Assembly (NCBI RefSeq): GCF_000743525.1
Contig: NZ_JQGK01000005.1
Span: forward strand, 62,001-126,000
Length of the DNA stretch: 64,000 nucleotides
Reading direction: 5' to 3'
From: Sulfurospirillum sp. SCADC
Lineage (GTDB): Bacteria; Campylobacterota; Campylobacteria; Campylobacterales; Sulfurospirillaceae
Below, in pieces: positions 1 to 64,000 of the stretch. Position 1 is the stretch's first letter; each line of letters opens with the position of its first letter. The position numbers were made by a program, and so were the translations under genes. Under the pieces are notes generated by a model, which did not search any database, was not told the DNA's origin, and was given only the letters and a program-made list of their open reading frames with translations.

Positions 1-663
1 GAAAAAGCGAATTATCTTCTTTATTTTAGCGACGGCGAGGTCTACGCTACCATCGTAAAAGATCGCGCACCAAGCTTTCCCAAATTTCCTCATGTGGAAG
101 CAAGCTTACCCAAAGAGCTTTTTAGCGTGGATTTTTTCAAAGAAAACCTCGCCTTTGCCTTTTGTGCGCACGGTGAACAAAAGACGCCACACGGGTTGCC
201 TTACTCGATGCACCTTTTAAGTGTCACCGCCGAAGTGATCAATGCTTTAGCGTGTGAACCCCTCAGCTACGATGAAGCCAATGTGGCGATAGCGTGCGCC
301 CTTTTGCACGATGTGAACGAAGATACGATCACCAAAATTACCAAAGAGAGCCCTTTAGCTGGCAATAAAGAGGTGATCGCTAAAGGCGTTTTAGCACTCA
401 CGAAAGATAAAAGTTTACCCTCCAAAGAGGCGCAAATGCGCGATAGCTTAGAGAGACTCAAACAGCGTCAAAACTGCGTCGCAATGGTCAAACTGGCTGA
501 CCGCATCACCAATCTTGGCGAGCCTCCCAAGCAGTGGGATGCCGCGAAAAAAAGAGTGTACCTAGAAGAAGCCAAGGTGATTTTGCGAGAACTTGGCTAT
601 GCGCATCGCTATCTCGCCACGAAATTAAGCGAAAAAATTGAGGCGTATGCGCTTTACATGTAA
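1..663 (+). CDS. HD-domain phosphohydrolase (SpoT/MESH1-like), 5' end outside window
   Basis: Frame 1 is open from base 1, so the gene starts upstream of the window; the first internal start-like codon is a GTG at 94. The visible 220 residues hold an HD-domain signature: an early His (HLLSV), the paired HD in ALLHDVNED, and KLADRITN, which matches the VKLADRxxN segment of SpoT/MESH1-type (p)ppGpp hydrolases. Inference: a metal-dependent phosphohydrolase, possibly acting on ppGpp or a related nucleotide. No synthetase or TGS domain is visible, but the N-terminus is missing. The last codons TAC ATG TAA lie inside a copy of the TTACATGTAA palindrome that recurs across the window. Confidence 0.7.
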   Translation, partial: EKANYLLYFSDGEVYATIVKDRAPSFPKFPHVEASLPKELFSVDFFKENLAFAFCAHGEQKTPHGLPYSMHLLSVTAEVINALACEPLSYDEANVAIACALLHDVNEDTITKITKESPLAGNKEVIAKGVLALTKDKSLPSKEAQMRDSLERLKQRQNCVAMVKLADRITNLGEPPKQWDAAKKRVYLEEAKVILRELGYAHRYLATKLSEKIEAYALYM

Positions 664-702
664 AAGCGTTATAGCATTCAAATGGGAGATATTTCTCACT
701 TG

Positions 703-1617
703 TTAGTATTTTTTTCCCTCACATGGGATCAACTCTTTCTCACCAATTGCTTCCACGAGCGGTTTCAAACTTTTCAGCGTAAAGAGTTTAAGATCATCCC
801 CCTTTAATGTTTTCAGTTCGGAACTAAAACCACTTTTGCTAAACAGAACAAACATATCAGGCTCAAGTTCCGCTTTGGCACACTGCTCTTTGAGTTTAGA
901 AAGTTCGGTTTTTTTCACTTTGGTGTTGGTGTATTTGCAACTTCCTGCGATCAGTTTGTCCGATTTGGTCTTGGCTAAAATATCAATTTCTGCGTTTTTA
1001 TCCCAATAGCTTCCTATCTCCATGATCGGGTCGTCCGTCAAACTTTTTTTCAACAATTCTTGGGAGAGTTTTTCAAAAATAAGATCGTTAAAGCCTTGTT
1101 CGCGGTTGGTAAACGCTTTTTCGACTTCGCTAAAATCATTCTCTTTGATGGTTTTGTAAAAAGGGGAGACAAAGGCAAACCAAAAGCGCATAAAGGGACT
1201 CATGAAGTTCAGTTTATCGGAGTTGTCATCCTCTTCGCGAACGGGGCGTTCAAGAGAATATTCCAGCTCAACGATCTCACTGCGCAACAGTGCATGAAGC
1301 GCTTCATTGCCTTCTTCGCGACTCAAACGCGCTTTTTTGTACGAAGAGTAAACGCGACGATCACCCGTAGCACAGGCAAAAAGCAGTGCGTGGCTCTGTT
1401 TATTGCTGTAGGTCAGTTTGGTGATGTCGGCATGAATGTAGGTATAGTTTTTTAAAATTTTCGCCGCAATGAGTTCAAAAAGAGGTTTGGTGGTATCGAT
1501 ATTCCAACTGGTTCCTCCAAAAACGCTGAAGTATTCGATGGCAATTTCAAGATCGGTGAGCTTGTTTTGAAGGTAAAATGAGCGGAATTGCTCTAAAAGG
1601 GTAGGGTGTTTTGGCAT
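703..1617 (-). CDS. DUF234-type protein with PD-(D/E)XK-like C-terminus
   Basis: 304 residues, cytoplasmic, no signal peptide. The C-terminal part has EIGSYWDKNAEIDILA followed by GSCKY, the spacing of a PD-(D/E)XK nuclease-like core as found in the DUF234 domain that often sits at the C-terminus of archaeal-type ATPases. No Walker A motif is visible, so the ATPase part is absent. The N-terminal half resembles the winged-helix region of those proteins. Function unknown. It converges on the HD-domain gene and is followed upstream by pirin on the same strand. Confidence 0.55.
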   Translation of the reverse strand: MPKHPTLLEQFRSFYLQNKLTDLEIAIEYFSVFGGTSWNIDTTKPLFELIAAKILKNYTYIHADITKLTYSNKQSHALLFACATGDRRVYSSYKKARLSREEGNEALHALLRSEIVELEYSLERPVREEDDNSDKLNFMSPFMRFWFAFVSPFYKTIKENDFSEVEKAFTNREQGFNDLIFEKLSQELLKKSLTDDPIMEIGSYWDKNAEIDILAKTKSDKLIAGSCKYTNTKVKKTELSKLKEQCAKAELEPDMFVLFSKSGFSSELKTLKGDDLKLFTLKSLKPLVEAIGEKELIPCEGKKY

Positions 1618-1651
1618 AAAAAATGACCTTTTTTATGCCATTATACACGAA

Positions 1652-2359
1652 TTAGTGCATCAAAATATCAAACAGTAAAATCCAAGAGGGTTTCAACGCT
1701 TTGATCTCATAGGCTTTTTCTTCGGTGATCTGCACTTCATCGCGTGTTTCAAAGCTCACACCATCGATTTCTATTTTGCCTTCGACAACGAGTACGAGTT
1801 TACCACGATTGGGGGAAGAGGGCGCTAAGGAAATGATTTTACCCTCATCCAATTCGGTCGTTAGAATGAATGCCTCTTGTTTGATCGCAATGGAGTTATT
1901 TCTGCCATCGGGTGAAACGAGGGTGACCCATTGATTGCTCTTGGTGACATCTCTAAAATCACGTTGATTGTAAAGGGGTTTTCCACCTTTTTGGTTTGGG
2001 TGTATCCAGATTTGAAATAAGGCAGTGGTCTCCTCTTTTGATGCAAATTCGGAGTGATACACCCCTTCGCCTGCACTCATGTATTGAATTTCACCGGCAT
2101 GCACTTCGCCGTGATTGCCAAACGAATCTTTGTGAATCAGCACCCCTTGGGTCACGATGGAGATGATCTCCATATCGCGGTGTGGGTGCATCCCAAAGCC
2201 TTCGCCTTTTTCGATGATGTCATCGTTAATGACACGCAGTGCACCAAATCCCATGCGTGTTGGATTGTAATATTCGGCAAATGAAAAACTAAAATGGCTA
2301 TGAAGCCAACTATGCTCTGCAACGCCTCTTTGGTTGGCTCTATGAATGGTAAATGACAT
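1652..2359 (-). CDS. Pirin family protein (YhhW-like bicupin)
   Basis: 235 residues. The N-terminal cupin has the pirin metal-site pattern: HPHRDMEI near residue 58, then HAGEIQYMSAGEGVYHSE with the second His/Glu ligands. Pirins are bicupin, metal-binding cytosolic proteins; E. coli YhhW has quercetin 2,3-dioxygenase activity in vitro. Physiological substrate unknown here. It lies next to a YceI gene, a common pairing in stress-related clusters. The gene body is complete and the start is supported by a purine-rich stretch (AAAGGAACC) just upstream. Confidence 0.88.
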   Translation of the reverse strand: MSFTIHRANQRGVAEHSWLHSHFSFSFAEYYNPTRMGFGALRVINDDIIEKGEGFGMHPHRDMEIISIVTQGVLIHKDSFGNHGEVHAGEIQYMSAGEGVYHSEFASKEETTALFQIWIHPNQKGGKPLYNQRDFRDVTKSNQWVTLVSPDGRNNSIAIKQEAFILTTELDEGKIISLAPSSPNRGKLVLVVEGKIEIDGVSFETRDEVQITEEKAYEIKALKPSWILLFDILMH

Positions 2360-2385
2360 GATTGGTTCCTTTACATGTAAAGCTA

Positions 2386-2952
2386 TTATTTTTGTAAAAT
2401 ACCCTCTAAGGCTACGTCGATTTTAACCTCTTCACCTACGATCACGCCGCCAGTCTCAAGGGCTTTATTCCATGAAATACCAAAATCCGTACGATTGATT
2501 TTACCCGTCAGTCCAAGTCCTACACGTTTGTTGCCGTAAAGATCCGTTGCTGCGCCACCATTCTCAAAAGCTAAGACAACGGGTTTGGTTACACCTTTCA
2601 TGGTGAGTTTGCCATACGCTTTGTCGCCTTTAACTTCATCCAGAACAAAGGTAATCGTTGGATACTTTGCAACATCGAAAAGATCAGCGGAGCGTAAGTG
2701 ATCGTCTCTGTCTTTAATACCTGTATCGATGGTGGCGGCTTGAATCGTTCCGTTTAAAGATTGAAGCGTTTTGGTTGCTTCATCGTATACAAAATTGCCG
2801 CTAAATGTTGCAAAATTTCCTTTAACCGTTGAGATCATCGCGTGTTTAACACTAAAATCTGCGCTTGAATGCGTAGAATCAACGCTGTAGTTTCCAGCAA
2901 AGAGGGCAGTTCCTGCCAACAAGGATGTTGCGAGTAATGTTTTCATTTTCAT
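2386..2952 (-). CDS. YceI family periplasmic protein
   Basis: 188 residues. An N-terminal signal peptide (MKMKTLLATSLLAGTALFAG) precedes a YceI lipocalin-like barrel: DSTHSSADFSVKHAMISTVKGNF, then IDTGIKDRDDHLRSADLFD and a C-terminal segment NRTDFGISW, all typical of the family. YceI proteins bind polyisoprenoid lipids in the periplasm. The promoter region carries a half-matched copy (2966-2982) of the palindrome found upstream of the adjacent MarR gene, so control by that MarR protein is likely. Confidence 0.9.
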   Translation of the reverse strand: MKMKTLLATSLLAGTALFAGNYSVDSTHSSADFSVKHAMISTVKGNFATFSGNFVYDEATKTLQSLNGTIQAATIDTGIKDRDDHLRSADLFDVAKYPTITFVLDEVKGDKAYGKLTMKGVTKPVVLAFENGGAATDLYGNKRVGLGLTGKINRTDFGISWNKALETGGVIVGEEVKIDVALEGILQK

Positions 2953-2965
2953 GATGGTTCCTTTT

Positions 2966-2982
2966 TTACTAATGAGTAGTAT
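2966..2982. promoter_or_regulatory. Candidate MarR operator upstream of yceI
   Basis: TTACTAATGAGTAGTAT resembles the perfect palindrome at 3475-3492 upstream of the neighbouring MarR gene. It lies just upstream of the yceI start codon and downstream of the MarR gene. The shared word is TACTAAT-AGTA. Inference only. Confidence 0.45.
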
Positions 2983-2994
2983 TTGAGTAAAAAA

Positions 2995-3450
2995 TTATTG
3001 CGCTTTTTGCAATTTTCGTAACAGGTCATACAATGTGACCAACTCTTCATCGCTTAACACGTCAAAATAGCTTTGCAGATTGCTTGCATGTTGGGGGAAC
3101 ATACCGCCGATAAGCGCACGTCCACTCTCCGTAATGCTCACAATGCGTACACGGCTATCTTCAGAGCAGGGCAGTGTTTGTATTAACCCATCTCTGAGGA
3201 GATTTTTCACAACCACGGTGACATTGCCAGGCGTGCTCTCGATCAATTTGGTGATCGCACCTATTTGCAAATCGCCACGATGGTAAAGGACTTCTAAGAT
3301 TTCAAATTGATTCATGCTGAGGCCAGAGGCATTGATGTATTTCAACTCCTTGGCACGGATTTTTTGAAATGCGCGTAAGATTTGAATCCATGTTTGCATA
3401 CTTCTATCGGTGCGTTCACCATAACTTTTAACGTTTGATCTCAGTTTCAT
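2995..3450 (-). CDS. MarR family transcriptional regulator
   Basis: 151 residues. Winged-helix DNA-binding region: LSMNQFEILEVLYHRGDLQIGAITKLIESTPGNVTVVVKNLLRDGLI, followed by the wing DSRVRIVSITESGRAL, the standard MarR layout. Probably a dimeric repressor. Its own promoter region contains an 18-bp perfect palindrome (3475-3492), suggesting autoregulation, and the downstream yceI gene has a related site. The ligand is not evident. Confidence 0.88.
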   Translation of the reverse strand: MKLRSNVKSYGERTDRSMQTWIQILRAFQKIRAKELKYINASGLSMNQFEILEVLYHRGDLQIGAITKLIESTPGNVTVVVKNLLRDGLIQTLPCSEDSRVRIVSITESGRALIGGMFPQHASNLQSYFDVLSDEELVTLYDLLRKLQKAQ

Positions 3451-3474
3451 CTTTTCCTTCCTTTGGCAAAATTA

Positions 3475-3492
3475 TATTACTAATTAGTAATA
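3475..3492. promoter_or_regulatory. Perfect 18-bp palindrome, candidate MarR operator
   Basis: TATTACTAATTAGTAATA is a perfect palindrome 25 bp upstream of the MarR start codon. Size and position fit a MarR dimer site. A similar word recurs at 2966-2982. Confidence 0.65.
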
Positions 3493-3531
3493 ATGTCAAG
3501 GCTTTTTTGAAAAAGAAACGAAAAGGTCATT

Positions 3532-5367
3532 TTAAAGGAGTACTCTTCTATTTTCCTCTTTTTTCACATCATCAAAATTATCGAGATAATCAAGATACGC
3601 GACTAAGTATTTGCGGCTGATGTCGAAGTGTTCTTTAAAAGCCTTGATGTCAACGCCGTTTTCTTTGCGCATAATCTCTCTTAGATGCGCCATCATGGCA
3701 CTTAAGGCAATGGTCGTGACAAAGAGGTTGTGCTCCAATCGAACGACCTTTTTGGAGCGTGTAAGACTTTTGAGCGCATCATCGCCCATTTTGCGGTCGA
3801 TGTCGAGTTCATCGTAGATGTTGTATGGAGCGTCAGGTGTAAATTCGGCTTTAAATAAAATCTCATAAAGTCTATCTTCGATGAGCGTTTCGATATTGTC
3901 GATGTCAATTTGCGCATTTTTATAGATGCCATTTACAAAGTCTAGCATGCCTTCATCGCAGAGTTTTTGCAGCACGCTCTCGACCAACGAAACACTTGCC
4001 CATTTGAGTTTAAGGGAGAGCGAATTGGCGGAGAGAAGGGCATAAGCATTTTTAGCGTAGATGGCTTGAATGATGCGCTCCAACTCGTTTTGCATTGAAA
4101 TCGGATAGAGGACTAAGCCCTTTTCATCGACAAAAACATCACGCATGTCATTGGAAATCGCAATGGCTTCTTCATGGTTCAGCCCAAAGCGTTGGTTGGA
4201 CGAAATGAGCCCAAAACCGTGTGTGTGCATCCCTACCAAAAGGGTAAAAGCGCTTTTAAAATCCTTGGCGTAGAGTGCTTTAAGCAGTTCTAATTTCACC
4301 TTTTTTTTCATCGGATCATTGATGGGATTGAGCACGCGTCCACCACCGATAGTGCGACCGCTTGCTGTGATAATGAACGGCTCATCGTGGACTAAAAAGA
4401 GCTTGTGATTGAATTGTAGTTTGGCAAAACCGCTTTGTAAACTCTCTTCGGTTTCGTAAAATAAAATGCGCGCTTCGACTTGCTTGGTGCCGACGTATAA
4501 AATCACTTTGGCATTGTGTTTAAGCGTATGTCCACCAATGCTCTCTATCCAGACATCCGCGCAGTCAAAACCACGAATAAACCCTTTTTTACAGAGCAAT
4601 GCCCCTTTTTCAAACGCTGTTTTTTGAGCATTTTGAAGGTTAATGGCGGTTCGTTGAGACGAATGAGCCGCTTCGACGTCGTGGTCATGGACTTGAAGAT
4701 TGCGGATGACAAACTCTTTTTCGAGTTCGGGCGCAAAGAGCTTTTCGCCAACTTTGATGGTGCCATCCAAAACGGTTCCCGTCACAACGGTTCCGGCACC
4801 TGCGATGGAGAAAGAGCGATCCACGTAGTAGCGAAAAAGACCGTTGCTTTTTTTAGGCGTTACGGGTAGGGAAAACAGGGCGTTTTTAAGCGTTTGAATA
4901 GAGCTTGGCTCATAGATGCTGACAGGGATAATTTCGACCAAATGGAGGTTTTTAAGCGTTTTGAGATGCTCTGTGATTTCATAGGTTCGCTGCTCGATAA
5001 CCTCTGGTGTTGCGAGGTCTTTTTTGGTCAGAGCGATGATACTATTCTTTACATGTAAAAGATTGAGGATCTCCAAATGCTCTTTGGTTTGCGGCATAAT
5101 GCCCTCATTCGCATCGACAACCACCAAGCTCGCATCAAAACCAAACGCCCCTGAGATCATGTTTTTTAACAGCTTTTCATGCCCAGGGACATCGATAAAT
5201 GCGACGTTTTTTGCCTCGTTTTGCATACTCGAAAAGCTGAGGTTGATCGTGATGCCTCGGCGTTTTTCCTCTTCTAAACTGTCTCCTTCAAAGCCTGTAA
5301 GTGCGGTGATAAGCGCCGTTTTACCGTGATCGACGTGTCCTGCGGTTCCAACAATGATAAAATCCAT
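3532..5367 (-). CDS. selB: Selenocysteine-specific elongation factor SelB
   Basis: 611 residues. It delivers Sec-tRNA(Sec) to UGA codons marked by a SECIS hairpin. N-terminal GTPase motifs are clear: GTAGHVDHGKT (residues 7-17), RRGITINL, DVPGHEKLLKN and TKKD. Domains II/III follow, and the C-terminal ~220 residues are the winged-helix repeats that bind SECIS RNA. The length is typical. The start codon directly abuts the selA stop, so the two are co-translated. The substrates in this window are the two fdhA genes. A TTACATGTAA palindrome lies inside the gene at 5049. Confidence 0.97.
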   Translation of the reverse strand: MDFIIVGTAGHVDHGKTALITALTGFEGDSLEEEKRRGITINLSFSSMQNEAKNVAFIDVPGHEKLLKNMISGAFGFDASLVVVDANEGIMPQTKEHLEILNLLHVKNSIIALTKKDLATPEVIEQRTYEITEHLKTLKNLHLVEIIPVSIYEPSSIQTLKNALFSLPVTPKKSNGLFRYYVDRSFSIAGAGTVVTGTVLDGTIKVGEKLFAPELEKEFVIRNLQVHDHDVEAAHSSQRTAINLQNAQKTAFEKGALLCKKGFIRGFDCADVWIESIGGHTLKHNAKVILYVGTKQVEARILFYETEESLQSGFAKLQFNHKLFLVHDEPFIITASGRTIGGGRVLNPINDPMKKKVKLELLKALYAKDFKSAFTLLVGMHTHGFGLISSNQRFGLNHEEAIAISNDMRDVFVDEKGLVLYPISMQNELERIIQAIYAKNAYALLSANSLSLKLKWASVSLVESVLQKLCDEGMLDFVNGIYKNAQIDIDNIETLIEDRLYEILFKAEFTPDAPYNIYDELDIDRKMGDDALKSLTRSKKVVRLEHNLFVTTIALSAMMAHLREIMRKENGVDIKAFKEHFDISRKYLVAYLDYLDNFDDVKKEENRRVLL

Positions 5368-6705
5368 TTAATTCCCTACAATGCGTTTAATAATGTCACT
5401 CAGTTTTGCTTCGGTACTGGGGAGAATCGTGCGAAAGTCGAGTAAAAAGCGGTCATTTTCAATGCGTCCAATGACGTGATTTTCTCTAAATTTTTTCTCC
5501 AAAAGGGTTGCTTTTCCTTTTACATGTAAAGCAATGGTCGGAAAGCGTCGGTTGGGCAAAGTACCGCCGCCCATATAGGTTTCGCTCTCTAGAATTTCGC
5601 ACGTATGTTCGCCGACACACTCTTTTACATGTAACGCTCTTTGCTCTAATTCTTCGACACTTCGAAACAGAAGCCACAGGGTAGGAATTTGCTCGTACTC
5701 TTCTGCCAAATAGGCTTTGATGCTCTCTTCAAGCAGACTCAGGGTGATTTTATCCACGCGTAACATGCGAAGGAGTTGGTTCTTTTTAAGCTTCGCGATC
5801 AAATCAGCACGCCCTGCGATAATGCCTGCTTGGACACTTCCAAAGAGTTTGTCACCGCTGAAACTGATCAAGGAGGGCTTACATGTAAGAATTTCGCCAA
5901 GGGAGTGTTCGCGGTTTCCAAGGTTGTACGGTAGTTTGGGAACGTAGCCACTTCCAAGGTCGTAGTAGTCCAAAAGGTTGTTTTGGGTGGCGAGTTGCTT
6001 GAGATCTTCATACGCTACGGCTTCGCTAAAGCCTTCGATGCTAAAGTTGGACTGATGCACTTTCATCAGCATCGCGGTATTTTCGTTGATCGCGCTCTCG
6101 TAGTCGGTGATTTTGGTTTTATTGGTCGCGCCCACTTCATTCAGAATGGCGCCACTTTGTTTCATCACTTCAGGGATGCGAAAACTGCCGCCGATCTCGA
6201 CCAATTCGCCCCTTGAGACAACCACTTCTTGGTTCTTGGCAAAGGTGTTCAAGATCAAAAAGACGGCGGAAGCGTTGTTGTTGACAACCAAAACATCTTC
6301 AACATCCAAAAGCGCTTTCAGATGCGTGCTCACATGCTCATAGCGTTCGCCTCGGCTTCCAAGCTCTAGGTTGTATTCTAAATTGGAGTAGTTGCAGATG
6401 ACGTCACTGGCGCGATCCAGTAGGGTTTTGGAGATCAAACTTCTGCCCATATTGGTGTGTAAAATAACGCCTGTGGCATTGATAAGAGGTTTGAGTGAAG
6501 GTGCAAAAAGTGCATCGTATGCTTTTTTGATCTCCTGCATTAACGCCTCTTCATCGAAGCTTTCGATCTCTTTGGTGATCAATCCTTGACGAATGTCCTC
6601 GATTTTGGCTCTGGCAATTTTCATGACCAAAGTGGCATTGCACCCTTCAAAAAGGGGATGTGAGAGGCATTTGTCAACTTTGGGAAGCGTTTTTAAAGCA
6701 TTCAT
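5368..6705 (-). CDS. selA: L-seryl-tRNA(Sec) selenium transferase SelA
   Basis: 445 residues. PLP enzyme that converts Ser-tRNA(Sec) to Sec-tRNA(Sec) using selenophosphate. Family hallmarks: LINATGVILHTNMGRS (residues 73-88), GSRGERYEH, and SFSGDKLFGSVQAGII with Lys286 as the expected PLP lysine. Upstream neighbours on the same strand are a response regulator (4-bp overlap) and a histidine kinase, which suggests that Sec incorporation is co-transcribed with a signalling system. Three TTACATGTAA copies lie in the coding sequence (5520, 5625, 5879). Confidence 0.97.
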   Translation of the reverse strand: MNALKTLPKVDKCLSHPLFEGCNATLVMKIARAKIEDIRQGLITKEIESFDEEALMQEIKKAYDALFAPSLKPLINATGVILHTNMGRSLISKTLLDRASDVICNYSNLEYNLELGSRGERYEHVSTHLKALLDVEDVLVVNNNASAVFLILNTFAKNQEVVVSRGELVEIGGSFRIPEVMKQSGAILNEVGATNKTKITDYESAINENTAMLMKVHQSNFSIEGFSEAVAYEDLKQLATQNNLLDYYDLGSGYVPKLPYNLGNREHSLGEILTCKPSLISFSGDKLFGSVQAGIIAGRADLIAKLKKNQLLRMLRVDKITLSLLEESIKAYLAEEYEQIPTLWLLFRSVEELEQRALHVKECVGEHTCEILESETYMGGGTLPNRRFPTIALHVKGKATLLEKKFRENHVIGRIENDRFLLDFRTILPSTEAKLSDIIKRIVGN

Positions 6706-7376
6706 GCGTTCTCCGGAAGCGGCAATTGGGTCTCGTCAAACAGGTATTTTTTATTTTGAATTTTTGTCAAAATCCCTTGGTCTCCCAGTTGTTTAAAGAG
6801 CTTGATGACGGTGGGTTTGCTCACATCGACTTGCTCCATAATCTCGCTGTAGGAGTAGTTGAGCATATTGTCATTGTCCAAGTTTTTGATGATAAAACGG
6901 ATGATTTCGACCTGCTTACTATCCGTCACTGCAGAGATGGTTTTGATGATGTTGTAGGAGCGCTCGATCTCTTTGGCTTGAATTTTAGGCAGCAATACAT
7001 CGTGCAATGAATTAAGGAGCTCCTTGATATTGACCGGCTTAATGAGGTAGTTATCCACATGAAGTTTTATCGCATCCAGCAGATACTCGGTGTCGGTAAA
7101 CGCGGTCGTGACGATGGAGGGAAGTTCGATCTCTAGGTCATGTTTGAGGGTGCGCAAAAAGTCCAGGCCATTGCTGTATTTGAGGTGAATGTCTGCGACA
7201 ATGACGTCGATTTTTTCGCTCTTAATGATCTCTAACGCTTCCTCGATCGTTTGCACGGGGTAGATCTTTTTCACAAAATCTTCTAAAACAGATGTGGTGT
7301 GTTTCAGCAAATCCGCTTCATCTTCGATGTAAAGAATCGTAAAGCTACCGAGTAACTCAAAATTGCGCTTGTTCAT
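6702..7376 (-). CDS. Response regulator with winged-helix output domain
   Basis: 224 residues from the chosen ATG at 7376, which has GAGG at suitable spacing; the open frame extends to a GTG at 7385. The receiver domain has the acidic pair IEDEAD, the phospho-acceptor Asp in VIVADIHLK, the switch Thr in VTTAFTD and Lys in LIKPVN. The C-terminal ~90 residues form a helix-turn-helix (YSEIMEQVDVSKPTVIKLFKQLGDQGIL) resembling RepL/MarR-type winged helices rather than OmpR or NarL outputs. It overlaps selA and the kinase gene, so it is in one operon with both. Probable targets are the divergent fdh operon or its own operon (inference). Confidence 0.88.
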   Translation of the reverse strand: MNKRNFELLGSFTILYIEDEADLLKHTTSVLEDFVKKIYPVQTIEEALEIIKSEKIDVIVADIHLKYSNGLDFLRTLKHDLEIELPSIVTTAFTDTEYLLDAIKLHVDNYLIKPVNIKELLNSLHDVLLPKIQAKEIERSYNIIKTISAVTDSKQVEIIRFIIKNLDNDNMLNYSYSEIMEQVDVSKPTVIKLFKQLGDQGILTKIQNKKYLFDETQLPLPENA

Positions 7377-9000
7377 CGTCATCACCCTCGTTTGTGTTGA
7401 TATAATTTTTTGGTATTTCTATCGTAAACATCGTGCATGCCCAAAAAAGTTTGGTGCTTAATTTGTGGCGAATATTCTTACATGTAATCTTACCGTGCAT
7501 GTGTTTTTCCACCATCTGTTTGGACATGTAAAGCCCAATTCCTGTGCCTACACTCTTGTGTTTGGTCGTAAAATAGGGGTCGAAAACTTTGGGTATTATA
7601 TCACTTTTTATTCCGCCACCATTATCAATAACATTGATAAAAATACGTTCTTCATTTTGCTTGGCGATGATGTGAATAATCTTGTCCATTTGCTCTGTCT
7701 TACTCGCCAAAATATCCTTGGAATTGCCAATAAGATTGAGAAGCACGTGAATGAGTTCGTTTTTAAAGCCAAAGACTTCAAGATCATCTTTGATAAAAAG
7801 TGCCAACGTGATCTCTTCACGTTCCAGCTGATACTTGGAGAGATCAACCGCTTTTTGGATCACCTCTTTGATGCGAAACGCCTTTTTGCTTTTGTTGGGG
7901 TTAAAGAAGGTGCGAAAATCTTCCAAAGTATCCGACATATTGGAAGAGAGCAGTTGGGCATCTTTGACACGCGAAACGATGAAAGGTTCGTCCAGTTTGC
8001 CTGCTAAAAACTTACTCTCAAAACTTTGCACAATCATCATGAGTGAGCCAAGCGGTTGTCGCCACTGATGCGCGATGTTTTGTAGCATTTCTCCTAGACT
8101 TGCGAGTCTGGCTTGTTGGAACATGATGTTGTCTTTTTTGCGACTGTTTTCAACCTCCCGCCTGATGCGAAGTTCTAGCGAATCGTTGAGATCACGCAGC
8201 TCTTTGGTTTTGATAAGAATATTTTCCTCAAGATAGTTATGCAAATTTTTAAAATGGTTAATAATGATAAAAAGCACCATCGTGATAAAAAAGAAGATCA
8301 TACCGATGAGCAAAACAAGCATCACAGTACTGGTTTGAAAAAGGCTGTCGTTAACCTGTTTTTCGGTAATCGCCTGTTTAAGATGCGTGGTAATTAAGCT
8401 GGAAAGATAGATGTTAAGTGAATTGGCTTCGAGCATAATGTCATCAATCAATAAACTTGCCTGCTCGGTTTTGGAGTATTTTAACAGTTCCAATATAATG
8501 ATAATTTTGCTGTCAATACTCTGCATTTTAGCGCTGATTTTTTCCACAATGCCTTGCTGAAAGATGGTCTTTTCGGGAATATCAGGGGTGACTAAAAAGA
8601 GGCTGAGCCATTTGCTTGCAAAGTAGGGAAGTCCACCAATGTGACGGTTAGTAGCAAATTGGTAGCTGCTCCACTGTTTGTGGATGATCTGTTGCGCGAG
8701 ATAGATTACCTCGATGGCATCATCATTGCTGATTTGGCGCTCTTTGATGTCACGCAAGGTTTCTGCGATGTTGACACGGTAATTGTCTTTGATCTCTTCA
8801 AGATCGACTTGGGGTTGGGTGTGTTTTTGGAACAAGGTTTCGTAGTCGTATTTGAGCGCAAAAATGGAGACAAACATCAAAAAACCAATCGTGATCGTAC
8901 CACTGAGAATGATAAAAATGAGAATTTTGGTTTTATTGGAAAACTTGATGGTCTCTAATTTTTGGTTGATAAACTCTACAAACGTCATCTTAATATTCAT
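7357..9000 (-). CDS. Membrane sensor histidine kinase
   Basis: The open frame runs to 9069, but the first 23 codons overlap the upstream gene. ATG at 9000 or 8988 is more likely; neither has a clear ribosome-binding site. Two membrane segments (ILIFIILSGTITIGFLMFVSIF and VMLVLLIGMIFFFITMVLFIII) flank a periplasmic sensor region of about 170 residues. A coiled-coil linker leads to the H-box LGEMLQNIAHQWRQPL and an HATPase domain (NLIGNSKDILASK, VIDNGGGI, GTGIGLYMSK). The upstream periplasmic binding protein probably presents a ligand to it, as TorT does to TorS. The downstream partner is the response regulator. Confidence 0.9.
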   Translation of the reverse strand: MNIKMTFVEFINQKLETIKFSNKTKILIFIILSGTITIGFLMFVSIFALKYDYETLFQKHTQPQVDLEEIKDNYRVNIAETLRDIKERQISNDDAIEVIYLAQQIIHKQWSSYQFATNRHIGGLPYFASKWLSLFLVTPDIPEKTIFQQGIVEKISAKMQSIDSKIIIILELLKYSKTEQASLLIDDIMLEANSLNIYLSSLITTHLKQAITEKQVNDSLFQTSTVMLVLLIGMIFFFITMVLFIIINHFKNLHNYLEENILIKTKELRDLNDSLELRIRREVENSRKKDNIMFQQARLASLGEMLQNIAHQWRQPLGSLMMIVQSFESKFLAGKLDEPFIVSRVKDAQLLSSNMSDTLEDFRTFFNPNKSKKAFRIKEVIQKAVDLSKYQLEREEITLALFIKDDLEVFGFKNELIHVLLNLIGNSKDILASKTEQMDKIIHIIAKQNEERIFINVIDNGGGIKSDIIPKVFDPYFTTKHKSVGTGIGLYMSKQMVEKHMHGKITCKNIRHKLSTKLFWACTMFTIEIPKNYINTNEGDDDEQAQF

Positions 9001-10153
9001 ACTTTTGAATAATCTCAAATTTGCCGTTGACATAGTTTGAGAGGTAGACTTGATTGAGTAGTTGGGCATGGTGGTATTTTAAAGGAATGTTGTCGAGTGT
9101 TTGGGCAGGAACATGTTTGAGTTTATCCAAAAATTTACCCGGCGTGATCGCGCCATTGATCGCTTTAAGCGCTGTGACAACCGCTTTGGCCGCCAAATAG
9201 GATTCGTAAGAGACCAAAGAGGGTTTCTCTTCAGGGTAGTAGAAAGCAAGGTTTTTCAGGTAATCCACCGCCTCTTTCGAGTAGAAATCATCGTATGAGG
9301 GAACGGTTTGGGAGAAGAGAATGTTTTCTCCTTTGCCATGCAGTTCTCCCATAAGTGCGTCCGCATTGACAAAAGAGATGGGACAAAAGATGATCTGTTG
9401 TGGGCAACACTCTTTCACTTTTTCGATAAAACGCGCCGTAGGTTTATACGAACCTACCAAGATAATGGCTTCAGGTTTTGCCGCTTCGATCTCATGAATC
9501 GCATGGCGAATGGAGAGGGTGTTGCGTTTGTAGGTTCCCTCTGCCATCAGCTGCAAGTTGCGTTTACCAAGGGCGTTTGAGAGCGCGATGTAACCCTCTT
9601 CGCCGTAGTCATCGTTTTGGTAGAAAATCGCAAAGCGGGTAATGTTTTTTTGTTTTGTAAGGTACTCCACTAATGCGTCGAGCTCTTCGGTGTAAGCACT
9701 TCGAAAGTTGATGATGTTCGGTGTTTCTTTGGTACGAAGAAACGAAGCACCGGTGTAAGGAGCGATAAAAGGAATCTGGCTTTCCGTGATGAGCGGTAAC
9801 ACACGCTTGACCGTAGGCGTTCCTACAAAGCCAAAAAGGGCAAAAACATCGTCTTTGGTGATGAGTTTAACGGTATTGCTGTAGGTGTTTTCAGGTTCGT
9901 ATTTGTCGTCATATTGGATAAACTCCACTTTTTTACCTTGTACGCCACCTCTGGCATTGGTGTGGCTAAAGTAGGCATTTGCCCCCACAACGACATCGCG
10001 ACCCAAATGGCTGTTAATGCCAGTAAGCGGCAAAGAGGCGCCTAGGACAATCGTGTTTTTTTCCACACTTTTATACGAAGTGGCGAACGAAAAGAGGAGT
10101 ACTAGCACGATTAAGGCTAAAAAGCTTGTGATTAGAAAGTTTTTGTTTACCAA
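8990..10153 (-). CDS. Periplasmic binding protein (LivJ-like), probable ligand sensor of the kinase
   Basis: 387 residues. An N-terminal membrane anchor or signal (LITSFLALIVLVLLFSFA) is followed by a Peripla_BP_6 fold: LGASLPLTGINSHLGRDVVVGANAYF, FALFGFVGTPTV, and FYQNDDYGEEGY. This family binds amino acids or small amides. No ABC permease or ATPase is nearby. The gene overlaps a histidine kinase gene, so a sensory rather than a transport role is inferred. It is divergent from the formate dehydrogenase operon starting at 10359. Confidence 0.8.
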   Translation of the reverse strand: MVNKNFLITSFLALIVLVLLFSFATSYKSVEKNTIVLGASLPLTGINSHLGRDVVVGANAYFSHTNARGGVQGKKVEFIQYDDKYEPENTYSNTVKLITKDDVFALFGFVGTPTVKRVLPLITESQIPFIAPYTGASFLRTKETPNIINFRSAYTEELDALVEYLTKQKNITRFAIFYQNDDYGEEGYIALSNALGKRNLQLMAEGTYKRNTLSIRHAIHEIEAAKPEAIILVGSYKPTARFIEKVKECCPQQIIFCPISFVNADALMGELHGKGENILFSQTVPSYDDFYSKEAVDYLKNLAFYYPEEKPSLVSYESYLAAKAVVTALKAINGAITPGKFLDKLKHVPAQTLDNIPLKYHHAQLLNQVYLSNYVNGKFEIIQKYEY

Positions 10154-10358
10154 AATTGTAACACCTTTGTCATTTCATACCTATTATTATAACTTAAGAA
10201 GATTAACGCAAGATAATAGTGAAAAAACACCATTATAGCATTATATAATAAAATATATAATTACGTGTAAGCGGATAAATATACTCTTGTTAAGAACGAT
10301 TTAATCCAATTCATTTTACAATTCGGTAAATTCTTATTTACCACTTAATGGATGTAAA
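10154..10358. promoter_or_regulatory. Divergent promoter region, sensor operon / fdh operon 1
   Basis: 205 bp, very AT-rich. It contains GGTAAAT (10325-10331) and ATTTACC (10336-10342), a 7-bp inverted repeat with a 4-nt gap 17 bp upstream of the fdh operon start codon. It also has a loose AT palindrome at 10239-10262. Either could bind the neighbouring response regulator, but there is no direct evidence. Confidence 0.4.
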
Positions 10359-12041
10359 ATGCAAAAAGAGTACGTTTTCTACGATACCGTTGGTATTGAT
10401 TTCCCTCTTGACGAAGCGATAGAACTGGTTAAAAGCCCTTGTCATGGTGATTTTTTGGTCTCGAATGACCCTGCGGCAGAGGCGATTATTTACGCACCAG
10501 AGATCAATTTTTACCTCCAACACTCACGCGATAGCATTGCGAATAAAATAACGAACATCACCAAACTCTATGCCATCCGTGCCCTTGGATTTGACTTTGC
10601 GCAAGATATGGACTACGCGCAAGAGGTTGGTAACAAAGTGCTCATCGTTACCGACGATGAAAGTCTTAAAGCTCTTAAAGCGGAACTGAGAGATAAAGAT
10701 TTTACCGTTATGTTGCTTTCTCCCTCAACGATTTTAGATGTAAACGGTCACATTGGCGCTTTACATGTAACGCTCAAAAAAGAGGATGAACTCCTCGAAT
10801 TAGAGTGCGATCAGATTCTCTGGTGGAATGCTCCAAGTTTTGCGATGAAGCAAAGTGGCGTGTATGACCCAGCTCTTCTTGGGCTGGAAGGGGCGCTTAA
10901 AAAGCTTCGCGATAATAAAGGCGAATACCACTATAAAAACTACATCAATTACGATCCGTCCATCTGTCAGTACCATGAAAGACGCGAAGAGATTTGCGGT
11001 AAATGTGCTGAGGTCTGCCCAACGGTTGCAATTTTAAAAGAAGATGAAACCAAGCACTTAGCCTTTTCGCACATTGACTGTCATGGCTGTGGCGGTTGTG
11101 TGAGCGTATGTCCGAGCGGTGCTCTTGATTATACGCAGATGCCACGCATCGCTTTTGCCCATTTGAGTGAGTCTTTTAAAGGTGCAACGGCACTGATTAT
11201 TCCGAATAAAATGGATTTAGGTTTGATTGATATTCCACTGCGTGAGGGTGTTTTACCTTTGATGATTGAGGGTGAAAAGTATTTGCATGAAGCGCATTTG
11301 ATGAATTTGCTCCAAACCAGTGGCAACCCTATCATTTTCTACACCGATTTTATCTCTAAAGGTACGGGTGATGTTATTCGTATCATCAATGAAATTTTTG
11401 AGAAAAAGTACCATAAAAAAGCGATTTATGTGTGTGAAGATAGCGCTGATTTGGCGCGTATTTTTGAGAGTATGGAAAGTTTTCCTGAGTGTATGTACGG
11501 CATCAATGAAGAGGGTCTTCGCAAACGTGAGATCTTTTCAGCGCGCCTTTCTCACTTGGTAGATGGCGAAGATTTGGGTGTGGTGAAGACGGGTGAGCAT
11601 GTGCATTATGGCGATATTACAATCAATGAGAGTAACTGTACGCTCTGTCTTAGTTGTGTGGGAGCCTGTAATGTACGTGCTTTGACGGCGCATCCTGAAG
11701 ACAATTCCCTTCGTTTTAACGCATCGATTTGTACAAACTGTGGCTATTGCGAAGTGACCTGTCCTGAAAAAGAGTGTTTGAGTGTTATCAAAGATGAGAT
11801 CAGTTTAAAACCCAGTTGGTTTTTGCAACGCATTATGGCGAAAGATGAACTCTTTACCTGTATTGAGTGTGGGACGCCTTTTGCAACCGTCAAAGCGGTT
11901 GAGAAAATCGCAGCGATTATGACACCTCTCTTTGGCAATGATGAAGTAAAACTTCGCACACTTTACTGCTGCGCCGCTTGTAAACCCAAAGTGATGTTTA
12001 AAGCGCACATGGAAAATGAAAACAAAGGACTCAGTCTATGA
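10359..12041 (+). CDS. Multi-cluster 4Fe-4S ferredoxin-like protein of the fdh operon
   Basis: 560 residues, no signal peptide, so cytoplasmic. Four ferredoxin-type Cys clusters are visible: CGKCAEVCP, CHGCGGCVSVCPSG, CTLCLSCVGAC, and CTNCGYCEVTCPEKEC. A C-terminal pair CIECGTPF ... CCAACK may bind a further metal. Proteins of this layout sit beside fdhA in Campylobacterota and are thought to act in formate dehydrogenase electron transfer or maturation; the exact role is not established. It overlaps the torD-like gene by 4 bp. Confidence 0.75.
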   Translation: MQKEYVFYDTVGIDFPLDEAIELVKSPCHGDFLVSNDPAAEAIIYAPEINFYLQHSRDSIANKITNITKLYAIRALGFDFAQDMDYAQEVGNKVLIVTDDESLKALKAELRDKDFTVMLLSPSTILDVNGHIGALHVTLKKEDELLELECDQILWWNAPSFAMKQSGVYDPALLGLEGALKKLRDNKGEYHYKNYINYDPSICQYHERREEICGKCAEVCPTVAILKEDETKHLAFSHIDCHGCGGCVSVCPSGALDYTQMPRIAFAHLSESFKGATALIIPNKMDLGLIDIPLREGVLPLMIEGEKYLHEAHLMNLLQTSGNPIIFYTDFISKGTGDVIRIINEIFEKKYHKKAIYVCEDSADLARIFESMESFPECMYGINEEGLRKREIFSARLSHLVDGEDLGVVKTGEHVHYGDITINESNCTLCLSCVGACNVRALTAHPEDNSLRFNASICTNCGYCEVTCPEKECLSVIKDEISLKPSWFLQRIMAKDELFTCIECGTPFATVKAVEKIAAIMTPLFGNDEVKLRTLYCCAACKPKVMFKAHMENENKGLSL

Positions 12042-12757
12042 ATAAAGAGGCCATCAATAAAGCAAGAGCCGTTTATTACGGACTTTTTGCTTCACTGTTA
12101 ATGTTTTTTGAGAACAAGAATGATCTTGAAGTGATTCAAAAAACGATCAAGGTTTTAGCGCAGAATCCACTCGATGAAGAGAGCAAACGAGCGTTTAGTA
12201 ATATGCAAAATTTGCTTATTAGTGGAGGCTATACTCTGTTAAAAGAGGAGAGTGATACGGTCTTTTTTAGCCCTTATTCAGCCTTTATTCCTGTTACGGC
12301 GTCGTATTTTCTTGAGAACCGCGATGATGGTAAAAAGCGTTTAGAGATGGTCAATTATGTTCTAAGTTCTAACTTCAGACGTGATAGCGAAAAATTTAAA
12401 GAGCTCGAAGATCATGTTGGGTTTATTATGCTGTTTATGCAAAAAATGATCGAAGAAGAGCTTGCCGGCAATGCGAAAAGTGCACAGCTTTCACGCGAAG
12501 TGTTTGTCAACATTCTCAATCCGTTTGTGGATGATTTTATTGGTGCCCTTTTCATTCATGAAAACAGCCATTTTTACCAAGAATTAGCCGCGATTATGCA
12601 CTCGTTTGTGGCATTAGAGCGACTCTATTTGGATGTGAAAAAACCTGTTAGCGAAAAAGAAGATCAAGCGCCAAAAGTGTACACCAAAGAGCACAAAAAA
12701 CCACGCAAACCTTTAACCCCAAGACCGAAAAAGAATTTTGAAGAGTTCGTGCTCTAA
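12038..12757 (+). CDS. TorD-family chaperone for formate dehydrogenase
   Basis: 239 residues, all-helical. NKARAVYYGLFASLL at the N-terminus and the central FFSPYSAFIPVTASYFLENRDDGKKRLEM and EDHVGFIMLFMQKMIEEE segments fit the TorD/DmsD chaperone family, which holds Tat-targeted molybdo/tungsto-enzymes until the cofactor is inserted. The C-terminus is a basic Pro/Lys-rich tail. It is paralogous to the gene at 36029 in the second fdh operon (same NK-x3-NKARxxYYG start). Translationally coupled to the ferredoxin gene. Confidence 0.85.
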   Translation: MNKEAINKARAVYYGLFASLLMFFENKNDLEVIQKTIKVLAQNPLDEESKRAFSNMQNLLISGGYTLLKEESDTVFFSPYSAFIPVTASYFLENRDDGKKRLEMVNYVLSSNFRRDSEKFKELEDHVGFIMLFMQKMIEEELAGNAKSAQLSREVFVNILNPFVDDFIGALFIHENSHFYQELAAIMHSFVALERLYLDVKKPVSEKEDQAPKVYTKEHKKPRKPLTPRPKKNFEEFVL

Positions 12758-12772
12758 AAGGTTACATGTAAT

Positions 12773-12804
12773 GCGCAAATGGCGTACTGAACGCCATTTC
12801 GCGC
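12773..12804. terminator. Strong hairpin between torD1 and the Tat-protein gene
   Basis: GCGCAAATGGCGT (12773-12785) pairs with ACGCCATTTCGCGC (12791-12804) apart from one bulge, around the loop ACTGA. There is no T-run, so it may be a transcript-processing or partial termination site. The second fdh operon has a similar hairpin at the same place (36779-36822). Confidence 0.5.
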
Positions 12805-12811
12805 TATTTAA

Positions 12812-12828
12812 TATGCTAATTTTGCATA
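12812..12828. promoter_or_regulatory. TATGC-N7-GCATA operator, fdh operon 1
   Basis: TATGC-TAATTTT-GCATA, followed by a -10-like TATAAT at 12831-12836, so a bound protein would cover the spacer or -35 region and repress. Copies or near-copies with identical 12-bp half-site spacing lie at 35764, 41612, 43339 and 46958, all upstream of fdh or W/Mo genes. The likely regulator is the ModE-like protein at 42434 (inference). Confidence 0.6.
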
Positions 12829-12923
12829 GATATAATCTTTACATGTAAGGATTTTAGAGCTAAAAAAATCACGGTTTTTTTAGCTCTCTCTTTGAAGTCA
12901 AAGAGAAATTCTGCAAGGAGAAA

Positions 12924-13133
12924 ATGACCATGCAAGATCAAAGAAGGAGTTTTCTTAAAAAAACTCTGAGTGTGGGTGCCGTTGCTGCAACCGTGAGTGT
13001 CGGTGCAATCGCCGGTGACACAGGTGCAAAAACAGCAGGAAGTAACGGTGTTGTTAAGGGAAAATCGAAGAAAAAAGAGATTCTCTACACAAAAACAGCC
13101 AATTGGGACGCGTATTATCACGCGGCAGTCTAA
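12924..13133 (+). CDS. Small Tat-targeted protein of the fdh region
   Basis: 69 residues. It starts with a twin-arginine motif (RRSFLKKTLSVGA), continues with an Ala/Gly-rich hydrophobic segment and ends with KGKSKKKEILYTKTANWDAYYHAAV. It matches the family annotated as 'formate dehydrogenase region TAT target', always found just before fdhA. Possibly a small partner that goes to the membrane or periplasm with FdhA; function unproven. ATG at 12930 is an alternative start. It has a paralogue at 36856. Confidence 0.85.
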   Translation: MTMQDQRRSFLKKTLSVGAVAATVSVGAIAGDTGAKTAGSNGVVKGKSKKKEILYTKTANWDAYYHAAV

Positions 13134-13142
13134 GGAGATTAG

Positions 13143-15980
13143 ATGAGTAAAGAGATGTTAAAAGACGCCTCTTTGCACATGGGAAGACGATCATTTCTTA
13201 AAATGGCAGCGATCGGAGCGAGTTTTGGAGCAACCACAGCGTTTGCATCCAGCGACTCAATCAGACCAGCGACCGCGGAAGAAGTGAAAAATCCTTTCCC
13301 AGGTAGCAAGAGAGTCAAAACAATTTGTAGTATTTGTTCAGCAGGATGCGGAATCATTGCTGAAGTTCAAAATGGTGTTTGGGTACGTCAAGACGTAGCG
13401 CAAGATCACCCCATCAGTGAAGGTAGCCATTGTTGTAAGGGCATTGACCAGATTGATTTGGTGAAGAGTTCACAACGTATTAAGCATCCGCTTAAAAAAG
13501 TCGATGGAAAATGGCAACGTATCAGTTGGGATCAAGCCGTTAACGAGATTTCAGAGAAAATGCTTAAAATGCGCGCCGAAAATGGCCCAGACATCGTAGA
13601 ATTTTTAGGTTCTGCAAAATTCAGCTTGCAACAGGCTTTCTATTTTAGAAAATTTGCGGCAATGTGGGGAACAAACAATATTGACCACGTCGCTCGAATT
13701 TGACATAGTGCTTCCGTCGCAGGTGCTGCGAATACATTTGGATACGGTGCTATGACACAACAATTTGGTGATGCGGTGAATGCAAAAGTCATTATGATGA
13801 TTGGTGCAAACTCAGCCGTTGCGAACCCTATTGGATTTAAACATTTCTTACAAGCCAAAGACAGAGCTGGAACGAAATTGATCGTTGTTGACCCCATTTA
13901 TACAAGGAGTGCGGCAAAAGCAGATCTCTACCTACGCATTCGTTCAGGTACTGACATTGCCTTTGTGTATGGTATGCTTCACATCATCTTCAAAAATGGT
14001 TGGGAAGATAAAGAATTTATCGACACACGCTCTTACGCGATGGATCAAATCCGTGCAGAAGCTGCCAAATGGACACCAGAACTCACTTCTGATGTAACAG
14101 GCATTCCGGTCGATCAAATCATTCAAGCAACCACACTTTTTGCTAAAAATACACCAAGTGCTATTGCATGGTCACTCGGTATTACGCAACACAGTGTTGG
14201 CTCATCAAATACTAGAATTCTTCCAGTTTTACAAATTGCTCTTGGAAACATGGGTAAAAAAGGTGGTGGACTTTACATCATTCGTGGACATGACAACGTT
14301 CAAGGTGCTACCGATATGGGTAACCTTGCAGACTCACTTTCAGGCTATTATGGTCTTGAAGATGGTGCTTGGAAATACTTCGCACAATCGTGGGGTGTGG
14401 ATTACGAATGGCTCAAAGGTCGTTTCTTTGAGAAAAAATGGATGAATGAAAAAGGGTACTCGCTTTCTCAATGGTGGCAAGGTGTTCTTCAAGAGGTAAA
14501 AACATACTCTTCAGCACCGGTTCGTGCCGTTTGGATTCAAGGAACGGGTATTACTTCTATGTCGCAACAAGCGAAAATCAAAGAGGCATTAGACAAGCTT
14601 GACCTTGTGGTTATTGCAGAGCCATTTGTGAATGAAGCCGCTGTTCTAACCAGCCGAAAAGATGGCATTTATATCTTACCTGTGGCTACTCAGTTTGAGT
14701 GTGAGGGAACGGTAACCGCAACGAATCGCTCAAGCCAGTGGAGAAGTAAAGTCGTTGAGCCTCTTTATGAGAGCAAAACAGACGAAGAGGTGATGTTCCT
14801 TTTTGCGAAAAAATTTGGTTTCTACGATCAGTTTGTTCAGGGTATGAAAATGGGTGTTAAAGATGGCAAAGTCGTTCAAGTTAAAAATGACTTCAAATGG
14901 CCAGATGACGCGGTTCGCGAGATTGCTCGTACCATTAAATCGATTGGTCTAAGTGGCTGGACACCTGAGCGTCTTCGCGCTCATCAAGAAAACTGGCATA
15001 TGTTCGATCCAGTCACTTTAGAGGGAAAAGGACCGATGAAAGGTCAGTATTACGGTCTTCCATGGCCATGTTGGGATGACAAACATCCGGGTTCTCCTAT
15101 TCTTTATCGTCGTGATGTTCCTGTCGCTGAGGGTGGTATGGGCTTTAGAAATCGCTTTGGTTTAGAGCACAACGGTGTGAGCCAACTTGCCGATAAATCT
15201 GTGACGGTTAAAGGCTCAAAAATTGAGGGTGGTTATCCACAACTCACCAAAGAGAACATCGAAAAAGTGCTTGGCATTACGTTAACCGAGGAAGAAAAAG
15301 CGCAAATGGGCGGAAGCTGGGCGATGGACTTTAGTGGACTCATTCAGCAAAAAGCACGCGAGGCCGGTGTGTGTGTGTATGGAAATGCACGTGCCCGTAC
15401 GATTGTTTGGGAATTCCCAGATCCAGTGCCATTGCATAGAGAGCCTATCCACTCACCACGTTGGGACTTGGTCGCAAAATATCCGACCTATGAAGATCAG
15501 CCGAAAAACTTCCGTGTTGAGACGAAATTTAAGTCTGAGCAACAAAAGCAAGACTGGTCAAAAGATTTCCCAACCATGTTGGTCAGCATGAGGGTTGTGA
15601 ATCTCTCAGGTGCAGGTATGTTAGAGCGAACGAGCAAATATCTTTCAGCGATTACGCCAGAGATGTTCTGTAATATTCACCCAGACTTGGCACTCAAACA
15701 TGGTATACGAGATCGCGATATGATGTGGATTCATGCGCCTCAAGGCACTAAAATCAAGGTTAAAGCGTACCATAATCACAGTGTAACACCGGATCGTATC
15801 TGTATGCCGTACAACTTTGCAGGTATTTTTCAAGGCATTGATTTGAGTGCAAATTACCCAGAAGGCACCAAGCCGTATGCGATTGGTGAGAGCTCAAACA
15901 CCATTACAAACTATGGTTTTGACGTGATCACACAAATTTCAGAATTCAACGCTGGTCTATGCCGCGTCGAGAAAGCATAG
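13143..15980 (+). CDS. fdhA: Formate dehydrogenase catalytic subunit, selenoprotein, copy 1
   Basis: The frame continues through an in-frame TGA at 13701-13703, read as selenocysteine 187, giving 945 residues. The Sec context ARI-U-HSASVAG is the conserved formate dehydrogenase active site. Upstream are a Tat signal (GRRSFLKMAA, Arg15-Arg16) and the 4Fe-4S ligands CSICSAGC ... HCCKG. The molybdopterin-binding regions follow, including GANSAVANPIGFKHF and DNVQGATDMG. A SECIS hairpin follows the TGA. The product oxidises formate in the periplasm with an Mo- or W-bis-MGD cofactor and passes electrons to FdhB/FdhC. No TTACATGTAA palindrome occurs in it. Confidence 0.97.
13701..13740 (+). promoter_or_regulatory. 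UGA codon and bacterial SECIS element of fdhA copy 1
   Basis: TCGCAG (13717-13722) and CTGCGA (13726-13731) form a perfect stem with a GTG apex, placing the loop about 20 nt after the UGA. The E. coli fdhF SECIS has the same apical GCAGGU feature at the same distance. The second copy (37646-37660) keeps the fold with different stem bases. Confidence 0.85.
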
Positions 15981-15990
15981 GGGGTGGCCA

Positions 15991-16557
15991 ATGAGTAATG
16001 AAATGTCAAGAATGAAATTTTTCTGTGATGATCACAGATGTATCGAGTGTTTTGCGTGTTCCGTTGCATGTGCAGAAGCGCATGAACTGCCTACAGGCAT
16101 TAGCCGTCGTAAAGTTATTACACTGTTTGATGGTATCGAAGGTAAAGAGGTTTCTACTTCGATTGCATGTATGCACTGTACAGACGCACCATGCGAGCAA
16201 GTCTGCCCTGTGGATTGTTTCTACATTCGTGAAGACGGAATCGTTCTTCATGATAAAGAGAAATGTATCGGTTGTGGCTACTGCTTGTACGCATGCCCAT
16301 TTGGTGCTCCACAATTCCCACGAGATGGCGCCTTTGGTGCCAAAGGAGCAATGGATAAATGTACGATGTGTGCAGGAGGACCACTAGAGACAAACTCTGA
16401 AAAAGAGCGACACCTTTACGGTCAAAACCGTATCGCTGAGGGCAAAGTACCGATGTGTGCGGCAGTATGCTCCACCAACGCGCTTTTGGTGGGCGATGCG
16501 GAGAGTGTCTCAACCATTTACCGTAAAAGGGTAGCAGGTCGAGGTAAAGGTGCATAA
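15991..16557 (+). CDS. fdhB: Formate dehydrogenase iron-sulfur subunit, copy 1
   Basis: 188 residues with four [4Fe-4S] Cys groups: CIECFACSVAC, CMHCTDAPCEQVCPVDC, CIGCGYCLYACPFGAP and CTMCAGG plus a late CAAVC. It relays electrons from FdhA to the cytochrome b subunit. It lacks its own Tat signal, so it is presumably carried across with FdhA. No C-terminal transmembrane anchor is visible, unlike E. coli FdnH. Parts are nearly identical at DNA level to the copy at 39940 (for example 16252-16311). Confidence 0.95.
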   Translation: MSNEMSRMKFFCDDHRCIECFACSVACAEAHELPTGISRRKVITLFDGIEGKEVSTSIACMHCTDAPCEQVCPVDCFYIREDGIVLHDKEKCIGCGYCLYACPFGAPQFPRDGAFGAKGAMDKCTMCAGGPLETNSEKERHLYGQNRIAEGKVPMCAAVCSTNALLVGDAESVSTIYRKRVAGRGKGA

Positions 16558-16567
16558 AGGAGCAGCA

Positions 16568-17467
16568 ATGAAAAAGTCTATCATCTTGTTCATTGCACTT
16601 CTTGGTTTGGCATCAGTGGCGTACGCCAATGAAAGCCAAATCTGGGGTGAGATGCGCATCCAAAATATCCTAGGATACGGACAAGAAGAATCCCTTAAAT
16701 TAGGCGTCTTGTTCACTATGCTTCAAAGTAAATACTTTGCATGGGTCTTTTTAGGCGTTTTGTTGGGCGTTCCTTTGGTGTTTTTCTTACACTATAAAAT
16801 TGTAGGGCCTAAAGTATTTCCACACAGTCATAAGAAACATTATGCCTTTAATCTGTTTCACCGAACCGTCCATCAAATAGCCGCGGTTAGCTTTTTGGTG
16901 CTACTTCCCACAGGATTTATCATCGTGTTTGGTGACTTCTTTGGGGGTGGGACACTCGTGAGAATGGCAAAGAACCTTCATGGACTCTTTACGATTCCGT
17001 TTGCGATTGTGGTCATCCCCATGGCGTTGATGTGGCTCAAAGAGGCACTGTTTAATCTGGAAGATGTGAAGTGGTTTATGATTTTAGGAGGCTATCTTTC
17101 TAAAGAGAAACAGATCATTAATGCAACCCAATTTAACGCCGGTCAAAAGATGTGGTACTGGGTCGCAATCCTTGGTGGCATCACGATGATTTTAAGTGGT
17201 GCTTTTATGTTTTTCTTGGACTTTAAGATGGAAATGTTACATAACATCACAGGTCTTAGCCAGATTGATTTACTGCGCGTTGCAGCGATTTTACATAACG
17301 TTATGGGCTTTGCCGTAGTCGCACTTTTCATTACACATGTGTATATGTCTATGTTTGCGATTAAAGGCGCTGTGTATAGCATTATCACTGGCTACGTCGA
17401 AGAAGAGGAAGTGAAGATTCTTCACAATGCGTGGTATAAAAAGTTGAAAGAAAAAGGCAAGTTTTGA
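16568..17467 (+). CDS. fdhC: Formate dehydrogenase cytochrome b subunit, copy 1
   Basis: 299 residues from the ATG at 16568, chosen because GGAG sits 7 nt upstream; an earlier ATG at 16550 lies inside fdhB. An N-terminal signal-like segment ends SVAYA, followed by four membrane helices (for example YFAWVFLGVLLGVPLVFFL and IAAVSFLVLLPTGFIIVFG). Candidate haem-ligand His residues are HQIAAV, NLHGLF and LHNVMG. It anchors FdhAB and reduces the quinone pool. The first 130 bp are almost identical to the copy at 40554. Confidence 0.95.
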   Translation: MKKSIILFIALLGLASVAYANESQIWGEMRIQNILGYGQEESLKLGVLFTMLQSKYFAWVFLGVLLGVPLVFFLHYKIVGPKVFPHSHKKHYAFNLFHRTVHQIAAVSFLVLLPTGFIIVFGDFFGGGTLVRMAKNLHGLFTIPFAIVVIPMALMWLKEALFNLEDVKWFMILGGYLSKEKQIINATQFNAGQKMWYWVAILGGITMILSGAFMFFLDFKMEMLHNITGLSQIDLLRVAAILHNVMGFAVVALFITHVYMSMFAIKGAVYSIITGYVEEEEVKILHNAWYKKLKEKGKF

Positions 17468-17471
17468 TCTT

Positions 17472-17526
17472 ACACGCTTTCCAAGCTAAGGTCGAATTAT
17501 AGGGTTACATGTAAGCTTACATGTAA
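17472..17526. repeat. Partial intergenic repeat and double TTACATGTAA palindrome
   Basis: ACACGCTTTCCAAGC (17472-17486) matches the region after the second fdhC (41460-41474) and resembles the 59-nt repeat cores at 30624 and 59371. It is followed by two TTACATGTAA palindromes (17505-17514 and 17517-17526) two bases apart. The second fdhC has the same arrangement, so it predates or accompanied the duplication. Confidence 0.55.
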
Positions 17527-17530
17527 AGAG

Positions 17531-17556
17531 AAAAGCCCCAGAAATGGGGCTTTTTT
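17531..17556. terminator. Rho-independent terminator after fdh operon 1
   Basis: AAAAGCCCC (17531-17539) and GGGGCTTTT pair around AGAAAT, followed by a T-run. It can also serve the convergent AraC gene because A's precede the stem on the other strand. Confidence 0.88.
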
Positions 17557-18397
17557 AAAGTGATTGTTTGCGAAAGACCAATGGGGTCAATCCCGTCTCT
17601 CGTTTAAAAAAGCGGCTAAAATAGGCTGCATCTTCAAATCCTAACAGCGCAGCAATTTCATTGGAATTCATCCCTGTATAACAGAGCAGTCGTTTGGCTT
17701 CTATGACAGTTTTGGAGCGAATGTATTCACCACACGTGATGCTCGTATACTCTTTGACGGCATGATTGAGCACTTTGAGTGAAATCTTGAGTTTTTTAGC
17801 ATAAAATGCAGGGGTTTGAATTTTATAATTATTGCTCTCCAAAAGGGTGTTGAGTGCGCCAAAAATGGTTGTTTGGGTATTTTCATTGACGACATTGGGC
17901 AGAAGCCTTTGGACTTGAATCAAAAAGAGTTTGAGTAGGTTGTTGATCGTGCACTGTTTGAGTGCTTTTGCGCTTTTAAACTCTTCATGTAAACTGAGCA
18001 ACAACCCCTCTAAGGCACTGTATGCTGGCTCTTCAACCAATAAATAATCAAAATTAAAGATAGAGAGATTTTCCAAAAACGTTTTGTCTGCAAAAATAGA
18101 GATGTCAAAACGGAGCAAAAATCCTTGAAATTCTCCTGTGTAAAGGGGTAAATGGATTTGAGAAGGCAACATCAGATACAAAGAGCCTTTTTGCATCGGT
18201 CTATCGATAAAATCAATGCGCATAATGCCATTGCCTTTTTCAACAAAAATAATTTCATAAAAAGGGTGTCGGTGTGGAAGTGGAGGAGGCGTTCCCTCTG
18301 GCAGAGGTGCATGTTTGATTTGACCGATAAAAAAGTTTCTCTCCTCATTGGGGCTGTTTGGGTCAATATCGTAAAAAAGTTTGACTTCAGTGTGCAT
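17555..18397 (-). CDS. AraC family transcriptional regulator
   Basis: 280 residues from the ATG at 18397, which has AAGGA 6 nt upstream. A cupin-like N-terminal sensor domain (LPHRHPFYEIIFVEKGNGIMRID) precedes a C-terminal pair of helix-turn-helices, ending EIAALLGFEDAAYFSRFFKRETGLTPLVFR, the AraC/XylS signature. It is paralogous to the regulator at 20440. Between the two lie a YceI gene and a porin gene, their probable targets. Effector unknown. Confidence 0.92.
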   Translation of the reverse strand: MHTEVKLFYDIDPNSPNEERNFFIGQIKHAPLPEGTPPPLPHRHPFYEIIFVEKGNGIMRIDFIDRPMQKGSLYLMLPSQIHLPLYTGEFQGFLLRFDISIFADKTFLENLSIFNFDYLLVEEPAYSALEGLLLSLHEEFKSAKALKQCTINNLLKLFLIQVQRLLPNVVNENTQTTIFGALNTLLESNNYKIQTPAFYAKKLKISLKVLNHAVKEYTSITCGEYIRSKTVIEAKRLLCYTGMNSNEIAALLGFEDAAYFSRFFKRETGLTPLVFRKQSL

Positions 18398-18469
18398 GAT
18401 TTTTCCTTGATTGAGACGAAAAAAGTATAGCAAGTTTAAGGTTTACTTACCATACGCTTTACTGCTTAA

Positions 18470-18507
18470 TTTTGGTACAGCTGTTATGAAACAGAGCTGT
18501 ACCAAAA
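18470..18507. other. Long stem-loop upstream of AraC gene
   Basis: TTTTGGTACAGCT (18470-18482) pairs perfectly with AGCTGTACCAAAA (18495-18507), with an inner CTGTT/AACAG alternative. It has no T-run. It lies about 70 bp upstream of the AraC start codon, so it may be an operator or leader structure. Confidence 0.5.
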
Positions 18508-18525
18508 GAATATTTAAGGAGAAAA

Positions 18526-18555
18526 AGAGAGGTGCTTGGCGGCAAAAACCTCTCT
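18526..18555 (-). terminator. Terminator after yceI-like gene
   Basis: On the minus strand AGAGAGGT and ACCTCTCT form an 8-bp stem followed by TTTTT, directly downstream of the YceI-like gene at 18579. Confidence 0.8.
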
Positions 18556-18578
18556 TCATGATAATGGGATGTAGAAAT

Positions 18579-19061
18579 TTATTTCTTGATGTCGTATTTA
18601 ACGGTTACTTCATCACCTGATTTAATCGCACCAAACATAACAGAAGGAATCTCTAAACCAAACTCTGTCATTTTGACTTTAAAATTACCAGAGACATGAT
18701 CTAGCGTTAAAACTTCGGGCTTTAACGTTTCGGTTCGCTCTTTATCCAGCACTTTGAAAACACCTTTGACGGTTCCTGCGGCAAGATCTGCTTCAAGAAG
18801 CTTAAAGGTAATCACATTGTTGCGATCAATTTTAAGTGTCTCATAAGCTTTCTCATCGAGTCCTTCATCACCACTTTTCAGTGTTTTAATTTGAACGGAA
18901 ACGTTCAATTTTGTGATTTTAGAACCATCGTTTTCAAAAGCAACATCGGTTTTGTTCGAGACCATTTTCCAATCATGGAGTGTTGATGTTCCATGAATCT
19001 CAATATTTTCAGCGTATACCAAGCCTGATAAAAGCAAAAGGCTGCAAATCAATTTTTTCAC
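18579..19061 (-). CDS. YceI-like periplasmic protein
   Basis: 160 residues. The signal peptide MKKLICSLLLLSGLVYA is followed by a YceI-type barrel: IEIHGTSTLHDWKMVSN, KSGDEGLDEKAYETLKID, VSGNFKVKMTEFGLEIPSVMFGAIKSGDEVTV. The 'STLHDW' variety is typical of shorter YceI relatives rather than the polyisoprenoid-binding type at 2386. It lies 18 bp downstream of the porin gene and is probably co-transcribed. Confidence 0.82.
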   Translation of the reverse strand: MKKLICSLLLLSGLVYAENIEIHGTSTLHDWKMVSNKTDVAFENDGSKITKLNVSVQIKTLKSGDEGLDEKAYETLKIDRNNVITFKLLEADLAAGTVKGVFKVLDKERTETLKPEVLTLDHVSGNFKVKMTEFGLEIPSVMFGAIKSGDEVTVKYDIKK

Positions 19062-19078
19062 GTTAAATCCTTGTAAAA

Positions 19079-20365
19079 TTAGAAGCTAAGCGCTGCGTTG
19101 ACCATAAAGCCGTTGAAGCTTGCATTGCCGTTTCTATAGATAGCAAATTTCTCACGCTCTTGATCGATATATTCGATTTTTGCAACAGCATTTTTAGAGA
19201 GGAACCAGCCCGCTGCTAACTGCCATTGGGTTAATTCTGCATCACCAAAGTCATTGAAGGCATCTTGATATTCTTGAACAGCATTTTCATAACGTGCAGC
19301 TAGCCAGAATTTGTCATTGTAGAAACGTTGGACAAGATCGACCGCGTAGTGTTTTGTATCGGCAGATTTACCGTTGATATCTTCTGCATTGATGACTTCA
19401 TACATAGCGTAAAATTCGGTATCTTTGTATTTTAAGAAAAAGTTTGTTTTAGAAGCAAGAACATCGGGTGTTATAGTCGCTGTACCCGCAGAGGTGTAAA
19501 CCGATGTTGGTTGCCATCCAGAAGAGAAAACATCGGTATTTGCTGTACCATAAACGTTTCGAATAACATTACCCGCTTTATCGCCATTGTATAAATCGAC
19601 TCTGTTGACACCTTCGATATAATAGACAGATTCGGTAATTCTAAAGCGTAGGTCATCACTAAATTCATGATCAAAACCAATTTTTCCATAAAGTGCATAG
19701 CGGTTACTGCTCGTACTTGCTGTTTCAACAACGGTTGTATCTTGAGGATTGGCTTGACCGTTTGTAACACCTACCATCGCAAATGAACTAATGGCAGGAA
19801 TGCGGTAAAGGACTTCAACATGCGTACCTTGAGTGTAGCCATCAACTGCTAGGTTATTAATAAAAGGATTGCGCATAACATTGGCATTATCCGTTCTTCT
19901 GTACTGATCATCACCATAGTTAATATCATTGACACCGATTTTGATGGTGGTATTTCTCATAACATCAGAGAGAAAACCAGGCGCTATAAAATCCAAGTTA
20001 TCGATCGTTGCATAACCACCTTTGACATAGGTTTCATTGTGATGGTGACTTGCTAGCATGGTTTGTAATTTGACATTAAAACCACTCATGATTTTTCCAT
20101 AAATATCAAAGTTTGCCGTTGGTAAAATGAGCGCTTCTTCAATTCCTCCACTACCTAAAGAGTACGTTGTACCATTCGTTGTAGTTCCTTGATAATCTTG
20201 ACTCAATCCTTGATAATAAAAAGACAAGTCAACGGCAAAACTGACTTCTGGTTTTCCACTGAAAGCAGAAGTATCTTTTTCTGGTTCAAATTGTTGAACA
20301 ATCTTAGCACTCGCCAAAGTGCCACAGACAACTGTACTTAAAAGTACGATAGCGATTTTTTTCAT
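19079..20365 (-). CDS. Outer-membrane porin-like beta-barrel protein
   Basis: 428 residues. The signal peptide MKKIAIVLLSTVVCGTLASA is followed by a mature protein with alternating polar/aromatic strands and a C-terminal Phe (GFMVNAALSF), as expected for a beta-barrel. Segments such as DVMRNTTIKIGVNDINYGDDQYRRTDNANVMRNPFINNLAVDG recall Campylobacterota porins. Substrate not deducible. It is in an operon with a YceI gene and flanked by two AraC regulators, suggesting an inducible outer-membrane/periplasm module. Confidence 0.7.
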   Translation of the reverse strand: MKKIAIVLLSTVVCGTLASAKIVQQFEPEKDTSAFSGKPEVSFAVDLSFYYQGLSQDYQGTTTNGTTYSLGSGGIEEALILPTANFDIYGKIMSGFNVKLQTMLASHHHNETYVKGGYATIDNLDFIAPGFLSDVMRNTTIKIGVNDINYGDDQYRRTDNANVMRNPFINNLAVDGYTQGTHVEVLYRIPAISSFAMVGVTNGQANPQDTTVVETASTSSNRYALYGKIGFDHEFSDDLRFRITESVYYIEGVNRVDLYNGDKAGNVIRNVYGTANTDVFSSGWQPTSVYTSAGTATITPDVLASKTNFFLKYKDTEFYAMYEVINAEDINGKSADTKHYAVDLVQRFYNDKFWLAARYENAVQEYQDAFNDFGDAELTQWQLAAGWFLSKNAVAKIEYIDQEREKFAIYRNGNASFNGFMVNAALSF

Positions 20366-20439
20366 TGTAATTCCTCCGAAAGTTAAATTTCAGATAAATT
20401 ATAACGGTTAACTTTTATTTTTAAAATGGATTTTCATTA

Positions 20440-21255
20440 TTAAAAATTGTACTTTTCTTCCATTGCATTACGAAAATGCTTTGGAGAAACACCAACTTCA
20501 CGTTTAAAGAAACGACTAAAGTACGCAGGATCTATAAAGCCTAAACGATCAGCAATTTCATTGCAAGACAGGGTGTCGTATTTGAGGAGTCTTTTGGCTT
20601 CTTGCATCGTCTTCGTGCGAATAAATTCACCGCAGTTAAATCCTGAACTCTCTTTAATAGCTTGATTGAGAAGCTTGACACTGGTTTTTAATTTTTTAGC
20701 GTAGTAGGTGACAGGTGTGATTTGGTAGTTGTTCTCATGCATAAGATCATTGAGTTTTGTAAAAAGCGCATTGGTCATAAACGATGCAGGTTTTGCAGGT
20801 AACGCACGTTTGACATAAATGAGCAAAATTTGAAGCAGATTGGTAATCGTGCAATCTTTAAATGATTTGGATGTGCGGTATTCTACATGTAAATTTTTCA
20901 AGATCGTTTCAAAGGACAAAAATTCAGACTCACTGACATTCACCGTATCAAAATGAAAGAGGGAGATGTATTCGATGAATGATCGCTCAGAGAAGAAAGA
21001 GGCATCGAATTTCAAAAGATACCCATGAAGATTGCGCGTGTGTTCCCAGCCATGGATTTGATTGGGGGAGACGAGAAAAAAGGAGTGTTTGTGAATTTCA
21101 TAACTCTGACAATCCACGTAAAATGTTCCTTCACCTTCAAGAATAAAAAAAAGTTCATAGCAATCGTGTTTATGCCGAGGCACAGGCGTTAGATATTCGA
21201 TTTTATCAATTTTAAAATGCTCTTCAGTGATACTGTAATGAGGTAATGTCATCAT
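20440..21255 (-). CDS. AraC family transcriptional regulator
   Basis: 271 residues. The cupin-type sensor domain (PVPRHKHDCYELFFILEGEGTFYVDCQSYEIHKHSFFLVSPNQIHGWEH) has several His and Cys residues that could bind a metal. The C-terminal double helix-turn-helix ends EIADRLGFIDPAYFSRFFKREVGVSPKHFRNA. It is about 40 percent identical by eye to the regulator at 17555 and is probably a regulator of the porin/yceI operon. The ATG at 21255 follows AGGAGGG. Confidence 0.92.
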   Translation of the reverse strand: MMTLPHYSITEEHFKIDKIEYLTPVPRHKHDCYELFFILEGEGTFYVDCQSYEIHKHSFFLVSPNQIHGWEHTRNLHGYLLKFDASFFSERSFIEYISLFHFDTVNVSESEFLSFETILKNLHVEYRTSKSFKDCTITNLLQILLIYVKRALPAKPASFMTNALFTKLNDLMHENNYQITPVTYYAKKLKTSVKLLNQAIKESSGFNCGEFIRTKTMQEAKRLLKYDTLSCNEIADRLGFIDPAYFSRFFKREVGVSPKHFRNAMEEKYNF

Positions 21256-21748
21256 ACCCTCCTTTTTAAAAAATGGTTATGAATTGAAATCTAGAAATAG
21301 GAATTAAAGTTATTATTTTTTCGTCACTTATATGAAAAAATGAGAATTGTATTAACCTTAATATTTCCATATTTTTATGAAGTATATCAGATAGGTCAGT
21401 TGTATATAAATGGATTTTCAGGATAAATGATAGTACTTTTAAGCCCTATTATGTAGTAAAAGTGTCTTTTTTGTGGCATAAAGATTCACTTTAGCGCGTT
21501 TTTATGGTGTTTTTAGATAGAAAATGTACTTTTGAGAATTATACTCATAAACTAGTAGTATTTGATAAGTGATATGTGATAAAGTTTTAAAAATGAAATG
21601 AATTTTGGTACCCTATAAAAATAGTAGACAAAGATTGTTTGATTTTATAAAATTAATTCGTCTATTCTTGAGTGATTAACTATTATATTTTTTAATGGCT
21701 GTGTCAGAAAACAAGGTGCTAGAAAGTGTGGAGTATTTTAAAAAAGAG
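21256..21748. other. AT-rich intergenic region without recognisable gene
   Basis: About 490 bp of very AT-rich DNA with no convincing open frame or RNA gene. It presumably holds the promoter of the AraC gene at 20440. Short repeats of TACTTTT and AAGTGT occur, but nothing is strong enough to call. Confidence 0.5.
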
Positions 21749-21786
21749 ACGAGCGTTCTTGAAACTCACTGTGCAAGAACGCTCGT
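21749..21786 (-). terminator. Rho-independent terminator after the DUF190 gene
   Basis: ACGAGCGTTCTTG (21749-21761) pairs perfectly with CAAGAACGCTCGT (21774-21786). On the minus strand a run of T's follows the stem, which ends the crcB-DUF190 transcript. Confidence 0.88.
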
Positions 21787-21789
21787 GAA

Positions 21790-22101
21790 TTAAAGTGTCC
21801 CAAATTCGATTGCAGTTTTGGTGTAGAATAGCCCTAGTTTTTCTTCATTTAAAAGCGCAAAGAGTTTTTCACACTCTGTTTCATTTACATTCATAATAAT
21901 CTCAAGTGGCTCATCCGCCAGTTCAAAAAAGTTGGAGGAGTGCAGCTTCCCATCTCGCCCGACGCCTTGTGCAGCATGAAGAACCGTTATGCCTTTAATA
22001 CCGATTTTTTCAGCAATCTCCATAAGCCACTGGCTGATAGGCTCACCATTAGGGTGTTTACGACTTTGCAGCGTTGAAAAAACGAGTTGAAAACCTTTCA
22101 T
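21790..22101 (-). CDS. DUF190 family PII-like protein
   Basis: 103 residues. [53 protein letters not shown] resembles DUF190, a small PII-like fold protein that is nearly always paired with crcB. It overlaps the crcB stop by 4 bp. It may modulate fluoride export; the mechanism is not established. Confidence 0.85.
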
Positions 22102-22487
22102 AAGCTTCCTTTGTGAAGTAGGGTGTAACTGGCAATGCCAAGCAGTGTCATCGTGATCGAACCCATTAGATGTAAAAAAACGGCCACGATGCTCATGCTA
22201 AAACGCCCTTCTTGAATGAGGGTCACAATCTCGGCGCTAAAGGTGCTAAACGTGGTAAGTCCGCCTAAAAATCCAGTAATGATAAAAAGTCGCCATTCAG
22301 GCGCTAAGGCTGTATTGGAAGCAAAAAAAGCGATGAATAATCCAATCAAATAACCACCCAGTAAATTAGCACTGAGGGTACCTAGTGGAATGGAAGGGTA
22401 AAGAGAGTTTAACTTAGTGCCTAAAAGCCAGCGTAAAAGTGCGCCAAACCCCGCACCTGAAAAAATAGCCAAAACGGTGTAAAACAT
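22098..22487 (-). CDS. crcB: Fluoride channel CrcB/Fluc
   Basis: 129 residues from the ATG at 22487; an upstream in-frame ATG at 22595 would add a non-homologous 36-residue tail. Four membrane segments are visible, with family signatures [27 protein letters not shown] (conserved Asn) and [15 protein letters not shown] (Phe-box and Thr/Ser track). Small dual-topology fluoride channel. I saw no fluoride riboswitch in its leader. Confidence 0.92.
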
Positions 22488-22675
22488 CCCAAAACCTTCT
22501 ATAAAATTTGAGGAAGTATAACATAAAGGCGCTTCACCTGCTGAAAGTGGGCGCATGGAAGGGGGGGAAATCTTTACATGTAAAGATTTTAGCAATGATA
22601 GGGGTTAAAGTTTTGGAGCAGGATTTTTCTATTAAAGCGTACATGAAGATGCCCCAAAAGGGCATCTTCATCTTT

Positions 22676-23443
22676 TTACGACACTCTCCATAAAATAATC
22701 CCTTTTTCGGCTTCCGTGGTCACTTGCACTTTATCACCTTCAAGATTGGCGACTAAAATGGACTCAACGATTGCTTCATCGGGTGTAATTTCTTTGCGTT
22801 TGAGTTGATCGTAGGCGTACTCTTTTGCCTCTTCAAAACTGTAGGTTTCACTCCAAGAAGTTTCAAAAAAGCTACTTTCATAAGCGATGTTGCGCTCATC
22901 TAAGATGTCAATAAATTGTTTTGCCTTAATGCAACCTGCCGACGCGCAATCTTCCTCTTCTTCGATGATATGCGCTTTAACTAAGGCTTCGACCAGTTTA
23001 TTGATGCGGTATTTTCCCCAGCCCACATAAATGCCCAGTCTTTTGGTCGCACCCAGCATCTTTTCAATCTTTTGAAGATCGCTAATCGCAGGCGTCATGG
23101 AGGCGATGACGATGTCGTATTGTTGGCTCAGTGGAAACGAATCCCAATCGCTTTGGTGGGTGTGCATTTGAGAGCTTACACCTTGCTCTTTCGCATCTTC
23201 ATTGAGTGCGGCTAGCATGCCCTCAGAGATGTCCATCGCTGTGACAAGGGCTCCTTTTTGGGCTAAAGGAATGGCAATGGCTCCTGTGCCAGCCCCAATA
23301 TCTAAAATAGAAGCACCTTCAAATGAGACATTTCTGTTTTGACACCAAGAGAGGATGTGATTGACATCTTTACTCATTGAAGCATCATTAAAACGCGGGT
23401 AGCGCTTTGCCATATTGTCCCAAAAGTTGAAATTGGGTTCCAT
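22676..23443 (-). CDS. Class I SAM-dependent methyltransferase with a ModE box
   Basis: 255 residues. SAM-binding motif I is ILDIGAGTGAIAIPLAQKG (near residue 46), then TAMDISEGMLAAL and a motif-IV-like YDIVIASMTPAI. The C-terminal half carries a Cys-containing segment DCASAGCIKAKQF. Substrate unknown. A near-perfect 24-bp ModE box lies 17 bp upstream of the start codon (23460-23483), so it should respond to molybdate/tungstate. It is next to a FecB-type binding protein and a TonB receptor, suggesting a role in metal-complex handling (inference). Confidence 0.82.
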   Translation of the reverse strand: MEPNFNFWDNMAKRYPRFNDASMSKDVNHILSWCQNRNVSFEGASILDIGAGTGAIAIPLAQKGALVTAMDISEGMLAALNEDAKEQGVSSQMHTHQSDWDSFPLSQQYDIVIASMTPAISDLQKIEKMLGATKRLGIYVGWGKYRINKLVEALVKAHIIEEEEDCASAGCIKAKQFIDILDERNIAYESSFFETSWSETYSFEEAKEYAYDQLKRKEITPDEAIVESILVANLEGDKVQVTTEAEKGIILWRVS

Positions 23444-23459
23444 GAAGTATCCTTTGTAA

Positions 23460-23483
23460 CGTTATATACACAGCACTATAACG
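23460..23483. promoter_or_regulatory. ModE box upstream of the methyltransferase
   Basis: CGTTATATACACAGCACTAT followed by AACG gives CGTTATA-N10-TATAACG, the same 24-bp layout as the E. coli modA ModE site as I recall it. It is the best match in the window. Confidence 0.8.
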
Positions 23484-23542
23484 AAATTTACTTCGAAGTA
23501 CAAGAGAGGCGTGCTTAAATTTACATCATGAAACCCAAGGCA

Positions 23543-24568
23543 TTAAAGATCAAAATAGGTTTTAAGATCCTCATCACTGAGTGCAACACCAAAAAAGAGT
23601 TGGTAAAACGCTCTGACTTTTTCTTGAATTTTGTACGGATAACGGGTCGGATAGAGTTTACTCGCAATCCAGTGTACCCCGATAATGCGCATAAAAGAGG
23701 GTGGGTGATCTGTCCAGTTAAACGGCGATTTTGGGATAAGATAGACATGTTTGGCTTGTACCGCTTTGAGCATCGCCCATTTTTTATCTTCAAAGATCGT
23801 TTTGTAAAACGCAGGACTTTGGACGATGATCACTTCAGGTGCATAACTCAAAACCTGCTCAAAACTGACCTCTTGCATGCCTATGACGCTGTTTTGAACG
23901 CACTTATGGACTAAATTGCCCCCTGCTAGCACTAAAGGTTCGGAGTGAAACGAGACATCGCACTCCGTTTGTAACCCAAAAGGACCTTCGGCATAATAAA
24001 CTTTGGTACGTTCCTTTAGAGGAATGCTCGCTACAAAGGTTTTTAGCTCGTCCAGATAGGTTTGCGCCATGGTAGCAAGGGCATTCGCTCTCTCCTCTTT
24101 GTGCATCACTTTGCCAAGATAACGAAGCACTTCAGGGTAATTGCGCGAATCATCGATGTTCACTTTCAGTGCAGGAATGTTGATGCGCGCCAAATCTTTT
24201 GCCGTTTTTTCATTCAGAAGCGGCGTATCCCATGTGATGATCACGTCGGGTTTTGCGGCGATAATGGCTTCAAGATTGGGTGTGTTATTGCCGTGCCAAC
24301 CGCCTAAAATGGGAAGACTCATAAAATGTTTGGACAAAAATGTGTCACCATTGGCGTTGTCTTGGTTGGTTTGTGGAAAATTGACACCAATGAGGGGTGC
24401 GTCATCAATGACGTAAATCATAAAACTAATCGGTGGTGCCGAGCCGTAAATGCGCGTGATAGGTTCAGGCAAGGTGATTGATTTGCCCGAAATATCAACA
24501 AACGTGCGCGCTTCATTGGCAAAAAGCGAAACGAAAACAAGTAAAAAAGCAAGAATAAAACGCATCAT
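23543..24568 (-). CDS. Periplasmic metal-complex binding protein (FecB/BtuF fold), copy 1
   Basis: 341 residues. Signal peptide MRFILAFLLVFVSLFA; the second Met at 24565 has the better spacing to GGAG. Then DISGKSITLPEPITRIYGSAPPISFMIY and LEAIIAAKPDVIITWDTP, the Peripla_BP_2 fold of siderophore, haem, cobalamin and FecCD-type molybdate transporters. It is a close paralogue of the protein at 30760 (same length, same FNWxDxPPSFMRxxGVxWx segment). It has no permease or ATPase of its own and may share the pair at 31782-33583. It follows the TonB receptor gene by 8 bp. Confidence 0.85.
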   Translation of the reverse strand: MMRFILAFLLVFVSLFANEARTFVDISGKSITLPEPITRIYGSAPPISFMIYVIDDAPLIGVNFPQTNQDNANGDTFLSKHFMSLPILGGWHGNNTPNLEAIIAAKPDVIITWDTPLLNEKTAKDLARINIPALKVNIDDSRNYPEVLRYLGKVMHKEERANALATMAQTYLDELKTFVASIPLKERTKVYYAEGPFGLQTECDVSFHSEPLVLAGGNLVHKCVQNSVIGMQEVSFEQVLSYAPEVIIVQSPAFYKTIFEDKKWAMLKAVQAKHVYLIPKSPFNWTDHPPSFMRIIGVHWIASKLYPTRYPYKIQEKVRAFYQLFFGVALSDEDLKTYFDL

Positions 24569-24576
24569 AACTCCTT

Positions 24577-26661
24577 TTAAAATGCTGCTTTAAGCGATAA
24601 AACACCGTTGATACCAGCATTGTCAGGTAAATACCATGCCGTTGAAGAGACTTTATCAAGGTGTTCACGATAGGATTTATCGAAGATGTTATTGAGTTCA
24701 AAACTGACCACCGCATTTTTAAGAACGCCTAGTTTTGAAAATCCATAGCTCATCGAAGCGTTGGTCAAAGAATACCCTGGTGTCGCGATTTCGCCATTGA
24801 CACTAGAGATGCGATCTTGATTGTCGACAAAGACCTCTTCAAGTTTCCAACTAAGCCCAATGGAGCGTTTTTGTGCCAAGGAGAGGGTCAGTTTTTGAGG
24901 AGCAATAAAGGCTAAAGGTGTGTCATCCTCTTCATTTTGACCACGTGTGTAAAGGTATGCCGCTTCTACAAAAAGATCATTGCCTAGTCCATAGCCTGCC
25001 ATAGCTTCAGCACCGTAAATGATTGCTTCATCAAGGTTGATATAACGTTTGATAGGAAGTCCACCTGTGGTCATGTAACCTGTTTTAACCAGCTCGATGT
25101 AATCAGAGTAGCGTTGGTAGTAAAGCGCTGAGGTGTAGTAAAAACGCTCGTACTTACCATCCATTCCCACGTCAATGTCCCATACTTTTTCATTTTCAAG
25201 CGTTTGATTAGGTATTTGGCTTCCATAGCTTGGATTATTACCATACGCTTCGTTAAAATACGGGGTTCGCTCGGCGTTAGAGAGTTTGATGTAGGGTACA
25301 AACGCAGAAGAAATCTCATAGCCTGCTTTGGCACTCATGGAGAGAAGATTATCGCGCTCATTGGTATTGGTTTTCTGAATCAGCGCATCGAGTGCTTCGG
25401 GGAGTAAGGAATCCAATTTGGTGGTATTGACATTGGAAGTAACGTTGCGTTTGACATTTTCATAGCCAGCGCTCAGAGTGTAAAACGCTTTGCCATATTT
25501 AATGTCATCACTCAGTTGCAGACCCACATTGGTATAATCACCCCCTTTAATACCAAAGGCGCTCGTCCAATCGCCCCATGTCCCTGTTGAGTTATTCCAA
25601 CTTCTCACACCGTTGGTGATCTCCATTTTAGAGTAGGTCATCACCAATGAGAGCGTTTGATGCTCATCTAACTCTTTTTTGCCCGAAAGCTTAGCGCCTT
25701 TGGTATTGCTTTCTCTAAAAAGCTCTTGATTATAGGGGACACCTGACTCTTTTTTGGTATTGATGTCATAGTGCAAATCGTTTTTAAAGATTTGGAAATC
25801 AATGTCGCTTAAGCCATACCACTCTGCTTTCCGAAACCCTACAAAATAGGTTTTGGCATCATCATTAGGGTGATCGGTATAGTTCCAAACACCGCTTTGT
25901 TGATAGCGCGAGAGTGGATCGGCTGAGCTGCTTTTATCTTTCATAAAACGACCGTAAATATAGCTGTCATCCCCTGTTTTTACCGCTGTAGAGATAGTGT
26001 AATGTTTACTATCGGAGTCAGAATGAAGGACTTCGTCTCCTGCGCCATTGTCATAGTTATTGTATTCGCTCACACTACCACTGAGTGAGAAGTTGACAAA
26101 TTGATTGTAAAGGGTTGTCCCAATGCCCGTGGTATAACCTGTTTGTGAAAAAAGCGATGTTTTGGCGTTGATGAAACTGGACTCTTGAAATTCATCGCTT
26201 GTGCTAAATTTCGGCTCTTTGAGCTTGACGATCACAGCGCCGTTCATCGCTCCCATACCGACATTAGCGCCATTCGCTCCTCTGTAAACATCCACCTCTT
26301 GCACGTCTATCATCGTAAAAAGATTCGTCGAATCTGGGTGCGCTGCATTGATGCGCATTCCTTCGATATAAATGGGCACGCCATTCACACCTCGTCCTCT
26401 GATGTAAGGCTCAGCGTTGTATTCACCTGCTTTTTTGTAGTTGACAAAAAAAGTATCGCCCAGTGCTTCATTGAGCGTGGTGGGTTGGCTTGAAAGCTCT
26501 TGGGTGTCAATGGTAGTTTTTGCATCACTAAGACTTAGGGTTTGAGAAGTCTCTTTCTCTTCTTCAACCGAAACAGGCTCTAGGGTAACACTTTGCGCCG
26601 CATAGGCAGATAAAGAACACAAACTCATAGCAACGATCCATGAAAGCGGGGTTTTCTTCAT
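24577..26661 (-). CDS. TonB-dependent outer-membrane receptor, copy 1
   Basis: 694 residues. After a signal peptide (SLCSLSAYA region), the plug domain shows YIRGRGVNGVPIYIEGMRINAAHPDST and VDVYRGANGANVGMGAMNGAVIVKLKEP; a long 22-strand barrel then ends in SLKAAF with terminal Phe. Substrate is not deducible from sequence alone. Its operon (globin-like gene, this receptor, binding protein) begins at a ModE-box-like site (27321), and ModE itself is adjacent, so a molybdate/tungstate complex or metallophore is a reasonable guess. Confidence 0.9.
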   Translation of the reverse strand: MKKTPLSWIVAMSLCSLSAYAAQSVTLEPVSVEEEKETSQTLSLSDAKTTIDTQELSSQPTTLNEALGDTFFVNYKKAGEYNAEPYIRGRGVNGVPIYIEGMRINAAHPDSTNLFTMIDVQEVDVYRGANGANVGMGAMNGAVIVKLKEPKFSTSDEFQESSFINAKTSLFSQTGYTTGIGTTLYNQFVNFSLSGSVSEYNNYDNGAGDEVLHSDSDSKHYTISTAVKTGDDSYIYGRFMKDKSSSADPLSRYQQSGVWNYTDHPNDDAKTYFVGFRKAEWYGLSDIDFQIFKNDLHYDINTKKESGVPYNQELFRESNTKGAKLSGKKELDEHQTLSLVMTYSKMEITNGVRSWNNSTGTWGDWTSAFGIKGGDYTNVGLQLSDDIKYGKAFYTLSAGYENVKRNVTSNVNTTKLDSLLPEALDALIQKTNTNERDNLLSMSAKAGYEISSAFVPYIKLSNAERTPYFNEAYGNNPSYGSQIPNQTLENEKVWDIDVGMDGKYERFYYTSALYYQRYSDYIELVKTGYMTTGGLPIKRYINLDEAIIYGAEAMAGYGLGNDLFVEAAYLYTRGQNEEDDTPLAFIAPQKLTLSLAQKRSIGLSWKLEEVFVDNQDRISSVNGEIATPGYSLTNASMSYGFSKLGVLKNAVVSFELNNIFDKSYREHLDKVSSTAWYLPDNAGINGVLSLKAAF

Positions 26662-26699
26662 TCTAATTTCCTTAGGGTTTTGTTTACATGTAAAAGGTG

Positions 26700-27273
26700 T
26701 TAAACGTCAAAATACGATTGAATGCTTTCATACGGATAGCGTTTGACCATCTCCATACTCGTCCTTCGATTAATCATACGAATCGAGATAGCCTCAACCC
26801 AATTCCAGATTTCGGGCAAAAGTTCTTTAGGAACGAACGGCGCACTGTTTGAGCGCTTTTCGAAAGCTCATGAGCCAAATATCGCGCCCCGTTTCGGTCA
26901 CTTCAAAAGGAAAATGGCGATCACGAAGTTTGGGGTGCCCTTGCACACTCGTGTAGAGGTCTTTGCCGCCTAACATCTGCACAAAAAAGTCTTCGATTTT
27001 GCGCGTAGCAGCGATAAAAGCAGATTCCTCTTGTGGATAGAGATGCCCAATCTTACTGTGGCGCACGAGCTCATGATGGACTTTGACCACTTCACGAATT
27101 TTCGCTTCACCAAGAGCTAAATACGTTCTATTGGAAGGGAAAAACAGCTCAGGAAAGATCATATCGATCTTCGGATGAGCTCGCCTTGGGCTCTCATCGG
27201 CAACGGGAAAAGGTGCGTTTGTGTCGCACTCACTGAATAATTGAACTTGAATTCCATCGATTATGACAGGCAT
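26700..27273 (-). pseudogene. Truncated-hemoglobin-like gene, frameshifted near its 3' end
   Basis: The intact frame from 27273 stops at 26827 after 148 residues (ending ALKQCAVRS). Just before that stop the other frame resumes family sequence (VPKELLPEIWNWVEAISIRM ... ending at 26700), parallel to FPKELIGEFWNWIEPFSMRM in the intact paralogue at 30053. A one-base shift at about 26845-26865 explains it. The fold resembles truncated hemoglobins: LGEAKIREVVKVHHELV, IGHLYPQEE, LGGKDLYTSVQGHPKLRDRHFPFEVTE, IWLMSFRKAL. It could be a sequencing error, a decayed gene or a functional short form. First gene of a ModE-box operon. Confidence 0.7.
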
Positions 27274-27320
27274 GGTGTCTCCTTAGAGTATTAGAATACG
27301 TAATAATTTTTACACTAATA

Positions 27321-27344
27321 CGTTATATAAATAAAAATATAATG
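27321..27344. promoter_or_regulatory. ModE-box-like site upstream of globin/TonB-receptor operon
   Basis: CGTTATAT-AAATAAAA-ATATAATG, 24 bp, differs from the perfect inverted repeat by one base in the last half-site. It lies 48 bp upstream of the operon start codon. Confidence 0.6.
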
Positions 27345-27472
27345 ATAGCAGGAAAAAAAATGTATGGCAAGGGTAAAAATAGCGGAAGTATTATTTTATG
27401 CGCATCAAAATGGTTACAATTTAAGCATTATAAAAGAGAGCAGGGGAAAATAAAAAAGGCGTTTAAAGGGTA

Positions 27473-28246
27473 TCAAACGCCTAAAATAACATTGGATGCT
27501 TTGAAAAAAGCATACGCTTCTTCGTTGATTTTAAGATGAAGTGGCTCAAACGCATCGTTGGCAATGGTCGCAGTGATGGTGCTTTTGCTCTCTAACTCTA
27601 GCGTCACTTCAGTGTTGGACGTGTCGCTGAGAATTTGGATGATCGTGCCTTTGAGGAGGTTTTCACACGCGATGGTTGGTTTGGTTTTTGAAAGAAGCAC
27701 GGAGCTGGCTTTAATGATCGCAATCGCACTCTCTCCGAGATGAAGTCCAAGCTCTTGGTAACTGTTTTTGGTGATACTGGAATAAATTTTATCAGCAGCT
27801 TTGATGGTCAGCTCAATCGCAACATTGACAGCATCTTCGCTAATGGCGCTGATAGTTCCTATAAGTTGGTTGCGTGCGCTCAGTTTCAACGAGAGTCGGC
27901 TTAAGGTCTGAACGATGGTAAGCAGGTCGTCACTGTTGGCAAAAAGATCCAAAAATTGTTGGTGTTTAGCTTGCAAATTGTGAAATGCCGCGATGACCTC
28001 TTCGCCTTTTGGAGTGATAATCGTCCCACCACCGCCTTTGCCGCCACTTGTTTTTAGCACCAAAGGAATCTCTGAAAGGTTGTTCATGGCATCCACGGAA
28101 TCCCATGCAGCTTTGTAACTCATCTTCATGACTTTGGCGGCTGCGTGGATTGAGCCAAACTCTCGAATATTTTCTAAAAGCTCAATGCGCCCTTTGCCAA
28201 GAAAATTTTTATCGCTTTTTTTCATCCAAAGTCGTGCTTCTAACAT
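27473..28246 (-). CDS. modE: ModE-type molybdate-responsive regulator with paired TOBE domains
   Basis: 257 residues. An N-terminal LysR-like winged helix (GKGRIELLENIREFGSIHAAAKVMKMSYKAAWDSVDAMN, then TSGGKGGGGTIITPKGEE) matches ModE. The C-terminal half has two TOBE/Mop repeats (SARNQLIGTISAI ... IKASSVLLS; CENLLKGTIIQIL ... FKASNVILGV) that bind molybdate or tungstate. Full-length classical ModE. The 24-bp E. coli-like boxes nearby (23460, 27321, 28388, 33619) are its probable targets. Its position between two divergent TonB/ABC gene sets fits local control. Confidence 0.93.
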   Translation of the reverse strand: MLEARLWMKKSDKNFLGKGRIELLENIREFGSIHAAAKVMKMSYKAAWDSVDAMNNLSEIPLVLKTSGGKGGGGTIITPKGEEVIAAFHNLQAKHQQFLDLFANSDDLLTIVQTLSRLSLKLSARNQLIGTISAISEDAVNVAIELTIKAADKIYSSITKNSYQELGLHLGESAIAIIKASSVLLSKTKPTIACENLLKGTIIQILSDTSNTEVTLELESKSTITATIANDAFEPLHLKINEEAYAFFKASNVILGV

Positions 28247-28387
28247 GGGTGTCCTCTGTATCCTAGGAAGGAGTAATTTAAAAATAAGTATAGCACAAAA
28301 GTCGCGTGAAGCGCTTTTAGGAAGCCTTTTAGAAACGGGAGTGCTTATTTTTTAAACACTTTTGCAGGTGTTGGGTGTATACTTTAC

Positions 28388-28411
28388 CGTTGTATTGTCA
28401 TGTATATTACG
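28388..28411. promoter_or_regulatory. ModE-box-like site upstream of exbB1 operon
   Basis: CGTTGTAT-TGTCATGT-ATATTACG, 24 bp, with two deviations from CGTTATAT-N8-ATATAACG. It lies about 115 bp upstream of the exbB1 start codon, in the modE/exbB divergent region. Confidence 0.55.
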
Positions 28412-28525
28412 TTATAATGGTCTCGTTTCTTGTTGTCAGCTCTTTTTCGCTCAACCGTTATTTATGTGCAGTACATATCGGTTGAGCTTAAAGGGTTTTG
28501 GAGATGGCTATTTTAAGGAGAAGAG

Positions 28526-28972
28526 ATGTTGAGTGAAAAACTTTTATCGTTTGCCCTCTTAGGGATCGACCCCGTACTGTGGGTGTTGGTCGCCATGAGT
28601 GTGTTAGCAGTTGGGGTGATGATAGAGCGTCTTTTAGCGTTTAGTATGATTGAAAAAAAGTATCAAAGTATGGATTATTATACGTTGCGTCTTAGCCTTG
28701 AGGCGCGTTTGGGCATTTGAGCCACCTTTGGCAATAACGCCCCTTTTATAGGGCTTTTTGGAACCGTTTTAGGGATTATCCAAGCGTTTCACATGATTGG
28801 CTCGTCCAATGCGTTTGATGTGCAACCCATCATGCAAGGCATCTCTGAAGCGTTGATCGCCACGGCGACGGGACTGTTTGTCGCCATTCCCTGTGTCATC
28901 GCTTACAACTATTTCATCAGACGGGTCAAAGTCATTTTAACATACAAAGAAGCGCAGCTCGATGAAGCGTAA
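28526..28972 (+). pseudogene. exbB: exbB-like gene interrupted by an in-frame TGA
   Basis: The frame from the ATG at 28526 (GGAG upstream) reaches TGA at 28718-28720 after 64 codons, then stays open in the same frame to TAA at 28970. The part after the TGA is intact ExbB/MotA-TolQ sequence ([20 protein letters not shown] ... [21 protein letters not shown]). The TGA sits where the paralogue at 60586 has Ile and where the family has Ile or Leu, so a TTA-to-TGA nonsense change is the simplest reading. No SECIS-like hairpin with a GGU apex follows. The stop overlaps the exbD start, so the operon is otherwise undisturbed. Confidence 0.75.
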
Positions 28973-29369
28973 ATTTGTCTATGAGAGCGATATTGCTGAG
29001 ATCAATATGACCCCTTTTGTGGACATCGTACTGGTCATCTTGGTCATTTTTATGGTCACGGCTACCTTTGTGACGCAAGGCAAAATTCCGCTTACTCTTC
29101 CCCAAGCATCCCATGCTGAAAACCGCAAAGATGAGCAAAAGCCGATCACACTCTCGTTGAACGAATCGGGTGAGCTTTATTATGATGATGTGGCAGTTTC
29201 GCTCGAAGATTTAGATGCAAAAATCGCCCAGATCAGTGCCTCTGAGCCTCATATTTTACTACGCAGTGACGCAAAAACACCGTTTGAATATGTGGTCAAA
29301 GTGATCGATCTGTGTAAAAAATACCGCATCAGCACCTTTGCGATTCAAACCACAAAGGGTGGCGCGTGA
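28962..29369 (+). CDS. exbD: ExbD-like biopolymer transport protein
   Basis: 135 residues. One N-terminal membrane helix with the family Asp ([23 protein letters not shown]), then a periplasmic domain. It forms the proton-driven motor with ExbB and TonB that energises outer-membrane receptors. The start codon overlaps the end of exbB1 by 11 bp and its stop overlaps tonB1. Since exbB1 carries a stop codon, this protein may have to pair with the ExbB encoded at 60586. Confidence 0.92.
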
Positions 29370-30043
29370 GAGCATCGCATTTTTTTGCCGCTTCGTTTGG
29401 AACACTCTGTTTACATGTAACGATTGCCTATGCGCTTTTTATGGGAAGTGTAATGATCCCAAAACCCGCTATACGCGAGCTTGTCGTTACGCAAGTGAGC
29501 TTTTTGGATGAGCCAAAACCTACGCCTAACACTGAAGAGGTTAAAGAAGCAATCGTTCCGCCAAAGGCTGAACCCATTGTTGTGAAAAAACCCGAAAAAA
29601 AGGTGTCAAAAGAGATCGTTAAAACCGTGCCAACACCCAAACCCATTCTGACAACGGATGCTTCGCCTGAGCCTTTTGTCGAAGAGACTGTTGAAGTTGC
29701 ACCCACCACCAAAGCACAAGAGCAAGCAGTGAGTGCACCTGCGCGCCAAAGTGATGATCTGCTCTTGGCGTATCTTGCTAAAGTAAGGCAAAAAATTCAA
29801 GAGAGCCTTCGTTACCCCTCTATGGCTAAAAAAATGGGCGTGGAGGGTGAAGCGGTCGTGCAATTTTTGATTCACGCCAATGGAACGGTTGATGCCTCGT
29901 CCATTAAGATTGCAAAATCCAGTGGTAAAGCGATTTTAGATCGCAATGCTATGGATGCCATTTTGGACGCTGTTCCATTCGATCTTCCTCCTAAAGCGGC
30001 GTTGGAGATTGCAATTCCCGTTGTTTTTAAGCTCAAATCCTAA
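29366..30043 (+). CDS. tonB: TonB-like energy transducer
   Basis: 225 residues, GTG start overlapping the exbD stop. An N-terminal membrane anchor (HFFAASFGTLCLHVTIAYALFMG) is followed by a Pro/Lys/Glu-rich periplasmic spanner (residues ~50-115) and the C-terminal TonB domain (YLAKVRQKIQESLRYPSMAKKMGVEGEAVVQFLIHANGTV ... IPVVFKLKS). It links the inner-membrane motor to the TonB receptors at 24577 and 33668. A TTACATGTAA copy in the anchor encodes Leu-His-Val-Thr. Confidence 0.93.
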   Translation: MRASHFFAASFGTLCLHVTIAYALFMGSVMIPKPAIRELVVTQVSFLDEPKPTPNTEEVKEAIVPPKAEPIVVKKPEKKVSKEIVKTVPTPKPILTTDASPEPFVEETVEVAPTTKAQEQAVSAPARQSDDLLLAYLAKVRQKIQESLRYPSMAKKMGVEGEAVVQFLIHANGTVDASSIKIAKSSGKAILDRNAMDAILDAVPFDLPPKAALEIAIPVVFKLKS

Positions 30044-30052
30044 GGAAATTTC

Positions 30053-30601
30053 ATGTGCAATGGTCATCATTTTCTTCATAAACCCCCCGTTGCTAAAAAG
30101 AGCGAAAGTCTTCAGTGGAGCCCTATCAATTTAAAAGCGCCACTGCCTGTGATTATTTTACCGACGCCTGGTTTTTTAACCAAACTTGGTGCTGAAACGA
30201 TTCATAACATTGTGTTGCATCACCACCGCTTGCTTCAAAAAAGTGCTGTTTCGCAGATGTACCCAAGCGATGAAGCGCATTTTATGGAAGGCGTCACTAA
30301 AGCGAGCCATTTTCTCATTCAAGCTTTGGGTGGTGCAAAAATCTATACGTTTAGTTACGGTCCGCCCTCTTTGTGTCGTACGCACGCCCCTTTTGCCATC
30401 GATGATGAGGCTAGGGAGGTATGGCTGATGGCGTACAAACAGACTCTACATGATCTTGATTTCCCCAAAGAGTTGATCGGGGAGTTTTGGAACTGGATCG
30501 AGCCTTTTTCGATGCGCATGGTCAATCGTCGAAGTTCGAGTGTGCCGATGAAACGTATTTTGTATGAAGATATAAAAGCTGAGTTTGGACTCTTTTCATA
30601 G
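30053..30601 (+). CDS. Truncated-hemoglobin-like protein, intact copy
   Basis: 182 residues. A globin-like core runs from LGAETIHNIVLHHHRLLQ through VSQMYPSDEAHFMEGVTKASHFLIQALGG, IYTFSYGPPSLCRTHAPFAIDDEAREVWLMAYKQTL and FPKELIGEFWNWIEPFSMRMVNRR. This is the pattern of truncated hemoglobins (HbO-like); His in HHHRLL or in RTHAPF may contact haem. An unusual 55-residue N-terminal extension begins MCNGHHF. It follows tonB by 9 bp, mirroring the globin-like gene in the divergent operon. A role in metal or redox handling is inferred only from context. Confidence 0.7.
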   Translation: MCNGHHFLHKPPVAKKSESLQWSPINLKAPLPVIILPTPGFLTKLGAETIHNIVLHHHRLLQKSAVSQMYPSDEAHFMEGVTKASHFLIQALGGAKIYTFSYGPPSLCRTHAPFAIDDEAREVWLMAYKQTLHDLDFPKELIGEFWNWIEPFSMRMVNRRSSSVPMKRILYEDIKAEFGLFS

Positions 30602-30623
30602 AGTTTTTGCAAAACTCTTGACA

Positions 30624-30731
30624 CGCTTTTAAAGCAAAGCTTTAAAAACTACGTTAACACTAGGTTTTCTTCGGCAGAAGGCCCGCGCACCCTTGGTGCT
30701 TTTACTTCTTGCAAAACTGGTTTTGCAAGAA
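30624..30731 (+). repeat. Intergenic repeat core plus terminator hairpin before binding-protein gene
   Basis: A 59-nt core (30624-30682) matches 59371-59429 at 52 of 59 positions. It is followed by a perfect 12-bp hairpin (30706-30717 with 30720-30731) and a T-run at 30738. A core plus terminator about 30 bp before the next start codon looks like an attenuator. It may equally be a repeat with a terminator for the upstream operon. Confidence 0.6.
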
Positions 30732-30759
30732 CTCTAATTTTTTACATGTAAGGATAAAG

Positions 30760-31785
30760 ATGCGAATTTTAGGCGTTATTGGAAGTGTATTACTTCTTCT
30801 TTTAAGCGGTGCATGTGCGCGTGAGATCGTCGATATGGGCGGCAAAACAGTTGAAATCCCTGATGTCATCACCAAAGTTTTTGGCACATCGCCACCTTCG
30901 ACGTATATGATCTATACGATTGATGCTTCTTTGATCGTAGGGCTTAATTTCAACCATGCGCGTGGCAATAACGAATCCTCCAATATGCTTGACCCTCGTT
31001 TTATGGCACTTCCTGTTGTGGGAGGTCTTCAAGGAGGCGGTAATAGCATGAACAGGGAAACCTTGCTCTCGTTGCATCCTGATGTGGTCTTTTTGTGGAA
31101 CAACGATGCTTCGAGTCAGTTGGCGAAGTATCTTTTTGAGAGCAGTAAAATTCCGAGTATCAATGTGGATTTGGAGAGCGTTGAGAGTTTGCCCAAAGCA
31201 TATCTCTTTTTTGGCGAGGTTTTAAACAGACAAGTTCGTGCAAAAGTGCTTGCAGATTATGCCAGTGCTGCACTGGAAAAAACCAAAAATGTTGTGCAAA
31301 ACAACGCCACAAAACGCCCTATTGTCTACTACGCAGAGGGCGCAGATGGACTTGCCACTGAGTGCGACCAGTCGTTTCACTACGAAGCGATCAAATTTGC
31401 AGGCGGCATCAACCCGCATTTATGTTCGACCAAAAGCGGACTTGGGATGGAAAAAGTCTCTTTGGAACAAGTTATTTTATACAATCCTGACATCATCGTC
31501 GCGCAAGAGCGAGATTTTTTTGAGAAAGTCAAAAGCGATACGAGGTGGAATTCCATCAAAGCCATCAAAGAGGGCAAAATCTTTCTCGTGCCAAAAGTGC
31601 CGTTTAACTGGGTTGACCGACCGCCTTCGTTTATGCGGCTTTTGGGCGTAAGGTGGCTGACGCATATCTTTTACAATACACCCAATTCAGAGCAGTTTGC
31701 GCAAGAGATGCGTGAGTTTTACAAACTCTTTTTAAACATCGATCTCACAGAGCAACAGATTTATGAAATTTCGGGCGTGCTATGA
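30760..31785 (+). CDS. Periplasmic metal-complex binding protein (FecB/BtuF fold), copy 2
   Basis: 341 residues from the ATG at 30760, preceded by AAGGATAAAG; an upstream in-frame ATG at 30709 lies in the terminator hairpin. A signal peptide ends in LSGACA, possibly a lipoprotein signal (LSGAC). Then VDMGGKTVEIPDVITKVFGTSPPSTYMIYTI, LLSLHPDVVFLWN, and FNWVDRPPSFMRLLGVRWL. First gene of a complete FecCD-type ABC transporter. Ligand possibly molybdate/tungstate or a metallophore complex by analogy with MolABC of Haemophilus; not proven. Confidence 0.88.
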   Translation: MRILGVIGSVLLLLLSGACAREIVDMGGKTVEIPDVITKVFGTSPPSTYMIYTIDASLIVGLNFNHARGNNESSNMLDPRFMALPVVGGLQGGGNSMNRETLLSLHPDVVFLWNNDASSQLAKYLFESSKIPSINVDLESVESLPKAYLFFGEVLNRQVRAKVLADYASAALEKTKNVVQNNATKRPIVYYAEGADGLATECDQSFHYEAIKFAGGINPHLCSTKSGLGMEKVSLEQVILYNPDIIVAQERDFFEKVKSDTRWNSIKAIKEGKIFLVPKVPFNWVDRPPSFMRLLGVRWLTHIFYNTPNSEQFAQEMREFYKLFLNIDLTEQQIYEISGVL

Positions 31786-32798
31786 AAAACTCGTTTCTTT
31801 TTGGCATGATGATTGTTATGTTGGGGGCAAGTTTGCTGATTTCACTTGCTCTTGGGCGCTATGAAATTGACCTTGGCACACTGACGCAACTGCTCTTATG
31901 GAAACTGCTGAACATTGGCACGGCTCCCAAAGAGGTGATGCTGCTGTCTAACATTGTGTTTGACATTCGCCTGCCACGCATTTTAGCAGTCATTTTAGTC
32001 GGCGCTGCACTCTCGGTTTCAGGTGGGGCGTTTCAAGCGATGTTTGTCAATCCTCTGGTGTCACCAGGCATTTTGGGCGTACTCGCTGGCGCTTCGTTTG
32101 GCGCTACACTTGGCATTATGATCTCTGATAGTTGGTTTGGGGTACAGCTTTTCTCATTTACCTTTGGGTTTGTAGCGGTTTTGGTCGCCCTTGGTGTGGC
32201 GAAGATTTACGGTAGAAGCGGCTCACAGACGATCCTTTTAGTCCTTGGTGGTGTTATCTCCAGTTCGCTTTTTTCCGCACTGCTTTCAACGGTGAAGTAT
32301 GTTGCTGATCCGTACAATAAACTTCCGACGATTGTCTACTGGCTGATGGGCTCTTTCAGCGCAGTCGATATGAAAACACTCTCAAGCGTTGCCATTCCGC
32401 TGATTTTCAGTACCATTGCCCTTTCGTTAATGGGCAAATACCTTAATGTTTTAAGTCTGGGCGATCAAGATGCCAAAGCGTTAGGTGTTCATGTGGTGTG
32501 GGTACGCAACAGTGCGATTTTACTTGCCACACTGCTTAGCACGCTCACCGTCGTGGTGGCGGGAATGATTGGCTGGGTGGGGCTTATCATCCCACATATC
32601 GCACGCTTTTTGGTAGGAGCGGATAACCGTGTTTTACTTCCGATGTGCGCCCTTTTAGGGGCAACCTTTCTTATCATCGTCGATACCTTGTGTCGTACCT
32701 CGATGAGTGTGGAAATTCCCATTGGGATTGCGACTTCGCTCATTGGTATTCCCATCTTTGTTTTTGCGCTGAAAAATGCGAAAAAAGGATTTGCATGA
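31782..32798 (+). CDS. FecCD-family ABC transporter permease
   Basis: 338 residues, 8-10 membrane helices. Family signatures are FDIRLPRILAVILVGAALSVSGGAFQAMFVNPLVSPGILGVLAGASFGATLG and a late GMIGWVGLIIPHIARFLVGADNR. This BtuC/FecCD type imports siderophores, haem, cobalamin and, in MolB, molybdate. It overlaps the binding-protein stop and the ATPase start by 4 bp each. It is the only such permease in the window and may serve both binding proteins. Confidence 0.93.
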   Translation: MKNSFLFGMMIVMLGASLLISLALGRYEIDLGTLTQLLLWKLLNIGTAPKEVMLLSNIVFDIRLPRILAVILVGAALSVSGGAFQAMFVNPLVSPGILGVLAGASFGATLGIMISDSWFGVQLFSFTFGFVAVLVALGVAKIYGRSGSQTILLVLGGVISSSLFSALLSTVKYVADPYNKLPTIVYWLMGSFSAVDMKTLSSVAIPLIFSTIALSLMGKYLNVLSLGDQDAKALGVHVVWVRNSAILLATLLSTLTVVVAGMIGWVGLIIPHIARFLVGADNRVLLPMCALLGATFLIIVDTLCRTSMSVEIPIGIATSLIGIPIFVFALKNAKKGFA

Positions 32799-33583
32799 GT
32801 TTTTACAGCGCAGAAAATCTTTACTTTTCTTATAACAGTACGCCGATTTTGCAAGGGGTAGACCTTCGCATTGAGGAGGGTTCCATCGTCTCACTTTTAG
32901 GGCCAAACGGTACGGGAAAAAGCACGCTGATGAAACTTTTTTTAGGACTTTTAAACCCCAAAAGCGGTGAAGTGATCTTAAAAGGAAAGCCGTTGCAGAG
33001 CTATTCGATCAAAGAGAGGGCTTTACATGTAAGCTATGTTCCACAAAGTACACAAGTCGCTTTTGCGTTTTGTGCACTCGACATTGTCATGATGGGGCGC
33101 ATCGCTTTTGAGTCATGGTTTCAAAAACCAAGTAAAAAGGACAGGGATTTAGCACGCGCTGCGATGGAGCGATTGGGCATTGTTTATCTGGAAAAGCGTA
33201 TCTTTCAAACGCTGAGTGGTGGTGAAAAACAGTTGGTGTTAATCGCTCGTTCTTTAGCGCAAGGGGCAAAAATCTTGGTTATGGATGAGCCCGTTTCGGG
33301 GCTAGACTATGGCAATCAACTGCGCCTTTTGGAAACGATCCTGAAGCTCTCCAAAGAGGGCTACACCTTTTTAAAATCAACCCATTTTCCCGAACATGCG
33401 CTGATGTTGGGTGGTTACACCTATGCGCTGAAAGACGGGCATATCTTGGCGAATGGGCTTACATGTAAAACGATTACTGAGGAGCTTATTAACGAGCTTT
33501 ACCACACGAATATTGAGCTTAAAGAGACGGTTTGCGGCTATCCTGTCTGTATTCCTTCGTTTGTGCACACGATTAAAATGTAA
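32795..33583 (+). CDS. ABC transporter ATP-binding protein (FecE/BtuD type)
   Basis: 262 residues. Walker A LGPNGTGKST, Q-loop YVPQSTQ, signature LSGGEKQ, Walker B ILVMDEPVSGLD and H-loop STHFPEHA. The ATG at 32795 overlaps the permease stop (ATGA). It energises the FecCD permease. Two TTACATGTAA copies fall in the gene, encoding Leu-His-Val and Leu-Thr-Cys-Lys. Confidence 0.94.
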   Translation: MSFYSAENLYFSYNSTPILQGVDLRIEEGSIVSLLGPNGTGKSTLMKLFLGLLNPKSGEVILKGKPLQSYSIKERALHVSYVPQSTQVAFAFCALDIVMMGRIAFESWFQKPSKKDRDLARAAMERLGIVYLEKRIFQTLSGGEKQLVLIARSLAQGAKILVMDEPVSGLDYGNQLRLLETILKLSKEGYTFLKSTHFPEHALMLGGYTYALKDGHILANGLTCKTITEELINELYHTNIELKETVCGYPVCIPSFVHTIKM

Positions 33584-33618
33584 GAGGTTGGTTAGATTTT
33601 TTGAAAAGTTAGAAGTAT

Positions 33619-33642
33619 CGTTATATAAAATACAATACTATG
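33619..33642. promoter_or_regulatory. Half-conserved ModE-box-like site upstream of TonB receptor 2
   Basis: CGTTATAT-AAAATACA-ATACTATG. The left half is perfect, the right half has three changes. It lies 26 bp before the receptor start codon. Weaker than the sites at 23460 and 27321. Confidence 0.4.
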
Positions 33643-33667
33643 TTTTGGTAGCATACAAGGAGAAAAA

Positions 33668-35680
33668 ATGAAATTTAAAATTGGCGTAGCACTCTCGTTG
33701 ATCACCGCATCTGTGTTGATGGGTGAGACGTATGAGTTAGGAAAAATCGAGGTAACTTCACAGAAGGATATTAGTCAAAATCCAAGTGTGGATGTTGTTT
33801 CTGCAGAAACAATCAAAGAGAGTGAAGCAAAAACGGTTGTTGAAGCACTTCAAAGTGTACCGAGTGTTTATGCGGATTACACAGGGGCTAGAGGTGAGTC
33901 AAAAGTGCGTGTGCGTGGCTTTTCGAGTACGCGTGTGCCTATTTATATTGATGGTATTCCTATTTACGTTCCTTACGATCACAATATCGATTTGGCGCGG
34001 TTTAAAACCTACGATATTGGTGAGATCGATGTTTCCAAAGGGTATGTTTCTCCGATGTATGGGGCAAATACCATGGGTGGAGCGATTAACCTTATTAGCA
34101 AAAAACCGACCAAAGAGCTTGAGGGCGAAGTTGGTGCTGGCGTATTTAGTGGCAATGGCTATGAAGAGTATGCAACCATCGGAACCAAGCAAGAACTTTA
34201 CTACGGCTTACTCTCCGTTTCCAATATGCAAAGGGATTATTATAAACTTCCAAGCGATTACGATTCAGCAGGGCATCAAGAAGGGCGCAAACGTTCCAAT
34301 TCAGAGTATGGCGATAAAAAAATCAATCTTAAAGTCGGCTATACGCCCAATTCAACGGATGAGTACTCTTTGAATTATATCGCGCAGCGTGGTGAAAAAG
34401 AGCAACCGTGGTTTGCGATGGCGCAAGGTTCTACAACGAACAATGCTTACAATCGTAACTGGGATTGGAAAGACTGGGATAAGACGAGTTATTATCTGAT
34501 TACCAAAACGGCTATTGGGGAGCATTATCTTAAAACACGTCTGTATTACGATGAGTTTTACAACAAAATTCTGTTTAAAGGAACACCGCAATCTGGGTCG
34601 CAAGATGTTGTGAGCGAGATTTCAGAATACGATGATCATACCTTTGGTGGTATTGTCGAAGGCGATATTAAAATCGCTGATAACCATCTTTTAAAACTTT
34701 CTGTTTCTCAAAAATACGACAACCACAAAGACATCAGCTCAAAATCTCCTAATGCAGATCTTAAAGATGAGAGTAAAACGTTGTCATTAGGCGCTGAATA
34801 TTCATGGCAACCGAATGATAAATTGACATGGACATTAGGTGGTAGTTACGATAAAAATGAGGTGACAAAAGCAGAATACCGAAACAGTGCAGGAACACAC
34901 ATTGCTGGAGAGTTCCCCAAATACGACTCCGATGCCTTCAACCCTCAAACCATTCTGACATTTAACGCCACAAAAGAGTTGATGTTTTACGGAAGCATCT
35001 CTCAAAAAAGTAACATGCCAACACTGAAAGATCGTTACTCTTCAAAATTTGGAGATTATATTCTCAATCCTAGCTTGGATGCAGAACGTTCTACGACGTA
35101 TGAAGTCGGCAGTGATTGGGCATTTGTGGACGATCATCATGCAAAAGTAGCGCTTTTTTACACCAAAACAAAAGATTATATTGCTTCCGTGAGTGGTTTA
35201 ACCAATACAGATGCTACGCTGGGTTGTACCGGTACCAACTGTAAACAGATGCAAAATTTTGATCAAGAAGAGCATAAAGGTGTGGAAATTAGCTTGGATT
35301 CGCTGTGGAGCAGTCAGCTTAAAAGTACGCTCTCTTACACCTATATTGACGCAGAAATTGAAGACAGTAAAACGGCAAATGCTCAGTACACGACCGATAC
35401 ACCCAAACACAGTTATTATGCAAGCATGACCTATTCACCGATTCATTCGATTGATATTACTCCTATCCTTCGACACGAAGGTGAGCGTTATTCCAACGTA
35501 ACAGGCAGTGAAAAGAGCAGTTCGTATACGGTGGCAGATATACGCGTTGCGTACAGACCTGTCAAAGCGCTTGAACTCGCCGTTGGCATTAAAAATCTCT
35601 TTGATGAGCTTTATTACTACAATAATGGCTATGTTCAAGAGGGTCGAAACTATTACGCGAATGTGCGTTATAGCTTCTAA
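33668..35680 (+). CDS. TonB-dependent outer-membrane receptor, copy 2
   Basis: 670 residues, start supported by AAGGAGAAAAA. A signal peptide is followed by a TonB-box-like LGKIEVTS, the plug (VRVRGFSSTRVPIYIDGIPIYVPYDHNIDLARF, DVSKGYVSPMYGANTMGGAINLISKKP) and a barrel ending NYYANVRYSF. An extracellular loop holds a Cys pair (TLGCTGTNCKQ). It is next to the FecCD transporter and probably supplies its substrate. Not closely similar to the receptor at 24577 outside the plug. Confidence 0.92.
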   Translation: MKFKIGVALSLITASVLMGETYELGKIEVTSQKDISQNPSVDVVSAETIKESEAKTVVEALQSVPSVYADYTGARGESKVRVRGFSSTRVPIYIDGIPIYVPYDHNIDLARFKTYDIGEIDVSKGYVSPMYGANTMGGAINLISKKPTKELEGEVGAGVFSGNGYEEYATIGTKQELYYGLLSVSNMQRDYYKLPSDYDSAGHQEGRKRSNSEYGDKKINLKVGYTPNSTDEYSLNYIAQRGEKEQPWFAMAQGSTTNNAYNRNWDWKDWDKTSYYLITKTAIGEHYLKTRLYYDEFYNKILFKGTPQSGSQDVVSEISEYDDHTFGGIVEGDIKIADNHLLKLSVSQKYDNHKDISSKSPNADLKDESKTLSLGAEYSWQPNDKLTWTLGGSYDKNEVTKAEYRNSAGTHIAGEFPKYDSDAFNPQTILTFNATKELMFYGSISQKSNMPTLKDRYSSKFGDYILNPSLDAERSTTYEVGSDWAFVDDHHAKVALFYTKTKDYIASVSGLTNTDATLGCTGTNCKQMQNFDQEEHKGVEISLDSLWSSQLKSTLSYTYIDAEIEDSKTANAQYTTDTPKHSYYASMTYSPIHSIDITPILRHEGERYSNVTGSEKSSSYTVADIRVAYRPVKALELAVGIKNLFDELYYYNNGYVQEGRNYYANVRYSF

Positions 35681-35699
35681 AACGCTTTACATGTAAAAC

Positions 35700-35729
35700 A
35701 GTTCAGAGGGCTTTAATGTTCTCTGAACT
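35700..35729 (+). terminator. Hairpin after TonB receptor 2
   Basis: AGTTCAGAG (35700-35708) pairs with CTCTGAACT (35721-35729). It has no strong T-run. Probable terminator or mRNA end-stabilising hairpin. Confidence 0.5.
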
Positions 35730-35763
35730 ATACTTCCTTCATCCGCTTTAGCCCCCCGAGTAA

Positions 35764-35780
35764 TATGCTTAATTTGCATA
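35764..35780. promoter_or_regulatory. TATGC-N7-GCATA operator upstream of fdh operon 2
   Basis: TATGC-TTAATTT-GCATA, a perfect copy of the motif at 12812 with 6-bp symmetric arms (ATATGC/GCATAT). It lies about 265 bp upstream of the first gene of fdh operon 2. Confidence 0.6.
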
Positions 35781-36028
35781 TTTAAGTTACTTTTAAGTTT
35801 TTAAACTACTCTTTTTAACCCATTCTCACCTAAGCAAATCTGTGGTAAATTTTCTAAAAATCGGTCAACAACTGTTTACTAATTTCATAAAATGAAGCAT
35901 CAAACAAGGGCAATAGTTTCACAAAGAGTTCATGTTTTCCCCTTGTTTTCGAGGTTTGTGAACGGTTTGAAGTAAATAAGACTAAATCGGTCTACTTTTG
36001 TTGACTTTAAGAAATGAGGAACAAAGAC
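35781..36028 (+). promoter_or_regulatory. Long structured leader of fdh operon 2
   Basis: No gene is visible. It holds a direct repeat AAATCGGTCwAC (35858-35869 and 35984-35995). It also has inverted pairs GTCAACAA/TTGTTGAC (35864-35871 and 35998-36005), AAACAAGGG/CCCTTGTTT (35902-35910 and 35940-35948) and TTCACAAA/TTTGTGAA (35918-35925 and 35955-35962). The last two pairs interleave. Confidence 0.5.
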
Positions 36029-36772
36029 GTGATAAATAAAGAATCGGTTAATAAAGCCCGCTCACTCTACTATGGCTTTTTGAGCAAAATGTTTGTTTTT
36101 ACGACAAACAGTGATCGCTATTTAGGAATTAATGAAGCACTTGAAGTGATGATACAAAATCCTATGGATGAAAATTCGGGTGAAGCACTCAAAGAGATTC
36201 AAGCTTTTTTAAAGACCTGTGGACAAACTGCCTTGGTTCAAGAGTACGATGACATCTTCCACAACCCTGCTTATAAAGTGGTTCGCAATACCGCTTCGTA
36301 TTATGACGAAGGCGTTGAGAGCGGTCACCAACGACTCGCCGTTAAAAACTTCCTTGCCAAAACCAAAATCAGACGTGATGAAAACCATTTTAAAGAGAAT
36401 GAAGACAGCGTTGGGTTTATTTTCACCTTTATGCACGAACTGATCGAGCTCATTATGCACGGTGGAAAAGAGTACGAAACTATTCAACACTGTCTTTTTG
36501 TTGAAGTGATTAATCCGTTTGTGGATGAATTTGTTATCAATGTTTACGAACATCCGATGTCTAAAGCGTATCAATCCGTCGCGATTGTGTTAAATGCGTT
36601 TATGGCGTTTGAGCGCATGTACTTTGAGGTTGCAAAACCTCCTTTCAAAGAAAAAGTAAGGGTTCAAAAACCCGTCGAAATGATCTCAGGTGCCGAAGCA
36701 AAAAGACGTGCTGAAAATAAAGCTAAAAAGATGGCTGGGCTTGAAGCCAAAGTGGAGCGCGCTCTGCGCTAG
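36029..36772 (+). CDS. TorD-family chaperone, fdh operon 2
   Basis: 247 residues from the GTG at 36029, which has GAGGAA 6 nt upstream and gives a start matching the paralogue at 12038; an in-frame ATG at 36014 has poor spacing. It has NKARSLYYGFLSKMF, YDDIFHNPAYKVVRNTASYYDEGVESGHQRL and EDSVGFIFTFMHELIE, then a basic helical tail. It presumably guards FdhA2 during cofactor insertion before Tat export. Confidence 0.85.
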   Translation: MINKESVNKARSLYYGFLSKMFVFTTNSDRYLGINEALEVMIQNPMDENSGEALKEIQAFLKTCGQTALVQEYDDIFHNPAYKVVRNTASYYDEGVESGHQRLAVKNFLAKTKIRRDENHFKENEDSVGFIFTFMHELIELIMHGGKEYETIQHCLFVEVINPFVDEFVINVYEHPMSKAYQSVAIVLNAFMAFERMYFEVAKPPFKEKVRVQKPVEMISGAEAKRRAENKAKKMAGLEAKVERALR

Positions 36773-36778
36773 CAACTT

Positions 36779-36822
36779 AAGAGATTGCTCAAAAGTACAT
36801 TGGCACTTTTGAGCAATCTCTT
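36779..36822. terminator. 18-bp perfect hairpin inside fdh operon 2
   Basis: AAGAGATTGCTCAAAAGT (36779-36796) and ACTTTTGAGCAATCTCTT (36805-36822) flank an 8-nt loop. It has no T-run. It lies between the chaperone and the small Tat-protein gene, like the hairpin at 12773 in operon 1; likely a processing or attenuation element. Confidence 0.6.
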
Positions 36823-36855
36823 GCAAAAGAGATTTAACCCTTTTAGGAGGCTAAT

Positions 36856-37053
36856 ATGAACGAAAGCAGACGTGGCTTTGTCGCAAAAGCTGCACTGGTC
36901 GGCGCAGTTGCTGCCGTTGGTGCTGTGGGCGCGACAGCGAGTTCTTCTGGAACAAAAGGTTCAAATGGCGTTGTTGTAGGTAAATCTAAAAAGAAAGAGA
37001 TTACCTATAAGAAAACACAAGCATGGGAAGATTATTATAAATCTGCCCTATAA
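36856..37053 (+). CDS. Small Tat-targeted protein of fdh operon 2
   Basis: 65 residues: SRRGFVAKAALVGAVAAVGAVGA (twin-arginine start), then SNGVVVGKSKKKEITYKKTQAWEDYYKSAL. Paralogue of the protein at 12924, with the same GKSKKKEI and W-x2-YY endings. Start preceded by AGGAGG. Function unknown; conserved immediately before fdhA. Confidence 0.85.
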   Translation: MNESRRGFVAKAALVGAVAAVGAVGATASSSGTKGSNGVVVGKSKKKEITYKKTQAWEDYYKSAL

Positions 37054-37071
37054 ACGAGGAGGCATAACGTT

Positions 37072-39930
37072 ATGGAAAAAACAACAGAACGTGCTTTAAG
37101 TACGACTGTAGGTCGTAGATCGTTCCTCAAAATGGCAGCCGTTGCAAGCGTATTTGGCGCTACTTCGGGTTTTGCTGGTGAGAATGTGACACGAGCCGCA
37201 ACAGAGGAAGAGGTGAAAAACCCATTTCCTGGAAGCAAAAAAGTTAAGACGATCTGTACATCATGCTCTGTTGGATGTGGTGTGATCGCCGAGGTTCAAA
37301 ACGGTGTATGGGTTCGTCAAGAAGTTGCTCAAGACCACCCAATCAGCCTTGGCGGACACTGCTGTAAAGGTGCAGATATGATCGATATGGTCAGATCTGA
37401 AGTACGCCTCAAATACCCAATGGTTAAAGAAAATGGTCAGTGGAAACGTTTAAGTTGGGACGATGCGCTTAACCGCATTGCTAACAAATTGGCAGAGCTT
37501 AAGAAAAAAGATGGCCCTGATGCCGTTCAGTTCTTAGGATCAGCCAAAATGAGTAATGAGCAAGCCTACTATTTTAGAAAGTTTGCAGCATTCTTTGGTA
37601 CCAATAACACAGATCATCAAGCGAGAATCTGACACTCTTCCACAGTCGCCGGTGTGGCGAATACATTTGGATACGGTGCTATGACAAACTCCCTTGGAGA
37701 TATTCAGAAGTCAAAGTCTATTATTATTTTTGGCGCAAATCCAGCGGTAAACCATCCAGTTGGTTTCCAACATTTCTTAAAAGCAAAAGAGAGAAATAAC
37801 TCTCAATTAATCGTTATTGATCCTCGTTTTACGAAAACGGCTGCTAAAGCAGATATTTTTGCTCAAATTCGCCCAGGAACTGACATTCCTTTTATGTATG
37901 GAATGCTCCATATTATCTTCAAAAATGGTTGGGAAGATAAAGAGTATATTGATGCACGCGTTTTTGGTATGGATAAAATCAGAGAGGAAGCTGCCAAATG
38001 GACACCTGAATTGGTTGCCGATGTTACAGGCGTTCCTGCTGAAAAATTGATTCAAATTACAACGTTATATTCAAAAAATCGTCCGGGTACACTCATCTGG
38101 GCTATGGGTCTGACCCAGCACAGCATTGGTACCTCTAATACACGCCTTGCTCCGATTCTTCAACTTGCTCTTGGCAACATGGGAAAAGCGGGTGGTGGTA
38201 CAAACATTCTAAGAGGTCACGACAACGTTCAAGGTGCGACCGATATGGGCTGTTTAGCAGACTCACTTCCAGGCTACTATGGACTAGCAGCAGGCTCTTG
38301 GAAATACTTTGCAAAACAGTGGGGTGTAGAGTATGACTACATCGTTTCTCAGTTTAAAGATGCTTCTTGGATGGAGAAAAATGGTTTCTCACTAGCACGT
38401 TGGTGGGCAGGTGTTGCAGGCGTTAAAAGCGATGATAAAATCGAAAATGCAGGCACAACCCTCAAAGCACTCATTGTTATGGGAAATGGTATCACCTCTG
38501 TTGCGCAACAAGCGAAAATCAAAGAGGGTCTTGATAATTTAGAGATGATCGTTTTGGCAGATCCATTCGTCAACGAAGCGGCGATCTTGACCGATAAAAA
38601 AGACAACGTCTTCATTCTTCCAGCAGCAACGCAGTTTGAGACCAGTGGTTTGGTTGTTGCAACGAATAGAAGTGCGCAATGGCGTTACAAAGTCGTCGAG
38701 CCTCTTTATGAGAGCAAAGCCGATCAAGACATCATGTTTGAGCTTGCAAAGCGTTTAGGTTTTTATGAGCAATATACCAAAGGTATGTTGATGCAAGAGA
38801 CCAAAGATGGTAAGTTAGAGATGATTCCTGAGAAGAAAACATTTACATGGCCCGAAGATGCGACCAATGAAATTGCACGTATCATCAAAACCATCGGTTT
38901 AACCGGTTGGACAGCGGAACGTGTTAAAAAACATACCGACAACTGGCATATGTTTGATGAAGTAACCGGTGCGGGAATGGGACCAATGAAAGGCGAATAT
39001 TACGGACTTCCATGGCCTTGTTGGACGAAAACACACGGCGGTTCTCCAAACCTTTACGATACCAGCATTACTGTTGCTGAGGGTGGTATGGGCTTTAGAA
39101 ATAACTTTGGTTTGGAAAAAGACGGTGTCAATCTCTTGGCTGAAAAAGGCTCTTTCCCTAAAGGCTCAAAAATTGAGACGGGTTATCCTGAGATCACCAA
39201 AGAGAACATCGAAAAAGTGCTTGGTATTACATTGACCGAGGAAGAAAAAGCGGCATGTGGTGCAAACTGGAAAGTCGATAACAGCAATATCTTGGTTCAA
39301 AAATGCCTCGAAGCGGGCGTTTGTCCTTATGGTAACGCGAAAGCCAGAGCGATTGTTTGGAACTTCCCAGATCATATCCCTATGCACCGTGAGCCATTGC
39401 ACTCACCACGAACCGATTTGGCACAAAAATATCCAGCGTATCCGGATAAAGCAAACCACTTCCGTGTTATGACGAAGTATATCTCTGTTCAAAGTGCTGC
39501 TGATTATGCGAAAGATTTCCCTATCAACATGGTCACAGGTCGTTTAGTTACCATGAATGGTGCAGGTATCGAAAATAGAGCGTCGAAGTACATTGCAGCC
39601 TTAACTCCTGAGATGTTCTGTGACATTCACCCTGATTTAGCGCTTAAACATGGCATTCGAAACGGTGGAATGATGTGGGTACACTCACCTGAAGGGACTA
39701 AAATCAAAGTGAAAGCGAAGTACTCTCAGAGTGTTCTTCCTGATATGGTCTTTATGCCATTCCACTTTGCAGGATATTTTCAAGGAACAGATAGAACAGG
39801 GAATTTCCCAGCAGGAACGAAGCCTTATGCAAGCGGTGAGAGTGTCAATACCGTTACAAACTATGGTTACGACATCATTACGCAAATTCCTGAAACTAAA
39901 GGCGGTCTATGCCGCATCGAAAAAGCGTAG
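37072..39930 (+). CDS. fdhA: Formate dehydrogenase catalytic subunit, selenoprotein, copy 2
   Basis: 952 residues reading the in-frame TGA at 37630-37632 as Sec187 (ARI-U-HSSTVAG). Same plan as copy 1: Tat motif GRRSFLKMAA with Arg15-Arg16, cluster ligands CTSCSVGC ... HCCKG, GANPAVNHPVGFQHF and DNVQGATDMG. Roughly three-quarters identical by eye to copy 1, with Sec at the same residue. Having two isoenzymes could mean separate W and Mo forms or different growth conditions, but the residues seen do not decide this. Confidence 0.97.
37630..37668 (+). promoter_or_regulatory. UGA codon and bacterial SECIS element of fdhA copy 2
   Basis: TCGCC (37646-37650) pairs with GGCGA (37656-37660) around GGTGT, at the same distance from the UGA as in copy 1. 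Stem bases differ from copy 1 in a paired way (CAG/CTG versus CC/GG) while the GGU apex is retained. Confidence 0.85.
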
Positions 39931-39939
39931 GGGGAGCAG

Positions 39940-40542
39940 ATGGATTACGCAAGAATGAAATTTTACTGCGATGAGAGCAGATGTATAGAGTGTGATGGCT
40001 GTAGCGTAGCATGTGCCGAAGCCCATGAGCTTCCTGTTGGTATCAGCAGACGAAAAGTCGTGACGATCAATGAAGGTATTCCAGGCAAAGAGATGAGTAC
40101 ATCCATTGCATGTATGCACTGTACCGATGCCCCATGTGAGCAAGTATGCCCCGTGGATTGTTTCTATATCAGAGAAGACGGTATCGTCTTACATGATAAA
40201 GAGAAATGTATCGGTTGTGGCTACTGCTTGTACGCATGCCCATTTGGTGCTCCTCAGTTCCCAAGAGATGGCGCCTTTGGTGCCAAAGGGGCGATGGATA
40301 AATGTACCATGTGTGCCGGTGGACCACTTGAGACGAACTCCGAAAAAGAGCGACATCTCTATGGTCAAAACCGTATCGCTGAGGGAAAAGTACCGGTGTG
40401 CGCAGCGATGTGTTCAACCAAAGCACTTCTAGTAGGTGACGCAGAATCAGTCTCTAACGTTTACAGAGCGCGTGTAATGGCTCGTGGTGGAAAAGGCTCA
40501 AACTCTCCTTACGGATGGGATAAGGCATATAAAAACCAATGA
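39940..40542 (+). CDS. fdhB: Formate dehydrogenase iron-sulfur subunit, copy 2
   Basis: 200 residues, four [4Fe-4S] groups (CIECDGCSVAC, CMHCTDAPCEQVCPVDC, CIGCGYCLYACPFGAP, CTMCAGG). It differs from copy 1 by a longer C-terminus (GKGSNSPYGWDKAYKNQ). The central 150 residues are almost identical in protein and in stretches of DNA to the copy at 15991, suggesting recent duplication or gene conversion. Confidence 0.95.
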   Translation: MDYARMKFYCDESRCIECDGCSVACAEAHELPVGISRRKVVTINEGIPGKEMSTSIACMHCTDAPCEQVCPVDCFYIREDGIVLHDKEKCIGCGYCLYACPFGAPQFPRDGAFGAKGAMDKCTMCAGGPLETNSEKERHLYGQNRIAEGKVPVCAAMCSTKALLVGDAESVSNVYRARVMARGGKGSNSPYGWDKAYKNQ

Positions 40543-40553
40543 AAGGAGCAGCA

Positions 40554-41453
40554 ATGAAAAAGTCTATTATCCTGTTCATTGCACTCCTTGGTCTGGCATC
40601 AGTGGCATACGCCGCTGATAGCCAAATCTGGGGTGAGATGCGCATCCAAAATATCCTAGGATACGGACAAGAAGAGTCATGGAAATTAGGACCCTTGTTC
40701 ACCATGCTACAGCACAAATACTTTGCATGGATCTTCCTAGGCGTGTTAATCGGAGTACCTGCAGCCTTCTTTATCCATTATAAGATTATAGGGCCTAAAG
40801 TGTTTCCTCACAGTGAAAAGAAATACTACGCCTTTAGTCTCTATAACCGTATTATTCACCAAGTAGCCGCAGTGAGCTTCTTGGTCATTATCCCCACAGG
40901 ATTCATCATCGTCTTTGGTGACTTCTTTGGAGGTGGAACCTTTGTAAGAATGGCAAAAAACCTTCATGGTATCTTTACCATTCCCTTTACCATCGTCGTC
41001 ATTCCTATGGCACTCATGTGGCTTAAAGAAGCCCTCTTTAATATGGATGATGTCAAATGGTTTATGATTCTAGGTGGTTATTTATCCAAAGAGAAAAAAC
41101 CAATCTTGGCAGGGAAGTTTAATGCCGGTCAAAAGATGTGGTACTGGGTCGCCATACTGGGAGGAATCACCATGATCTTAAGTGGTGCTATGATGTACTT
41201 CCTAGACTTTAAAATGGAGATGTTGCATAACCTTGCAGGTATGAGTCAAATCGACCTCTTAAGAGCTGCCGCAATCCTTCATAATGTGATGGGCTTTATA
41301 GTCTTAGCTCTTTTTATTACCCATGTCTATATGTCTATGTTTGCTATTAAAGGAGCTGTGCATAGCATTATCACAGGGTATATTGAAGAAGAGGAACTAA
41401 AAATCCTTCACAGCACATGGTATAAGAAGCTTAAGGATCAGGGTAAGTTTTAA
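40554..41453 (+). CDS. fdhC: Formate dehydrogenase cytochrome b subunit, copy 2
   Basis: 299 residues from the ATG at 40554 (GGAG 7 nt upstream). Four membrane helices, same His positions as copy 1. The signal-like N-terminus MKKSIILFIALLGLASVAYA is identical to copy 1, and its DNA is nearly so. Quinone-reducing anchor of FdhAB copy 2. Confidence 0.95.
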   Translation: MKKSIILFIALLGLASVAYAADSQIWGEMRIQNILGYGQEESWKLGPLFTMLQHKYFAWIFLGVLIGVPAAFFIHYKIIGPKVFPHSEKKYYAFSLYNRIIHQVAAVSFLVIIPTGFIIVFGDFFGGGTFVRMAKNLHGIFTIPFTIVVIPMALMWLKEALFNMDDVKWFMILGGYLSKEKKPILAGKFNAGQKMWYWVAILGGITMILSGAMMYFLDFKMEMLHNLAGMSQIDLLRAAAILHNVMGFIVLALFITHVYMSMFAIKGAVHSIITGYIEEEELKILHSTWYKKLKDQGKF

Positions 41454-41459
41454 TGTTAC

Positions 41460-41560
41460 ACGCTTTCCAAGCCAAGCTTGAAAAGCTACGTTAGACACTT
41501 CTCACTAAAGCTTGCCTCCTAGGAGGCAGAAATTGTTTTACATGTAAGCTTTACATGTAA
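41460..41560. repeat. Partial intergenic repeat and paired TTACATGTAA after fdhC copy 2
   Basis: ACACGCTTTCCAAGC (41460-41474) and GCTACGTTAGACAC share words with the 59-nt cores at 30624 and 59371. A CTCCTAGGAG hairpin-like palindrome follows, then TTACATGTAA at 41538-41547 and 41551-41560. Confidence 0.5.
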
Positions 41561-41592
41561 AGAGCAAGAGCGTAAAATCTCTTGCTCTTTCT
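41559..41592 (+). terminator. Rho-independent terminator after fdh operon 2
   Basis: AAAGAGCAAGAG (41559-41570) pairs with CTCTTGCTCTTT (41579-41590), followed by a T-rich stretch. The stem overlaps the end of a TTACATGTAA palindrome. Confidence 0.88.
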
Positions 41593-41611
41593 TTATTTTT
41601 TAGTGGTACAA

Positions 41612-41628
41612 TATGCGTTAAAAGCACG
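41612..41628. promoter_or_regulatory. TATGC-N7-GCATA-like operator upstream of fdhD
   Basis: TATGC-GTTAAAA-GCACG, one base off the consensus with the same spacing. It directly follows a -10-like TACAAT (41607-41612), so it would cover the transcription start. Confidence 0.5.
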
Positions 41629-41641
41629 TTAAGGGGAAGGT

Positions 41642-42430
41642 ATGGAGCCAGTTTATTCAACCAAGATTACGAAGGTTAAAGGCAAAGAGATGTTTGAGCG
41701 AGAGGATACACTCGTTCGTGAAATCAAGCTAGAAATGTATGTCAATGGCGAAAAAATAGGCGCTGTTATGGCAACCCCTGTCGATCAAGAAGCCTTGGCG
41801 ATTGGGTATTTGATGAGCGAAAATATCATCGAAAAATTCAGCGATGTCATTTCACTCAAACTTCTCAATGATGGTATGCAAGTCCACATCGAAGCCAAAG
41901 TCAATGAGGCTAGCATCAAAAAACTGAATGCTGAGGGTGTGGTTATCAGCGGTTGTGGCAAGAGTATGACGGCAAACATCGACCCTGAAGCGATTGAAGC
42001 CAAAGTCATCAAAAGTAATTTTAGCATTCGCGCGGAGCTTCTCAGCAGAGAGATGAGCCAGTTTTACACCGAGTGCCCGTTGTATGAACAGACAGGCTGT
42101 GTGCATACGGCGAAACTCTTTACCGATGCGCATACCTACTTTATTGGCGAGGACATCGCGCAGCACAATACGATTGATAAAGTCGTTGGCAAAGCGCAGA
42201 TGGCAGGCATTGATGTCAGCAACGCCTTTTTGATGGTAAGTGGCAGGCTCTCTTCGGAGATGGTCGCCAAAGCGGTTATGCACCAGATCCCCATTCTTGC
42301 ATCGCGTACGGCTTCAACCTGTTTGGGCTTGATGATCGCTGAGAAATTTGGACTCACGCTCATCGGGTTTGTGCGTGGGGACACGATGAATATCTATCGC
42401 CATCCAAGGCGAATCGTCGTAGAGGAGTAG
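41642..42430 (+). CDS. fdhD: Formate dehydrogenase sulfurtransferase FdhD
   Basis: 262 residues. In E. coli FdhD passes sulfur from IscS to the bis-MGD cofactor and is required for formate dehydrogenase activity. Family regions are ATPVDQEALAIGYLMSENII, VVISGCGKSMT, TGCVHTAKLF, GRLSSEMVAKAVMHQIPILASRTAST and GLTLIGFVRGDTMNIY. The usual CGxCG sulfur-relay pair appears here as GCGKS, with only one Cys, so the relay detail may differ. It is followed 3 bp later by the ModE-like gene. Confidence 0.94.
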   Translation: MEPVYSTKITKVKGKEMFEREDTLVREIKLEMYVNGEKIGAVMATPVDQEALAIGYLMSENIIEKFSDVISLKLLNDGMQVHIEAKVNEASIKKLNAEGVVISGCGKSMTANIDPEAIEAKVIKSNFSIRAELLSREMSQFYTECPLYEQTGCVHTAKLFTDAHTYFIGEDIAQHNTIDKVVGKAQMAGIDVSNAFLMVSGRLSSEMVAKAVMHQIPILASRTASTCLGLMIAEKFGLTLIGFVRGDTMNIYRHPRRIVVEE

Positions 42431-42433
42431 ACC

Positions 42434-43171
42434 ATGTCTGAGATGGAAGCGTTGATCAAACACTATTTGAATGAACAAGGCAAACTAAACTGCACCGATG
42501 GCTTTAAAATTGCGGCAAAGCTGAAATGCTCGACACTTGAAGTGGGTGCGTACGCCAAAGCGATGGACATTCGCATCGACGCCTGTGAACTGGGGCAGTT
42601 TGGAAAATTGGAAGGTGGCATCTACGATGTTGAGGCAGAAAACCGCCTCAAACCGCTTTTGGATGAGAAAAACCGCGTTACATGTAAAGCAGCGCGTGCT
42701 GCCGCTGCTGGCATTGGGCTTAAAAAAATCCGTGGAACACTCAAAGAGAAAAACTACGATGTCACCTTTTGTGAGCTGGGCTGTTTTAAAGAGAAATTAC
42801 GCCCTCGCTTGTATGTAAAAACCAAAACATGGATCGAAAATTCGGAAGGTGAACTGCTTTTTGGTAAGGGTAAAACCGAGATTTTAGAGTTGATCGAGCA
42901 GGAAGGCTCTATCTCTAAAGCGTCTGAAAAAATCGGGATGAACTACAAAAAAGCGTGGACACACATTAAGATTTTACAACGTAACATCAATGACACGATG
43001 GTGCAAACCAGACAAGGTGGCGGTGAAGATGCAGGAACGACATTGACTCCAGTTGCCCTTGAATATATGGAAAACTATCGAAAGTTACAAGCCGACATTG
43101 AAAACTATGCGAATGAGCGTTTCAAAGAGCTGTTTTTAAAACCTCGCAATCAAAAAGAGTTTAAAGAATAG
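42434..43171 (+). CDS. ModE-like regulator with duplicated N-terminal domain and no TOBE
   Basis: 245 residues. Residues ~130-240 form the ModE-type winged helix (LFGKGKTEILELIEQEGSISKASEKIGMNYKKAWTHIKIL, RQGGGEDAGTTLTPVA). The N-terminal 120 residues are two related repeats (CTDGFKIAAKLKCSTLEVGAYAK ... ACELGQFGK; CKAARAAAAGIGLKKIRGTLKEK ... FCELGCFKEK) that also look helix-turn-helix-like. No molybdate-binding TOBE domain is present. As I recall, the C. jejuni ModE-like protein next to fdhD has the same lack and represses both Mo and W transporters. Probable binder of the TATGC-N7-GCATA motif (inference). Confidence 0.82.
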   Translation: MSEMEALIKHYLNEQGKLNCTDGFKIAAKLKCSTLEVGAYAKAMDIRIDACELGQFGKLEGGIYDVEAENRLKPLLDEKNRVTCKAARAAAAGIGLKKIRGTLKEKNYDVTFCELGCFKEKLRPRLYVKTKTWIENSEGELLFGKGKTEILELIEQEGSISKASEKIGMNYKKAWTHIKILQRNINDTMVQTRQGGGEDAGTTLTPVALEYMENYRKLQADIENYANERFKELFLKPRNQKEFKE

Positions 43172-43326
43172 ACCTTACATGTAACGATGCAACATCTTTA
43201 CATGTAAACCATTCCTCCTCGCACGATGCTTTGTGACGAAGCTATTTTGGTGCTATACATATTGTGTAAGATTGCTTGGTTAAACGGTTTGAAAAAAGGT
43301 CTTGGTGGACGGGTGCCATGAAGCCA

Positions 43327-43355
43327 TTTGCATAAAAATATGCAAAAAATACATA
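43327..43355. promoter_or_regulatory. Operator region upstream of wtp/mod operon
   Basis: TTTGCATA (43327-43334) and TATGCAAA (43339-43346) form a perfect inverted repeat. TATGC-AAAAAAT-ACATA (43339-43355) matches the TATGC-N7-GCATA motif with one mismatch. It lies 19-47 bp before the start codon. Confidence 0.55.
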
Positions 43356-43373
43356 GCTTAAAAAGGAGTTTTT

Positions 43374-44324
43374 ATGAATAAAGTGTTCTTACTCAGTGCT
43401 CTAGCGGCATCGTTTTTGTTGGCAAAAGAGCCTATTTTAGTCTTGCATGCAGGAAGTTTATCTGTTCCCTTTGCGGAGATTGAAAAAGTGTTTGAAGAAA
43501 AATACCCACAGTACGATGTGCAACGGGAGCCAAGCGGAAGTATCGCCGCAGCGCGCAAAGTGACTGATCTTGGACGAGCCGCTGATGTGATGGGCAGTGC
43601 GGATTACCAAGTGATTGACAGCATGCTTATCCCCAATCATGCCAAATTTAACGCCCAATTTGCGACCAATGAAATGGTCTTAGCCTATACGGATAAATCC
43701 AAATTTGCCAAAGAAATCAACGAAAAAAATTGGACGGATATTTTTTTAAAAGAGGGCGTGGTGGTAGGACACTCCAATCCTAACCTCGATCCATGCGGTT
43801 ATCGAGCGTTGCTTGTAACGATGCTCGCAGAGAAATACTACGTGAAGCCCGATCTGTATAAAAATATTTTTAATTACGGCGACCATTACGAAGTGGGCGA
43901 AGAAAACCCTAAAAAAGTGATTGTTAGACCCAAAGAGACGGATCTTTTAGGGCTTTTAGAAGCAGGGCAGTATGATTATTTGTTCATCTACAAATCCGTA
44001 GCCGATCAGCACAAGCTCAAATACATCACCCTTCCAGAAGCCATTTCACTCAAAAGTGCGAAATACGACAATGTCTACTCCGAGGTGTCGTTTAACATTG
44101 ATGGCAAGAAACCAGGCGTGGTTGAAAAACAGATCGGTGCTCCGATGGTGTATGGAATCACGCTCTTTGAAGACGCCAAATCGCCTGTCAATAAAGCAGG
44201 TGCGATTGCTTTTGTGAACTTTGTGCTCTCGCCTGAAGGTCAAGCGATTATGAAGAAAAACGGACAAGATGCCCTCAATCCTCCTCTTATCACAGGAGAT
44301 GCTTCCATCTTAGGTCGCAAATGA
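43374..44324 (+). CDS. wtpA: Tungstate/molybdate-binding protein (WtpA/ModA type)
   Basis: 316 residues. Signal peptide MNKVFLLSALAASFLLA, then PILVLHAGSLSVPFAEIEKVFEEKYP, PSGSIAAARKVTDLGRAADVMGSADYQVIDSM and LDPCGYRALL, characteristic of WtpA-type oxyanion-binding proteins common in archaea and Campylobacterota. It captures tungstate or molybdate in the periplasm for the ATPase and permease encoded next. Whether W or Mo is preferred cannot be read from sequence; tupA nearby probably covers tungstate. Confidence 0.9.
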   Translation: MNKVFLLSALAASFLLAKEPILVLHAGSLSVPFAEIEKVFEEKYPQYDVQREPSGSIAAARKVTDLGRAADVMGSADYQVIDSMLIPNHAKFNAQFATNEMVLAYTDKSKFAKEINEKNWTDIFLKEGVVVGHSNPNLDPCGYRALLVTMLAEKYYVKPDLYKNIFNYGDHYEVGEENPKKVIVRPKETDLLGLLEAGQYDYLFIYKSVADQHKLKYITLPEAISLKSAKYDNVYSEVSFNIDGKKPGVVEKQIGAPMVYGITLFEDAKSPVNKAGAIAFVNFVLSPEGQAIMKKNGQDALNPPLITGDASILGRK

Positions 44325-45304
44325 GTTTTCTCTCGTTACAAGCCCTTACATGTAACGTAGGGGCGTTTCATCTCCAAGACATTAGTTTTGATGTGGGCGA
44401 GGGCGAATACTTTGTTATTTTGGGACACAGTGGTGCGGGCAAAACGCTTATTTTAGAGTCGATTGCAGGGCTTCATAGCGTGGGTGGAAAGATTTTTTTC
44501 AATCAAGAAGCGATGACAAAAAAGCCACCCGAACACCGTGAAGTGGGCTTTGTGTATCAAGATTTTGCTTTGTTTCCTAACTTGAGCGTGAAAGAAAATA
44601 TCCTCTTTGCTGGGCGTTATAAAACCATCGAAAAAGCGAAAGAGCTGTTAGAGGATTTGGTGCAATTTTTAGGGTTAGAGAAGATTCTCGACCGAGGGGT
44701 GGAAAATCTCTCTGGCGGTGAAAAACAGCGTGTCGCTATCGCGCGTGCCATTTACGGACGTCCTAAAATCCTTCTGTTGGATGAGCCTTTAAGCGCCATT
44801 GATCCGACCTTTCGCAATGCCATCATGAAATTTCTCAAAGAGATTCACAGGCGTTACGGTTTGACAACGTTACATGTAACGCATAATTTTCGTGAAGCTT
44901 CGTATTTAGCTGATCGTATTGCCATCGTGATGGACGGACGTGTGCAGCAAGTGGGCAGTACCAACGAGGTGCTTTCGCATCCTGCAAACCTCAAAATAGC
45001 GGAATTTTTGGGCTTTAAAAATATTTTGCCGTGCTGTTTGATTGACGAAGAGGCGCACACACTTTTTTCCATCGACCCTAATGATATTTTGGTCTCCAAA
45101 GAGCGTGATTTGGTATGTGATTTTGTTTTTGAGGGAACATTGGACGAGTGCATGGGCATTGTGGATCACTTTAAACTTTTTATCACGGTAGGAGAGCATC
45201 AGTTTTTTGTGAAAAGCTTAAAGCGAGAACATGAAAGCTGTTCCATCGATAGAGGTGAGAAAATCGTCATTGGATTTTGGAGAAAGGATGTGTGTTACTT
45301 ATGA
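44321..45304 (+). CDS. wtpC: Molybdate/tungstate ABC transporter ATP-binding protein
   Basis: 327 residues. Walker A GHSGAGKT, signature LSGGEKQRVAIARA, Walker B ILLLDEPLSAID and H-loop HVTHNFREA. The last ~95 residues form a regulatory extension (FLGFKNILPC ... IVIGFWRK) that replaces a canonical TOBE. It overlaps wtpA by 4 bp and the permease by 4 bp. Two TTACATGTAA copies lie inside. Confidence 0.92.
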   Translation: MSFLSLQALTCNVGAFHLQDISFDVGEGEYFVILGHSGAGKTLILESIAGLHSVGGKIFFNQEAMTKKPPEHREVGFVYQDFALFPNLSVKENILFAGRYKTIEKAKELLEDLVQFLGLEKILDRGVENLSGGEKQRVAIARAIYGRPKILLLDEPLSAIDPTFRNAIMKFLKEIHRRYGLTTLHVTHNFREASYLADRIAIVMDGRVQQVGSTNEVLSHPANLKIAEFLGFKNILPCCLIDEEAHTLFSIDPNDILVSKERDLVCDFVFEGTLDECMGIVDHFKLFITVGEHQFFVKSLKREHESCSIDRGEKIVIGFWRKDVCYL

Positions 45305-46068
45305 GACATTGGTTTACGACACTGTTAGTGTTTTTGGCTTTGGTGATCCTTCTTTTTTTAACCGTGCCTTTGTTTAAAATGCTTGTGGGCAATGATGTTG
45401 CGACGCTCGTTAAAACTTTAAATGAATCCGATGTTAGCGCTTCGGTTATTTTAACGATGAAGGTGTCATTTTTTGCGACTCTGTTTGCCCTTTTTACCGG
45501 ACTTCCTTTGGCGTATCTTATCGCAAGACACGCATTTTTTGGACGCTCTTTTGTGGAAACGTTGATCGATATTCCGATTATGATTCCTCACACCGCTGCG
45601 GGCATTGCGCTTTTAGTTGCCTTTGGGCATGGCTCAATGGGAGGCTTTTTTGATGCACTGGGCATTCGTTTCATCGGTACGGAAGCGGGCATTATGATCG
45701 CTATGATGTTTCTTTCTGCCACGTTTCTCATCAACGGAGCCAAAGAGGGTTTTAAAAAAGTGGACATCAAGCTTGAAAAAGTGGCACGAACCTTAGGTGC
45801 TAGTCCTTTGAAAGTCTTTTTTGCCATCTCTATTCCTAACGCTAAAAAAGACATCGTTAATGGCTGTTTGATGATGTGGGGACGAGGTTTAGGCGAGTTT
45901 GGTGCAGTCGTGATTTTAGTCTACCATCCGATGACAGCGCCTGTGCTTATTTATGATCGTTTCACCAGTTTTGGACTTAGTTACTCAGCGCCCGTGGCTG
46001 CTGTGATGATTATTCTCTCCATCATGGTGTTTTTAACCGTAAGATTTATCAACAATCGATTGAGGTAA
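45301..46068 (+). CDS. wtpB: Molybdate/tungstate ABC transporter permease
   Basis: 255 residues from the ATG at 45301, which overlaps the ATPase stop; an in-frame ATG at 45277 gives an implausible charged extension. Five to six helices and the EAA loop NGAKEGFKKVDIKLEKVARTLGASPLKVFFAISIPNAKKDIVNG. Order binding protein-ATPase-permease; operon ends at the terminator at 46074. Confidence 0.93.
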   Translation: MRHWFTTLLVFLALVILLFLTVPLFKMLVGNDVATLVKTLNESDVSASVILTMKVSFFATLFALFTGLPLAYLIARHAFFGRSFVETLIDIPIMIPHTAAGIALLVAFGHGSMGGFFDALGIRFIGTEAGIMIAMMFLSATFLINGAKEGFKKVDIKLEKVARTLGASPLKVFFAISIPNAKKDIVNGCLMMWGRGLGEFGAVVILVYHPMTAPVLIYDRFTSFGLSYSAPVAAVMIILSIMVFLTVRFINNRLR

Positions 46069-46073
46069 AAAAG

Positions 46074-46095
46074 GACTGCCTTATTTAAGGCAGTC
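46074..46095. terminator. Bidirectional terminator between wtp operon and tupA
   Basis: GACTGCCTT (46074-46082) and AAGGCAGTC (46087-46095) flank ATTT. A's precede the stem, giving a T-run on the minus strand for tupA; plus-strand T's are weaker. Confidence 0.75.
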
Positions 46096-46101
46096 TTGCT
46101 C

Positions 46102-46941
46102 TTAGTTTCTAGCGCGTGTTTTGAAGTCTGGATAGAAGAGTTGTTTATCCAAGAGTTTAAAGTTGGCGATTTCGGTTTGGATTTTATCGGTGGTGATCCA
46201 TTCGATGAATTGTAATGCACCTTTATAGTCGGTGTTTGCACATCGTTGTGGATTGACCGCGATGACAGAGTAGAAGTTTTTAAGTGCGTCAGCACCTTCA
46301 TAGACGATAACCAATGGTGGGTTGCCTTTATGGTTTGCTTCGTATTTGATGTAGGTTCCGCGATCCGCTAGCGTGACACCTTTTTGCTCCGCAGCAATAT
46401 TGATCGTAGCGATCATACCTTGACCCGCTTCAAGGTACCATGGTTGTTTTTCAGGTGTATGTCCTAAAGCGCTTTTCCAGACACCTTTTTCTTTATCGTG
46501 TGTTCCTGATTTGTCACCACGGCTGACGAATTTAATCTGTTCTGTTTCAATGATTTTAAACGCTTCAGCGAGGTTTTTACCTGCAAATTTTGCTTTCATG
46601 TCAGGTGTACCGAGAAGCACAAAGTCGTTGTACATCACAGGAGTTCGCTCAACACCAAAGCCTTTTTCCATATAGGTTTTCTCTGACGATGGAGAGTGCA
46701 CAAAAAGGACACTGACATCGCAGTTTTCGCCGAGTTTGAGCGCATTGCCCGTTCCAACAGCGACCCATTTAAGATCTACGCCTGTGTCGGCTTTGTATTT
46801 GGGAACTAAGACATCTAAAAGACCGGTGTCACCGGTACTGGTGGTGGTTGCCATCTTAAGATCAGCTGCGCAAAGCAGTGAACTTAAGGCAAGAAGGGAA
46901 AAGAGCACTTTACCTTTTAAGCGGTTCTTTACTGAAAACAT
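46102..46941 (-). CDS. tupA: Tungstate-binding periplasmic protein TupA
   Basis: 279 residues. Signal peptide then LKMATTTSTGDTGLLDVLVPKYKADTGVDLKWVAVGTGNALKLGENCDVSVLFVHSPSSEKTYMEKGFGVERTPVMYNDFVLLG, the TupA signature (TTTSTxDTGLL, oxyanion-binding Thr/Ser). It is divergent from tupBC, an unusual arrangement since tupA normally leads the operon. A degenerate TATGC-N7-GCATA motif lies between. Confidence 0.93.
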   Translation of the reverse strand: MFSVKNRLKGKVLFSLLALSSLLCAADLKMATTTSTGDTGLLDVLVPKYKADTGVDLKWVAVGTGNALKLGENCDVSVLFVHSPSSEKTYMEKGFGVERTPVMYNDFVLLGTPDMKAKFAGKNLAEAFKIIETEQIKFVSRGDKSGTHDKEKGVWKSALGHTPEKQPWYLEAGQGMIATINIAAEQKGVTLADRGTYIKYEANHKGNPPLVIVYEGADALKNFYSVIAVNPQRCANTDYKGALQFIEWITTDKIQTEIANFKLLDKQLFYPDFKTRARN

Positions 46942-46957
46942 TGAATAATCCTCCGAA

Positions 46958-46974
46958 TATGTTTTTTTAGCATG
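46958..46974. promoter_or_regulatory. Degenerate TATGC-N7-GCATA motif in tupA/tupB region
   Basis: TATGT-TTTTTTA-GCATG, same spacing with one change per half-site, 17 bp upstream of the tupA start and between the divergent tup genes. Confidence 0.35.
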
Positions 46975-47026
46975 TCTTAGTGTAGCGTATCTTTTTTTAA
47001 ATTATATGTAAAAGAGGGAATGATTT

Positions 47027-47728
47027 TTGAATTTTATTGTATCGGGTTTAAAAGAGGCTTTTGGGTTGTTGATTCATCTTGATCCTGAAACCATATCTGC
47101 TATTGAAGTGACGCTAAAAAGTTCATCACTCTCCATTATTTTTAGCATTGTTATCGGACTTCCTTTAGGCTTTTGCTTGGGCTTTTTTCATTTTCCAGGT
47201 CGAAAATTTTTAAAACTTCTCTCTGACACACTGCTTGCCATTCCCACCGTGGTCGTTGGACTTATTGTCTATGCGTTTATCTCTAACCGCGGTCCTTTTG
47301 GAAGCTACGAATTGCTTTACACGCTTTCTGGCATTGTGATTGGTCAAACGCTTTTAGCGCTTCCCATCATCATCTCATTGAGTGCCACCGCCGTTGAAGG
47401 AATGGAAAAAAAGCTTTACCTCACACTCGCTTCCTTTGGGCTCACCCCTTTGCAGATGATCCAAAGTGTGGTGTGGGAACTGCGCCATGCTTTGATTGCT
47501 GTGGGTGTTGCGGCGTATGGTCGCGTGATCGCCGAAGTGGGTATTGCGATGATGATCGGTGGAAACATCAAGTGGTTTACGCGCACCATCACCACGGCGA
47601 TCTCCTTGGAGACCAATAAAGGTGAATTTGCGATGGGCATCGCCCTTGGATTGGTGCTCATTAGCATCGCTTTTTTACTCAATTTTATACTCTTCTTTTT
47701 GAAAAAACGTGCGAGGATCATCGTATGA
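47027..47728 (+). CDS. tupB: Tungstate ABC transporter permease TupB
   Basis: 233 residues, TTG start with GAGGGAA 8 nt upstream; a nearby ATG at 47020 is out of frame. Five helices and the EAA motif MEKKLYLTLASFGLTPLQMIQSVVWELRHALIAVGVAAYGRVIAEVGIAMMIGGN. Partner of TupA and TupC. Its stop overlaps the tupC start. Confidence 0.92.
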   Translation: MNFIVSGLKEAFGLLIHLDPETISAIEVTLKSSSLSIIFSIVIGLPLGFCLGFFHFPGRKFLKLLSDTLLAIPTVVVGLIVYAFISNRGPFGSYELLYTLSGIVIGQTLLALPIIISLSATAVEGMEKKLYLTLASFGLTPLQMIQSVVWELRHALIAVGVAAYGRVIAEVGIAMMIGGNIKWFTRTITTAISLETNKGEFAMGIALGLVLISIAFLLNFILFFLKKRARIIV

Positions 47729-48753
47729 TGTATGAACTAAACCGTTTACGCACCTTGTATGGTGAAAAACCTGTGTTAGACATTGCTTCCCTCAACGTTG
47801 AAGAAGGTGAAATTTTAGGGCTTGTGGGTTCCAATGGTAGTGGTAAAAGCACACTTCTAAGACACCTCGCTTTTTTGGAAGCAGCACAAAGTGGCACACT
47901 GCGTTACCGTGGTTTTGATGCGCACACGATTCCTTTACATGTAAAGCGTGAAATTGGCATTTTACTGCCAGAGCCGTATTTGCTCAAGCGCACCGTGCGG
48001 GAAAATCTTCTCTTTGGACTCAAAATCAGAGGCACGCTCGAAGAGGCTCAAAGTCGTATGAATGAGGCGTTAGAACTGGTTGGGCTTTTGCCCAAAAAGT
48101 TTCTGCACCGCGCATGGCATGAACTCTCCAGTGGGGAGACTCAACGCGTAGCACTCGCATCCCGACTCGTACTTCGCCCTCAAATGCTTCTGCTCGATGA
48201 GCCCACCAACAGTCTTGATTACAGCGGTGTTCCGCAATTTACCGACGCCATTTTGCACGCGAACCGTGAATGGGGCACGACCATCGTCATCGCCAGTCAC
48301 GATCTTTTATGGCTGAGTGAAATCGCCACGCGCAAAGTCGGGCTTCACTTTGGACGTTTGATGGACTTTTCAACAACCAATCTCATCGTCGGCAAATGGC
48401 GCGAAAGTGGCGATGAGCGCTTTTTTGACTTCGATGAAACCCAAAGCATGTCACTTCCAAAAAGCTACCGCATCGGCGAAAAACGAGGCGTGGCGATCAA
48501 CCCACGCGACATCTCCATCGCCATCGAACCCTTTACATGTAAAGACGATACCGTCTGTTTAAAAGGGGTCATCCGTGACGTGTTACATGTCACCAAAACC
48601 AATGAAATTTCCCTTAAAATCATCATTGGAAATCATGTATTAGAGTGTGTAGAAAGCTTTAAATACTTCGAGCGCTACCACTTCTACCCATCGCAAAATG
48701 TGTATGTTAGTTTTGCCAAATCAGCGATTAAAGTGCCATCCAAAGAGGCGTGA
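47725..48753 (+). CDS. tupC: Tungstate ABC transporter ATPase TupC
   Basis: 342 residues. Walker A LVGSNGSGKST, a signature-like HELSSGETQRVALASRLVL, Walker B MLLLDEPTNSLD and H-loop IASHDLLWL. The C-terminal ~100 residues (GVAINPRDISIAIEPF ... VLECVESFKYF) resemble a TOBE-like sensor, possibly for inhibition by bound tungstate. Two TTACATGTAA copies and one near-copy fall in the gene. Confidence 0.92.
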   Translation: MMYELNRLRTLYGEKPVLDIASLNVEEGEILGLVGSNGSGKSTLLRHLAFLEAAQSGTLRYRGFDAHTIPLHVKREIGILLPEPYLLKRTVRENLLFGLKIRGTLEEAQSRMNEALELVGLLPKKFLHRAWHELSSGETQRVALASRLVLRPQMLLLDEPTNSLDYSGVPQFTDAILHANREWGTTIVIASHDLLWLSEIATRKVGLHFGRLMDFSTTNLIVGKWRESGDERFFDFDETQSMSLPKSYRIGEKRGVAINPRDISIAIEPFTCKDDTVCLKGVIRDVLHVTKTNEISLKIIIGNHVLECVESFKYFERYHFYPSQNVYVSFAKSAIKVPSKEA

Positions 48754-48756
48754 TGA

Positions 48757-49293
48757 TCAACATAGTAAAGATTGTTGTGTCTTTTTTTGAAATTGTTTTG
48801 TAAAAAATGTGACATTATTGGTAAAAACTTCTTTGATAACTTGTTTCTCTTTGTACTGTTCTAAATCAAATTGTATAGCACCTTTTGCTATGCCACATTT
48901 ATATCTATCTCTAGGTTCTGTACAATGTTTATAGCATACACAATAGATAAAATTGTAATCGTTCTTTTGTATATTTTGAGCACTTAATAATTCTTCTAAT
49001 GCTCGCTTGCCAGCTTCTAATTTTCCTTTTACATCATCATTTTCGATAGAAGCAGGTTTGAGATTTTTAAATTCAATGCAATAGATATTGTTATCATGAA
49101 TGTAAAGTGCATCAAACGACTTTGGTCTGTCATTGGAATTAGGGTAATTTGTTTCAATGATCTTATCAAAGTTGATAACTTCTTGACTTTCATCGTTGCA
49201 TAATGAAACATTGTTTGCATCGTCAAAACTTGTTATTTTAAAAGTACTTTTAAACGAAGAATATTCTCGAATGAATGAACCAATATCAGCCAT
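48757..49293 (-). CDS. Nuclease-like protein paired with an ATPase
   Basis: 178 residues from the ATG at 49293; the longer frame to 49386 overlaps the ATPase gene too far. KSFDALYIHDNNIYCIEFKNLKP has the Asp...Glu-x-Lys arrangement of PD-(D/E)XK nucleases. Also Cys-rich YCVCYKHCTEPRDRYKCG, perhaps a metal site. Family not recognised. It overlaps the ATPase gene by 8 bp. Both genes are markedly more AT-rich than the tup genes, suggesting acquisition. Candidate effector of a two-gene defence module. Confidence 0.5.
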   Translation of the reverse strand: MADIGSFIREYSSFKSTFKITSFDDANNVSLCNDESQEVINFDKIIETNYPNSNDRPKSFDALYIHDNNIYCIEFKNLKPASIENDDVKGKLEAGKRALEELLSAQNIQKNDYNFIYCVCYKHCTEPRDRYKCGIAKGAIQFDLEQYKEKQVIKEVFTNNVTFFTKQFQKKTQQSLLC

Positions 49294-50332
49294 GTAGTAA
49301 GTTCTCGCTATCCATTTCATCAAACATATCGAAAGGCTCAGACAATTTTTTAAAAATTTCTGCGAGTGTTTGACTGTTGCTTTCATTCATTTGTTTAATT
49401 TTCCCCTCTTGAGCAAGATAAAAATTTGAATCAATTTTTTCTAATTCACTGTATCTTTGCAAAGCTTCTACCATATAAGGGCTATGAGAATTTACCAAAA
49501 CTGTTACTCCATTTTTTACTAAACGGACAATGATGCGAGCCATAGCAAGTTGCCATTTTGGATGTAAGTGAACTTCTGGCTCATCTAAAATAAGACACAT
49601 TTTTCGACTGATAAAACGATTTTCATTTAGAAGTTGAAGGAGTCCAAAGGATTTAATACCAAAAGCTGTATTTGCCATTTCTATTTTGAGTGGTGCTTTT
49701 GCAGGTAAGTATTTGTAAAAAAAGAATTTTCCACTTTCTAGCTTGAATTCTCCACTCATAATCTCTTGAATTTCTTCTTGAATTTTTATTTGTTTTTTAA
49801 CGAGAGGATAAGGATTTGGTTTAGAAATTTTGTCAAATAAATCCCAGATAATGTAGGGGTATTTTATATCAAAGTCAAGTTCATAATCAAATTTTTGTCT
49901 TTCTTTCATCTTTCCAATGCTATTAAAAAAATCAACCATATCAAAAACGATTGGAGATTGAACAATAGTTGCGTCAAAAAAACGATTACCTTCATCGTTC
50001 CCTCTTGTAAATATTTTTACAAAGTTTTTCCCCATAATGTCAGCACTAGCTATCTCTTTTTGCGCATTATCCAGCAACTTGATGTTTGCTATTGTGCCTT
50101 CTTGAGTAACATTGGCATCAAAAACTAAATTAAGTCTTATTGCTAAAATTTCTTTTGCTCTTTGTTGTGAAGCTTTAGTTTTTGCAACGATATTATCAGA
50201 TTTAATAAGGGCAAATAATGCTTTTCCTAGAGTACTCTTCCCCGTATCATTTTCGCCAGCTACAACAGTAAGTCCGTTTATTTTAATATTGGCTTCTTCT
50301 ATCGCACCAACATTTTTGAGTTGAAGCTCCAT
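49286..50332 (-). CDS. OLD/AAA_15-like ATPase
   Basis: 348 residues. Walker A VAGENDTGKST (near residue 30), Walker B CLILDEPEVHLHPKWQ and H-loop LVNSHSPYMVEAL, as in SMC-like ATPases of the OLD, RecF and AAA_21 type. No TOPRIM domain at the C-terminus, so not a classical OLD nuclease. It is followed immediately by the nuclease-like gene, giving a sensor-ATPase plus effector layout seen in several defence systems. It could instead be a housekeeping AAA protein. Confidence 0.65.
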   Translation of the reverse strand: MELQLKNVGAIEEANIKINGLTVVAGENDTGKSTLGKALFALIKSDNIVAKTKASQQRAKEILAIRLNLVFDANVTQEGTIANIKLLDNAQKEIASADIMGKNFVKIFTRGNDEGNRFFDATIVQSPIVFDMVDFFNSIGKMKERQKFDYELDFDIKYPYIIWDLFDKISKPNPYPLVKKQIKIQEEIQEIMSGEFKLESGKFFFYKYLPAKAPLKIEMANTAFGIKSFGLLQLLNENRFISRKMCLILDEPEVHLHPKWQLAMARIIVRLVKNGVTVLVNSHSPYMVEALQRYSELEKIDSNFYLAQEGKIKQMNESNSQTLAEIFKKLSEPFDMFDEMDSENLLHG

Positions 50333-50417
50333 TTTTTTACCTTTTATTTCAGATATTGTTTATTATAACATATAAAATATTATGCTAGAATACTCCAAAA
50401 ATATACGGAGGATTTAT

Positions 50418-50666
50418 ATGGTAAATTCAAGCACCGAAAAAATAACCTTCAATATGCCAGTCGAGCTCAAAGAGAAAGTGATGCAACTCAAAGATGAGCT
50501 GAAAGTTTCGCTTTCAACCATTTACAATGATGCGGTGAAAAACTACATTCAGCAAAAAGAGCGTGAGCGGTGGCAAAAAGGGGCGGAGTTGGCTTTGGGT
50601 AATGCAACGTATTTGGACACGGCAAGCGATGTGGGAGGAGAGCTGTATGACTATTCTTCAAAGTGA
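50418..50666 (+). CDS. Ribbon-helix-helix antitoxin-like protein
   Basis: 82 residues from the ATG at 50418 (CGGAGG upstream). Short N-terminal strand TEKITFNMPVELKEKVMQLKDELKVSLSTIYNDAVKNYIQQKE is the RHH/CopG pattern. It ends with an acidic tail. It overlaps the following MazF-like gene by 20 bp, the usual antitoxin-toxin arrangement. Confidence 0.75.
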   Translation: MVNSSTEKITFNMPVELKEKVMQLKDELKVSLSTIYNDAVKNYIQQKERERWQKGAELALGNATYLDTASDVGGELYDYSSK

Positions 50667-51009
50667 GATATGGATGGTGGAGTTTTACCCCAAAGTGGGC
50701 AGTGAGATTGCCAAACTTTGCCCTGCTGTCGTGGTCAGCTCCAACGAGATCGGTAGACTTCCGCTTAAAACGATTGTGCCCATTACCGAGTGGTCAGCGC
50801 AGTATGCGCATTATCCATGGATGGTAAAACTTGAAGTTAGCACGCAAAATGGGCTTTCTAAAACGTCTGCGGTGGACTGTTTTCAGATCAAAAACTTTTC
50901 GCATGAACGTTTTAGTGAAAAACTAGGCGTAGTGGATGCTGTGACGCTGGAGCTTTTACATACGACCATTGCTCAAACACTGAACCCTTTGTATGGCTTA
51001 AAACGTTAG
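50647..51009 (+). CDS. MazF/PemK-like toxin
   Basis: 120 residues from the ATG at 50647. ILQSEIWMVEFYPKVGSEIAKLCPAVVVSSNEIGRLPLKTIVPITEW resembles the MazF/PemK endoribonuclease start (G-DIW-V-...RPAVVVS), and SAVDCFQIKNFSHERFSEKLG matches its second half. The usual GsE-gk-RP motif is partly altered (SEIAKLCP), so activity is uncertain. Predicted mRNA interferase neutralised by the upstream RHH protein. Confidence 0.75.
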   Translation: MTILQSEIWMVEFYPKVGSEIAKLCPAVVVSSNEIGRLPLKTIVPITEWSAQYAHYPWMVKLEVSTQNGLSKTSAVDCFQIKNFSHERFSEKLGVVDAVTLELLHTTIAQTLNPLYGLKR

Positions 51010-51073
51010 ATAGGTATTCTATAGGGTATACTGTAGTTTAACGGTCGATAGATCACACACAAAGGTAGATACG

Positions 51074-52147
51074 ATGAGGCAAAACTCTTTTTTACACTGG
51101 CTCGGATTTGGGATTTTTGTGCTGATTGTTTGGCTCTTTTTTCCTTTTTTGAAAAGTTTTTTTGTTGCACTCTTGATGGCACTAGCCGTTTCGCCACTGC
51201 ATCATCGCTTGCAACGATTTCTCGCCAAACAACCCCGACTTAAAAAAATTGCGCCGGTGCTTTCGGCGAGCATTGTGACCTTGGTATTTTCGTTGATTAT
51301 TTTTGTGCCGATCACGCTTTTTTTATTCAATCTTCTCAGTCACCCTTCCGATACGCTCGATCTCATTCGCTCCGTTGGCGATCAAATTGAGGCGCAAAGC
51401 AAGCATCTGTCGAGTTATCTGACGTGGATTGTCTCTCCCATTGAGAGTTTGATCGAGATGTCTAAACTGCACAAAGACGAGATTACCGCTACGTTAGCAA
51501 GCTTACTAGGTAATGGACTGAAAACGTTTATGGCGATGCTGGTGGATATGGCGATGGTCATTGTTTTTTTCTTTTTTCTTACCCTCTACGGGCGCAAAAT
51601 CATTCTGTTTCTCTTTCCTATTATTCCTTTGGGTCGCTCGACCAAGCGCGAGTTTTTAGAAGAGATGACAACGACGATGGCGGTGGTGTTTTACTCTCTC
51701 ACGGGAGTGATGGTTGCGCAAGGGGTTGCTTTTGGCGTTTTTATCGCATTTTTTGATGGTTACAATGCTTTGTTGTTAGGATTTCTTGCGGGGATCGCGT
51801 CGATTATTCCTATTGCAGGAACGGCCCTGGTGTGGATTCCGATTGCAGCCAATGAGTACTTTCAAGGCAATACCTTCAATGCCATTATTATAGCGGCGTA
51901 TTCATGGGCGATGTTAGCCTTTTTTATTGACAATATTTTCAAGCTTATGTTGCTGAATTTTGTTAATAAAACGCTCAGTAACGGCAAAAAACGGGTCAAT
52001 GAATTTATCATCTTTTTTGCGATTGTGGGTGGACTTGCTACATTTGGATTTTGGGGATTTATCTTAGGACCTGCGATTATCGCACTCGCCATTACGACGC
52101 TAAGAACCTTACGCAAAGCCAACCGCTCACATCTTGGTCATGCGTAA
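51074..52147 (+). CDS. AI-2E family (YdiK/PerM-like) membrane transporter
   Basis: 357 residues, about 8 membrane helices: an N-terminal pair, a long soluble segment (residues ~75-150), then paired helices with LLGFLAGIASIIPIAGTALVWIPIA and FGFWGFILGPAIIALAI, the conserved regions of the AI-2E transporter family. Members include AI-2 exporter TqsA and PerM-like permeases; substrate not determined here. Confidence 0.88.
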   Translation: MRQNSFLHWLGFGIFVLIVWLFFPFLKSFFVALLMALAVSPLHHRLQRFLAKQPRLKKIAPVLSASIVTLVFSLIIFVPITLFLFNLLSHPSDTLDLIRSVGDQIEAQSKHLSSYLTWIVSPIESLIEMSKLHKDEITATLASLLGNGLKTFMAMLVDMAMVIVFFFFLTLYGRKIILFLFPIIPLGRSTKREFLEEMTTTMAVVFYSLTGVMVAQGVAFGVFIAFFDGYNALLLGFLAGIASIIPIAGTALVWIPIAANEYFQGNTFNAIIIAAYSWAMLAFFIDNIFKLMLLNFVNKTLSNGKKRVNEFIIFFAIVGGLATFGFWGFILGPAIIALAITTLRTLRKANRSHLGHA

Positions 52148-52162
52148 GACTGCATTAAAAGC

Positions 52163-52816
52163 TTAGTTTTTGGTGAGTACTTGGATCTCTTTTTGAAGTT
52201 TGTCCAGTTTTTTCATCAGGTGTTTGATTTCGCTGCCTTTCATGACATCGTCCATATCGGTGTTGGTGACGTTTTGGGTGGTCTCTTTAAAGGCTTGGCT
52301 GAGTGCTTCAAATTTTGCTTTGGCTTTTTCGACCAAAATTTCGTAATCATCGGCTAATGTCTCTTCAAGATCGTTGAGCTTACATGTAAGCTCATCTTTG
52401 TTTTTATACACATAATACGCGCTAATACCTGTAATTGTCGCACCGAGTGCGAAACTGAGTAAGTGATTTTGATTCATTGTGTCCTCTTTTGAGTTTTTAT
52501 TTTTGCTAAAGAGCTGTGAAAAGAGTGTGATAGCAGTTGTAACATGGGAAAATTGAGCGATACTTCCCGATGCTTTCTGTGCTAAAAAACGACTTTTTTC
52601 TTCGAGCGTAGCTGTGAGGTCGCTGACATCGTCTAGCATGAATGTGACTTTTTGGCAAAGTCCACTTAATTCATTTTGACCTAGAGCGATAAACGCGGTT
52701 GCTTTGTGCATGGCAGTGATATGTTTAAGTGTAAGAAAAACAATAGCGACGGCGATAATAACCATGCACACCATGATAATCCCTATAAAAAGGGTGAGAA
52801 GCTGCTGATCATTCAT
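52163..52816 (-). CDS. Fused DUF948-like and YtxH-like membrane protein
   Basis: 217 residues from the ATG at 52816. The N-terminal half has one membrane helix (LLTLFIGIIMVCMVIIAVAIVFL) and a coiled region as in DUF948. A second module begins MNQNHLLSFALGATITGISAYYVYKNKDEL, like a YtxH or small glycine-zipper membrane protein, followed by a coiled coil. The second module has its own ATG (52477) with GAGGACACA in front, so it may also be made separately. Function unknown. Confidence 0.55.
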   Translation of the reverse strand: MNDQQLLTLFIGIIMVCMVIIAVAIVFLTLKHITAMHKATAFIALGQNELSGLCQKVTFMLDDVSDLTATLEEKSRFLAQKASGSIAQFSHVTTAITLFSQLFSKNKNSKEDTMNQNHLLSFALGATITGISAYYVYKNKDELTCKLNDLEETLADDYEILVEKAKAKFEALSQAFKETTQNVTNTDMDDVMKGSEIKHLMKKLDKLQKEIQVLTKN

Positions 52817-52884
52817 TTGAGAGCCTTTCATATCTAGTATACTCTTCTTTATGAACATTACAGTTTGGTTTTAGAATTTAAGCC

Positions 52885-53484
52885 TTAGAACCGTGTTATA
52901 TCCCATTTTCCGTCTTTGTAAATCAGCTTAAGGCTCTCTTTGGCACCTGCTTTAGTGGTATTGGTGTCGGTGTCGAACATTTCGTCGCATTCCAGCTCAA
53001 AATGGATCGTTTGATCATCCAGCCATACCGTGTTTTGTGTCACGCATTGATCGGGGTAGCGGTGTGAAAAAACTTTAAGAATTCGCTCATCGCCAAACGT
53101 ATAAACGCTGATGGGATGGGACGCTTCGGCTTCGGTGACAAAAAAGATTCGCGAAGGGGAGAGATAGGGCATGACACTTAGCGGTGTCTCTTTGCCATCG
53201 CGTAAATCAATCGTATAATAAGACTCCATGTCAGGCATAAAATCGCTGTAAATAAGGTATTTTTCTTTCGCAAAACAGCCTTTAAGCGTGTAGAGGAGCG
53301 TTTTGAATTTGGGATCGCTGTTCACGTATTCGTCTTGAAGCGCTAGGGTTTGCCCGTTTTGAAGATGAACGATCATGCGATCATTTTTTTGCGTGAAAAA
53401 GGCTTTGCATTGTTCCAGTTGTGTGGTATTGACATCGTGCTCAAAATAGCTCATATCAGCGTTCAAATACAGAGCAAAGAACAT
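52885..53484 (-). CDS. Hypothetical protein, probably periplasmic
   Basis: 199 residues. The short hydrophobic start MFFALYLNADMS looks like the end of a signal peptide. Upstream codons in frame (GILV before Met) would extend it, but no standard start codon precedes the stop. The rest is soluble, rich in beta-strand segments (MIVHLQNGQTLALQDEYV; SLKLIYKDGKWDITRF). No family recognised. Separate from its neighbours by ordinary gaps. Confidence 0.6.
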   Translation of the reverse strand: MFFALYLNADMSYFEHDVNTTQLEQCKAFFTQKNDRMIVHLQNGQTLALQDEYVNSDPKFKTLLYTLKGCFAKEKYLIYSDFMPDMESYYTIDLRDGKETPLSVMPYLSPSRIFFVTEAEASHPISVYTFGDERILKVFSHRYPDQCVTQNTVWLDDQTIHFELECDEMFDTDTNTTKAGAKESLKLIYKDGKWDITRF

Positions 53485-53626
53485 GACTAAAATCCCATAA
53501 ATACGTATCTATTTTTCTGACATGTAAAGATAGATGTGGAGACTTTGGCTAATTGACACTGCAAAACGGACAATGGTGTGTTCCATTCATGTTTTATTTT
53601 AAAGCTAAGCAATTTTTAATCCACAA

Positions 53627-54769
53627 TTAGGCGTATTTTCTTCCTGTATGGGTAATGAGCGCATAAGCAATAAGCGTACACAGTGTGGCAACGAGATAAG
53701 GTACACTCATTCCCAAATGTTCCCCAATCAATCCAGAAGCAATAGGCGCAATCGCCGCCCCTCCCCAACGCAGAAAGTTGTATCCACCCGAGACAATGTT
53801 TCGCTCAAAACGACTTTGCATCACGTAGGTCGTAAACAAGGAGTTATTGATGCCTGAGAGCAGACCACTCAGCACGATGAGAACAACCATCATCCAGAGG
53901 GCATGAACGCTCATCAGTCCTATCAAAACAGCACTGAAACACAAAAGCACGACAGGAATAATTTTCTGCGCACGCCAATGGCGCTCCAAACGGGTACTGA
54001 GCACAATGGAACCCAATGCCAGTGCCAATCCCCACCCAAAAAAAAGCAGTCCAATTTCAATCGGAGTCATATGCACCACAAGTGGCGAATAGGCTAAAAC
54101 AACGAAAAAAGCGTAGTAGTAAAACATCGCTCCAATGGCGATTTTTAAAAATTTAGCATCGCAAAAAAGGGCTTTGAGCGCACCCAGACCTGCTGGCGTA
54201 GGTGCTTTTTTCTCCGCAGGCTCTTTGACAAAAAAGAGGACTAATACAAAAGCAAAAACGGTTAAAAAACCTGTGATTAAGAAAGGATAACGCCATGAAA
54301 ATTGCCCGACAAATCCACCTAAAAGTGGCCCTGTAGCGATGCCAAATCCAATCGCACCTTCAAACAGACCAATGGCTTTGTGGTAATCAGGCGAGAGTGC
54401 AATCAGCAAAATGAGTGCGGTAGCAAAAAAGTGCGCATTGCCGTATCCCCATGCGGCGCGAAAGAGAGCTAAAGAGGTAATCGTCTCAGACGTGGAGCAT
54501 AATATGGCAGAAATCGCCACAGCCAAGAGTCCAAATGCCATAACGTTTTTATCGCCAAAACGACTGGCTAACATACCAGCAGGAATCATAATCACCGCCA
54601 TCATCATGATGTAGGCGCTAAAGAGAAGTTCAACTTGCCAATTTGTAGCACCGAGTTGTTTGGCAATATCAGGCAAAATGGGGTCAACGACGCCCATTCC
54701 CATAAACGCGAGAAAGGTTGCAAAAGTGGTTATTTTTTGCGCGAGCGCATTTTTGTGCTGTGAAAACAT
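53627..54769 (-). CDS. MFS transporter (multidrug exporter-like)
   Basis: 380 residues, 12 predicted helices. Motif between helices 2-3: GMLASRFGDKN; antiporter-type segment FGIATGPLLGGFVGQFSWRYPFLITG near residues 130-160 suggests a DHA1/DHA2-like drug:proton antiporter. It lies 8 bp downstream of a MarR gene on the same strand, a common exporter-regulator operon. Confidence 0.85.
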   Translation of the reverse strand: MFSQHKNALAQKITTFATFLAFMGMGVVDPILPDIAKQLGATNWQVELLFSAYIMMMAVIMIPAGMLASRFGDKNVMAFGLLAVAISAILCSTSETITSLALFRAAWGYGNAHFFATALILLIALSPDYHKAIGLFEGAIGFGIATGPLLGGFVGQFSWRYPFLITGFLTVFAFVLVLFFVKEPAEKKAPTPAGLGALKALFCDAKFLKIAIGAMFYYYAFFVVLAYSPLVVHMTPIEIGLLFFGWGLALALGSIVLSTRLERHWRAQKIIPVVLLCFSAVLIGLMSVHALWMMVVLIVLSGLLSGINNSLFTTYVMQSRFERNIVSGGYNFLRWGGAAIAPIASGLIGEHLGMSVPYLVATLCTLIAYALITHTGRKYA

Positions 54770-54777
54770 GAGAGACC

Positions 54778-55191
54778 TTAGGATATTTTTTCTAAAAGAG
54801 CAAAGAGGGTTTGTTTCTCTTCGGGGGTAAAAAGGTTTGATAAGTTTTGGCGAAAAGCATTGACGATGGTTTCGGTGCGCGCTAACATCGCTTTTCCCTC
54901 AGCTGTGACTTCGATGAGGTTGGCACGTTTATCGCCTAAAACCTCTTTTTTGATGATCAACCCCTTTTTTTCCAATGAATCAAGCGTGCGACTGACTGTT
55001 GTTGGACTTTTGTTGAGCATGGTAGCGAGTGTGGTTTGGTTCGCTTTTTCGCAAGAGCTTAAAATTTCAAGCAGAATGCGCTGTTCGGGGGCAATGCCTT
55101 CTTCATTGAGAAGGGTAGTAATGGCTTGATTGATTCGATTGGCGGTGTGAGCTATTCGAAAACCGACACTGTTGTGAACCGCTTCTTTCAT
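54778..55191 (-). CDS. MarR family transcriptional regulator of the MFS exporter
   Basis: 137 residues from the ATG at 55191 (GGAG upstream). ILLEILSSCEKANQTTLATMLNKSPTTVSRTLDSLEKKGLIIKKEVLGDKRANLIEVTAEGKAML is a clear MarR winged helix. A 27-bp near-perfect palindrome (55207-55233) sits just upstream of the start, so the operon is probably autorepressed and induced by the exporter's substrates. Confidence 0.9.
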   Translation of the reverse strand: MKEAVHNSVGFRIAHTANRINQAITTLLNEEGIAPEQRILLEILSSCEKANQTTLATMLNKSPTTVSRTLDSLEKKGLIIKKEVLGDKRANLIEVTAEGKAMLARTETIVNAFRQNLSNLFTPEEKQTLFALLEKIS

Positions 55192-55206
55192 GAGAACTCC
55201 AAATAT

Positions 55207-55233
55207 TTGTATATGCAATTATTGCGTATACAA
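55207..55233. promoter_or_regulatory. Palindromic operator upstream of MarR-MFS operon
   Basis: TTGTATATGCAAT (55207-55219) and ATTGCGTATACAA (55221-55233) are inverted repeats matching at 12 of 13 positions around one central base. Position fits a MarR dimer. Confidence 0.7.
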
Positions 55234-55345
55234 GCTTATAGAGATTTAAAAAGATTGAAGTAGTCTGTTTATTGATTTAAGCAAATATTTCATTTACATG
55301 TAAAGTGTACATAGTGAGAGTTATTACGTCAAAAAAAAGCAAAAA

Positions 55346-57598
55346 TTACTCCATTGGATTATTTTGATCGTAAAAATAGACTTGGCCACGTCCACTCTCT
55401 TTGGCTTGGTACATTGCGATGTCGGCTTCTTTGATGAGCATTGCACCATCGATGTTTGTGCGAGAACCAAAAATGGTACAGCCGATGCTAGCACCAAGGA
55501 GATAATTACCGTGGGCGAGGGCGTAGGGTTCGCATAAGAGGGCTAGAATCTTTTTGGCAATGCTTTGCGTCAGATGCTCCGCAATGCCTTTTTGCGTGCC
55601 CAAATTTTTAAGTAAAACGATAAACTCATCGCCTCCAAGGCGTGCGACCATATCGCTTTCGCGAATACTCTCTTTGAGTCTTGAAGCGGTTTGAATCAAG
55701 AGCATATCGCCAGCGTCGTGTCCATGTGTGTCGTTGAGCTCTTTAAAATGGTCCAAATCAATAAAAAGAAGTGCTCCAAAATGGTTCTCTTCGATGCTGT
55801 GGCGAATGGTCTGCTCTAAAGTTTCATCGAGTAAGCGTCGGTTGGCAAGATGGGTGAGTGGATCGTAGTAGGCGAGTGCTTGTATCTGTTGTTGCGCTGC
55901 TTTGTGGGTTGTGATGTCGTTAAAATTGGCAATATAATGCGTTGTTTTCCCTTTGGTGTCGCGAATAGCGGTGATCGTGATGGATTCGGCATAGATTTCG
56001 CCATTTTTGCGCTTGTTCCACAGTTCGCCTTGCCAATAGCCATGCTCCAAGAGTGCTTTCCACATCGATTCGTAAAAGGCATGGTCATGCTTATCGGATT
56101 TGAGAATACGTGGCGTTTGACCAATCATCTCATGCTCACGGTAGCCCGTGATGCGCGTAAACGCTTCATTGACCTTCACGACTCTCTCTCTGGCATCGGT
56201 GATAAGAATCGCCTCTTGTGTCTCAAATGCAACCGCGGAGAGGTGAAGTTGCTCGGCTCTTTTTTGCGCATCGATGTTGATGTACACTCCCGTAAGAAGG
56301 GTAGGTTCATGCTCTTTTGACCATTCGATGACTTTACCGCGCACCTGAATCCATACCCATAGTTCATTGACGGTTTTCATACGCCGCTCAATCAAAAAGC
56401 TTGAGTTTGCCTCGATTTGTTCTTGGATGAATAAGCGCATATTGAGGGCATCTTCAGGATGCGTTAGGGCAATAATTTTGTCCCATGAAGGCTCAAAAGC
56501 GCCAGGTTCTAGTCCCAGAAGAAGAAAACATTGTGGATCCCACGCGATACGATTGATTTTAAAATCCCATGTCCAAAGTCCCGTTTGGGTCGCTTCCATT
56601 GCCACGCGGAACTGTTTTTCATACGAGAGTTGTGCTCGTTGGCGTTCGTTCTCTTTGTAGTAGCGCACAATCAATGCCAGCGCAAGAGCGCCTGAGAAAA
56701 CAATGAGTAGCGTGGTAATCCCAAGCACTTTTTGGCGCTCTTTATCCCAGTAACCAAGAGCATTGGACTCATTGGTGTGTACCTCAACCACAAAAGGGAA
56801 AAACTTTGCCACGCGAAACACATTGAGCGTGGGTTGCTTGTGGATGCCGATATGGGTGAAAAAATCGTCAGTGTCTTGGGGATGTTCTTGGCTGTAATGC
56901 GAACTTCCAAGCCGTGTGTTTGGATCACTGCTGAAGAGCGAAATCCCATCAATGCGCCATAACGTGAGCGAACCTTGCTCAAGAGGAAGCGTATAAGTGT
57001 AGCGGTTACTGAGATAATCCATGTTGAGGTTGGCGATCACAAAATAGGGGCGTTTTTCAAAAGAGACTTTTTTCAGCAAAGGCAAAAAGCTAATGGCATC
57101 TGTTTGAACAGGATTCTGGATGCTACTCTCTCGTGCCACATCAAAATCCCTTCCCTCCCAAGGTAGACCAATGCGCAGTAGCGGTGTCTCCCCAAATGGA
57201 ATGGGCAAAAAATGCTCCAATGAAATGCGCTTCCCGATATTGGGCTTATGAGAGCTAGCGATAATGCCTTCTTTTTCATCTAAAAGTGACAGAGATCTCA
57301 GATACGGTGCGTTACGCAAAAGTTCGTTAAAAATGGAGAAAAGTCCCTCTTGCGAAGGTTCTTCATGGCTAAGAGGGGCTAGCCGGTCCATTGTGAGGCT
57401 GATGTGTTGCAGTGTTTGTGAAAAGTGTTCTTCCAGCGTATAGGCATGAAGATTGGCAATGTGGCGATGGGTTTGAATTGCCTCTTGGCGCAAGTTGGAA
57501 AGTGCTACAAAAATGAGTCCGATCAGAAGAGCAACGATGATAATCCCTGCTATAAAATAGCGTACGATTTTTTTCTCTCTTCGTAGAAACGTCTGCAT
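55346..57598 (-). CDS. Membrane diguanylate cyclase with two PAS domains
   Basis: 750 residues. Membrane helix near residues 14-35, periplasmic sensor region (Cache-like, ~250 residues), second helix (VLGITTLLIVFSGALALALIV), PAS-1 (residues ~330-450), PAS-2 (ITDARERVVKVNEAFTRITGYREHEMIGQTPRIL; ~450-570) and a GGDEF domain with ARLGGDEFIVLL plus FIDLDHFKELNDTHGHDAGD. Motif intact, so an active c-di-GMP synthase is expected. No EAL domain. Separated by 9 bp from the upstream binding-protein gene, which may feed its sensor. Confidence 0.92.
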   Translation of the reverse strand: MQTFLRREKKIVRYFIAGIIIVALLIGLIFVALSNLRQEAIQTHRHIANLHAYTLEEHFSQTLQHISLTMDRLAPLSHEEPSQEGLFSIFNELLRNAPYLRSLSLLDEKEGIIASSHKPNIGKRISLEHFLPIPFGETPLLRIGLPWEGRDFDVARESSIQNPVQTDAISFLPLLKKVSFEKRPYFVIANLNMDYLSNRYTYTLPLEQGSLTLWRIDGISLFSSDPNTRLGSSHYSQEHPQDTDDFFTHIGIHKQPTLNVFRVAKFFPFVVEVHTNESNALGYWDKERQKVLGITTLLIVFSGALALALIVRYYKENERQRAQLSYEKQFRVAMEATQTGLWTWDFKINRIAWDPQCFLLLGLEPGAFEPSWDKIIALTHPEDALNMRLFIQEQIEANSSFLIERRMKTVNELWVWIQVRGKVIEWSKEHEPTLLTGVYINIDAQKRAEQLHLSAVAFETQEAILITDARERVVKVNEAFTRITGYREHEMIGQTPRILKSDKHDHAFYESMWKALLEHGYWQGELWNKRKNGEIYAESITITAIRDTKGKTTHYIANFNDITTHKAAQQQIQALAYYDPLTHLANRRLLDETLEQTIRHSIEENHFGALLFIDLDHFKELNDTHGHDAGDMLLIQTASRLKESIRESDMVARLGGDEFIVLLKNLGTQKGIAEHLTQSIAKKILALLCEPYALAHGNYLLGASIGCTIFGSRTNIDGAMLIKEADIAMYQAKESGRGQVYFYDQNNPME

Positions 57599-57607
57599 AA
57601 GGCTCTC

Positions 57608-58390
57608 CTACTTAGGAAAAACAATCGGCTCTAAATGGTGACGCTTCGCCGCTTCCAAAAGCCTTCCATCGTGTTTGATTGCCACGATAAATACTTCGAC
57701 TTTTCCTTGGAATGCAGGCTCATTTTGAGCCATCGCCCAACCATAGGGAACCACATTAAAAGGTTTTGTTGGTGCAATCAGTTTTGCCCACTCGCGCTCT
57801 TCAACCATGCGAATCCCAAAAGGATAATCGGTCATAAACACATCCGCACGCCCCGCTTCCACCTCCTGTTCTCTTGCATGCAACGAATCAACGACGCGTA
57901 ATTGAGCTTTTTGCAGACTCTTTTGCATGAGCGCTACATGGTATGTTCCCTTCGCCACGGCAACCACGACACCCTCTTGGTCGATGTCATCCCATGTTTG
58001 AATGCGTTTGTTACTTTTGGATGTGACGGCGTAAACATCGCTTGCAAGATGTGGGGAGGTAAGATAAAGACGCTCTTTGCGTTCGGGTGTGTGTCCGATG
58101 GCAAACATCGCCATATCGCATTTTTGGGTTGTGATGTCTTGAATCAGCGTAGCAAAAGAGCTCTCTTTAAATGCAAGATTCACGCCCAACTCTTTGGCGA
58201 ACTCTTTGGCAAGATCGACATCGATGCCCATGAGTTCTTGGGTTCTTGGATTGACATAGGAGATACTATAATACTCAGGCCAGATACAGACACGAATTTT
58301 TCGAGTTTCCAAGATGGTGGAGAGAACATCGGCACACAGTGAAACGCTCAACGTAGTGATCAGCGTAAGGATTAAAAACAGATGTGCCAT
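57608..58390 (-). CDS. Amino-acid-type periplasmic binding protein (SBP family 3)
   Basis: 260 residues from the ATG at 58390 (AAGGG upstream); the frame extends to 58441. Signal peptide FLILTLITTLSVSLCA, then ILETRKIRVCIWPEYYSISYVNPRTQELMGIDVDLAKEFAKELGVNLAF, the classic SBP_bac_3 start. No ABC permease or ATPase nearby; directly upstream of the GGDEF protein, so probably a sensory binding protein. Confidence 0.85.
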   Translation of the reverse strand: MAHLFLILTLITTLSVSLCADVLSTILETRKIRVCIWPEYYSISYVNPRTQELMGIDVDLAKEFAKELGVNLAFKESSFATLIQDITTQKCDMAMFAIGHTPERKERLYLTSPHLASDVYAVTSKSNKRIQTWDDIDQEGVVVAVAKGTYHVALMQKSLQKAQLRVVDSLHAREQEVEAGRADVFMTDYPFGIRMVEEREWAKLIAPTKPFNVVPYGWAMAQNEPAFQGKVEVFIVAIKHDGRLLEAAKRHHLEPIVFPK

Positions 58391-58512
58391 GTGCGAACCC
58401 TTTTCATAAACGCAAATATTAGGATTTATAGTATAACACAAAAAGATTTTCTAAATTCATAATTTAATTAAATCGTGCTAGAATAAAGGCACCAAAGCGA
58501 AAGGAGCTTACA

Positions 58513-58701
58513 ATGTTTGTTAAGTTAAATGATAGAGTTTACCTCAATGCAGATCGCATTACACGCATCAAAATTGATGAAGTGCAAGATGGGATTCGCG
58601 TGCGTTTTTACGAAGGTCAAAATCAAGTGGCAAAAAGCCACAAGTTTGATAGCGTTGAAAAAGCAAGTGCGTGGGTTGAAAAAACCATGAACCAAAAATA
58701 A
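58513..58701 (+). CDS. Small conserved hypothetical protein
   Basis: 62 residues: MFVKLNDRVYLNADRITRIKIDEVQDGIRVRFYEGQNQVAKSHKFDSVEKASAWVEKTMNQK. Start preceded by AAAGGAG. Compact beta-rich, soluble; no family name recognised. Followed by its own terminator, so it is a single-gene transcript. Confidence 0.75.
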   Translation: MFVKLNDRVYLNADRITRIKIDEVQDGIRVRFYEGQNQVAKSHKFDSVEKASAWVEKTMNQK

Positions 58702-58732
58702 GAGAGGATCACTCCTCTCTTCCCTCTTTTTT
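58701..58732 (+). terminator. Rho-independent terminator
   Basis: AGAGAGGA (58701-58708) and TCCTCTCT (58713-58720) flank TCAC; a T-run follows at 58727-58732. Confidence 0.88.
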
Positions 58733-58776
58733 AGGTCTAAGGTTTAGACTGACTTAATTACTTACTGGAGAAAACA

Positions 58777-59367
58777 ATGAAATTAGATTGCAGTGGTTTG
58801 GCATGCCCAGAGCCTGTTTTACAAACCAAAAAAGCGTTAGAAGAACTTCCCAATGACTCTGTTCTTGAAGTAACGGTGAGTTCTTTAGCGTCCAAAGAGA
58901 ATGTGATGCGTTTTGCACAAAATGGCGGATTTGACACGCGTGTGCAAGATGTGGAAGGTGGCAAAAGCCTCATAACCATCGTCAAAGGTTTTACATGTAA
59001 CGTGGTTGGGAATACAAAAGATGAACTATTTTTAGACAAAACCCTGTTTCTCAAAAGCGATAAAGTAGGCGATGGCGAACTGGGTGCGAAACTGATCGTC
59101 GGTTTTTTGAAATCCACGTTGGAGCTTCCCAAATTGCCTCGTCGCATCATCTGTGTCAACCAAGCCGTCCTTTTAACAACGGCCGATGAGAGTGCGCCCA
59201 TTATGGAAGTACTTAGAGCACTGGAAGCCAAAGGTGTTGAGATCTATTCCTGCGGTGTCTGTTTAGAGTTTTATGGTGTGAACGATAAGCTTAAAGTCGG
59301 TAAAATCGGTAACGCTTTTGGAACGATAGAGATGCTTTTTGGCGGAGAGGGTACTATTTCATTGTAA
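58777..59367 (+). CDS. yedF: Selenium-metabolism protein YedF
   Basis: 196 residues. An N-terminal TusA-like domain (LDCSGLACPEPVLQTKKALEEL, Cys10 as the sulfur/selenium carrier) is followed by a DsrE-like domain with SCGVCLEFYGVNDKLKVGKIGNA. This two-domain form is the variety found next to selD. It probably handles selenium or persulfide for SelD. The selD gene follows after an intergenic repeat. Confidence 0.9.
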   Translation: MKLDCSGLACPEPVLQTKKALEELPNDSVLEVTVSSLASKENVMRFAQNGGFDTRVQDVEGGKSLITIVKGFTCNVVGNTKDELFLDKTLFLKSDKVGDGELGAKLIVGFLKSTLELPKLPRRIICVNQAVLLTTADESAPIMEVLRALEAKGVEIYSCGVCLEFYGVNDKLKVGKIGNAFGTIEMLFGGEGTISL

Positions 59368-59370
59368 TAA

Positions 59371-59465
59371 CGCTTTCAAAGCAAAGCTTTTCAAACTACG
59401 TTAACACTGGGTTTTCCTCAGCGGAAGGCTCATACTACTTCTTGATCATTTAATGCTCAAGAAGT
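59371..59465 (+). repeat. Intergenic repeat core plus hairpin between yedF and selD
   Basis: The 59-nt core 59371-59429 matches 30624-30682 at 52 of 59 positions. A small stem TTCC/GGAA replaces TTCT/AGAA by a compensating T-A to C-G change. A further hairpin (59437-59445 with 59457-59465) follows 18 bp before selD. Confidence 0.6.
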
Positions 59466-59482
59466 TGAAATTAAGGTACTAA

Positions 59483-60514
59483 ATGAACAACGAAGCAAAA
59501 TTGACCAAATACGTCAAAGCTGCGGGTTGCGCTGCCAAGCTGGGTCCGGGAGACCTCACAGAAGCATTGGGAGGACTCTCTTGCACGCATAAGAATGTTT
59601 TGGTCGGCATGGATACGAGTGATGATGCCAGTGTCTATTATCTGGATGAAGAACGCGCCCTCGTCCAAACGGTGGACATCATCACCCCTGTGGTGGATGA
59701 TCCTTTTGTGTACGGACAGATTGCTGCGGCAAACTCGCTGAGCGATGTGTTTGCGATGGGTGGCGAAGTCGCTACAGCGATGAATATCGTAGGCTTCGAT
59801 GGCTGTCATCATCCTCGTTCGGTGCTTAAAGAGATACTCGCAGGCGGACAAAACAAAGTTCAAGAGTGCGGTGCCATCATCATCGGCGGACATACGATCG
59901 AAGCGCCTGAGATGACGTATGGCATGAGTGTCACAGGTTTTGTACATCCTAAGAAGATTTACCGCAACAACACACCACGCATCGGCGATGTGCTGATTTT
60001 GACCAAGCCTCTTGGTATGGGCATTTTAACGACGGCGATTAAAGCAGATATGCTGGAAAATTCGGTGATTGAAAAAGTAGCGTCAATCTTAGCAACGCTG
60101 AACCATAAAGCGTCTCAAATCATGAGAAAATACGACGTGAGTGCATGCACCGATGTGACAGGTTTTGGACTCTTTGGACATGCGTCAGAGATGAGTTTCA
60201 ATCAAGTGACCATCGCATTTGAGATGCAAAATATCCCCATTTTAGACGAAGCCAGAGCGCTCGCGGATATGGGCATCATCCCTGCAGGTGCGTACAATAA
60301 CAAAAGCTATTTAAGCTCCAAAGTAGACGCTAAAGTGCCGCACAAAGATGAGATCATCTTGTACGATGCACAAACTTCGGGAGGACTTTTGATCGCGGTG
60401 TCACAAGATGACGCACCCAAACTTTTACAACATCTACTTGATGAAGGGTTAACATACAGCGCCATTATCGCAGAAATTTTGCCATTGGGTGAAAAGCCAC
60501 TGCTTTACATGTAA
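59483..60514 (+). CDS. selD: Selenophosphate synthase SelD
   Basis: 343 residues. It makes selenophosphate from selenide and ATP for SelA. AAGCAAKLGPGDL (residues ~13-25) has Cys at the active-site position that is Sec in some SelD proteins, plus the Lys. Then GMDTSDDASVYYLDEERALVQTVDIITPVVDDPF, GGHTIEAPEMTYG and TDVTGFGLFGHASEM. The C-terminal TAC ATG TAA is part of a TTACATGTAA palindrome. Confidence 0.96.
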   Translation: MNNEAKLTKYVKAAGCAAKLGPGDLTEALGGLSCTHKNVLVGMDTSDDASVYYLDEERALVQTVDIITPVVDDPFVYGQIAAANSLSDVFAMGGEVATAMNIVGFDGCHHPRSVLKEILAGGQNKVQECGAIIIGGHTIEAPEMTYGMSVTGFVHPKKIYRNNTPRIGDVLILTKPLGMGILTTAIKADMLENSVIEKVASILATLNHKASQIMRKYDVSACTDVTGFGLFGHASEMSFNQVTIAFEMQNIPILDEARALADMGIIPAGAYNNKSYLSSKVDAKVPHKDEIILYDAQTSGGLLIAVSQDDAPKLLQHLLDEGLTYSAIIAEILPLGEKPLLYM

Positions 60515-60519
60515 AAGTA

Positions 60520-60541
60520 TTTAACACTAATTTAACACTTC
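60520..60541 (+). promoter_or_regulatory. Tandem TTTAACA 11-bp repeats upstream of exbB2
   Basis: TTTAACACTAA and TTTAACACTTC are direct 11-bp repeats, followed by a -10-like TATAAA at 60545-60550. The spacing suits an OmpR/PhoB-type activator. Four related repeats precede the TonB receptor at 62249. Confidence 0.6.
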
Positions 60542-60585
60542 GTCTATAAACTCACCCCTTAGGAAAATTGGGGTGAGGAGTGGGC

Positions 60586-61002
60586 ATGGAGTATCTTAAA
60601 TTTGCGATTGATTATGGCGTGTTGGGAGTTCTTTTTGCGATGAGCATCCTCTCGTGTGGGCTTTTTGTTGAGCGTGTTTTTTTCTATAAAGCGTTAGATG
60701 TTACTTCGTATAAAACCAAAAAATCATTGGAAATTGCGCTGAGCGATCATCTTACCACCATTGCGACCATCACTTCCAATGCGCCTTACATCGGGCTTTT
60801 AGGCACAGTTCTTGCGATTATGCTTACCTTTACAAATATGTCAGAACAGAGCATTGAAACGTCCAAAATTATGAGCTCACTGGCACTTGCGCTTAAAACA
60901 ACAGCCGTTGGACTGGTTGTTGCTATTGTATCGATGGTATTTAACAACATTTTAGTGCGTTACTCTGAGCGATTTTTAGCAGTGTTCGATGAAGAAATTT
61001 GA
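60586..61002 (+). CDS. exbB: ExbB-like protein, second TonB system
   Basis: 138 residues from the ATG at 60586 (GAGGAG upstream; GTG at 60580 possible). Three helices; TTIATITSNAPYIGLLGTVLAIMLTF and LALALKTTAVGLVVAIVSMVFNNI are the conserved ExbB/TolQ segments. This copy is uninterrupted, in contrast to 28526. It overlaps exbD2 by 14 bp. Confidence 0.94.
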   Translation: MEYLKFAIDYGVLGVLFAMSILSCGLFVERVFFYKALDVTSYKTKKSLEIALSDHLTTIATITSNAPYIGLLGTVLAIMLTFTNMSEQSIETSKIMSSLALALKTTAVGLVVAIVSMVFNNILVRYSERFLAVFDEEI

Positions 61003-61357
61003 TAGCATCAACGTCATCCCTTTTGTCGATATTTTGCTCGTTTTATTGACGATTGTGCTGATGACATCGACCTTTATCGCCAAAGGAATTTTGCCCATTG
61101 ATGTACCAAAATCTGCTTCAACCCAGACGCTAGAGCCTTCCAGTGTGGTTTTAAGCATTGACGAGCAGGGCGCGCTTTTTTTGGAAAAAACGCCCATCTC
61201 TCGCGAAGCACTCCAAAACCATCTTGATACCCTAACCAACGAGACGCATTTTTCGATCAACTGTGCGAAACAAGCTCCGTTTGAGTTTTTTGTGACTCTT
61301 TTGGATATGCTCAATGCGCACCATTTTAAATCGATTGATATTGTAATTGAAAAATGA
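60989..61357 (+). CDS. exbD: ExbD-like protein, second TonB system
   Basis: 122 residues. KKFDSINVIPFVDILLVLLTIVLMTSTFIAKGILPIDVP is the single membrane helix with the conserved Asp, followed by a periplasmic domain. Overlaps both neighbours by a few bases. Confidence 0.93.
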   Translation: MKKFDSINVIPFVDILLVLLTIVLMTSTFIAKGILPIDVPKSASTQTLEPSSVVLSIDEQGALFLEKTPISREALQNHLDTLTNETHFSINCAKQAPFEFFVTLLDMLNAHHFKSIDIVIEK

Positions 61358-61995
61358 GACGACTGAGTTTTGCCTTACTGCTTTCGTTGATTTTACATCT
61401 TGGGTTGCTTCTGTTTTTCATGATGTTTACACCTCAAAAGCCAAAAATTTTGGCTCAAAGTGCACCTGTTTCTCTACGAATCAGCACAGTCATTGCGCAA
61501 AGTGAAGCGCCAAAACACGAGGTACATCAGCAAGAAGCGATACCACCTGAACAGCCTGAACCAGCACCTTTAAAAAAACTTCCCAAAAAAGAGAAACCCT
61601 CCAAGCCTGTTTCCCTTCCTATGGCAAACACGGCTTTGGAAAACAACGTCTCCGCTCCTATAGCAGACGCCTCACCGCTTCTTACTCCAACACCTCAGAG
61701 TGAATCTCACAGCGAAACCCCCTCGTATTTAGACCTGCATAAAGATGAAATCGCTCAAGCGCTTCAGCGTGCCAAATCCTACCCTGAACTTGCGCGAAGA
61801 CGCTCCATTGAAGGTGTGGTGGAAGTGAGTTTTATCATCAAGCCCACAGGTGAAGTCGAAGAGGTGGAAGCCATTTCTAAAAGTCAGCTTCTAAGCAAGG
61901 CAGCCATCGAGAGTGTGCACAAAGCCAAAGGTTATTTTCCGCTTCCTTTGGAAAATGTGACGATTAAAGTGCCGATTGTTTACCGCCTAAAATAA
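61354..61995 (+). CDS. tonB: TonB-like protein, second TonB system
   Basis: 213 residues. Membrane anchor FALLLSLILHLGLLLFFMMF (contains the SxxxH-type SLILHL), Pro/Glu/Lys-rich region (residues 45-105), then the TonB C-terminal domain (ALQRAKSYPELARRRSIEGVVEVSFIIKPTGEVEEV ... KVPIVYRLK). Probably serves the receptor that follows. Confidence 0.93.
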   Translation: MRRLSFALLLSLILHLGLLLFFMMFTPQKPKILAQSAPVSLRISTVIAQSEAPKHEVHQQEAIPPEQPEPAPLKKLPKKEKPSKPVSLPMANTALENNVSAPIADASPLLTPTPQSESHSETPSYLDLHKDEIAQALQRAKSYPELARRRSIEGVVEVSFIIKPTGEVEEVEAISKSQLLSKAAIESVHKAKGYFPLPLENVTIKVPIVYRLK

Positions 61996-62161
61996 TAGAC
62001 TTCTTGCCTAACCCCTTGAAAAAAGAGTATCGCTGATAGCGCATCACTTTTTGAAACTAAAAACATCGCCATAGTTTCGGCTATGACTCAATTTTGAGTT
62101 TCAAAAATTAACGCACTCTAAACGAGCTCTTATCTTTTCAAGGGGTTAGGCAAGAAGTCTA
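61996..62161. repeat. 166-bp element with 27-bp perfect terminal inverted repeats
   Basis: Left arm 61996-62022 is the exact reverse complement of 62135-62161. Inside are TTTTTGAAACT/AGTTTCAAAAA (62048-62058 and 62097-62107) and CATAG/CTATG (62070-62074 and 62081-62085), nested to make a cruciform or a long RNA hairpin. No open frame and no clear target-site duplication. It could be a MITE-like element or a very large terminator of the tonB operon. Confidence 0.7.
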
Positions 62162-62164
62162 GTT

Positions 62165-62219
62165 TTTAACACAAATTTGACACTAATTTAACAGTGATTT
62201 AACAAAGACTTTTTATACT
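62165..62219 (+). promoter_or_regulatory. Four tandem TTTAACA-type 11-bp repeats upstream of TonB receptor 3
   Basis: TTTAACACAAA, TTTGACACTAA, TTTAACAGTGA and TTTAACAAAGA (62165-62208) run head to tail, followed by a -10-like TATACT (62214-62219). The 7+4 repeat layout resembles Pho boxes (TTAACA repeats of B. subtilis PhoP, CTGTCAT repeats of E. coli PhoB). Confidence 0.65.
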
Positions 62220-62248
62220 CCAAGATTCGTAAAATCATGGGAGGTCGT

Positions 62249-64000
62249 ATGAAAAGAGTTTTGGGCATTTCGTTGGTCGTATCGACGTTTTTAATGGCAG
62301 AAACAGGCGTTTTAGAAGCCATTACCGTTGAAGGTGAAACCTTCTCAAAAGAGGTCAAAAATATTAGTGGGGAAGAGCTAAAATCAGCCGATCTTGCCGA
62401 TGCACTTTCGCGCAACAGTGCATCGATTACGATGATTCGAGGCAGTGGCATTGCCAATGATATTATTTTGCGCGGGCAAAAGAGAGATAATATCAACGTT
62501 TTAATGGATGATGCCAAGATTTACGGTGCATGCCCCAATCGTATGGATCCTGCTATTACGCACATCAATGCAGACAATATTGAAAGCGTGAAAATCATTG
62601 AAGGACCTTATGATGTCGAGCATTTTGGAACATTGAGCGGTTTGGTTGTTGCTGAAACCAAAAATCCGACTAAAGAGCCAAACGGCGATGTTAATTTAGG
62701 AATCGGCAGTTACGGTTATCGTAAAGCTTCGGCTAGTGCGGGTGGTGGAAATGAGTATATTCGAGCTTTGTTTAGTGCGTCAACCGAACGAAGTGACCAG
62801 TACAAAGACGGTAACGGTGATACGTTTTATGACCAACTCGCTAAAACGACGACAGGAACTTATCAGTATAAAACAGATGATTTACGCGCCTATGAGAAAA
62901 AAACATTTATGGGAAAAGTTTTCATCACACCTGTGGAAAATCAAGAACTTCGTTTAGGCTACACGCTCAATCGTAGCGATAACGTGCTCTATCCTTCGCG
63001 TATGATGGATGCAGACTACGACGATAGTGATATTTATACCTTAGGTTACAGTCTTTACGACTTGGGAACGTTCTCTAAAGAACTTGCTTTAGAAGCATTT
63101 TATTCCACAGTAGAACACCCAATGTCGAATAAATACCGTAAAACAAGTTCGTCAACCAGCTATACGGTCAATAAACTTGAAACAGAAGTTAAAGGTGCCA
63201 AGCTTAAAAACGTGATGGATTTAGGTGGCGGAGAACTCACGTACGGTGTTGATACGAGTAAACGTAATTGGGATGGCAAGAAATATACCTATACCATTGC
63301 AACCGGAGCGGAAAGTGGTGTGACGCGAACGGGAATGCCCGATGTCGATACGACCAATCAAGCACTATTTGCCCATTACGACAAAACAATCGATCGCGTG
63401 AACGTTCAAGCAGGCGTGCGTTACGACGATACGGATATAAAAGCCCATCGTCAAGGCGTAGCAACGGTAACACGTTACGAGAACGATTATGAGGCACTTT
63501 CCGCCAATACGATTGTGACCTATAAAGCGACCGATAACGTGGACTATTTTATCGGTTTCGGTAAAGCTTCTCGTGTTCCTGATGGTAAAGAGCTTTACGG
63601 AGCGACCAAATCAACGGGTATTTTAGAACAAACGACCAATTACGAAACCGACTTGGGATTTAGAGTGCATTACGAAAACCTTGATCTAAAAGGCAAGATC
63701 TTCTATTCGGACTTGAAAGATTATATCTATTATAACGCTACAGCGCAAAAATACGTTAACGTTGATGCGACGATTTACGGAGCGACACTGGATGCTTCTT
63801 ACGATATCGCAAGGGCATGGACGCTCGGTTATGGCATGAGCTACCTGAAAGGCGAAAAAGAGACGCCACTTGCAGGACAAACCGATAAAGATTTAGCGGA
63901 CATTGTACCGCTTCGTGCCGTCACTTCACTCACATATCATGAGGGAGACCATCGTTTAAAAACGGAAGTGGTCGCGGCGAAACGTTGGGATAACGTCGAT
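62249..64000 (+). CDS. TonB-dependent receptor, OprC/copper-receptor-like, 3' end outside window
   Basis: The frame is open from the ATG at 62249 (GGGAGG upstream) to the window end, 584 codons. Signal peptide ISLVVSTFLMA, TonB-box-like AITVEGETF, plug with IIEGPYDVEHFGTLSGLVV. A conserved-looking GACPNRMDPAITHI recalls the CPNRMDP motif of OprC-type copper receptors. It follows a complete exbB-exbD-tonB set and carries tandem TTTAACA repeats in its promoter. Substrate not certain; copper or a phosphate-starvation-linked compound are options. Confidence 0.85.
   Translation, partial: MKRVLGISLVVSTFLMAETGVLEAITVEGETFSKEVKNISGEELKSADLADALSRNSASITMIRGSGIANDIILRGQKRDNINVLMDDAKIYGACPNRMDPAITHINADNIESVKIIEGPYDVEHFGTLSGLVVAETKNPTKEPNGDVNLGIGSYGYRKASASAGGGNEYIRALFSASTERSDQYKDGNGDTFYDQLAKTTTGTYQYKTDDLRAYEKKTFMGKVFITPVENQELRLGYTLNRSDNVLYPSRMMDADYDDSDIYTLGYSLYDLGTFSKELALEAFYSTVEHPMSNKYRKTSSSTSYTVNKLETEVKGAKLKNVMDLGGGELTYGVDTSKRNWDGKKYTYTIATGAESGVTRTGMPDVDTTNQALFAHYDKTIDRVNVQAGVRYDDTDIKAHRQGVATVTRYENDYEALSANTIVTYKATDNVDYFIGFGKASRVPDGKELYGATKSTGILEQTTNYETDLGFRVHYENLDLKGKIFYSDLKDYIYYNATAQKYVNVDATIYGATLDASYDIARAWTLGYGMSYLKGEKETPLAGQTDKDLADIVPLRAVTSLTYHEGDHRLKTEVVAAKRWDNVD

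Follow-up and report, generated by a model that had tools for sequence, protein, structure and literature searches.

Most of the copper two-component systems that have been described handle excess copper. In Helicobacter pylori, the copper efflux operon crdAB-czcBA goes together with the CrdRS pair. How transcription of the OprC-type copper importers of the outer membrane is controlled is poorly understood (PMC7558416); in Pseudomonas aeruginosa, OprC is controlled through copper repression and CueR (PMC7558416), and a later paper called the mechanism unknown (PMC8610252). The copper ligands of OprC are Cys143, Met147, His323 and Met325 (PMC8610252). Three further systems resemble the one considered here in their DNA sites. 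In the Pho box of PhoB, at least two direct repeats of 11 bases, seven conserved and four variable, replace the -35 element at a fixed distance from the -10 (PMC4415409). The orphan regulator HP1043/CosR of H. pylori has the site TTTAAG-N5-TTTAAG (PMC5253667), and the PCE-responsive regulator RR2 of Sulfurospirillum, a member of the OmpR family, binds direct repeats over the -35 region of organohalide genes (PMC7755780). The locus presented below shares the genus, the regulator family and this placement of direct repeats with RR2, but the RR2 word is CTATW-N17-CTATW and its genes are of another kind. In the open-licence literature we found no description of the present box or system, and we regard its novelty as provisional.

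The window analysed here is a stretch of 64 kb from Sulfurospirillum sp. SCADC (genome G000), at positions 62001-126000 of contig C5. A preliminary description of it had pointed to tandem 11-bp TTTAACA repeats, two before exbB2 and four before a TonB receptor, and both arrays were found (Table 1). The exbB2 promoter carries TTTAACA-CTAA-TTTAACA; the receptor promoter carries TTTAACA, TTTGACA, TTTAACA and TTTAACA, beginning at positions 62165, 62176, 62187 and 62198, and the period is 11 bases in both. Each array was said to end just before a -10 element, and a -10-like hexamer does begin after exactly nine bases in both promoters. The remark that there is no separate -35 element is uninformative here, because S. 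multivorans and C. jejuni promoters have a poorly conserved -35 in any case (PMC7755780). When TTTAACA-N4-TTTAACA was searched in the window with no or one mismatch, only the exbB2 and receptor promoters matched; at least one further TonB receptor encoded in the window lies outside these matches.

Table 1. Positions of the boxes, promoter elements and genes of the second TonB system in the window
Feature	Position	Strand	Basis
Box 1, TTTAACA-N4-TTTAACA, upstream of exbB2	60520..60537	+	sequence; kept before exbB2 in G001, G006, G007 and G012
-10 TAAACT, 9 bases 3' of box 1	60547..60552	+	N9-YAnnnT spacing, as in receptor promoters
Box 2, four 11-base repeats upstream of the copper receptor	62165..62204	+	last two repeats are the conserved core
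-10 TATACT, 9 bases 3' of box 2	62214..62219	+	sequence, N9 spacing
exbB2, start GTG 60580 or ATG 60586	60580..61002	+	TIGR02805 exbB2, 123 bits, slightly below cut-off
exbD2	60989..61357	+	TIGR02804 ExbD_2, best match, 105 bits, below cut-off of 123
tonB2	61354..61995	+	TIGR01352 tonB_Cterm, above cut-off
Predicted OprC-like TonB-dependent copper receptor	62249..64000, extends to contig position 126234	+	TIGR01778, OprC match, copper motifs

We also noticed a 165-base element between tonB2 and the receptor promoter (window positions 61997-62160), bounded by 33-nt near-perfect terminal inverted repeats (94%). It is absent from the same gap in the close relatives L041, L044 and L047, and its arm had no match in any other locus fetched. 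It has the look of a small MITE-like mobile element that inserted here.

Within its own genome the pattern is only weakly enriched: with no or one mismatch and the -10 left out, 11 matches were obtained, compared with 7 for the reversed control. Over the genus (24 genomes), the exact pattern was matched 39 times and its reversed control 5 times. With the -10 included, as WTTAACA-N4-WTTAACA-N9-YAnnnT, a search of 397 genomes from the phylum gave about 201 exact matches against 11 for the reversed control (table summed by hand). It is conservation that carries the case for a box above chance, the excess in the own genome being modest. In all 16 receptor orthologs of the genus (51-100% identity, G000 included), at least 12 of the 14 box positions are kept at the same place and the rest of the intergenic region diverges; the repeats are the most deeply conserved feature of the exbB2 and receptor promoters.

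Similarly, a search with the receptor alignment A1 led to 80 named loci, in which W was allowed at the first base and at least 12 of 14 positions were required. The box was present upstream of 59 of the 63 Campylobacterota receptors, compared with none of the 15 gammaproteobacterial receptors and 24 of the 450 other genes of the same loci (Fisher P about 1e-12 and 1e-52, respectively, values which are indicative because the loci are related and non-independent). The seven perfect matches in this background turned out to precede three NosL genes, two response-regulator genes and two further TonB receptors, and TonB was likewise among the top background matches. The consensus of 72 Campylobacterota receptor promoters was aWTTAACAcwnaWTTAACA-N9-TAtAaT, or in short form aWTTAACA-N4-WTTAACA-N9-TAnnnT; the second base of the -10 was A in 96% and the last base T in 96% of them, and the spacing of nine bases was found in 53 of the 72. 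Direct repeats of 11 bases at a fixed distance from the -10, with the -35 replaced, are the arrangement of an OmpR/PhoB-type regulon. Taken together, these comparisons indicate that the repeats form a genuine DNA switch, spread over the phylum, before genes of predicted copper import, and they support the earlier proposal of a response-regulator box whose regulon includes the second TonB system and the receptor.

To what extent the receptor resembles a copper importer can be seen from its matches. Its best NCBIfam model was TonB-copper (TIGR01778), which with 203 bits against a cut-off of 472 was not passed; it would thus be a divergent branch with TonB-copper as the closest named family, and we call it OprC-like. 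Among PDB entries OprC was the best and only strong match (E 5.6e-27), and the C-PNR-M and H-x-M motifs of the receptor were aligned to the OprC copper ligands. CxxxM is encoded at 62531-62545 and HxM at 63116-63124, and C99..M103 and H294..M296 were invariant in all ten Campylobacterota orthologs aligned. The CPNRMDP motif had been called unexpected in a receptor under phosphate control; by this alignment it is the CxxxM half of an OprC copper site whose HxM half is also present, and a copper regulon predicts such a motif. OprC and NosA of Pseudomonas share this site and the overall sequence with the receptor, whereas the two-component-type box is found here and not with the gammaproteobacterial homologs in our set.

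The genes that carry the box were examined in 30 loci fetched from the search of 397 genomes, and copper genes made up most of them: those for TonB receptors, OprC-like or of a second type, for NosL, small NosL-like proteins and ExbB, and the response-regulator gene itself. Six further ones encode what we take to be PCuAC-like chaperones, from a SAAFM...VELHTH pattern rather than from a domain search. Copper uptake and chaperone functions, assigned by similarity, thus dominate, as they should in a copper-limitation regulon. In G000, perfect boxes precede exbB2, the receptor, a double-NosL gene (C8:94325), the response-regulator gene on contig C1 and an oxidase-like gene (C17:84606), and boxes with one mismatch precede DUF4405 genes at C8:99105 and C22:18240. 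Two DUF4405 membrane proteins with a box each were seen at L036 8318-9321 and L033 12575-13084, one of them with an EF-hand partner. The oxidase-like gene (L035 10031-12571) encodes a fusion of a bd-oxidase-like subunit with a cytochrome c domain. Induction of a copper-free oxidase by copper shortage would make sense, and its box may be owned by the neighbouring response regulator C17:79460. Three of the 30 loci were secG, where the box is probably a look-alike site of another regulator, possibly of the HP1043/CosR type. The secG promoters of L292, L294 and L299, as well as that of G000 (C13:76890-76922, L284), have this look-alike TTTAAC box with the same spacing.

No box was found at the metal efflux operon on contig C21 of G000. 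This operon (L137 5510-15079; FixH-like, outer-membrane factor, HlyD and CusA-type genes) adjoins a CrdRS-like response regulator and kinase. As in CrdRS (PMC9927306), an OmpR-family regulator and a kinase of the same phylum would be tied to copper in the system proposed here; the difference is that CrdRS serves efflux under excess copper and this one uptake, with a regulator from another branch. A cluster of the mcc-type sulfite reductase (L031 13172 to L032 7947; C5:131171-145946) lies just 3' of the window, 5 kb downstream of the copper receptor, and contains its own response regulator and kinase, a double-NosL protein and an FtsX-type ABC transporter. An MccA/sulfite regulon was considered, but its site at C5:133274 has no -10 at nine bases and was taken as chance.

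In Sulfurovum and other genera, an OmpR-family response regulator and a short kinase are encoded with the receptor or exbB, upstream of TonB and the receptor and in one direction. When an alignment of such linked regulators (A2) was searched against G000, the best match was the response regulator at C17:60220-60873 with 274 bits, the next reaching 231. It groups with the receptor-linked regulators in a tree, where the node that joins them has a support of 89/89 and the wider clade one of 100/99, and it was the only one of the 30 best own-genome matches with the recognition-helix signature G[SA][ILV]RVY[IV]. A box was located within 3.3 kb of the best regulator in 7 of 24 genomes picked by the box pattern alone, where about 0.18 was expected. 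The usual gene order is regulator-kinase-box followed by exbB or the receptor; it was seen with exbB or TonB in L335, L333, L344 and L346, and L347 has the order box-regulator-kinase. Since L346 reads pyrC-regulator-kinase-box-exbB and G000 pyrC-regulator-kinase, the two arrangements can be joined. The regulator gene itself is preceded by a box in L175, L219 and L319 and by a version with 11-12 of 14 positions in G002, G003, G015 and G020; the C17:60220 gene of G000 has no box of its own.

All 24 Sulfurospirillum genomes contain a regulator of the C17:60220 type, including those that lack the receptor or exact boxes, so its presence or absence is uninformative for singling it out in the genus. 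The same comparison within families was discarded because most of them carry the clade, and only the contrast with the two largest families, f2 and f3, helps: no such regulator above paralog level was found in the nine genomes tested from them, and about 13 of their 220 genomes have a box compared with about 95 of 177 elsewhere (counted by hand). The kinase has a HATPase_c domain in Pfam, with HisKA passing its cut-off in L196 but not in G000, the phosphoacceptor motif HELNIP, and two predicted membrane helices joined by a loop of about ten residues. In this loop there is no conserved Cys, His or Met, and the kinase shows no obvious copper-sensing motif. The protein is similar to intramembrane-sensing kinases and may therefore sense copper by an indirect route. 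A receiver and winged-helix regulator with its kinase is thus genetically linked to the box, and the pair of the C17:60220 regulator and the two-helix histidine kinase is the likely reader.

On the whole we think it probable that copper acquisition throughout the Campylobacterota is controlled by one two-component system of the OmpR family, with the repeats as its operator. Bound to the tandem WTTAACA-N4 units as a dimer in head-to-tail orientation, or in larger number on four repeats, the regulator would occupy about -39 to -22 as counted from the presumed start and would contact RNA polymerase. It would activate exbB2-exbD2-tonB2, the OprC-like receptor and NosL-type copper chaperones, and in other genera also PCuAC chaperones and its own gene. 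The fixed distance of nine bases to the -10 argues for activation, and together with the position and the 11-base period it fits class-II activation as by PhoB, in agreement with the activation layout suggested earlier. Since the targets serve uptake or encode chaperones, and no box stands at the efflux operon on C21, copper shortage is the expected signal; it would most likely be perceived as low available copper through the short kinase, which has no metal-binding sensor domain. It is rather unlikely that the same system instead represses the uptake genes under copper excess. The box does cover the -35 region, where it could block the polymerase, and both OprC and NosA are copper-repressed in pseudomonads (PMC7558416; PMC8610252), but a spacing this rigid across the phylum fits polymerase contact better than steric blocking, and at nosZ, a gene for which blocking is plausible, the box is inverted and differently placed.

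A further question is which regulator would read the box in G000 itself. That a paralog controls it in place of C17:60220, either the C1:282948 system or MccR of the sulfite cluster, seems improbable to us. The C1 regulator belongs to the same clade and has a box before its own gene, which had suggested it as the main regulator, but it is missing from G001, G005, G012, G017 and G023, which retain receptor boxes; its recognition helix differs, and its own box is yTTAACA-N4-rTTAACA. MccR is encoded close to the receptor, as given above, but the mccA site lacks the correctly spaced -10. The C1 regulator promoter carries the related box on both strands, and paralogous regulators probably use near-identical boxes. 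Some boxes of G000 (those of the C1 regulator, the C17 oxidase-like gene and the DUF4405 genes) may belong to paralogs, and such regulators (C1, perhaps C17:79460) may own some non-copper sites. At the C1 locus (L034 8502-10985), small DUF1104-like proteins that have Gly-rich tails flank a fast-evolving regulator and a kinase with CDRGMC on its periplasmic side; in many orthologs the shared promoter has TTAACA repeats on both of its strands.

It is very unlikely that the box is read by an orphan regulator of the HP1043/CosR type. Its site has the same period and a similar word with a TTTAA core (PMC5253667), it occurs in the same phylum, and a look-alike box precedes secG in several genomes. 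In our box, however, the sixth base is C in 94-96% of the units at the position of the G that is critical in HP1043 sites, so that TTTAAG hexamers five bases apart with a conserved G were not what we found. The box is also nearly absent from f2 and f3, the regulon is narrow and concerned with copper, and at copper genes there is physical linkage between the box and a regulator that has a kinase gene of its own.

A phosphate regulon of the PhoB/PhosR type, which the preliminary description had favoured for its likeness to Pho boxes, is scarcely credible: the 7+4 repeat geometry is shared (PMC4415409) and the candidate regulator scores on PhoB-like NCBIfam models, below all cut-offs and like other OmpR-family regulators, but no site with at least 12 of 14 positions was found upstream of pstS in the pstSCAB operon promoter (G000, L149), no Pho gene is among the listed box genes, which are copper genes, and the word is nearer to TTTAAG-N5-TTTAAG of HP1043 (PMC5253667) than to Pho boxes, CTGTCAT among them (PMC4415409).

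Another gene that may bear on the role of the copper system is nosZ. In eight Sulfurospirillum nos loci, the box upstream of nosZ was found inverted and on the 3' side of a conserved -10 of the TATTATAGAAT type, where it would be well placed for blocking. This suggests repression of nosZ in these relatives, where the regulator on the inverted box would block the copper-hungry N2O reductase. No match to nosZ was obtained in G000, an empty answer being weak evidence, and the regulon would there serve other copper proteins. In the nos clusters of relatives (L124, L125, L126, L128 and L129), nosZ is immediately preceded by a PilJ/NarX-like kinase and a divergent response regulator, and its -35 has a AGCGACTNAAAAGAAAC block that is strongly conserved. 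This nosZ-adjacent pair was rejected as the regulator of the box since it was found only beside nosZ, while G000 keeps boxes with no nosZ match. An Rfam scan of the nosZ leaders gave nothing.

With the operator defined, the regulator pair named and its targets listed, the sensing of copper limitation becomes testable across a whole phylum, one that includes N2O consumers in which copper supply sets the activity of nosZ. More tentatively, a single copper-starvation system, whose kinase has only two helices and a loop of some ten residues in place of a metal sensor domain, might turn on TonB-dependent copper import and chaperones throughout the phylum and block nosZ at the same time. If this is true, copper shortage would directly shut down N2O consumption, as a copper-sparing circuit.
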